A stretch of 36,169 nucleotides of DNA, taken from positions 1 through 36,169 of the forward strand of contig JALTKS010000107.1 in NCBI GenBank assembly GCA_027006175.1, given 5' to 3'. The notes under the pieces were generated by a model. It was not told the origin of the DNA. It ran no database searches and saw nothing but the letters and a program-made list of their open reading frames with translations. Origin of the DNA: Gammaproteobacteria bacterium (GTDB lineage Bacteria > Pseudomonadota > Gammaproteobacteria > AKS1). Below, one piece after another: positions 1-36,169 of this stretch. The translations under genes were made by a program, and so were the position numbers. The first letter of the stretch is position 1; each line of letters starts with the position of its first letter.

Positions 1-53
1 GCTGCGCTCATTCTGCGCATCTCCGATGCTTGTCGAACCAAACCATATTATAT

Positions 54-76
54 GTCGTAGGTTCGAACCCTACCCC
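54..76 (+). other. Partial tRNA T-arm copy, inverted relative to tRNA-fMet
   Basis: These 23 bases match the T-arm and start of the 3' acceptor strand of the neighbouring tRNA-fMet (122-144, minus strand) at 21 of 23 positions, but lie on the opposite strand. There is no matching 5' half, anticodon arm or CCA end, so this is not a functional tRNA. A tRNA 3'-end fragment is the usual scar left by integration of a mobile element at a tRNA gene. That origin is inference; a short chance similarity through the conserved GGTTCGAA box is the alternative. Confidence 0.5.
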
Positions 77-82
77 TTATAT

Positions 83-109
83 AAAAAAAGACCGCTATTG
101 CGGTCTTTT
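83..109 (-). terminator. Rho-independent terminator of tRNA-fMet
   Basis: A perfect 10-bp stem (86-95 with 100-109) and a 4-base loop are followed, on the minus strand, by a run of T. It starts five bases beyond the CCA end of tRNA-fMet, so the tRNA is transcribed as a unit ending here. Confidence 0.85.
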
Positions 110-113
110 AAGT

Positions 114-190
<77 letters not shown>

Positions 191-202
191 TCAGTGGACG
201 GC

Positions 203-231
203 ACTATACATAACTCACCGCATAACTACAA
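203..231 (-). promoter_or_regulatory. Probable promoter of tRNA-fMet
   Basis: On the minus strand there is a -35-like TTGTAG, a 17-base spacer and a -10 TATAGT (5 of 6 consensus), placed so that transcription starts a few bases before the tRNA. The sequence after the -10 begins GCC, a GC-rich discriminator of the kind seen at stable-RNA promoters under stringent control. The -35 is weak (3 of 6). Confidence 0.5.
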
Positions 232-321
232 CATATCCGAGCTTAAATCCTGATTTTATTATTAATTATTTTATTATTTGTTTTAGTTAGAGGCAAATTT
301 CAAATACGTCAGACAAAAGAA

Positions 322-342
322 AAGCCGGGCAAAGCCCGGCTT
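322..342 (-). terminator. Terminator of the DsrE-like gene
   Basis: A perfect 9-bp GC-rich stem (AAGCCGGGC, loop of three, GCCCGGCTT) lies 24 bases past the stop codon of the DsrE-like gene and is followed on the minus strand by a T-rich stretch (TTCTTTTG). Confidence 0.85.
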
Positions 343-365
343 ATCCATACCTTGGGAGGTATTAT

Positions 366-833
366 TTAAGGCTTAACGTAAACGTAGCCTTTGTACTGCA
401 ATTCAGCTACTTCCGCAACGCCAGAAGGAACGATTTCAGCATTCAAGTTGATCTTATCTTTAGGGATCTTCTTACCACGTACTGTGTTTGCACAAAGGGC
501 AAATTTAACACCACGGTTAGCAAGAGCCTGGATTTGATCACCGAAAGTATGACCTTTCTTGTCTTTCTTACCATCTACAACGATGAAACCACCAGAGCTA
601 TGGAAAACCATAACCGCTTTCAGGTTCTTATCACCTAAAGCATTTAAGTGGTTCTTCATATTACGTAAACCACGGTAACCCCAATTGATGTCGTTCATGT
701 GGTAAACAACTTTTTGAGCTTTGTAACCGTTCTTAGCTGGAGCACGATCAGCGCCGCCGCCAGATGCACAGCCTGTTAAAGTTACAGCCAATACGCCAGC
801 TGCAGCCAGCATCAAAGCATTTTTAATTTTCAT
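366..833 (-). CDS. DsrE/DsrF-like lipoprotein
   Basis: 155 aa. A short hydrophobic signal ends in the lipobox LTGC, so Cys22 should be lipidated; Ala at the next position (no Asp retention signal) suggests the outer membrane. The rest resembles the DsrE/DsrF/DsrH fold: a KVVYHMND first strand, a VMVFHSSGG strand-loop, a conserved cysteine Cys114 in FALCANTVRG and a C-terminal GVAEVAELQYKGYVYV segment. Family members carry sulfur on a conserved cysteine or act in sulfur-oxidation complexes, usually in the cytoplasm; an exported lipoprotein form has no settled function. It has a strong ribosome site (GAGGAG, 8 bases before ATG), its own promoter and a terminator, so it is monocistronic. It lies 243 bases downstream of a two-component regulator; a regulatory link is only suggested by position. 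Confidence 0.85.
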   Translation of the reverse strand: MKIKNALMLAAAGVLAVTLTGCASGGGADRAPAKNGYKAQKVVYHMNDINWGYRGLRNMKNHLNALGDKNLKAVMVFHSSGGFIVVDGKKDKKGHTFGDQIQALANRGVKFALCANTVRGKKIPKDKINLNAEIVPSGVAEVAELQYKGYVYVKP

Positions 834-853
834 TATTTACTTCTCCTCTCATT

Positions 854-883
854 ATTATAATCTCAAAGCAACAATATTGTCGT
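854..883 (-). promoter_or_regulatory. Promoter of the DsrE-like lipoprotein gene
   Basis: The minus strand reads ACGACA (4 of 6), an 18-base spacer and a perfect TATAAT, giving a start about 14 bases before the ATG, just ahead of the GAGGAG ribosome site. The spacer holds the perfect 10-bp palindrome ACAATATTGT (871-880), a possible operator. Confidence 0.6.
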
Positions 884-1076
884 TTGCGCAGTATTGATTT
901 AACACTCATACAAGCTGGATTGCCAGCAACTCAGACAAATATTCGTATAAAATCAACAATTCTTTAAATTTCAATGAGTTATTGTGCATTTATCGTTATA
1001 TTATTATATATATACATTGCAAAAAGCACTGCATTACGCACCATTATTTGCCTGTACATTGTAATTTACAACGTTT

Positions 1077-2438
1077 TTAGCCATTTTCACTTCGTTTTAA
1101 TTTACGCCACAGCGTTGTCTTATCAATACCGAGTATTTGCGCTGCCCGGCTCTTTTTACCTTTAGCATGACTTAAAACATGATTAATATAGGCTTGTTCG
1201 AGTTCTTCTAGTGAAACGAAATTTGCGCCGGAAAATAACGCTTCATTAAATGCCTTATCGCTATCCGTATCAATGGATTCACTCGACCAATTTAACACCG
1301 CACTATCCGCTAAAATAACACAGCGCTCAACCGCATTACGTAGTTCACGAATATTGCCAGGCCAGGGCGCATCGTAAAGGCGACGCATGGAGGCAGAATC
1401 AAAACCTTTTACCTGGCGATCATAACGAGAACTGAATTCTTCCACAAAATGTTCAACGAAGGCAGGAATATCTTCGCGGCGTTGATCCAGTGTCGGTACA
1501 CGGATATTCACAACATTAAGACGATGATAAAAATCATGTCTAAAGGTACCTTCCTCAACCAACTGTTGAAGATTTCGGTTCGTTGCAGCAACAATACGTA
1601 AATCAATCGGAGCAGGACGCGTTCCACCAACACGTGTAACATGCTGTTCTTCGATTGCCCGCATCAATTTCATTTGCATTGCATCAGAAATATTACACAC
1701 TTCATCAAAGAACAACGTGCCACCACTCGCTTGCTCCATGAGACCTTGTTTACGTTGGCTCGCACCGGTAAACGCCCCCTTCTCATGACCAAACAGTTCT
1801 GACTCAAGTAATGTTTCGGTTAATGCACCACAATCAATGACAACAAACGGGGCATCTTTACGAGGACTGTAATCATGTAATGCATGTGCAACCAGTTCCT
1901 TACCGGTTCCTGAGTCGCCCGTGATGATCACATTACAACTCACTTCAGCGACTTTCTCAATTGAATTAAACAATGAACGCATCACGGGACTATCGCCAAT
2001 CATGCCAAAACGATTGCCAGAACGACGTAAGCGCTTTTTAAGTAATTTATTTTCTTTCTTCAGTTGTTGCGACTGAATACTGCGTTCAACCGTTAATGTA
2101 AACTCATCAAAGTCGAAAGGCTTTTTAATAAAGTCTGCCGCGCCGCGCTTCATGGCTTCGACCGCATTTTCAACCGAGGAGTGTCCTGTCATTACTAAAA
2201 TGATAGCTTCACGATCAATCTCTCTCATCTTCGTGAGTAAATCAAAACCATTCATTTCTGGCATTCGTAAATCAGTGATAACAACATCTGCACCGGACTT
2301 GGCAAACTCAGCCAGGCACTCAATAGGCGACTGAAATACGCGCATATCAAGTCCTGCACTGTCACATTGGCGCTGCATTACTTTACATGTTACCGGGTCG
2401 TCATCCACAAATAACATTTTTATATTCGATAAATCCAA
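1077..2438 (-). CDS. Sigma-54-dependent response regulator, NtrC family
   Basis: 453 aa from the chosen start. A receiver domain (about residues 8-120) has the acidic pair in FVDDDP, the phospho-acceptor Asp56 in VVITDLRMPEMNG and the conserved Lys in FIKKPF. A AAA+ domain has Walker A GDSGTGKE (about 174), the sigma-54 contact loop GAFTGA (about 221) and Walker B GTLFFDEV. A Fis-type helix-turn-helix closes the protein (SRAAQILGIDKTTLWRKL). It should activate sigma-54 promoters on phosphorylation by the adjacent kinase. The start is taken as TTG at 2438, one base after the kinase stop and 5 bases after GGGGGAGG, implying translational coupling; ATG at 2417 has no ribosome site, and a longer TTG form starting at 2474 is less likely. 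Its targets are unknown. Confidence 0.93.
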   Translation of the reverse strand: MDLSNIKMLFVDDDPVTCKVMQRQCDSAGLDMRVFQSPIECLAEFAKSGADVVITDLRMPEMNGFDLLTKMREIDREAIILVMTGHSSVENAVEAMKRGAADFIKKPFDFDEFTLTVERSIQSQQLKKENKLLKKRLRRSGNRFGMIGDSPVMRSLFNSIEKVAEVSCNVIITGDSGTGKELVAHALHDYSPRKDAPFVVIDCGALTETLLESELFGHEKGAFTGASQRKQGLMEQASGGTLFFDEVCNISDAMQMKLMRAIEEQHVTRVGGTRPAPIDLRIVAATNRNLQQLVEEGTFRHDFYHRLNVVNIRVPTLDQRREDIPAFVEHFVEEFSSRYDRQVKGFDSASMRRLYDAPWPGNIRELRNAVERCVILADSAVLNWSSESIDTDSDKAFNEALFSGANFVSLEELEQAYINHVLSHAKGKKSRAAQILGIDKTTLWRKLKRSENG

Positions 2439-2439
2439 A

Positions 2440-4383
2440 TCAACCTCCCCCTGAGTTTGATGATGCACTATCAATATTACCGAAAGGCAACTTAATCCTT
2501 ACGCATGTACCATGACCAGCTTCACTTTCCAGACTAATTTCGCCATCATGCTTTTTAATTATTCCATAGCTTACAGATAACCCTAAGCCAGTCCCCTCAC
2601 CTTCTGGTTTCGTTGAAAAAAAAGGATTGAAAATGTGAGACATATCTTTATCTTCAATCCCTTCTCCCTGATCAGCTATTTCAATCAAAATATAATCATC
2701 CTCTGAAGTCAATGAGAGTTTAATCACATCCCCCGCAGCAGATGCATGAATAGCATTTAAAATAATATTCACCAGTACTTGCTGAAGCTGATTCGGGTCG
2801 CCCTGTATAGATAAACCTTTCACCAAGCTCAATTCAAATTGAACTTGTTCAGAGTCTGCACGATGCCGCAATAAATCAACGGTGTCCTCTAACAAAACAT
2901 CTATCATGAACTCTTCATACCTTGGTTCACTGGCACGAGCAAACTTAAGTATCCCTTGTACTATTCTTGCACAGCGTTCGCCCTCTTCCTGTAGCGTATT
3001 CAGATCGGATTTTATTAATTCAGATTTACCTTTTTCATCCAGTGATGTTTCAACCAAACGTGCCAATGACATAATATTCATTAATGGATTATTAATTTCA
3101 TGTCCAATACCCGCAGCCATTTGCCCCACTGCTGCCAACCTGTCCGATTGCCTTGCTGCACGTTCGGCTTTATCGCGTTCACTACGAGTGTGTTCAAGTG
3201 AGCCACAAAGATAGTTAAAGGCACGACCTACAATCCCAACCTCATCACTACGTCCACCATCTAAATAACGTGCTGTTTCATCGCCATCGGCATATTGCTT
3301 AATGGTTGTTGCTAATTCCTGCACGGGCTTTGCCAATTTATCTGCCGCCCACCTTGCTATCAATAGGCTAAGTAATAATAAAACCACCACCAACAACCAG
3401 ATTGACGTACGCAACTGTTCTACCGGCGCGAAGACAGTGTCATAGGCTGTTTCAATCACCAGCATCCAACTCGAGCGGCCATCTTTGTATGGTGAGTACA
3501 GAGTATAAAAATACATTCGACCATCATCGAGCAACATATAACCGGGGTCTTTTTTATCTCTTATACTATTCCAGTTACTTTCACCAATGTCCGATGAGAA
3601 GCGAAAATTTGTGCCCAATTGATTGGCAAAACGATGATTAGTATCTTCATGAAAAAGATAAATACCATCTCTGGATTTCACTTTATCATTCACTTCAATC
3701 ACATATGCTTTGCCATTAAGCCCACTCATTGCCGACATCACAGTTTCATCAATACGTGTACCCCACATATTAATGATCAATAAACCTTCAAGATCATACA
3801 ACTCATCACGAATGGGCACAGAGTAACGCACCATTGACGGGCAAAAATCAGCATTAACCTGAACCTGGCCTAATTCAAAATCAGAAATATAAACACCTAC
3901 TTCTTCATCAATGGCATTTTTAAAGAAAGGACGTGTGGATTGATCTGCGACATAGTAGCGACCTTTATCTTTATCGAGTAACTCAGCTTCAATGCTGCGA
4001 CCTTCTTTTATTTTTACCAGGGTCTTACCCGACCAATCGACATAACGCATGGCCTGAATAGTCGATACCTTACGTTGAAAATTAATAAAATATTCTTGCA
4101 AGGCTTGTGCGTGTTCGTCGTAATGAATATCTTCATTCGTCACAGACATTGAACTGAATTTCTTAAGTATGGGGACTTCGGCAAGCCCTGCGGCTAATGA
4201 CTTTTGACTGTTTATAAGCGTATCAAGCTCATCAGCCATATTTTTTAATTTTTCATGAAGTTCTGCGGTAATTCGTTTTTGAAGATCGTCTTCAATACGA
4301 CTCACAACACCGAATTGCAGTACCAACAAAGGAACGAGCGCCATTATCCCAATGATGAAAAATAACTTTTGGCGTAGCGGCAT
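2440..4383 (-). CDS. Membrane sensor histidine kinase, NtrB-like
   Basis: 647 aa from ATG 4383. A first membrane segment (about residues 8-26), a periplasmic sensor region of about 300 residues that looks like a double Cache/PAS-type domain, a second membrane segment (about 328-343), a HAMP linker, a HisKA dimerisation helix with His428 in GIGHEINNPLMN, and a HATPase domain with DQGEGI and GTGLGLSVSYGI. It presumably autophosphorylates on an extracellular cue and passes phosphate to the regulator encoded immediately downstream. The ligand cannot be read from sequence. ATG 4383 is preceded by a weak GGA; an alternative ATG at 4416 has no ribosome site and sits in the 12-bp palindrome ATTATGCATAAT (4408-4419). 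Confidence 0.9.
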   Translation of the reverse strand: MPLRQKLFFIIGIMALVPLLVLQFGVVSRIEDDLQKRITAELHEKLKNMADELDTLINSQKSLAAGLAEVPILKKFSSMSVTNEDIHYDEHAQALQEYFINFQRKVSTIQAMRYVDWSGKTLVKIKEGRSIEAELLDKDKGRYYVADQSTRPFFKNAIDEEVGVYISDFELGQVQVNADFCPSMVRYSVPIRDELYDLEGLLIINMWGTRIDETVMSAMSGLNGKAYVIEVNDKVKSRDGIYLFHEDTNHRFANQLGTNFRFSSDIGESNWNSIRDKKDPGYMLLDDGRMYFYTLYSPYKDGRSSWMLVIETAYDTVFAPVEQLRTSIWLLVVVLLLLSLLIARWAADKLAKPVQELATTIKQYADGDETARYLDGGRSDEVGIVGRAFNYLCGSLEHTRSERDKAERAARQSDRLAAVGQMAAGIGHEINNPLMNIMSLARLVETSLDEKGKSELIKSDLNTLQEEGERCARIVQGILKFARASEPRYEEFMIDVLLEDTVDLLRHRADSEQVQFELSLVKGLSIQGDPNQLQQVLVNIILNAIHASAAGDVIKLSLTSEDDYILIEIADQGEGIEDKDMSHIFNPFFSTKPEGEGTGLGLSVSYGIIKKHDGEISLESEAGHGTCVRIKLPFGNIDSASSNSGGG

Positions 4384-4496
4384 AATTGACGTCCGAAAAA
4401 ACGTTGCATTATGCATAATACTAACACAATAAATCGTTTCGCCTAGCTACTTAATGATGCAAATAGCTGATAATAAAGGATATTAGTACTTTCTAA

Positions 4497-5288
4497 TTAT
4501 GACTGACAATCAAGTGGGCTTGCTAGCGCCTGGAGAATAGAACCATCATTAGCTTGTTGCACAAAAACAGCCAGACCTAAGTTTTTTTTATTCCAGCCCT
4601 CTTCTATTTGTAGTTCAATAACATTGGTCATTTTCAGCTTACCTGAAAATGGAATTGCCACTATTTTTCTAACAACATAGTCATGACGTAACGATCGCCC
4701 ATCATTTTCACCCGCTGTTACGTTACTCACCAGGCTGTTTTCATACAATGCGACAACTAATGTCGGTTTTGAGACCTTTTTATTCGTTAGTTCTGATGTA
4801 ATCGATGCCGACAATGTATTTTTAGCGATTGATTGCCAATGAAAAGATAATTTTGCGGTAGCAGGCCAGGTATTGACCTTCTTGAGTAACGAGTTGATAT
4901 TGTTACTTCGCCAGCCACGATAATCACGTCCATTAAAGACCAGTTGAGGCGTATAGATTGAACGTAAGCGATTCCGCTGTGCGACCTGACGTTGCCGCTG
5001 GGTATATTCAGATGAAGAATAAGGATCTCGCCAACCAATATAGTTCCAATAATCAACATGAAAAGAAAGGGGGACGACTTTATCTAAACCTATTTTGCGC
5101 TTAGAGAGATTGCCTAACCATTTATCTGCAGGAGGACAACTACTGCATCCTTCTGAGGTATAGAGTTCGAGTAAAGCAACACGATTTTTACCACTCTCTA
5201 CACTGCATTCCGTGGCGCTTGCTAAGGTAGTGTGAAAAGAAATAGTGATAAATATAATAAGAATATAAGCTGAACGAAATAAATGCAT
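4497..5288 (-). CDS. Secreted DUF1223 protein, thioredoxin-like CSSC motif
   Basis: 263 aa. An N-terminal signal peptide (hydrophobic to about residue 22, likely cut after LASA) leads into the DUF1223 core: ALLELYTSEGCSSCPPADKWL, with Cys48-x-x-Cys51 resembling a thioredoxin active site, then VPLSFHVDYWNYIGWRDPYSS and YTPQLVFNGRDYRGW. The family is predicted to have a thioredoxin-like fold in the periplasm; its role is not established. The start is ATG 5288 with AAGGA 6-7 bases before it; a longer reading from a TTG at 5309 would begin directly after the stop of the DUF2818 gene. It is the last gene of the nuo-DUF2818-DUF1223 run, and no terminator is visible after it. Confidence 0.88.
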   Translation of the reverse strand: MHLFRSAYILIIFITISFHTTLASATECSVESGKNRVALLELYTSEGCSSCPPADKWLGNLSKRKIGLDKVVPLSFHVDYWNYIGWRDPYSSSEYTQRQRQVAQRNRLRSIYTPQLVFNGRDYRGWRSNNINSLLKKVNTWPATAKLSFHWQSIAKNTLSASITSELTNKKVSKPTLVVALYENSLVSNVTAGENDGRSLRHDYVVRKIVAIPFSGKLKMTNVIELQIEEGWNKKNLGLAVFVQQANDGSILQALASPLDCQS

Positions 5289-5309
5289 AACGGCTTCCTT
5301 GCGATTCAA

Positions 5310-5621
5310 CTAACGATGGGCACGGTCCAGTAAGCGTTTAAGATCATGTCGATATATAAAACCGGGTAAAGCAAATATCATGAACAAGAATAAAGTAACC
5401 CAGTAAAACTCCCAGTCCTGACTTTGACTACCACCGGTTGCTTTAATCTCTAAACCAATAGCCACACCGCCCATAATGATATAAAGAACAAACCATTCAA
5501 GCAGACGCATTAAGATCGGCTTACCTGAAGGATTTGGGGCAAAAACCAAGAAGCTACGTTCCGTCAACCAGGGAAGGTTGGCAGCAATAATACTGGCAAT
5601 GAGAAGAATTGTAATAAGCAT
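5310..5621 (-). CDS. DUF2818 membrane protein, nuo-linked
   Basis: 103 aa with three likely membrane segments: the N-terminus (MLITILLIASIIAANLPWL), about residues 42-59, and about residues 72-88. It matches DUF2818, a family found next to nuoN in many beta- and gammaproteobacteria; it is not one of the 14 recognised complex I subunits, and an assembly or accessory role is inference from location. It starts 37 bases after nuoN. No Shine-Dalgarno sequence precedes the ATG; instead a 6-bp hairpin (5633-5648) and an extended -10-like TGGTATACT lie just upstream. Confidence 0.85.
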   Translation of the reverse strand: MLITILLIASIIAANLPWLTERSFLVFAPNPSGKPILMRLLEWFVLYIIMGGVAIGLEIKATGGSQSQDWEFYWVTLFLFMIFALPGFIYRHDLKRLLDRAHR

Positions 5622-5658
5622 GCTAGCAGTATACCAGCAAATGCTGGTTAATGATGAT

Positions 5659-7101
5659 TTACGCTAAGGCGGCAATACAAACAGCCATCAATGCGCCCGG
5701 GAATAACCCGACGAAGAGTACGGCCAATGAATTAGCGCTAAACATGACATTCATTTCAGCGGATACTTCAAGTGGTTCAACGCTATCCGCTTCATCAAAA
5801 AACATCATTTTGATAACCCGTAGATAGTAGAAGGCACCAATCACAGAGAAACCAACGGCGACAATCGCCAACCACACCATATCAATATTGACGATCGCCT
5901 GTAACACTAACAGCTTGGCATAAAAACCAACCGTAGGTGGTACACCTGTCATTGAAAACATTAACAATAACATCATGAATGCAATCCATGGACTACGTTT
6001 ACTAAGACCTTTAAGGTTGTCCAGTTCGTCTGCTTCCGAGCCACGTTTGCTCAATATAATGATCAATGCAAACGCTGCCATTGCTGTCGCAGCATAAGTA
6101 ATGATGTAAAACATCGAAGCAGAATAACCGTCAGTTGTACCAGCAAGAATACCCAGCAAAATAAAACCAACATGAGAAATCGTTGAATATGCCAACATAC
6201 GTTTCAGATTAGTTTGCGCCAGAGCAATAATATTACCCACTGCTAGCGACAACACAGACAGAATAACCAACATGTCCTGCCAGCCTGCATGCATATCAGC
6301 CATGCCCTCGGCAAGTAGACGCATGAACAGTGCAAAGCCTGCAATCTTTGGTGCGCTACTAATAAACATCGTCACTGACGTTGGTGCACCGTGATAAACA
6401 TCCGGTACCCACATGTGAAAAGGAACTGCACCTAACTTAAATGCCAAACCAACAATCACAAATACAAGGCCGAAAATAAGCACGATATCGTTACTCTCTT
6501 TGCCTTGTATCGCTGTGGCTAATTCACCCAGATCTAAAGTGCCAGTTGCACCATAGAACATCGACATACCGTACAGCAACATACCCGATGCAATCGCACC
6601 CAGAATAAAGTACTTCATCGCCGCTTCTGATGCCTGCATTGATTCTTTATGGAAAGCAACCATCGCATACAGTGATAATGACAATAATTCCAGGCCAAGA
6701 TAAATAGTTAGGAAGTTGTGCGCAGAAACCATGATCATCATGCCCAACACACCAAACAAACCGAGTACATAGTACTCACCTTTAAAGATATCTCTATCCA
6801 TTAAGTAACTACGCGAATACAGGAAAACGGACGCTGTAATAAAATAAATAGCCGTCTTTAACAAGGTTCCCATTGGGTCGCTAACGTATGTACCGCTAAA
6901 AGTATAAGTAGCTTCAGCAGGTGCCACATAAATAGTTAGAATTAAGGTTCCGAGTAATGACAATTGAGCCAAAACATATGTAAGAACACGGTTCTTTTCA
7001 CTAATAAATAAATCAGCAACCAACACCAGGCACGCCATTGAGAGAAGAAAAATCTCTGGTGAGGCAAGTACAAAATCTGGAATAGTGAATGAATTTGTCA
7101 T
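5659..7101 (-). CDS. nuoN: NADH-quinone oxidoreductase subunit N
   Basis: 480 aa, about 14 membrane helices. This is one of three antiporter-like subunits of the complex I membrane arm. The proton-antiporter core shows YLGLELLSLSLYAMVAF (the conserved helix 5 glutamate), FKLGAVPFHMWVPDVYHGAPTSVT, and LAYSTISHVGFILLG. It overlaps nothing: ATG 7101 lies 10 bases past the nuoM stop, with GGGGTTGTT before it. A longer reading from 7134 would overlap nuoM and add a segment atypical of NuoN. It is the last nuo gene. Confidence 0.96.
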   Translation of the reverse strand: MTNSFTIPDFVLASPEIFLLSMACLVLVADLFISEKNRVLTYVLAQLSLLGTLILTIYVAPAEATYTFSGTYVSDPMGTLLKTAIYFITASVFLYSRSYLMDRDIFKGEYYVLGLFGVLGMMIMVSAHNFLTIYLGLELLSLSLYAMVAFHKESMQASEAAMKYFILGAIASGMLLYGMSMFYGATGTLDLGELATAIQGKESNDIVLIFGLVFVIVGLAFKLGAVPFHMWVPDVYHGAPTSVTMFISSAPKIAGFALFMRLLAEGMADMHAGWQDMLVILSVLSLAVGNIIALAQTNLKRMLAYSTISHVGFILLGILAGTTDGYSASMFYIITYAATAMAAFALIIILSKRGSEADELDNLKGLSKRSPWIAFMMLLLMFSMTGVPPTVGFYAKLLVLQAIVNIDMVWLAIVAVGFSVIGAFYYLRVIKMMFFDEADSVEPLEVSAEMNVMFSANSLAVLFVGLFPGALMAVCIAALA

Positions 7102-7111
7102 AACAACCCCG

Positions 7112-8626
7112 TTACAGCTTAGACTGCGCAACATGTTGCAGCAGATTATCTACAGTGACATGCAGAACATCAACTAATGGATCTGGCCAAACACCGAGCG
7201 CGAGAACAGTAACTGCCAAGGTGCCAAGAATAAAGAATTCACGCCCTGTTACATCACTCATTTCAGCCACTTTTTCATTTGTGATCTTACCGAACACAAC
7301 CCGCTTAACCATCCACAATGTATAAGCAGCGCCAAGAATTAATGTTGTTGCGGCAAGGAACGCAATCCAGAAATTGGCTTTAAAACTGGCAAGAATAACC
7401 ATGAACTCACCAACGAAACCGGAAGTACCAGGTAACCCTGCATTAGACATCGCAAAGAACACCATGAACGCAGCAAATATTGGCATTGAATTTACTGCAC
7501 CACCGTAATCATTAATCAGACGGCTGTGCATACGGTCATACATCACACCAACACAAAGGAACATTGCCGCTGAAATAAAACCGTGCGAGACCATTTGTAC
7601 AATACCGCCTTCCATTGCCAATGCTGAACCAGAATAACTACCAGTGGATTCAAAGATCATAAAGCTAATGAAAAAGCCAAGTGTGACAAACCCCATGTGT
7701 GCAATCGATGAATAAGCAATGAGCTTTTTCATATCTTGTTGCACAAGCGCGACAAAACCAATGTAAACCACCGCGATGAGTGACAAGCCAATCATTAACC
7801 AATCAAGGGCATGACTTGCATCCGGTGCAATGGGCAAACTAAATCTTAAGAAACCATAACCACCAATTTTCAACATAATTGCAGCAAGTATGACTGAACC
7901 ACCTGTCGGTGCCTCAACGTGTGCATCGGGTAACCAGGTATGCACCGGCCACATTGGCACTTTCACCGCAAACGCCAACAAGAATGCAATAAAGATAAGT
8001 ATCTGTTCTTGCATCGTCAGTTTCACTGCATGGAAAGCCAGAATATCAAAACTGCCTGCCTGGAAATACAGGTAGATTAACGCAACCAACATAAACACCG
8101 AACCGAGGAAGGTGTACAAAAAGAACTTAATGGTTGCGTAAACACGATTAGGGCCACCCCATATACCGATGATTAAGAACATCGGTATTAACATACCTTC
8201 CCAGAACACGTAGAAAAGAATCGCGTCTAATGAGGCAAATACACCATTCATCAAACCTTCCATGATCAGGAATGCCGCCATGTATTGTGAGACGCGGAAC
8301 TTAATCACTTTCCAGCCGGCAAGAATAACCAGGATCACAATAAAGGTTGTGAGAATGATCAACGGCATTGATATCCCGTCAACACCCAGGGCATAACGAA
8401 TATTAAATGCTTCAATCCAACTCGCACTCTCAGCAAACTGCATGGCAGCCGTGGTGGTATCAAAACCGGTGTAGAGGAAAATACTTAGTATGAAGGTGAT
8501 AACAGAAATAATTAATGCAACAGGTCGTGCACCCCATGGGTCACGATCACCAACGGCAAGAACAATCAGACCACCGAAAATCGGCAACCAGATAACAAGA
8601 CTCAATAACGGTAAATCAGCAAACAT
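7112..8626 (-). CDS. nuoM: NADH-quinone oxidoreductase subunit M
   Basis: 504 aa, about 14 membrane helices, the second antiporter-like subunit. Key parts are FYVFWEGMLIPMFLIIGIWGG, which holds the conserved helix 5 glutamate, FAVKVPMWPVHTWLPDAHVE with the helix 7 lysine, and IAYSSIAHMGFVTLGFF. It contributes one of the proton channels of the membrane arm. The ribosome site AGGGGA precedes the ATG and lies right after the nuoL stop. Length and motifs are normal. Confidence 0.97.
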   Translation of the reverse strand: MFADLPLLSLVIWLPIFGGLIVLAVGDRDPWGARPVALIISVITFILSIFLYTGFDTTTAAMQFAESASWIEAFNIRYALGVDGISMPLIILTTFIVILVILAGWKVIKFRVSQYMAAFLIMEGLMNGVFASLDAILFYVFWEGMLIPMFLIIGIWGGPNRVYATIKFFLYTFLGSVFMLVALIYLYFQAGSFDILAFHAVKLTMQEQILIFIAFLLAFAVKVPMWPVHTWLPDAHVEAPTGGSVILAAIMLKIGGYGFLRFSLPIAPDASHALDWLMIGLSLIAVVYIGFVALVQQDMKKLIAYSSIAHMGFVTLGFFISFMIFESTGSYSGSALAMEGGIVQMVSHGFISAAMFLCVGVMYDRMHSRLINDYGGAVNSMPIFAAFMVFFAMSNAGLPGTSGFVGEFMVILASFKANFWIAFLAATTLILGAAYTLWMVKRVVFGKITNEKVAEMSDVTGREFFILGTLAVTVLALGVWPDPLVDVLHVTVDNLLQHVAQSKL

Positions 8627-8639
8627 GCTTGTATATCCC

Positions 8640-10607
8640 CTAGGCCCCCAAAATAAACCAGCTAAGTAAACCTAGCAGGCCAAGTATCATCGCGAATGCA
8701 TAGTGGTATAAATGCCCGGTTTGAACAACACGCGCTACGCCAGCAAACCAATTAATGACTGCGGCACTACCATTCACCATTAAACCATCAATGACATTTA
8801 CATCACCCTGCTTCCAGAGTCCTTTACCAAGTAAACGACCACCAGCAGCAAAACCTTTGATGTAAAGATCATCCATGTAGTATTTGTTATCCAATAATTT
8901 ATGCAGGAAGCCAAGTTTTTGTTTGGCTGTGTCGGCAATGTCAGGACGCTTCATGTAAATAAACCATGCTGTGAACAAACCAGCCAGCGCTAACCAGAAA
9001 GCGGGCCCCATAATACCGTGTTGAATAAAGCCAACAATGCCGTGGTAGTCTTCACCTAACATACCAATGACATTTTTAGACTCGCTAAACATGATGGCGT
9101 CACCGAAGTAATCACCAAACACGACATCACCCAGGAAGTAACCGGCAACTACCGATGGAATCGCTAACAGGATCAATGGCACTGTCACCACTGCCGAACA
9201 TTCATGCAAATGCTCACGGGTATGATCATCCATACGTTCTTTACCGTGGAAGACGAGGAAGAACATACGGAAACTATATAGCGCTGTAATAAAAACACCC
9301 GCCAAAATAGCATAGTAAGCAAACGTATGAACCCATGTTGCATGATCAAGTGTTGTAGACAAATGCACGGCTTCGATAATCGTGTCTTTCGAGAAGAAGC
9401 CTGCAAACCCCGGGAAGCCAATTAATGCCAAGGAGCCAATCAATGAAGTAATATAAGTAATCGGCATGTATTTACGCAGACCACCCATCTTGCGCATATC
9501 CTGTTCATGATGCATCGCAATAATCACTGCACCCGCGCCAAGGAACAATAGTGCTTTAAAGAATGCATGCGTCATTAAATGGAAGATGGCAGCTGAATAA
9601 GCTGAAGCACCTAAGGCAACTGTCATGTAACCCAGTTGAGACAATGTTGAATACGCCACAACCCGTTTAATATCGTTCTGAATTAAGCCAAGGAAGCCCA
9701 TAAACAATGCGGTCACCGCGCCTATAAACAAGATAAAGGTGAGTGCTGTTGTTGTGAACTCATAAATCGGTGACATCCGCGCTACCATAAAGATACCCGC
9801 TGTCACCATGGTTGCTGCATGGATTAATGCAGAGATAGGTGTTGGGCCTTCCATCGAATCAGGTAACCAGACATGCAGTGGTACTTGTGCTGATTTACCC
9901 ATCGCGCCAACAAATAATAAAATACCCATGACGGTAATCACTGACCAATCTACACCGGGGAATATCTGCATGGTTGTTTCGGTCAAACCGGGGATTTTCG
10001 CAAATACAGTCGCGTAATCTAATGAACCGGTGTACATCAACACCGCGGCAATACCGAGTAAGAAACCAAAGTCACCCACACGGTTGACCAAAAAGGCTTT
10101 CAGGTTTGCAAAGATGGCTGTATCGCGGGTGTACCAGAAACCAATCAAGAGGTAAGAAACCAGACCAACCGCTTCCCAACCAAAGAATAACTGCATGAAG
10201 TTATTCGCCATGACCAACATCAACATAGAGAACGTAAATAATGCAATGTAACTGAAGAAACGCTGGTAACCCGGATCATCCTTCATGTAACCAATCGTGT
10301 AGATATGCACCATTAGTGAGACAAAGGTAACAACCACCAGCATAATGGCGGTCAACTTATCAACCAGGAAGCCGACTTCAAACTTAATACCGTCACTCAC
10401 CAACCATGTATAAACAGATTCATTGTAGCTTGCCATGCCATCAATCAAGAATAACTTCATGACATAAAAAGACAGCGCACAGGAAACGGCAACACCTGAA
10501 ATTGTCACCCAGTGTGACGCGGTGCGGCCAATCTGTTTACCGAACAGACCTGCCAGTATCGAACCAACGAGTGGTGCAAGAGCAATTGTCAGAAATAGAT
10601 TTTGCAT
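8640..10607 (-). CDS. nuoL: NADH-quinone oxidoreductase subunit L
   Basis: 655 aa, the largest and most distal antiporter-like subunit. It has 14 core helices plus the C-terminal lateral helix that clamps NuoM and NuoN. Conserved stretches include FGWEAVGLVSYLLIGFW, KSAQVPLHVWLPDSMEGPTP (helix 7 lysine) and YSTLSQLGYMTVALG. The gap from nuoK is 13 bases with no clear Shine-Dalgarno, so coupled translation is likely. The sequence shows no disruption. Confidence 0.97.
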   Translation of the reverse strand: MQNLFLTIALAPLVGSILAGLFGKQIGRTASHWVTISGVAVSCALSFYVMKLFLIDGMASYNESVYTWLVSDGIKFEVGFLVDKLTAIMLVVVTFVSLMVHIYTIGYMKDDPGYQRFFSYIALFTFSMLMLVMANNFMQLFFGWEAVGLVSYLLIGFWYTRDTAIFANLKAFLVNRVGDFGFLLGIAAVLMYTGSLDYATVFAKIPGLTETTMQIFPGVDWSVITVMGILLFVGAMGKSAQVPLHVWLPDSMEGPTPISALIHAATMVTAGIFMVARMSPIYEFTTTALTFILFIGAVTALFMGFLGLIQNDIKRVVAYSTLSQLGYMTVALGASAYSAAIFHLMTHAFFKALLFLGAGAVIIAMHHEQDMRKMGGLRKYMPITYITSLIGSLALIGFPGFAGFFSKDTIIEAVHLSTTLDHATWVHTFAYYAILAGVFITALYSFRMFFLVFHGKERMDDHTREHLHECSAVVTVPLILLAIPSVVAGYFLGDVVFGDYFGDAIMFSESKNVIGMLGEDYHGIVGFIQHGIMGPAFWLALAGLFTAWFIYMKRPDIADTAKQKLGFLHKLLDNKYYMDDLYIKGFAAGGRLLGKGLWKQGDVNVIDGLMVNGSAAVINWFAGVARVVQTGHLYHYAFAMILGLLGLLSWFILGA

Positions 10608-10620
10608 ACAATTAAACCAT

Positions 10621-10926
10621 TTAGCCTTTCATATCACTAACATCATCTACATTAATAGAATGACGTTTACGGAACAGGACGATGAGGATAGCAAGACCAA
10701 TCGCTGCTTCAGCAGCAGCTACCGTCAGAATAAAGAACACAAATACTTGTCCGGCTGAATCGCCAAGGTAATGTGAGAAAGCAATGAAGTTTAAATTCAC
10801 TGCCAACAACATCAGCTCAATTGACATCAACAGAATAATTATATTTTTACGGTTAATAAAAATACCCGCAATAGATAATGAAAACAGAATCGCCGCAACA
10901 ATTAAATAATTAGACAATGGAATCAT
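10621..10926 (-). CDS. nuoK: NADH-quinone oxidoreductase subunit K
   Basis: 101 aa, three membrane helices, the normal size. The second helix carries the proton-path glutamate in [19 protein letters not shown], and the third a second glutamate in [17 protein letters not shown]. NuoK sits between NuoJ/A/H and the antiporter subunits in the membrane arm. A strong GGGGGAG ribosome site lies at the end of nuoJ, with 3 bases between the two genes. Confidence 0.97.
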
Positions 10927-10929
10927 AAC

Positions 10930-11541
10930 TTACTCCCCCGCCTCGTTGGACTCGCTCGCCATTTTCACCACACGAACACGATCAGGCGCTTTAACCGCAA
11001 TCTGCTCTTCAATTTTTTGATGACGCGTGCCGTCTCGGCGACGCATGGTTAATGCAATCGCGGCAACAATTGCCACTAATAGAATTGCGGCGGCAATTTC
11101 AAATGGGTAAAGGTAAACAGTATATAAAAGGTTACCCAGCTCTTTGGTGTTGCTGTAATCCGATGCATGTCGAGCCGGCTCTGCAAATTGTGCCAGACCA
11201 AAGTGTTCAGGTCCTACCACAAGAATCATTTCAATTGCCATGATTACGGCAACGACAGCTGCAATGGGTAAATACCGGGCGAAGCCATCTCTTAATCGTG
11301 CAACATCGATATCAAGCATCATAATCACGAACAAGAACAGCACCATCACGGCACCCACATAAACAAGCACTAAAGTAATTGCGAGGAATTCTGCTTCAAG
11401 CAATAACCACAGTGCAGCCGCATTAAAGAATGCCATCACTAGAAACAATGCCGAGTGGACAGGGTTGCGCATGGTAATCACCATACTCGCCGCGAAAATC
11501 AATAACCCGGCAAAAACATAAAAGCTAATTTGTTCAATCAT
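10930..11541 (-). CDS. nuoJ: NADH-quinone oxidoreductase subunit J
   Basis: 203 aa with five predicted membrane helices and a charged cytoplasmic C-terminal tail. MRNPVHSALFLVMAFFNAAALWLLLEAEFLAI and LVLVYVGAVMVLFLFVIMMLD, the pi-bulge helix linked to quinone-coupled conformational change, are diagnostic. Length is typical. It lies between nuoI and nuoK in the standard order, 15 bases after nuoI. Confidence 0.97.
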   Translation of the reverse strand: MIEQISFYVFAGLLIFAASMVITMRNPVHSALFLVMAFFNAAALWLLLEAEFLAITLVLVYVGAVMVLFLFVIMMLDIDVARLRDGFARYLPIAAVVAVIMAIEMILVVGPEHFGLAQFAEPARHASDYSNTKELGNLLYTVYLYPFEIAAAILLVAIVAAIALTMRRRDGTRHQKIEEQIAVKAPDRVRVVKMASESNEAGE

Positions 11542-11556
11542 AATTCTTATGTACCC

Positions 11557-12048
11557 TTAGCGATATGCGGCATCTCGCGCACGATCAGTGGCAATTTGAT
11601 CTTCATAAAGTTCGCCATTACGGAGTAACTTTTCTTTTGTCATGACATTCTCGCCACGATTTTCAAAATGGTATTCAAGGTGTCGTGTCTCTACAATCGC
11701 ATCGACCGGACATGCTTCTTCACAGAAGCCGCAATAAATACATTTAAATAAATCAATATCGTATCGCGTGGTACGGCGAGAACCATCTTCACGTTGTTCT
11801 GACTCAATCGTAATAGCCAGCGCAGGACATACCGCTTCGCAAAGTTTACAGGCGATACAGCGTTCTTCACCATTTGGGTAACGGCGTTGTGCATGCAAAC
11901 CACGGAAACGACCTGATTGAGGGGTTTTCTCTTCCGGGTAAAAGAGCGTAAATTTTTTCCGGAAGTAATAACGCCCCGTAACACTCATTCCCTTTAATAA
12001 TTCAGTGAGGAATAAACTCTTAAATACACTTTTCATGGAATTGATCAT
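11557..12048 (-). CDS. nuoI: NADH-quinone oxidoreductase subunit I (two 4Fe-4S)
   Basis: 163 aa. Two classical ferredoxin motifs, [12 protein letters not shown] and [12 protein letters not shown], bind clusters N6a and N6b, which pass electrons towards the quinone site. An N-terminal amphipathic helix ([20 protein letters not shown]) anchors it on the membrane arm. A GGGGCGAG ribosome site precedes the ATG. All eight cluster cysteines are present. Confidence 0.98.
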
Positions 12049-12060
12049 TGTACTCGCCCC

Positions 12061-13152
12061 TTAATCAAACCATGGGCCGACGTTAGCGAGAACCATCACC
12101 GCCACAACCAGCAACCAGACAATTGTAATAGGAATAAATACCTTCCAACCCAGACGCATGATCTGGTCATAACGGTAACGCGGGAATGTTGCACGGAACC
12201 AGAGGAAGAATATTAGGAAGAAAGCTGTCTTGATAACAAACCAGTGAATACCACTACCAATCAACAAACCAAAAATACCATCTGGCACCATGGCTGCAGG
12301 GAAAGGTGTGTACCAACCACCGGCGAACATAATCGCTGTTAGCGCGGCAATTAAAATCATATTGGCGTATTCCGCCAGGAAGAATACCGCAAACGCCATA
12401 CCGGAATAATCAACATGGAAACCGGCAACGATTTCTGACTCACCTTCTGCTACGTCAAACGGTGCACGGTTGGTTTCTGCGACACCGGAAATAAAGTAAA
12501 CAACAAATAACGGCAATAACGGCAACCAGAACCAGTCCAGAAAACCTAAATTACCCTGCTGTGCTTCAACAATTTCACGTAAATTCAGACTACCGGCTGC
12601 AATCAATACACCCACTAGCGCAAAGCCCATGGCGATTTCATACGCCACAATTTGTGCTGATGAACGCATGGCACCTAAAAATGCATACTTGGAGTTTGAT
12701 GACCAACCCGCAATGATGACACCGTAAACACCTAAGGATGTAATCGCGAGCACAAATAACAAACCGGCATTCACTTCATCCGCAATACCGAGAAAATCAT
12801 TCAGCGGAATAACCGCCCATGCGGCCAAGGCAGTTGCCAGCGAAATAACCGGCGCCATCAAGAACAGGAATTTATTTGCCTTGGTGGGAATAATAATTTC
12901 TTTGAACATTAACTTCACGGCATCAGCAATCGGCTGGCCTAATCCCCAAAGTTTGTAACCAAAGAAACCAACACGGTTAGGTCCAATACGAACCTGCATG
13001 TAACCAATAATTTTACGTTCAGCAAATGTCAGGTATGCCACACAGAGCATTAACGGCACCATCAAGGCGACAATACCTAATACGATCTGGACTATTTGAA
13101 ATGACCAGACAAATTCGCCCCAACCCCAAACTGTATCGAACAACTCGCTCAT
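12061..13152 (-). CDS. nuoH: NADH-quinone oxidoreductase subunit H
   Basis: 363 aa, eight to nine membrane helices. This subunit forms the quinone-entry chamber with NuoB and NuoD. Conserved loops include [34 protein letters not shown] and [19 protein letters not shown] (the acidic E-channel), and the C-terminal [14 protein letters not shown]. It lies between nuoG and nuoI with 12-base or shorter gaps. No anomaly. Confidence 0.97.
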
Positions 13153-13162
13153 AATCTTTCCA

Positions 13163-15544
13163 CTAGTCCTTCGTTACCGTAATGGTTTGATATGGAACAC
13201 CCAAACCACTACTTAAAACGGTACCTGAACTTACCAGCACACAATCATCGGCAATGCGTGCATCAATACAAAGTTCACCTGAAATTTCATCATCATGTTG
13301 TGCAACAACAACGCGGATTGCACCGGATACACCCAACTTGTCTGCTGTTGCCTGATTCATGGCAATTGTTTCACTTACGGCATGAACTGTTTGTTGTAAT
13401 GCATCGGCACGACGCACAACATTATCGACAGCATAAATAGGTAGATCAGTAATACGAACAATACCGCTTGCACCACCCAGACTGGCTGGACACTGCCAGT
13501 CCTGTGTATTATCCAATTTAAGCTGTCCCGTATCACGCGCTACTTCTGCGCGAACTTCTTCAGAAGAAAGGTAGTCGTAGCCATTCAAGTCTAATAAGTT
13601 GCCTAACACGCGTAACACTTTCCATGCGGGTCGTGTTTCACCGAGTGGCGCACAGTTTGCAGAGAAACGCTGCCATGTTCCTGCTGCATTCACAAACGTA
13701 CCGGATGTTTCCGAGTAAGGTGCCGTTGGTAGTAAGACATCGGCATAATCGCGCATCACATCCGATGCAAACGGCGTTAAACACACCACAAAATCAGCCG
13801 CTTTCAAGGCACTGGTTGCTTGAACAGGATCAATGCAATCATGTTCAGGTTCAACATTCATTAACATGTAGGCTGCAGCAGGTGAGTCAAACATTTCCTT
13901 TGCGTTTCTACCTGCACTGACTGCTTTGCCACCCACACCGGCATAAGGCACAGCACCCGCGAGGCTCGCACCAATGCTGTTAGCACCGCGTGATAAATAC
14001 CCAAACTGAGCATTCGTTAGTGTTGCTAACAATCCTGCCAAACTGCGAATAACCGATAAATCAGCTAATGCCATTGCTTGTGCGCCAATAATAACGGAAC
14101 TGTTATTCGCGCTAGTTAAATTAGCAACAATGTCTCGATGCACATCTGTGACGATAACATCATTAATTAATGCACCAAGACCATCAGGCGTAGCAGATGA
14201 ATTTTGCTCCAACGCCACTTTAACCATGGCAGCTAAATCAGCGGCGAAGGCATCTGGATGGGTAATAATAAATTCAGCAATTGGGAAATTAATATCAAAG
14301 TCGATGCTGTTTAACAGCATCACTTTGGCACCATTATCAGCCGCCTTACGTAAACGGTGTGAGGCTATGGGCTGGTCATGACGAATATTTGAGCCAATTA
14401 ATAATGCCGCATCCAGTGATTCTAATGCCTCAACAGAAGAACCCAGTGAAGACGCAAGGGGCGCTTGTCCATCATCAGAAAAATCTTGCTGACCGATACG
14501 ATGGTCAACCGAGGTTGCGCCCATATCACGTAATAACTTCTGCATTAAAAATGCTTCTTCGGTTGTTACGTTAGGTGACATTAAACCGGCAAGGTTGTCT
14601 TTGTTAGCACGCATGCCTTCAACCACTTCTTCCAACGCGGTATTCCAGTCTGTTTCCACCCATTCGCCATTGACTTTAATCATTGGGGCAGTCAAACGTG
14701 AATCACTGTTCAAGCCTTCATAGGCATAACGATCACGATCTGAGATCCAGACTTCATTAATTTTTTCGTTTTCAGCGGGGACAACACGTACCACTTCTTT
14801 ATTGCGAATATGGGTATTGATGTTTGAGCCAATACAATCATGACCCGCAACACCGGCTGTTGAACGCATTTCCCAGGCACGTGCGGCGAAGCGTGAAGGC
14901 TTGGCGGTTAATGCACCAACAGGACAAACGTCAATGACGTTACCTGACATTTCAGAATTAACACTGCGTTCAATGTAAGTGCCAATTAAGGTCTTGGTGC
15001 CACGCCCCATGCCACCCAGTTCTTTGTCACCACCGACTAATTCAATGGTGCGAATACAACGGGTGCAATGAATACAACGTGTCATTTCGGTTGCGATCAA
15101 AGGACCGATATTTTTATCTTTAACAATGCGTTTCTTTTCAGCAAATCTGGAGACGCTACGACCATAACCCATCGCAATATCTTGTAGCTCACACTCGCCA
15201 CCCTGATCACAAATAGGACAATCAAGTGGGTGATTAATTAACAGAAACTCCATCACGCCTTGTTGGGCTTTTTTAGCGAAGTCTGAACTGGTTAAAACCT
15301 TCATACCGTCCATGACCGGTGTTGCACAGGCGGGTAATGGTTTAGGTACACCTTCAACTTCAACCAGACACATGCGGCAGTTAGCCGCTATCGGTAATTT
15401 CTTGTGGTAGCAGAAACGTGGAATATAAATATTCGCATCATCGGCTGCGTGAATAATCATTGAACCTTTAGCCGCCTGCATTGGCACGCCATTAATTTCA
15501 ATATTCACCATGTCGTCCGCGTTGATTTCAGGTTTCGCGCTCAT
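13163..15544 (-). CDS. nuoG: NADH-quinone oxidoreductase subunit G
   Basis: 793 aa. The N-terminal ferredoxin-like domain holds a 2Fe-2S site ([15 protein letters not shown] and a later Cys in PLPACATPV), then the His/Cys site of N5 ([14 protein letters not shown]) and a 4Fe-4S motif CIHCTRCIR with a distal CPVGAL for N4. The remaining part is a molybdopterin-oxidoreductase-like domain that in complex I has lost its cofactor. The start overlaps the nuoF stop by ATGA. The N7-type extra cluster motif of Escherichia coli was not seen in a quick reading. Confidence 0.96.
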
Positions 15545-16836
15545 GCTGCGGCTCCTTTATCATCTTTTCCTACCAGACATGTTTTATGTTCAATGTGGTA
15601 TTCAAATTCGCTGCGGAAGTGTTTAATAAAACTTTGTACCGGCCATGCAGCCGCTTCACCAAACGCACAAATCGTTTTGCCTGCAATTTGATCGGCGGCA
15701 GATTCAAGTAAATCCAGATCTTCAGGGCGACCCTGACCATTTTCAATGCGCTCTAAAACGCGGTACATCCAGCCGGTACCTTCACGACACGGTGTACATT
15801 GCCCACAGGATTCTGCGTAATAGAAACGCGATAAACGCATTAACGCTTTGACCATACAGGTTGTTTCGTCCATTACAATTACGCCACCTGAACCTAAAGC
15901 AGAACCGGCTTTAGCAACAGAGTCATAATCCAGATCACATTCCATGATGACATCAGCTGGCATCACAGGCATTGAACAACCACCGGGGATAACCGCTTTT
16001 AATTTATTGCCGTCACGCACACCACCGGCAAGTTCCAGCAGGTCTTTAAAAGGCGTACCCATCGGAATTTCATAAACGCCTGGCTTATTCACATGCCCTG
16101 CAATGGAGAACAGTTTCATGCCGCCGTTATTCGGTTTACCTAACTCGAGGAACCAGTCTGCACCATTACGAATAATCGCCGGTACCGAAGCAAGTGTTTC
16201 AGTGTTATTAATTGTCGTTGGCTTACCGTACAAACCAAAGTTGGCAGGGAATGGTGGTTTAAAACGTGGCTGGCCTTTCTTGCCTTCTAATGATTCAAGT
16301 AAGGCGGTTTCTTCACCACAAATATACGCACCGGCACCAAGATGCCCGTACAGTTCAAAATCAAAATCCGAGCCTAAAATATTTTTACCCAGGAAGCCTG
16401 CTTCATAGGCTTCTTTCAGTGCTTGTTCAAAACGTTCAAAAGGTTCGTGATGGAATTCACCACGCAGGTAGTTGTAACCGGCGGTTGCGCCAATCGCATA
16501 ACCAGCAATGATCATGCCTTCAACCACTGAATGCGGATTGAATCGTAGAATGTCGCGATCTTTAAAGGTACCCGGTTCACTTTCATCCGAGTTACAGACA
16601 ATGTATTTCTCACCGGCTGCGGTGCGAGGCATAAAGCTCCACTTCAAGCCTGTTGAGAAACCAGCACCACCACGCCCACGCAAGGCAGAACCTTTAACAG
16701 TCTCAATGACGTCTTCCTGCGAGATGTTATCTGCAAGAATTTTTTTCAGCGCTTCGTAACCACCGGTCTTGATATAATTATCAAGTGTCCATGGTTCGTC
16801 GAATTGCATTGTCTGGAAACAAACTTCGTTTGCCAT
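15541..16836 (-). CDS. nuoF: NADH-quinone oxidoreductase subunit F (FMN/NADH site)
   Basis: 431 aa. It oxidises NADH through FMN and holds cluster N3. The NADH loop is [16 protein letters not shown], the FMN site [19 protein letters not shown], and the 4Fe-4S ligands are [12 protein letters not shown] plus the distal Cys in [12 protein letters not shown]. It is translated after nuoE with a 21-base gap and overlaps nuoG by four bases. Length and motifs are canonical. Confidence 0.97.
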
Positions 16837-16857
16837 GATGAGTCGCCCTAACCTTTT

Positions 16858-17364
16858 TTAATCCAATCCATCAAGGATTGTGTCAATTTTTTCGGGTGTT
16901 AATTTTTCATAGTAATGACCATCAACAACCATCATTGGACCGCCACCACACGCTGCCAAACATTCTTCTTCTATTTTCATTGTGAACTTGCCATCAGCCG
17001 TTGTTTCGCCCTGCTTGATGCCAAGTTTGTTTTCGATGTATTCAACCACCGAGTCTGATCCCATCAACATGCAACAAATGTTGGTACAGACATTAATTTT
17101 ATGACGACCACATGGCTCACGATCAAACATTGAATAAAATGTTGCCACTTCGTAAACACTCACGCGAGGCATACCAATATATTCTGCCACGGCATTCATA
17201 ATTTCTTCGGTTAACCAGCCACCGTTTTGTTCCTGTGCGGCAGTGAGTGCAGGAATAACGGCTGACTCACGACGGTCTGCTGGAAATTTTGTTAACCAGT
17301 GTTCAATTTCCTTGCGCACTGATTCACTTAATACGTCATTGACTGTTTGCATTTGTTCACTCAT
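16858..17364 (-). CDS. nuoE: NADH-quinone oxidoreductase subunit E (2Fe-2S)
   Basis: 168 aa, thioredoxin-like fold binding the 2Fe-2S cluster N1a. The ligand pattern is visible as C-x4-C in CTNICC and C-x3-C in CLAACGGGPMM. It forms the NADH-dehydrogenase module with NuoF and NuoG. Its ATG shares one base with the nuoD stop (TAATG), so the two are translationally coupled. Confidence 0.97.
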   Translation of the reverse strand: MSEQMQTVNDVLSESVRKEIEHWLTKFPADRRESAVIPALTAAQEQNGGWLTEEIMNAVAEYIGMPRVSVYEVATFYSMFDREPCGRHKINVCTNICCMLMGSDSVVEYIENKLGIKQGETTADGKFTMKIEEECLAACGGGPMMVVDGHYYEKLTPEKIDTILDGLD

Positions 17365-18617
17365 TAGCGGTCAATCTCACCAAATACGATATCCATGGTA
17401 CCGATAACCGACACAACGTCTGAAATCATGTGACCCTTAACCATTTCATCCATAGCGGATAAATGGGCAAAACCCGGTGCACGTACTTTTACGCGATAAG
17501 GTTTGTTGGCACCATCAGACACCATGTAAACGCCAAATTCGCCTTTAGGATGTTCAATGGCGGCGTATGCTTCACCTTCGGGTACACAGTAACCTTCGGT
17601 GAATAATTTAAAGTGATGGATCAATGCTTCCATATCACCTTTCATGTCTTCACGATGTGGCGGTGCAATCTTGTTATCTTCCAGCATCACTGGTCCCGGA
17701 TTCGCACGTAACCAGTCTACACACTGTTGAATTATGCGGTTTGATTGACGGAATTCTTCCATACGCACCAGGTAACGATCATAGCAATCACCGTTAACGC
17801 CAACCGGAATATCAAAATCAAGTTTATCGTAAACTTCGTAAGGTTGTTTTTTACGTAAATCCCACTCTACACCAGAGCCACGTAACATTGGGCCAGTAAA
17901 ACCAAGTTGTAAGGCTCGTTCTGGTGAAACTGCTGCAATACCCACGGTACGTTGTTTCCAGATACGGTTATCGGTTAAGAGTGTTTCGTATTCATCAATG
18001 AGCGAAGGGAAACGGTGGACAAAATCTTCAATAAAATCGAGCAAGCTACCACTGCGTGCTTCGTTCATCATCGCGACATCTTTCGCGTTATGCCACTTTG
18101 AAACATTAAACTGCGGCATGGTGTCTGGCAGATCGCGGTAAACGCCACCGGGACGATAATAGGTGGCATGCATACGCGCGCCTGAAACCGCTTCATACAC
18201 ATCCATTAAATCTTCACGTTCACGGAAACAGTACAGGAACAAGGTCATTGCACCAATATCCAGTGCATGCGTTCCTAACCACATTAAGTGATTCAGGATA
18301 CGGGTAATTTCATCAAACATGACGCGAATGTATTGCGCACGTTCTGGCGCTTGTACGCCAAGTAATTTTTCAATTGCTAAAACATAACCATGTTCATTAC
18401 ACATCATCGAAACATAATCGAGGCGATCCATGTAACCAATGCTCTGGTTATACGGTTTGCTCTCGGCTAATTTTTCAGTACCGCGATGTAATAAACCCAC
18501 ATGTGGATCGGCGCGCTGAACCACTTCACCATCTAACTCTAACACCAGGCGTAATACACCATGTGCAGCAGGATGCTGGGGACCAAAGTTCAATGTATAG
18601 TTTCTAATTTCAGGCAT
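17364..18617 (-). CDS. nuoD: NADH-quinone oxidoreductase subunit D
   Basis: 417 aa, 49-kDa-type subunit related to the large subunit of NiFe hydrogenases but without nickel ligands. It lines the quinone pocket: [14 protein letters not shown] carries the conserved His loop, [14 protein letters not shown] follows, and [24 protein letters not shown] contains the quinone-binding Tyr in the SY/DY region. It is separate from nuoC, unlike the fused nuoCD of Escherichia coli, and shares one base with both neighbours. Confidence 0.97.
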
Positions 18618-19318
18618 TATTCAGTTTCCGCTTCATCAACACCGTGAAGATGTTCGCTACGAATAACACGCGGTACATTCACGCGCTCTTCAATCGTCAC
18701 GGGTTGGTAAACAACACGTTTTTTCTCTGCATCGTAACGCATTTCCACTTCACCAATTAACGGGAAGTCTTTACGGAATGGATGCCCAACAAAACCGTAA
18801 TCCGTCAGGATACGACGTAAATCAGGATGACCGTCAAATAAAATACCGAACAGGTCAAAGGCTTCACGTTCAAACCAGTTAGCCCCGTTCCAGATACCAA
18901 CCACCGAATCAACTACCGGAAATTCACTGTCGGCAAACGTACGCACACGCACACGTTTGTTATGACGGTAAGAAATTAAATGATAAACAACCGCGAAACG
19001 ATCTTTTAGCCATTTTGCTTCGTGTTCTTCATTATGATTCACCGCACGACTAAAACCGCTGGTGGTGGCATGATTGGTTTCCCATTCAACTTCACCATAA
19101 GTAGAGTAATCCACACCACAGACATCCATCACCTGGCTGTAAGCAAGGTCTGGTTCATCACGCAGTGCCGTACAAACTGTAATTAAATGTTCACGTGGCA
19201 CTTCCAGGGTGATTTCACCACGTGCCACCAGTACGTCCACTGCCTGTTCTGCAAAACGTTCCTGCAAATCATCAGCGCGTTGCTGTAGAGGCGAAATTGT
19301 TATTTCTTCTTCACTCAT
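18617..19318 (-). CDS. nuoC: NADH-quinone oxidoreductase subunit C
   Basis: 233 aa, 30-kDa-type subunit of the hydrophilic arm. The signature [49 protein letters not shown] is present in full (around residues 135-185). It has an N-terminal extension of about 40 residues before the core. It overlaps nuoB by ATGA and nuoD by one base. Confidence 0.97.
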
Positions 19319-19794
19319 GTGCGTGCAATCGTATTAGTACGTTTAATTTTATTTTGTAACTGCATGATGCCGTAAATCAGTGCTTCTGCCGTAGGCGGAC
19401 AACCGGGGACATAAACATCAACCGGTACAATGCGATCACAGCCGCGTACAACCGCATAGGAATAATGATAATAACCACCACCGTTAGCACAGGAACCCAT
19501 TGAAATAACCCAACGTGGTTCTGCCATCTGGTCGTAAACTTTACGTAACGCCGGTGCCATCTTGTTGACTAATGTTCCAGCAACAATCATCACATCTGAT
19601 TGACGTGGACTTGGGCGGAAAATAATACCGAAGCGATCTAAATCGTAACGACTTGCGGCTGAGTGCATCATTTCTACCGCACAACAGGCAAGACCAAAGG
19701 TCATTGGCCACATGGAACCGGTGCGCGCCCAGTTAATCAGCTTGTCAGCATTAGTGGTGACAAAGCCCTTTTCGAGTATGCCTTCTACTCCCAT
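19315..19794 (-). CDS. nuoB: NADH-quinone oxidoreductase subunit B (N2 cluster)
   Basis: 159 aa from ATG 19794. The tandem cysteines in [11 protein letters not shown] plus Cys in GSCANGG and [11 protein letters not shown] bind cluster N2, the immediate electron donor to quinone. The start [24 protein letters not shown] matches the usual N-terminus of the family and has AAAGGGG seven bases before it, inside the end of nuoA. An earlier GTG at 19815 would add seven atypical residues. Confidence 0.97.
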
Positions 19795-20141
19795 TCCAGC
19801 GCCCCTTTCTTCCACTCATAGATAAAGCCAATCACCAAAATGCCCAGGAATACTGACATTGCAGCAAAACCAAACCAACCGACTTGCTCAAGCACAATCG
19901 CCCATGGGAATAAAAATGCAATTTCCAGATCAAAAATGATAAAGAGGATAGCAACCAGGTAATAACGCACGTCAAATTTCATCCGCGCATCTTCAAAGGA
20001 TTCAAAGCCACACTCATAAGGAGAGAGTTTTTGTTCGTCAGGACGAGTGGGTCCCAGCATCCAACCCATTGCGAGCATGACACAGCCAACCGCACCACCG
20101 ATGACGATAAATACCAGAACAGGTAAATAGTTCTCAAGCAT
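19785..20141 (-). CDS. nuoA: NADH-quinone oxidoreductase subunit A
   Basis: 118 aa, three membrane helices. [43 protein letters not shown] is the diagnostic loop and second helix, containing the Cys that labels differently in active and resting complex I. The start is ATG 20141 with GGAGGGGG about nine bases upstream; a TTG at 20162 lies inside that ribosome-site region and is unlikely. It is the first gene of the nuo operon. Confidence 0.97.
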
Positions 20142-20221
20142 CAGCTTTTGCCCCCTCCGCAATTCTTCTTATGTTATTAATGCACATTGTTCTTATTGTT
20201 CTAATACTGCAAGTGGCAGGC

Positions 20222-20250
20222 AGTATGGCCAGCCTAGAAAATTGTGTCAA
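20222..20250 (-). promoter_or_regulatory. nuo operon promoter
   Basis: On the minus strand a perfect -35 TTGACA (20245-20250), a 17-base spacer and a -10 CATACT (4 of 6) predict a start near 20215 and a leader of about 75 bases before nuoA. It is the best sigma-70 match I found in the window and stands just after two terminators, so nuo should be an independent transcript. No operator for a redox regulator was recognised. Confidence 0.7.
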
Positions 20251-20316
20251 GTCTGCTGGCTGAGCAATATTCACATTAAATCAATGACTTGAAGTAGTGT
20301 TTTTGCGGGTATAAAA

Positions 20317-20348
20317 AAACGGTATCACTAAAATTAATGATCCCGTTT
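20317..20348 (-). terminator. Second, distal terminator after tRNA-Leu
   Basis: An 11-bp imperfect stem (20317-20327 with 20338-20348, one G-T wobble), loop of ten, followed on the minus strand by TTTTAT. It backs up the stronger terminator at 20378-20398 upstream of the nuo promoter. Confidence 0.6.
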
Positions 20349-20370
20349 GAATATGCTGAATTTATGAGCA

Positions 20371-20398
20371 AAAAAAATCCCTGTTAGATAAACAGGGA
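20371..20398 (-). terminator. Terminator of the secG-tRNA-Leu transcript
   Basis: A perfect 8-bp stem (20378-20385 with 20391-20398), loop of five, followed on the minus strand by a run of seven T. It begins ten bases after the tRNA-Leu CCA end. Confidence 0.88.
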
Positions 20399-20407
20399 CT
20401 TAATATA

Positions 20408-20494
20408 TGGTGCCGAAGGCCGGACTCGAACCGGCACCTGCTAATGCAGACCAGCCCCTCAAGCTGGCGCGTCTACCAATTTCACCACTTCGGC
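20408..20494 (-). tRNA. tRNA-Leu (GAG)
   Basis: An 87-base class II tRNA with a long variable arm and encoded CCA. The anticodon stem CCAGC/GCTGG encloses TTGAGGG, giving anticodon GAG for CUC/CUU codons. The D-loop, T-loop TTCGAGT and acceptor GCCGAAG/CTTCGGC are intact. Only 8 bases separate it from the secG stop, so it is probably cut out of the secG message; the secG-tRNA-Leu pairing is conserved in many gammaproteobacteria. Confidence 0.98.
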
Positions 20495-20502
20495 TATATT
20501 TA

Positions 20503-20928
20503 TTACTCTGGAATATCGCTTTTAGCAGGGACGGCAGGCTTATCTTGTTTCGCTGCCGGTTCTGCTGGCATGTCTTCAGTAAGGCTCATTGGTAATGTTG
20601 GCTTATCACCTGTATCTACCGCTGGCACTTCAGGAATTGCCTGATCTTTAATCTGTTCAACCGGCGTCGGAATATCGACTTCATCCTTACCCGTCACATT
20701 ACTTTTAGTGTTGTAAGCAAGTACCAATGTGGTCACAAAGAATGCTGTCGCTAAACCGGCCGTTAAACGGGTTAAAAATGATGCACTACCCTGACTACCA
20801 AACACCGTTGATGATGCGCCGCTACCAAAGGCGGCACCGGCATCTGCACCCTTGCCATGTTGAACAAGAATAAGGCCGATCAAAATAACGGCGATAATGA
20901 CGTGGATACTTAAGATAATGGATGACAT
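20503..20928 (-). CDS. secG: Preprotein translocase subunit SecG
   Basis: 141 aa. Two membrane helices (about residues 1-22 and 53-70) flank the conserved cytoplasmic loop LVQHGKGADAGAAFGSGASSTVFGSQGS, which is diagnostic for SecG. SecG assists SecYE/SecA-driven export. The tail after residue 80 is Pro/Ala/Lys-rich and longer than in Escherichia coli (110 aa), as in other gammaproteobacteria. It follows tpiA by 33 bases. Confidence 0.96.
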   Translation of the reverse strand: MSSIILSIHVIIAVILIGLILVQHGKGADAGAAFGSGASSTVFGSQGSASFLTRLTAGLATAFFVTTLVLAYNTKSNVTGKDEVDIPTPVEQIKDQAIPEVPAVDTGDKPTLPMSLTEDMPAEPAAKQDKPAVPAKSDIPE

Positions 20929-20961
20929 ATTCGTCTCTAAACTATATAAATTTCAATTAAA

Positions 20962-21717
20962 TCAAGAAGCTGCTGTGCAAATCGCAAGGAAATCTTCAGC
21001 ATCTAGTGAAGCACCACCAATCAAACCACCATCAATATCTGGCTTAGCAAACAATTCTTGTGCATTTGACCCCTTCACACTACCACCGTAAAGAATTTGC
21101 ACTTTTTCAGCCACATCGGCATCAATCTCAGCAATACGTGAGCGGATAAAGGCGTGAACATCTTGTGCTTGTTCGGGTGTGGCTGTTTTACCTGTACCAA
21201 TAGCCCAAACAGGCTCGTAAGCAATTACGCCATCGGCTAATGCTGTAACGCCTTCCATTGCGATCACTGCGTCTAACTGGCGACCAACAACTTGTTCTGT
21301 AATACCGGCTTCACGTTCTTCAAGCGTTTCACCAATACAAAGGATAGGTATCAAACCTGCTTCGCGAGCCACACCGTATTTTTGTGCAACCAGCATGTCA
21401 CTTTCATGGTAAAGCGCACGACGTTCAGAATGACCAACAATCACGTACTTACAGCCATTATCTAATAACATAGCTGAAGACATTTCGCCGGTAAATGCGC
21501 CATGTGTTTCTACTGACAGGTTCTGTGCACCGACACTAATTGGTGTGCCATCAGTTAATTCCTTAACCTTATGGATGTAGATCATAGGAGGACAAACCAC
21601 GACAGTCGTTTTGTCAGCAGCATCAATACCAGCCTTAATACCATCCAATAAAGCGGTGATGCTTTCGTTGGAACCGTTCATTTTCCAGTTCCCTGCTACC
21701 ATAATACGTCGTGACAT
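20962..21717 (-). CDS. tpiA: Triosephosphate isomerase
   Basis: 251 aa, TIM barrel interconverting dihydroxyacetone phosphate and glyceraldehyde 3-phosphate. Catalytic parts are visible: NWKMNG (Asn and Lys), VGHSERR (His), YEPVWAIGTGKTATPEQ (Glu and the flexible loop), and YGGSVKGSN with GGLIGGASL for phosphate binding. A GAGGAAAG ribosome site precedes the ATG. It stands between glmM and secG as in Pseudomonas. Confidence 0.98.
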   Translation of the reverse strand: MSRRIMVAGNWKMNGSNESITALLDGIKAGIDAADKTTVVVCPPMIYIHKVKELTDGTPISVGAQNLSVETHGAFTGEMSSAMLLDNGCKYVIVGHSERRALYHESDMLVAQKYGVAREAGLIPILCIGETLEEREAGITEQVVGRQLDAVIAMEGVTALADGVIAYEPVWAIGTGKTATPEQAQDVHAFIRSRIAEIDADVAEKVQILYGGSVKGSNAQELFAKPDIDGGLIGGASLDAEDFLAICTAAS

Positions 21718-21753
21718 ACTGCTTTCCTCAAATCAGAATTTTAAACGGCGGCA

Positions 21754-21782
21754 AGAATACCGGTCATAGTCAAAAAAATCAA
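21754..21782 (-). promoter_or_regulatory. Possible internal promoter for tpiA-secG-tRNA-Leu
   Basis: In the 71-base gap between glmM and tpiA the minus strand reads TTGATT, 17 bases, TATTCT (4 of 6 each). The placement fits a start about 30 bases before tpiA. Weak evidence; the genes may instead be read through from glmM. Confidence 0.35.
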
Positions 21783-21788
21783 TCAATA

Positions 21789-23129
21789 TCAGTGCTTAGA
21801 GGCTTCTCGCACGGTATCCGCCAGTGAGTCAGCCAACTTATTCACCAGTGTTTCATCCTGACCTTCCACCATGACTCTCAATAAGGGTTCCGTGCCAGAG
21901 GCGCGAAGTAAAATACGACCGCTATCACCCAATTGCTTTTCCGCATCTTTCATGGATGCTTTCACCATGGCAGATTCATCATGATTGAATGGTGTATCAA
22001 GGGGAACATTAACCAGTTTTTGCGGATACAACTCTAAACCTGTCAATAATTGATCCAGTGATTTTTGCGATGACACCATCGCATACAAAACTTGTAATGC
22101 CGCCACGATGCCATCACCGGTACTGGTGCGATCAAGGCAAATTATATGTCCTGAACCTTCACCACCTAATGACCAACCCGACTCACGTAACATATTCATA
22201 ACATGACGATCGCCTACTTTAGAACGTCGGAAACCAATTCCCTGTTTTGTCAGTGCGTGTTCAAGCCCTAGATTACTCATTACCGTACCAACAACCGAAC
22301 CATCTAATTGTTCATCAAATAATCGTGACATGGCAATGATATAAAGCACCTGATCACCATCAACTAAATTGCCTTCCGCATCCACCATAATTAAACGGTC
22401 ACCATCACCATCTAATGCAATACCGACATCAGCACTTATTTCAACCACCGATGCTTGTAACGCTTCGGGTTTTGTTGAACCACACTTATCATTAATATTC
22501 AGACCGTTCGGTTCAACACCAATTGAAATAACTTCTGCACCCAGTTCTTCTAAAACACGTGGTGCAATATGATAGGTCGCGCCATGTGCGCAATCAACGA
22601 CGATACGAAGTCCAACCAAACTAATACGGTTTGGAACCGTGCTCTTACAAAATTCAATATAACGCCCAGCCGCATCAGTGATACGAGATGCTTTACCCAA
22701 CCTGGAAGAATCAACCGTGGTCATGGGTTTATCAATCTCAGCCTCGATCGCCAACTCAACCTCATCTTCTAACTTGGTGCCATCACCTGAAAAAAACTTA
22801 ATGCCATTATCGAAGTAGGAATTATGTGAGGCGCTAATTACAATACCCGCTTGCGCATGAAAGGTACGAGTAAGATAAGCAATCGCCGGGGTAGGCATCG
22901 GACCAAGTAAGTTAATATCGATACCCGCTGCAGACAAGCCTGCCTCAAGTGCTGACTCAAACATATAACCAGAAATACGGGTATCTTTACCAACTAGAAC
23001 AGTGCCATGGCCTTGTCGTGATAACACGCGCCCTGCTGCCCAGCCTAATTTCATAATAAACTCAGGCGTGATCATGTCGCTACCAACACGCCCGCGAATA
23101 CCATCTGTACCAAAATACTTTCTCGTCAA
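21789..23129 (-). CDS. glmM: Phosphoglucosamine mutase
   Basis: 446 aa. It converts glucosamine 6-phosphate to glucosamine 1-phosphate for peptidoglycan and lipopolysaccharide precursors. It has the N-terminal [10 protein letters not shown], the phosphoserine loop [19 protein letters not shown], the magnesium loop ALDGDGDRL, the sugar-binding GGEGSGH and the C-terminal phosphate site [15 protein letters not shown]. Length is normal. It follows folP by 29 bases, the usual partner. Confidence 0.98.
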
Positions 23130-23158
23130 CGTACTAGACCTCTATCATTGCCATCTGT

Positions 23159-24004
23159 TTAATTATGGCAGTTTAGCGTTTTTACCGCCATTGCAATTTT
23201 TACTGCTTCAACAGCTTGTTTGACATCATGAACACGAATAATATCCGCGCCTTGCCAAATAGCCAGTGTCTCAAGTGCAACACTGCCAATAAGACGACCA
23301 TCAACGTCAACATCGAGGATCTGACCAATCATCGATTTTCGTGATACACCGACTAACAAGGGACAGTCTAATTTTTTAAATTCAGACAAGTCGCGCATAA
23401 GCTGCAAATTATGCTTTAAGGTTTTACCAAAACCAAAACCGGGATCAATCAACAGTTTTTCTTTTGCTATTCCTGCATCGCGGCATGCATCAATACGCTG
23501 TTGTAAAAAATTTATTACATCACTCGTAACATTGTCGTAAACAGGATCTGTTTGCATTGTTCTAGGCTTACCTTGCATGTGCATTAAACAAACCGGAACA
23601 TTGGAATCAAACGCTGCATTTAATGCATCGTCTGCCTGCAGTGCATTCACATCATTAATCAAACCAGCGCCTGCTTTTACCGCGGCACGGATCACCTCGG
23701 CTTTACTCGTGTCTATAGAAATAATTGTGTCGAATTGATTTGATATTTTTTCAATCACAGGGATAACGCGATCAAGTTCTTCATTAACCGAAACATTTAC
23801 CGCGCCAGGTCTTGTTGATTCACCACCCACATCAATAATGCCAGCACCTTGGCTTAACATAATTTCCGCTTGTTGAATTGCAGAATCAACCACATTAAAT
23901 TTTCCGCCATCAGAAAAAGAATCTGGCGTGACATTTAAAATACCCATTACTTGCGGTGAAGTAAGGTTTAGAATTTTATTTGCGCAATCAAGTTCTTTTA
24001 ACAC
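23159..24004 (-). CDS. folP: Dihydropteroate synthase
   Basis: 281 aa, TIM barrel that joins dihydropterin pyrophosphate and para-aminobenzoate; the target of sulfonamides. Motifs are GILNVTPDSFSDGG, GAGIIDVGGESTRPGA, NDVNAL, LLIDPGFGFGKT and LVGVSRKSMIG. The start is a GTG at 24004 with AAGG six bases before it. The Pro and Ser positions of the wild-type substrate loops look unaltered, so no resistance allele is implied. It follows ftsH across a terminator. Confidence 0.97.
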   Translation of the reverse strand: MLKELDCANKILNLTSPQVMGILNVTPDSFSDGGKFNVVDSAIQQAEIMLSQGAGIIDVGGESTRPGAVNVSVNEELDRVIPVIEKISNQFDTIISIDTSKAEVIRAAVKAGAGLINDVNALQADDALNAAFDSNVPVCLMHMQGKPRTMQTDPVYDNVTSDVINFLQQRIDACRDAGIAKEKLLIDPGFGFGKTLKHNLQLMRDLSEFKKLDCPLLVGVSRKSMIGQILDVDVDGRLIGSVALETLAIWQGADIIRVHDVKQAVEAVKIAMAVKTLNCHN

Positions 24005-24031
24005 AGCGCCTTGCTCTTCCCGGTAAAGAAA

Positions 24032-24055
24032 AACGCCCCGAATTAACGGGGCGAG
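24032..24055 (-). terminator. Terminator between ftsH and folP
   Basis: A 7-bp all-GC stem (24034-24040 with 24047-24053), loop of six, followed on the minus strand by TTTTTCTTT. It lies about 30 bases past the ftsH stop. folP therefore needs read-through or its own promoter. Confidence 0.85.
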
Positions 24056-24084
24056 TTTATTGGTATTAACCTATATAGATAGGC

Positions 24085-26007
24085 TTAGTGTTCGCCTGCG
24101 GGACCACCAATCGGTTTATCCGCCGCTTTTCTGGCTGTTGGTTTGCTATCATCATCATTAGATGAGTCGTCACTATCAGACCAATCTTCCGGTGGTCCTG
24201 GAATCTTGCCTTCCATGATTTCTTCAATCTGTTTCGCATCAATGGTTTCGTATTTCAATAATGCTTCTGCCATAACATGGAGTTTATCCATATTGTCATT
24301 CAGCATTTTCTCAGCACGTTCATAGTTACGATCAATGAACAAACGAATTTCTTCATCAATAGCATGTGACGTTTCATCCGAAACAGATTTATGTTTTGTA
24401 ACCGAGCGACCAAGAAAGACTTCGCCTTCATCTTCTGAATAGGTTAACGGTCCCAGCTTGTCAGATAAGCCCCACTTGGTAACCATATTCCGTGCAATTT
24501 CTGTCGCACGTTCAATATCATTTGATGCACCCGTTGTAACGGCGTCAGCACCAAAAATAATCTCTTCAGCAAGACGACCACCAAACAAAGTAGAAATTTC
24601 ACTTTCAAGACGCGTTTTACTGTGGCTATAACGATCTTCCTCAGGCAAAAACATCGTTATACCTAATGCGCGACCACGAGGAATAATCGTTACCTTGTGC
24701 ACTGGATCATGTTCGGGCACCAATTCACCAATAATGGCATGACCGGCTTCATGGTAAGCCGTGAGTTTTTTCTCATCATCACTCATCACCATTGAACGAC
24801 GTTCTGCACCCATCATAATCTTGTCTTTGGCACGTTCAAAGTCATCCATATCAACAGTGCGTTTGTTGCCACGCGCAGCAAATAATGCGGCTTCATTAAC
24901 AAGGTTTGCTAAATCTGCACCTGAAAAACCAGGTGTGCCACGAGCAATAGTACGCGCATTCACTTTGTCTGAAATGGGTACTTTACGCATGTGTACTTTT
25001 AAAATTTGTTCACGACCACGAACATCCGGTAATGGAACAACCACCTGGCGATCAAAACGTCCCGGACGAAGTAAAGCAGGGTCCAATACATCAGGACGGT
25101 TGGTTGCCGCAATAACGATGACGCCCTCACTCCCTTCGAAGCCATCCATTTCAACCAGAAGTTGGTTCAAGGTTTGTTCACGTTCATCATGCCCACCACC
25201 TAAACCGGCACCACGATGACGACCAACCGCATCAATTTCATCAATGAAAATAATACACGGTGCATGTTTCTTGGCTTGTTCAAACATATCGCGAACACGT
25301 GATGCACCGACACCCACAAACATTTCAACGAAATCAGAACCGGAAATAGTAAAGAACGGTACTTTCGCTTCACCAGCAATCGCTTTAGCCAGTAAGGTTT
25401 TACCCGTACCAGGACTACCCACCATCAAGACACCTTGAGGGATCTTGCCGCCCAGTTTTTGAAACTTGGATGGGTCACGTAAAAATTCAACAAGTTCTGA
25501 CACTTCTTCTTTGGCTTCTTCACAACCAGCGACATCATTAAAAGTAACCTTGACCTGATCTTCACCCAGCATACGTGCTTTACTTTTACCAAAAGACATC
25601 GCCCCTCGGCCACCGCCGCCGCCTTGCATCTGACGCATGAAGAAAATCCACACACCAATAAGCAAGATCATTGGGAACCAGGAAATAAATATCTGACTCA
25701 AGAACGAAGGTTGTTCTGGTGGTTTCGCATTCACCAATACCTTGTATTTAAGTAAGTCACCAATCAGTAATTTATTATCAGTTTCTGGACTGTAGGTTTT
25801 GAACTGTCGGCCATCCTGGTAGGCACCAATCAGTTCACGCCCTTGTACCAACACACTTTGAATCTGCTGAGACTTCATGTCTGAGTAGAACTGTGAGTAG
25901 CTAATTTCTTGAGTCGCTGTGCCAGTCGTCTTAAAATTACTGAACACTGCGAGTAATATCGTACCGATCACTAACCACAGTACTAATGTTTTTCCCATAT
26001 CACCCAA
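24085..26007 (-). CDS. ftsH: ATP-dependent zinc metalloprotease FtsH
   Basis: 640 aa inner-membrane AAA+ protease that degrades misfolded membrane proteins and regulators. Two membrane segments (about residues 8-24 and 107-124) flank a small periplasmic domain. Walker A is GSPGTGKT (197-204), Walker [13 protein letters not shown], arginine fingers lie in [13 protein letters not shown], and the zinc site is HEAGH. The C-terminal tail is Asp/Ser-rich. The start is a TTG with AGAGGA seven bases before it; ATG three codons later matches the Escherichia coli start but lacks that spacing. Confidence 0.98.
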
Positions 26008-26092
26008 AATCTATTCCTCTTAAATCAGGTTCGTTTGAAACCTTTAATATGGACAGTTTACCTGTCAACAAGTGCCACGCAAGTGACTTTGT

Positions 26093-26719
26093 TCACGATT
26101 GCCCTTTAAAACCACGCCCAACAAGGTAAACTTCGCGCGATCGAGCTCGCGAAGCATCTGGTTTTCGTGTCAACACTTTCGTAAATACGCCACGTAATGC
26201 TCGCAAATACTCATCGAAACCCTCCCCTTGGAAGACCTTAACAACTATATCGCCCCCCTCACGGAGAACTTGATTCGCTAAATCCAGTGCTAATTCGGTC
26301 AAATACATGGCTCGGGGCTGATCCATGTCCTTCATACCACTCATATTGGGTGCCATATCAGACATTACAAGGTCTACAGGCCGATCATTAAGGGTATTTA
26401 TTAGCTGCTCAAGTACAGAATCCTCACGAAAATCACCTTCAATCACCTCAACACCCGCCAAAGAGCTCATTGGCAGAATATCCAAAGCAACCACTTTACC
26501 TTTATCACCGACAATATCCGCTGCAGCCTGAGACCAGCCACCCGGCGCGGCCCCCAAATCAACCACAGTCATACCCGGCTTGATAAGTCGGTCTTTCTTC
26601 TGTATTTCCAATAACTTATAGACAGCACGAGAGCGAAAGCCCTCCTGCTGCGCCCGCAGGACATATTCATCATCAAAATGTTCTTTTAGCCAGCCTTTAC
26701 TGGATTTACTGCGTGCCAT
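26093..26719 (-). CDS. rlmE: 23S rRNA 2'-O-methyltransferase (Um2552)
   Basis: 208 aa, RrmJ/FtsJ family, heat-induced in Escherichia coli and needed for late 50S assembly. The SAM motif is [13 protein letters not shown]. The catalytic K-D-K-E set is suggested by the early Lys, [23 protein letters not shown] and [11 protein letters not shown]. It is divergent from yhbY across 52 bases and precedes ftsH by 85 bases, the conserved arrangement. Confidence 0.97.
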
Positions 26720-26771
26720 GCCACATACTCTGCGCCCTAAAACTGGGTTTTAACTGTTAACTGGATACATT

Positions 26772-27071
26772 ATGCCACTTTCTTCACAACAGGTACGCAA
26801 ACTACGCGGATTTGCTCACGCACTCAAAGTTATTGTCATGGTCGGTAACAACGGTTTAACCGAAAATGTCATCAATGAAATAGATAATGCACTTGAACAG
26901 CATGAATTACTCAAAGTTCGCGTTAGCGCTGGCGATCGTGATGAACGAAATGCGATGATTCAAGTTATTCTGGAAAAAACCGGTGCCGAACTGGTGCAGC
27001 GCATTGGCCATGTTGCCGTATTATTCCGCCCTAACCCGGAAATGCCAAAAGTCGATCCCGGTAAAGCTTAA
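26772..27071 (+). CDS. yhbY: CRM-domain RNA-binding protein YhbY
   Basis: 99 aa, one CRS1/YhbY (CRM) domain with the GxxG RNA-binding turn in VMVGNNGLTENVI. It binds pre-50S particles. It is the right size and occupies the conserved position divergent from rlmE. The ribosome site is weak (CTGGA about seven bases before ATG). recQ follows after 45 bases on the same strand and may be cotranscribed. Confidence 0.95.
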   Translation: MPLSSQQVRKLRGFAHALKVIVMVGNNGLTENVINEIDNALEQHELLKVRVSAGDRDERNAMIQVILEKTGAELVQRIGHVAVLFRPNPEMPKVDPGKA

Positions 27072-27116
27072 CGCCAGCTCATTGTTTCTTTTTGCAAAGG
27101 ATTGCAAAATAAAGTC

Positions 27117-29252
27117 ATGCAACGCGCTCAACAAATTCTGCAAGATACCTTCGGTTATCAAGCATTCCGTCATCATCAGGCAGACATCATTCAGTCCTTA
27201 CTCAATGATCAAGATGCGTTAGTTCTTATGCCGACCGGTGGCGGCAAATCACTTTGTTACCAACTACCCGCCATGATTCGTCAGGGTACCGGTATTGTTA
27301 TTTCACCATTGATTGCCTTAATGCAAGATCAGGTCGATGCCCTCAATGAACTGGGCGTCAACGCGGCTTTTCTTAATTCCAGTTTAGATAGCCAAACGCA
27401 ATACCAAACCGAACAACAATTAATTAACGGTGAGTTAAAACTGTTGTACATTGCGCCAGAACGATTACTCACTGAACGCATGTTGTCGTTACTTGATAAA
27501 ACCGATGTTGCCCTGTTCGCCATTGATGAAGCGCATTGTGTTTCACAATGGGGGCATGATTTTCGTAAAGAATACCAACAGCTCAATATCTTACAGCAGC
27601 GTTTTCCAAACGTACCCCGTATTGCGCTAACCGCAACCGCTGACCAACGTACTCGACAGGAAATTATCGATCAACTGCAACTTCATGATGCTGCCATTTA
27701 TATTAATAGTTTTGATCGACCGAATATTCGCTACACCATCAGTGAAGGACAAAACCCCAAACAACGTTTATGGAAATTTATACAGCAGCATCATGCTAAT
27801 GATGCAGGAATTGTATATTGCCTCTCTCGTAAAAAAGTAGAATCCATTGCCGCCTGGTTATCGCAACAAGGACGCGAAGCGCTCGCCTACCACGCCGGCA
27901 TGCCCGCCGAACAGCGTCAGCTTCACCAACAACGATTTTTGCGCGAAGAAGGTATTATTATTGTTGCCACCATTGCCTTTGGTATGGGTATTGATAAACC
28001 AGACGTGCGATTTGTTGCACATTTAAGTTTACCTAAAAGCATTGAAGCCTATTATCAGGAAACTGGTCGTGCCGGTCGTGATGGTGAGCCGGCGAATGCC
28101 TGGATGGCATACGGTTTAAACGATGTTATTACCCTGCGAAAAATGATGCAAGACTCTGATGGCGCAGATCAATTCAAACGCATCTCACAACACAAGCTCG
28201 ATGCCATGTTAGCGTTATGCGAACTCACCAGCTGTCGCCGCCAAAGCATACTCCGTTATTTTGATGATAAACTAGAACAAGCCTGTGGCAATTGCGATAC
28301 TTGCATCAACCCACCACAAACATGGAACGGTACCGAGGCGGCACAAAAAGCCTTATCCTGTGTCGTCCGTACCGGTCAACGCTTTGGCGTGAACTACGTC
28401 ATTGATGTACTCATCGGCGATGAAAATGAACGTATTGAAAAATTCGGTCACGACAAATTAACGACCTACGGTATTGGCAAAGAACTCAGCCATAGTGAAT
28501 GGCGTGGTGTGTTTCGCCAATTAATTGCGCTAGGGTATTTAGGTGTCGATTTAGAGGGCTATGGCGGTTTACACCTTAATGAACAGGCACGCCCCTTATT
28601 GCGCGGCGAAATAAATTTGCAACTTCGTCATCAATTAAAACCTGAAACGCTTAAAGGCAGCAAAAAACCTAAAAAAACCTCTGCATTACGTTCTGTTGAT
28701 GAAGAACTGTTTAACGCCTTGCGTGATCAACGTACGGCTATTGCTAAAGAATCAGGCGTGCCACCCTATATCATTTTTCATGACAGCACCTTGCAGGAAA
28801 TGGCCAACACGCGACCGGGTTCTCTTGATGCCATGCGCTACATTTCAGGCGTTGGCGAACAAAAGTTAAACAAATATGGCCAGCAGTTTTTGGATATTAT
28901 TCTTCTGCATCCTTTGCCCGAAGTGCTCGATAACAATCTGAGCGACACAATCAATGACACCTTAATGCTTCACTCAAAAGGCCTTGATCCTGAGAGCATT
29001 TCACAACAACGTGAAATTAAAATTGCGACTGTGTATGCGCACCTGGCAGAAGCGATCAGTAGTGGTTTACTCGATGTAAAAAAGGTGGTTGATTTAGACG
29101 AACCAGAATACAACGACATCATCAACGCACTCGAAATGGTTGATGACAACGAAGACAACCCACCGAAACAGAAACGCTTAAAACCTGTTTTCGAAGCACT
29201 TGATGGGACTTATGAATACTGGGTTCTAAAATGCATACAGGCAAGTTTGTAA
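27117..29252 (+). CDS. recQ: ATP-dependent DNA helicase RecQ, extended C-terminus
   Basis: 711 aa from ATG 27117; a TTG at 27102 fuses with the AAAGGA box and is unlikely. The helicase core has MPTGGGKSLCYQLPA, FAIDEAHCVSQWGHDFR, IALTATAD and QETGRAGRDG. The zinc site (CRRQSILRYFDD, then CGNCDTC), an RQC winged helix and an HRDC domain (about residues 515-595) follow. After HRDC there are roughly 110 more residues with a helix-turn-helix pattern (SISQQREIKIATVYAHLAEAI), similar to the HTH_40 domain of some RecQ proteins; Escherichia coli RecQ (about 610 aa) lacks it. It unwinds DNA in recombination and fork repair. Confidence 0.95.
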   Translation: MQRAQQILQDTFGYQAFRHHQADIIQSLLNDQDALVLMPTGGGKSLCYQLPAMIRQGTGIVISPLIALMQDQVDALNELGVNAAFLNSSLDSQTQYQTEQQLINGELKLLYIAPERLLTERMLSLLDKTDVALFAIDEAHCVSQWGHDFRKEYQQLNILQQRFPNVPRIALTATADQRTRQEIIDQLQLHDAAIYINSFDRPNIRYTISEGQNPKQRLWKFIQQHHANDAGIVYCLSRKKVESIAAWLSQQGREALAYHAGMPAEQRQLHQQRFLREEGIIIVATIAFGMGIDKPDVRFVAHLSLPKSIEAYYQETGRAGRDGEPANAWMAYGLNDVITLRKMMQDSDGADQFKRISQHKLDAMLALCELTSCRRQSILRYFDDKLEQACGNCDTCINPPQTWNGTEAAQKALSCVVRTGQRFGVNYVIDVLIGDENERIEKFGHDKLTTYGIGKELSHSEWRGVFRQLIALGYLGVDLEGYGGLHLNEQARPLLRGEINLQLRHQLKPETLKGSKKPKKTSALRSVDEELFNALRDQRTAIAKESGVPPYIIFHDSTLQEMANTRPGSLDAMRYISGVGEQKLNKYGQQFLDIILLHPLPEVLDNNLSDTINDTLMLHSKGLDPESISQQREIKIATVYAHLAEAISSGLLDVKKVVDLDEPEYNDIINALEMVDDNEDNPPKQKRLKPVFEALDGTYEYWVLKCIQASL

Positions 29253-29276
29253 CAAACTGTAACAACCCAATATACT
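29247..29276 (+). promoter_or_regulatory. Possible promoter of the peptide-multicopper oxidase unit
   Basis: TTGTAA (4 of 6), an 18-base spacer and TATACT (5 of 6) lie at the end of recQ. A start near 29283 would give a leader of about 105 bases. Two TGTAACA motifs overlap the -35 and spacer, which would suit a regulator. Other -35/-10 pairings in the stretch to 29350 are poorer. Confidence 0.4.
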
Positions 29277-29324
29277 GATAACATTTGTTACAAAAAACCG
29301 CTTGCACGACACTCTCCTGTTACA
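29248..29324 (+). repeat. Four TGTWACA motifs ahead of the oxidase unit
   Basis: The 7-mer TGTAACA occurs at 29248-29254 and 29258-29264, and its reverse complement TGTTACA at 29286-29292 and 29318-29324. Two face one way ten bases apart, and two the other way. This is the pattern of a transcription-factor binding cluster; it does not match the copper-responsive CueR or CopR boxes I know. Confidence 0.5.
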
Positions 29325-29387
29325 TACACATGTTTAAATACTAACCGTGGAATAAATATTGTCATTAATACTTTAAAGGAGAATGTC

Positions 29388-29489
29388 ATGGACAGCACAA
29401 TGTACCTCGGAATGGGTTTTTACTGGTTCGTCCCTCTTGTCGTAATGGGATTATTCGTTTGGTTACTGGTCTCTTTTCTGAAAGACTGA
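29388..29489 (+). CDS. 33-residue single-pass membrane peptide
   Basis: Starts MDSTMYLGMGFYWFVPLVV and ends VSFLKD. A short polar N-terminus with Met, Tyr and Gly leads into one hydrophobic helix (about residues 9-30) and a KD end. AAAGGAG stands six bases before the ATG, a near-perfect ribosome site. The stop is 31 bases before the multicopper oxidase start, so the two are probably one operon. No cysteine or histidine is present, but three N-terminal or helix methionines could contact copper. I do not recognise a named family; similar short Met/Gly/Trp-rich membrane peptides occur near metal genes. Real translation is likely; function unknown. Confidence 0.7.
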   Translation: MDSTMYLGMGFYWFVPLVVMGLFVWLLVSFLKD

Positions 29490-29520
29490 TAGCAAACCTG
29501 CTTTAACAACGGAGAACAAA

Positions 29521-31038
29521 ATGAAAAGACGTGATTTCTTATTAGGTGGATTGGGTGTAACAGCCGGTATTGCAACAGTTACATCCGGATCGTTTGCAAT
29601 GGGGCAGATGATGTCAGGTGGTAACGATGCTTATCGCCCACCCCTTTCATTACAAGACTATGCACTACCCGCACTGGATGAAGGAACCAGTATTCAGGGC
29701 AAACAAGTCTTTAAGTTGACGTTACAGGCAGGTGAATCACAATTACTACCCGGCTTAAGTACCGAAACCATTGGCATTAACCAAAACTTTCTTGCGCCCG
29801 TTTTACGGTTTAAAAAAGATCAGACTGTCCGCATGGAAGTCAGCAACAGACTGAATGAAACCGCGGCTCTGCATTGGCATGGTATGATCTTACCTGCGAC
29901 ACAAGATGGCGGTCCTCACCAGGCCATTAAATCAGGTGACGATTGGGTCGCTGAATGGAAGGTTATTAATGAACCTGCCACCTATTTTTATCATTCACAC
30001 ACTCATAATCATACCGGCGAACAAGTCTGGCGTGGTCTGGCCGGACAAATGCAAATTATTGATGAAGATCGCGATGCCGAATTAGGTATTCCTCACCAAT
30101 ATGGTGTTGATGACTACCCCGTTATTATCACTGACCGCGCCTTTGATAAATCCGGTGCGCTGTATTACAGCAATACTCGTATGCAAAAAATGCAGGGAAT
30201 GCAAGGTAACGTTATCTTGGTTAATGGTGTCGCAGACTCCGTATTAAAACCCAAGAAATCATTGGTTCGCTTACGTTTGCATAATGCATCCAATGCACGC
30301 TTTTATGATTTACATTTTTCAGATAACCGTCCTTTCCAATTGGTTGCTACTGACGGCGGTATGCTTGAACAACCACAAACCCTAAACAGAATTCGGCTCA
30401 CCCCTGCCGAGCGTGCCGACATCATTGTTGATTTATCGGATGGCAAACCGGTATCACTGCAAAATCGTAAAGGTTACGGCAATCTCAACACGGGCATGAT
30501 GAGTAACGGTGCATTAGATACCAATTTCGATATTTTTCATATTGAACCCAGTCAGGCTGAAAAAGTACCTGCCTTTACAACAGCACAATTGATTCGCTTA
30601 CCTAACTGGTTTAACGCACAAGGCTTCAATGTTGATATTGCGACAACACGTCACTTACAACTCGATATGCAAATGGGACCTGCGATGATGTTCGGTTCAG
30701 GTGGTTTTTTCATCAACGAAAAAGCCTACGAACTCAATACGATCAATGAAGTGGCAAAAGCCAATACCTATGAAGTTTGGGAACTGAGAAACCCTTCGAT
30801 TACGCACCACCCTATTCATATACATAACACACAATTCAGGATTATTGATCGTAATGGTCGCATACCTTCAGCGGCGGAATCTGGGCTGAAAGATACCGTC
30901 ATTGTACACTCTGAAGAAACGGTTAGAGTCTTATTACCAACAGGGCCATACAAAGATGCTGACAACCCCTATATGTACCACTGTCATATTATTGAACATG
31001 AGGATGCCGGCATGATGGGACAATTTACCGTCACGTAA
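29521..31038 (+). CDS. Tat-exported multicopper oxidase, CueO/laccase-like
   Basis: 505 aa with three cupredoxin domains. The N-terminus KRRDFLLGG followed by a hydrophobic stretch is a twin-arginine signal, fitting export in folded, copper-loaded form. All copper ligand motifs are present: HWH (118-120), HSH (158-160) in a histidine-rich HSHTHNHTGEQVWRGLAG, HPIHIH (430-435), and HCHIIEHEDAGMM (487-499) with the T1 Cys488 and axial Met498. Met clusters at 217-224 and 383-390 could bind extra copper as in CueO. The likely activity is oxidation of Cu(I) or phenolic substrates with O2 reduced to water. GGAG precedes the ATG. No other copper genes lie nearby, so the substrate is open. Confidence 0.93.
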   Translation: MKRRDFLLGGLGVTAGIATVTSGSFAMGQMMSGGNDAYRPPLSLQDYALPALDEGTSIQGKQVFKLTLQAGESQLLPGLSTETIGINQNFLAPVLRFKKDQTVRMEVSNRLNETAALHWHGMILPATQDGGPHQAIKSGDDWVAEWKVINEPATYFYHSHTHNHTGEQVWRGLAGQMQIIDEDRDAELGIPHQYGVDDYPVIITDRAFDKSGALYYSNTRMQKMQGMQGNVILVNGVADSVLKPKKSLVRLRLHNASNARFYDLHFSDNRPFQLVATDGGMLEQPQTLNRIRLTPAERADIIVDLSDGKPVSLQNRKGYGNLNTGMMSNGALDTNFDIFHIEPSQAEKVPAFTTAQLIRLPNWFNAQGFNVDIATTRHLQLDMQMGPAMMFGSGGFFINEKAYELNTINEVAKANTYEVWELRNPSITHHPIHIHNTQFRIIDRNGRIPSAAESGLKDTVIVHSEETVRVLLPTGPYKDADNPYMYHCHIIEHEDAGMMGQFTVT

Positions 31039-31047
31039 TCACAACCA

Positions 31048-31087
31048 GCTTAGTGAAATAGTCTCCCCTATTTCACTAAGCAGTTTT
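31048..31087 (+). terminator. Terminator of the multicopper oxidase, convergent
   Basis: A perfect 14-bp stem (31048-31061 with 31068-31081) and a 6-base loop, followed on the plus strand by AGTTTTT. The stop codon of the convergent DUF4149 gene (31076-31078) lies within the stem. On the minus strand no T-run follows, so it acts mainly on the oxidase transcript. Confidence 0.88.
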
Positions 31088-31510
31088 TGGTTTAATGACA
31101 AGGATAAGTCCAGCAATACTGGTTATCATAAACAAGATGGACGATACGCCATGAAGTTTACCGAAGTTAGCGGCAGCAGATGAACCTTCTACCAAGCCTT
31201 GTAACTTCAGATCTGCCATCATAGGTTGAAGAATGAACTGACCGATGGCGATAAGTAACAACATCAGTAATAAGATGTAATTGGTTTTGTGCTTAATACC
31301 CGAGCGATAGATATTACCAAACAGTAGTAAACCGCCACAGACGAAGCCAATATAACTCATGCTGGTAAAGAGATGACCTGCAATCATGCCCGCCAATTGA
31401 CGATCATCAAGAACGCCAAATAATGTCGGCGCGACGATATAACCCACTGTCCACATACCGCCCACCCAAAGGGTGAGTAAAATACGTTCCGTAGGGAAAA
31501 GCAATTTCAC
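31076..31510 (-). CDS. DUF4149 (TMEM205-like) membrane protein
   Basis: 144 aa with four predicted membrane helices. The first holds RILLTLWVGGMWTVGYIVAPTLF, the signature of this family, followed by a short loop and helices around residues 50-70, 78-100 and 120-140. Homologs sit beside greA in several gammaproteobacteria; function is unknown. The start is chosen as GTG 31510, two bases past the greA stop, because translation upstream in this frame overlaps greA and does not look like the family. No good ribosome site precedes it, so coupling to greA is likely. Confidence 0.8.
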   Translation of the reverse strand: MKLLFPTERILLTLWVGGMWTVGYIVAPTLFGVLDDRQLAGMIAGHLFTSMSYIGFVCGGLLLFGNIYRSGIKHKTNYILLLMLLLIAIGQFILQPMMADLKLQGLVEGSSAAANFGKLHGVSSILFMITSIAGLILVIKPKTA

Positions 31511-31511
31511 G

Positions 31512-31988
31512 TTAAATATATTTAACCGAAAGAATTTCGTATTCGATGACGCCACCCGGAGCCTGAACAGCAGCAACATCACCTTCTTGTTTACCGATCA
31601 AGGCGCGAGCTATCGGTGAAGTGACAGAAACCATGCCGGCTTTAATATCAGCTTCGTCTTCGCCAACAATACGATAAGTCACTTCTTCACCTGTGTCTTC
31701 GTTACATAGCTCAACTGTTACGCCGAAAATAACTTTGCCTGTTTGAGGCATTTTGGTGACATCAATAATTTCCGCATTCGACAGTTTGCCTTCGATATCG
31801 GCAATACGACCTTCAGCAAAACTTTGTTGTTCACGTGCCGCGTGATACTCGGCATTTTCTTTTAAGTCACCGTGTTCGCGCGCAGTTGCGATTGCTTTAA
31901 TAATCTTTGGGCGTTCAACAGTCTTTAAGTGATGTAATTCTTTTTGCAGCGCTTCAGCACCGGCAGCGGTTAATGGCACCTTATTCAT
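31512..31988 (-). CDS. greA: Transcription elongation factor GreA
   Basis: 158 aa. The N-terminal coiled coil with acidic tip ([20 protein letters not shown]) enters the secondary channel of RNA polymerase and stimulates cleavage of backtracked RNA; the C-terminal half is the FKBP-like domain ([23 protein letters not shown]). The start is ATG 31988, overlapping the carB stop by ATGA, with GAGGAG nine bases before it. An upstream in-frame extension to 32021 inside carB is rejected. It is translated coupled to carB. Confidence 0.98.
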
Positions 31989-34900
31989 TTCTTTAACTCC
32001 TCGTGCAGGGTTTGCAGACAATTCACATTACCCTCACATTCATACCCCATAGCGTCACACATTGCTTCCGCACCTGCAACAGTCGTGGTGTAAGTCACCT
32101 TATGTTGCAGTGCGGCACGGCGAATTGTTGATGAATCGGCAATTGCCTGACGCCCTTCCGTGGTATTTACGATCAGATCGATTTGATCGTTCTTAATAAT
32201 ATCGACAATATGTGGTCGACCTTGTCCCACTTTGTTAACTATCTCACATTCAATATCTGCATCGGTAATAACCTTTGCTGTACCTGATGTGGCGACCAGT
32301 TTAAAACCTAACTTAGCCAGATTCTGAGCAACCGATAAAATTGATTCTTTATCCGCATCTCTAACGCTAATAAAAGCAGTACCGTGATACGGTAAATTAA
32401 CACCCGCACCTAATGATGCTTTCAGGAAAGCCTCACCAAAAGTACGACCCACACCCATTACTTCACCAGTCGATTTCATTTCTGGCCCAAGGATAGGATC
32501 AACACTTGGGAATTTTACAAACGGGAACACCGCTTCTTTTACCGAGAAATAACCCGGCACAATTTCTTTTGTTACACCTTGTTCTTCTAAAGATTGGCCT
32601 ACCATGCATCGTGCAGCAACCTTTGCTAACGAACGACCGGTGGCTTTCGATACAAATGGCACGGTACGGGAGGCACGTGGATTCACTTCTAAAATGTAAA
32701 CTTTGTCGCCCTGAATCGCAAACTGTGTATTCATCAAACCAACCACTTCCAGTTCGATTGCCATCACGTGAATCTGCCGGCGCACTTCAGCAAGAATGTC
32801 ATCGGACAAATTATAAGGTGGTAGTGAACAAGCTGAATCACCTGAGTGAACACCCGCTTGTTCAATATGTTGCATGACGCCACCGATAACCACGTCTTTG
32901 CCATCACAAATGGCATCAACATCAAGCTCAACCGCATCATCAAGGAAACGATCAAGTAACACAGGCGAATCATTGGATACTTGCACCGCATCGGTCATGT
33001 AACGACGCAGTTCTTCTTCGTTATAAACAATTTCCATTGCGCGCCCGCCTAATACATAGGAAGGACGCACAACCAGTGGATAACCAATTTCTTCCGCCTG
33101 CGTGACAGCAATTTCCGGATCACGCGCAGTACGGTTTGGTGGCTGAAGTAAATTGAGCTTTTCAATCATTTGCTGGAAGCGTTCGCGATCTTCGGCTTTA
33201 TCAATCGCATCCGGTGATGTACCTACAATAGGTGCACCGGCGGCTTCCAGTGGGCGCGCCAGTTTCAATGGTGTTTGACCACCGTATTGAACGATCACGC
33301 CTTTTGGATCTTCGCGATCAATAATTTCAAGCACGTCTTCCAGTGTTAATGGCTCAAAATAAAGTCTGTCGGAGGTGTCGTAATCGGTGGATACGGTTTC
33401 AGGGTTACAGTTAACCATAATGGTTTCATAACCCGAGTCACGCATCGCAAATGCGGCATGCACACAACAGTAATCAAACTCAATACCCTGACCAATACGG
33501 TTAGGACCACCACCTAACACCATAATCTTATCGTTATCAGTCGGTTCAGATTCACACTCTTCATCGTATGATGAATACATGTAGGCTGTGCCCGTCGCAA
33601 ATTCTGCCGCACAGGTATCAACCCGTTTGTAAACAGGTCGCACATCCAGTGAATGGCGGTGTGCACGTACTGTTGTTTCATCTTTACCAAATAATGTTGC
33701 CAGGCGGCTATCTGAGAAACCTTTTTTCTTCAGGTTAAAGAATTCACGTTTATTGATGCCTGCTAAATCTTTACCACGTACATCATTTTCGGTTTTAACA
33801 ATGTCTTCAATCTGTGCAAGAAACCAGGGATCAATCTTACAAACATCAAAGACTTCTTCCAGACTCATACCGGCACGAAATGCATCGGCAACATACCAAA
33901 GTCGGTCTGCACGAGGGTTGCCCATTTCCTGTTTGATGCGCGTCATTGCATCGTCATCATCCAGGTTAATCATTTCATTCAAACCATCGGTGCCAATTTC
34001 CAGACCGCGTAACGCTTTTTGTAATGACTCCTGGAAAGTGCGACCTATCGCCATCACTTCGCCTACCGATTTCATTTGTGTGGTCAGGCGATCATCGGCA
34101 TCCGGGAATTTTTCAAATGTGAACCGGGGGATTTTGGTCACAATATAGTCAATGCTCGGCTCAAATGAGGCTGGTGTTTGACCACCTGTAATATCGTTAC
34201 TTAATTCATCTAAGGTATAACCAATCGCTAACTTCGCCGCGATTTTTGCAATCGGGAAACCCGTTGCTTTGGATGCCAATGCCGATGAACGTGATACGCG
34301 CGGGTTCATCTCAATAATAATCATACGACCATTTTCAGGGTTAATCGCAAACTGTACGTTTGAACCACCAGTATCCACACCAATTTCACGCAAGACTGCC
34401 AAGGAGGCATTACGCATGATTTGATATTCTTTATCGGTCAGCGTTAAAGCCGGAGCAACCGTGATGGAATCGCCGGTATGCACGCCCATCGGGTCAAGGT
34501 TTTCAATTGAACAGATGATAATGCAGTTATCTTTATTATCACGCACCACTTCCATTTCGTATTCTTTCCAACCAAGAATGGATTCTTCAACAAGCAGTTC
34601 ATTGGTAGGCGAAAGATCCAGACCACGTGCGCAAATTTCTTCAAACTCTTCCTTGTTATAGGCAATACCACCGCCACTGCCGCCCATAGTAAACGAAGGA
34701 CGAACAACCGTTGGGAAACCCACTTGCGCCTGTACCTGCCAGGCTTCTTCCATGCTGTGTGCAACGGCGGCTTTTGGCATATCAAGACCAATCTTTTGCA
34801 TCGCAACACGGAAACGATCACGATCTTCAGCTTTATCAATCGCATCACGTGAGGCACCGATCATTTCTACGCCGTGTTCTTCTAAAACACCTTCGCGCAC

Positions 34901-35206
34901 CAGATCCAGTGCACAGTTCAATGCAGTCTGACCACCCATGGTGGGTAACAACACATCCGGTTTTTCTTTTTCAATAATATTGCGAACGGTTTGCCAGGTA
35001 ATCGGTTCTATATAGATAGCATCCGCTGTTTCAGGATCGGTCATGATGGTGGCTGGATTCGAGTTCACCAAAATAACCCGGTAGCCTTCTTCGCGCAGCG
35101 CTTTACAGGCTTGTGCGCCGGAGTAATCAAATTCACAGGCTTGCCCAATGACAATGGGACCCGCACCAATAATCAGAACACTTTTTATGTCAGTACGTTT
35201 TGGCAT
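31985..35206 (-). CDS. carB: Carbamoyl phosphate synthase large chain
   Basis: 1073 aa. It makes carbamoyl phosphate from bicarbonate, ammonia delivered by CarA, and two ATP, feeding arginine and pyrimidine synthesis. Two homologous ATP-grasp halves are visible ([26 protein letters not shown]; then [28 protein letters not shown]), with an oligomerisation segment between and a C-terminal MGS allosteric domain ([17 protein letters not shown], ending in LHEELKK). Full length and intact. carA lies 123 bases upstream across a repeat element. Confidence 0.98.
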
Positions 35207-35237
35207 AGTTACTCTTTAAAAATAAAAACCAATTTGG

Positions 35238-35318
35238 ACAAGATTTACAAGATGAACATGATTTTAAAAAATGTTCTTAATCTGTTAGTAAAAATCCTGT
35301 CAATCTTGTTAATCCTGT
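35238..35318. repeat. Inverted repeat of 9-bp units between carA and carB
   Basis: The left arm (35238-35264) is three 9-base units: ACAAGATTT, ACAAGATGA, ACATGATTT. The right arm (35292-35318), read on the minus strand, is ACAGGATTA, ACAAGATTG, ACAGGATTT. With one extra base on the outer side the arms pair at about 22 of 28 positions, giving a large imperfect hairpin. An inner GAACAT/ATGTTC pair lies around 35254-35275. It fills the carA-carB gap. Similar ACARGATT-type strings are scattered between genes in other bacteria; whether it shapes carB expression or is a passive dispersed repeat is open. Confidence 0.7.
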
Positions 35319-35329
35319 CGAAAATTTTT

Positions 35330-36169
35330 TCAGTTCTTCTGTTTCATTAATTCAATAAAATTGTCGAACAGTGGTGATACATCGTGCGGCCCCGGGCTTG
35401 CTTCAGGATGCCCCTGAAAACTAAACGCGGGTTTGTCTGTGCGCGCCACACCTTGTAAAGACCCATCAAATAATGAGCGATGAGTCGCTTTCAAACAATC
35501 GGGCAAGTTTGCATCATCGACTGCAAAGCCATGGTTCTGGCTGGTGATCATGACTTCTTTTGATTCAATATCCTGAACCGGATGGTTGGCACCGTGATGA
35601 CCAAATTTCATCTTCATGGTTTTTGCACCGGAGGCCAGTGATAACAACTGGTGACCAAGACAGATACCAAAGATAGGTAATGATTTTTCAAGAATTTCTT
35701 GAATAGCGGAAATCGCGTAATCACAAGGCTCAGGATCGCCTGGACCATTTGATAAAAACACACCATCAGGATTCATCGCCAGCACATCTGCAGCACTTGT
35801 TTGTGCGGGTACGACCGTTACCTTACAACCACGTTCAGTCAACATGCGAAGAATGTTGTGTTTAACACCAAAGTCATAGGCAACAACATGGAAAGTTTGT
35901 AACTTAGCTTCTTTCTCAAGATAACCTTCACCCAACTCCCAAGCGCTTTGAGTCCAATCGTATTGAGAATCAGTAGTGACTTGTTTCGCCAGGTCCAAGC
36001 CTTTCAGACCGGGGAAATTTTTGGCTTGTTCTAATGCGGCGACTTCATCAATGTTCTCACCTGCGATGATACAACCACTTTGCGCACCTTTTTCACGTAA
36101 AATACGCGTTAGGCGACGAGTATCAATCCCCGCAATTGCCACAACATTATTTGAAACTAAATAATCATC
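35330..36169 (-). CDS. carA: Carbamoyl phosphate synthase small chain, N-terminus outside window
   Basis: The last 279 residues of a protein usually near 375-380 aa; the frame is open to the right edge, so the gene is cut by the window, not by mutation. It starts here at [22 protein letters not shown], the end of the small-subunit domain. The class I glutamine amidotransferase follows, with the nucleophile Cys in [23 protein letters not shown] for the oxyanion hole, and the catalytic His-x-Glu in [10 protein letters not shown]. It releases ammonia from glutamine for CarB. Confidence 0.97.

Follow-up and report, generated by a model that had tools for sequence, protein, structure and literature searches.

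A peptide of 33 amino acids with a single membrane helix, encoded directly ahead of a CueO-like multicopper oxidase (MCO) in a gammaproteobacterial genome, is very probably the product of a real gene. The window, which is the whole 36,169-nucleotide stretch of DNA analyzed, carries the two reading frames in tandem. We tentatively favor, at a little under even chances, a genuine small gene whose product is a membrane accessory of copper export or oxidation and which is the first cistron of a regulated peptide-MCO unit.

The 33-codon reading frame

The open reading frame (ORF) occupies positions 29388 to 29489 of the forward strand, with an ATG start, 33 codons, and a TGA stop, and translates as MDSTMYLGMGFYWFVPLVVMGLFVWLLVSFLKD. 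A Shine-Dalgarno sequence, AAAGGAG, lies on the same strand at 29375-29381, 6 nt 5′ of the ATG, and 31 bases (29490-29520) separate the peptide stop from the MCO start at 29521, in agreement with the preliminary description of the locus. That description also mentioned Met residues near the N-terminus and one strong hydrophobic helix. Met is found at positions 1, 5, and 9 (also 20), and the helix is borne out by a maximum Kyte-Doolittle value of 2.58 (17-residue window) and by the AlphaFold2 model, a single helix spanning residues 3-32 (pLDDT 94). The peptide contains neither Cys nor His, its sole Pro is residue 16, its C-terminus is VSFLKD, and only two Met residues besides the start would be periplasmic.

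The likelihood that such a frame arises by chance was estimated from 20,000 dinucleotide shuffles of the 268-bp gap between recQ and the MCO gene. An ATG ORF of at least 33 codons is common in the shuffles (25%), such an ORF preceded by AAGGAG at 4-9 nt occurs in 2 of 20,000, and one that also encodes a comparable helix in none of 20,000. Thus, the ORF is probably a real gene, and the peptide is probably translated. That it is a chance, untranslated ORF is very improbable. Codon usage (log-odds of -0.21 per codon) is uninformative at such length and composition and leaves room for this explanation, as does the lack of a homologue, but the rarity of the ORF with its ribosome site in the shuffles and its location as the first gene behind a duplicated promoter argue against it.

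The oxidase gene and the promoter block

The MCO gene (29521-31038, forward strand) encodes 505 amino acids with a Tat-type signal (MKRRDFLLGG) and copper-ligand motifs that, read directly from the translation, are intact (HWHG, HSH, HPIHIH, and HCHIIEHEDAGM). Three Cu-oxidase domains are recognized. The best-matching model is CueO, an NCBIfam equivalog, at 368 bits against a cut-off of 525, and the Pfam TAT_signal match falls below its cut-off, with the motif itself visible. Judged by these sequence features, the enzyme is CueO-like and not a strict CueO. An IMG/VR search with the MCO returned no match. The gene has its own ribosome site, whose GGAG lies at 29511-29514 on the forward strand. 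Downstream, a terminator-like hairpin of 14 pairs followed by a T run (31048-31081, forward strand) closes the unit; therefore, peptide and oxidase form one regulated unit. The transcriptional linkage of the peptide to an exported MCO is supported by this terminator and by the promoter block that the two genes share.

The promoter block (29246-29356, forward strand) is 111 bp long, 72% identical to a second copy in the same genome (G000:C31:2236-2346) and 69% identical to a copy in a relative (L031:2237-2346). It contains the repeat TGTAAC-N4-TGTAACA...GTTACA (29248-29292, forward strand), probably a response-regulator site. The repeat is found in only two places in the genome, here and on C31 beside a response regulator, and once in each MCO-bearing relative; the congeners G001-G003 contain none, and a reversed-pattern control had no match. 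On C31, the block lies between an OmpR-type response-regulator gene (Response_reg and Trans_reg_C domains) and the gene for a 98-aa Met-rich exported protein. In L031, it lies upstream of a Met-rich protein and an MCO and adjoins a histidine kinase and a response regulator that is 77% identical. The distance from the start of the promoter match to the first ATG is 142 bases for the peptide and 141 and 150 bases for the other copies; thus, the peptide fills the first-gene slot of a two-component-regulated unit. The gene content of the regulon suggests copper as its signal. The regulon itself is split here. The Met-rich protein and the MCO, which form one operon in relatives, are encoded apart in the window's genome, and a separate copy of the promoter with the TGTAAC repeat precedes each of them (window 29246-29356; L084:1501-1611, equivalent to G000:C31).

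Distribution among relatives

Two relatives, G196 (same locus as L031) and G060, have an MCO of 77-79% identity and readable upstream DNA. Neither has the 33-aa ORF upstream of the MCO, and the slot behind the same promoter is occupied by a Met-rich exported protein of 142-157 aa. The frame is therefore absent from both MCO relatives, which is the weaker form of the result named beforehand as refuting, but its place is taken by a different gene and not by a broken version of the frame. The other six genomes examined from the family to which G196 and G060 belong contain no close MCO. Conservation of the peptide together with the oxidase, which had been anticipated, is thus rejected for the closest relatives. 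Derivation of the peptide from the slot's Met-rich protein is also rejected because the sequences are unrelated and the equivalent gap in L031 contains no such ORF. The Met-rich exported proteins directly upstream of the MCO (L031:2387-2815 and L101:838-1311) carry imperfect GGMMGQTxQ/GGMHGQ repeats, and the one that was scanned matched no Pfam family.

Within the genus, contig C190 of G003 encodes a 95% identical MCO and ends inside that gene. In G001 and on contig C313 of G003, recQ lies near DUF4149 and greA genes, with no promoter block, peptide, or MCO; therefore, the cassette is accessory in the genus. G003 contains two different DUF4149-greA loci: L032, on C190, shares 96.7% identity with the window, and L082, on C313, shares 81%. 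C190 may therefore belong to a strain close to the window's species and have been binned into G003 by mistake. A histidine kinase gene lies between the MCO and DUF4149 genes on C190, of which only a 3′-end remnant seems to be left on C313.

A tblastn search with the 33-mer found no homologue in 369 genomes of the class (best foreign E = 0.012, to an unrelated long protein) and none among plasmids. The peptide is an orphan, so far found only in the window's genome. The earlier interpretation holds in part: a membrane peptide that is probably translated and is linked to an exported MCO stands, and conservation with the oxidase does not. The roles first suggested for it (help with membrane delivery, copper loading, or anchoring of the oxidase, or regulation) are inferences.

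Orphan status, the presence of another gene at this place in relatives, and the accessory nature of the cassette within the genus all suit a lineage-specific young gene or a passive leader ORF that lacks a conserved function. Such an ORF would be translated because a strong duplicated promoter and a ribosome site lie upstream; it would take the place of the Met-rich protein, and its effect would at most be to hold ribosomes on the transcript upstream of the MCO. We consider this rather unlikely, since the frame encodes a complete single-helix membrane protein behind an optimal ribosome site.

Small membrane proteins in copper loci

The weak tblastn matches of the 33-mer include two SHOCT-type small proteins (G160 and G248), both encoded beside an MCO. 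Members of this SHOCT-type group have 60-90 aa, with a Met/Gly/aromatic N-terminus, one transmembrane (TM) helix, and a SHOCT tail. The window's genome encodes one after a CopA-type ATPase (G000:C117; L088:1360-1587), and others flank MCOs (L003, L050, L109, L111, and L119). Against a profile of the N-terminal halves of SHOCT-type proteins, built without the peptide, the peptide scores 13.0 bits; members scored by leave-one-out range from 9.3 to 53.3 bits, and the peptide's score is reached by 2 of the 197 TM proteins used as background and by 21 of 5000 segment shuffles. With SHOCT-less members added to the profile, the peptide scores 17.0 bits, a value reached by 1 of the 197 background proteins and 4 of the 5000 shuffles. 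The chance rate of its resemblance to the membrane half of SHOCT-type proteins is accordingly roughly 0.1-1% in these controls. These profile scores are weak, so the resemblance hints at homology without proving it; the likeness to the copper-locus group may reflect convergent TM composition. Being somewhat better than chance, it also counts against a young gene or passive leader. The peptide has no Pfam match to a C-terminal SHOCT domain, and the ORF ends after the TM helix, 31 bases from the MCO.

A Trp at the C-terminal end of the TM helix was considered as a mark of MCO-adjacent members, but the pattern used to look for it was too loose to decide. In a Hyphomicrobiales MAG, the gene for a Met-rich TM protein of 68 aa (L036:2733-2939) has a strong ribosome site and lies 61 bp ahead of an MCO gene; its product does not fit the SHOCT-like profile (-2.4 bits) and has no Pfam match. 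Separately, a SHOCT-type gene directly downstream of an MCO in G363 (L105:3055-3267) is interrupted by an in-frame TGA just past the TM helix, at a position that is Trp in the congener G160; the outcome is a natural or artefactual SHOCT-less form.

Another profile, A1, has members in 65 of the 369 class genomes. It includes the peptide among its 20 rows, so the recovery of the peptide by A1 is no evidence. A copper ATPase, MCO, or Cus gene lies within 1.5 kb at 20 of 30 fetched group loci and at 0 of 27 control loci, the latter being other TM matches from the 33-mer tblastn search. The A1 matches include eleven short SHOCT-less frames (L188-L198) across Gammaproteobacteria, which encode 37-45 aa with Met, His, Gly, and Trp residues and a TM helix. 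A copper ATPase, Cus, or MCO gene lies within a few kb at 10 of these 11 loci, a figure not directly comparable with 0 of 27 because the SHOCT-less windows are larger than the control windows. The eleventh locus (L195) has only YVTN and DUF302 genes, which recur in SHOCT-less loci. The pN/pS ratios in two same-family pairs are 0.35 and 0.13, and by this measure the SHOCT-less peptides look to be under purifying selection. One of them, encoded in the congener G002 (L196:5305-5427, equivalent to G002:C1:363304-363426), belongs to an island that also carries Cus and two ATPase genes. A scan of six SHOCT-less peptides found no matching Pfam or NCBIfam family, and a search of the open literature on SHOCT proteins in copper loci found nothing relevant. 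Membership of the window's peptide in the SHOCT-less family by profile is rejected, as its score of 0.3 bits falls inside the background.

Similar tiny membrane proteins in copper loci lend indirect support to a copper link for the peptide. A broader reading, possible although we would sooner doubt it than accept it, is that the peptide belongs, as a minimal and divergent example, to an unrecognized and widespread class of tiny membrane proteins that are standard accessories of bacterial copper export and oxidation. Proteins of this class would have a Met/His/Gly/Trp N-terminus and one TM helix, with or without a SHOCT tail, and would serve CopA, CusCBA, and CueO/CopA oxidases, for example by binding Cu(I) at the periplasmic face of the membrane or by organizing copper proteins.

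Proposed role of the peptide

In the favored reading, a membrane accessory of copper export or oxidation, the peptide would be the first cistron and the MCO the second, transcribed from a promoter common to an OmpR-type two-component regulon, with the terminator closing the unit. The product would be a single-pass inner-membrane peptide, probably with its N-terminus out and its C-terminus in, the one pointer to this orientation being a single C-terminal Lys. Met5 and Met9 would then lie at the periplasmic face. The peptide may work like the small proteins with Met, Gly, and aromatic residues and a TM helix, most with a cytoplasmic SHOCT tail, that are encoded beside CopA ATPases, CueO/CopA oxidases, and Cus pumps. 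One possibility is that it keeps Cu(I), or a partner protein, close to the part of the membrane at which the Tat-exported oxidase folds and is loaded. The reading frame and its ribosome site, the duplicated promoter, the tie to the MCO gene, and the location of similar proteins in copper loci are observed; translation, topology, copper sensing by the regulon, contact with Cu(I), and any influence on the oxidase are inferred.

The peptide adjoins the MCO and is co-transcribed with it, as a dedicated subunit or membrane anchor of that oxidase would be. However, no such partner accompanies the MCO orthologues that are 77-79% identical, and CueO-type oxidases are soluble periplasmic enzymes, which makes a subunit or anchor distinctly improbable.

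The large components of bacterial copper systems are well mapped, yet the tiny membrane proteins encoded with them lack annotation. Should these proteins help in copper transfer or in maturing the oxidase, a common part of such systems will have gone unnoticed, with the window's peptide as a minimal, single-helix case. The wider point is this unannotated group in copper loci, reached here via an orphan peptide. The SHOCT-less versions in Cus and Cop loci are easy to delete and test, and one is present in a congener with a single-contig genome.

Comparison with known small proteins

The known parallel in gene order is CutF, a small ORF directly upstream of CutO, a CueO-type, Tat-exported MCO that it regulates in Rhodobacter capsulatus (PMC8456105, PMC9973294). 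CruR of Bordetella, related to CutF and like it of the DUF2946 type, is encoded upstream of a copper-regulated transporter gene (PMC9426467). The window's peptide shares the arrangement of CutF, being encoded just ahead of a Tat-exported MCO of the CueO type. It could be a regulatory upstream ORF, with MCO translation governed by the nascent peptide, either through its insertion into the membrane during synthesis or through its sensing of copper. It matches cutF-cutO in position and distance (PMC8456105, PMC9973294), and the exported enzyme downstream is of the same kind as CutO. However, unlike CutF and CruR, the peptide lacks a Cys motif, a Pro-rich C-terminus, and a cleavable Sec signal with an exported domain. 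Searches of the peptide found no DUF2946 match in Pfam, no CxxC or CxxxC motif, and no Pro-rich stalling-like motif at the C-terminus. The MCO has its own unshielded ribosome site, with no stem-loop of the kind seen with CutF over it, and both stretches of RNA examined, including the intergenic one, fold worse than shuffles (z = +1.2). These absences rule out a sensor of the CutF/CruR type and argue against the regulatory role raised earlier in that form; regulation by the ORF in a broader sense is improbable.

KdpF, CydX, and AcrZ are single-TM accessory subunits of about 30-50 aa that are encoded with, or act with, the enzyme they assist. Among families, the peptide matches only KdpF, with a score of 12.5 bits where the cut-off is 57. 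Unlike in the setting of these subunits, the neighbor of the peptide is an exported soluble oxidase.

The SHOCT (PF09851) proteins of copper operons (G000:C117, G160, G248, and G012, the last three beside an MCO) resemble the peptide in their short Met/Gly/aromatic N-terminus, one TM helix, strong ribosome site, and adjacent copper genes. Unlike them, the peptide stops directly after the TM helix, with no linker and no SHOCT tail. The core of the SHOCT-less copper-locus peptides (L188-L198), MHD...W..GFGHW...LLFW, is absent from the window's peptide. However, they share with it the size class, the Met/Gly/aromatic N-terminus, a single TM helix with no SHOCT tail, and a place in a copper locus.
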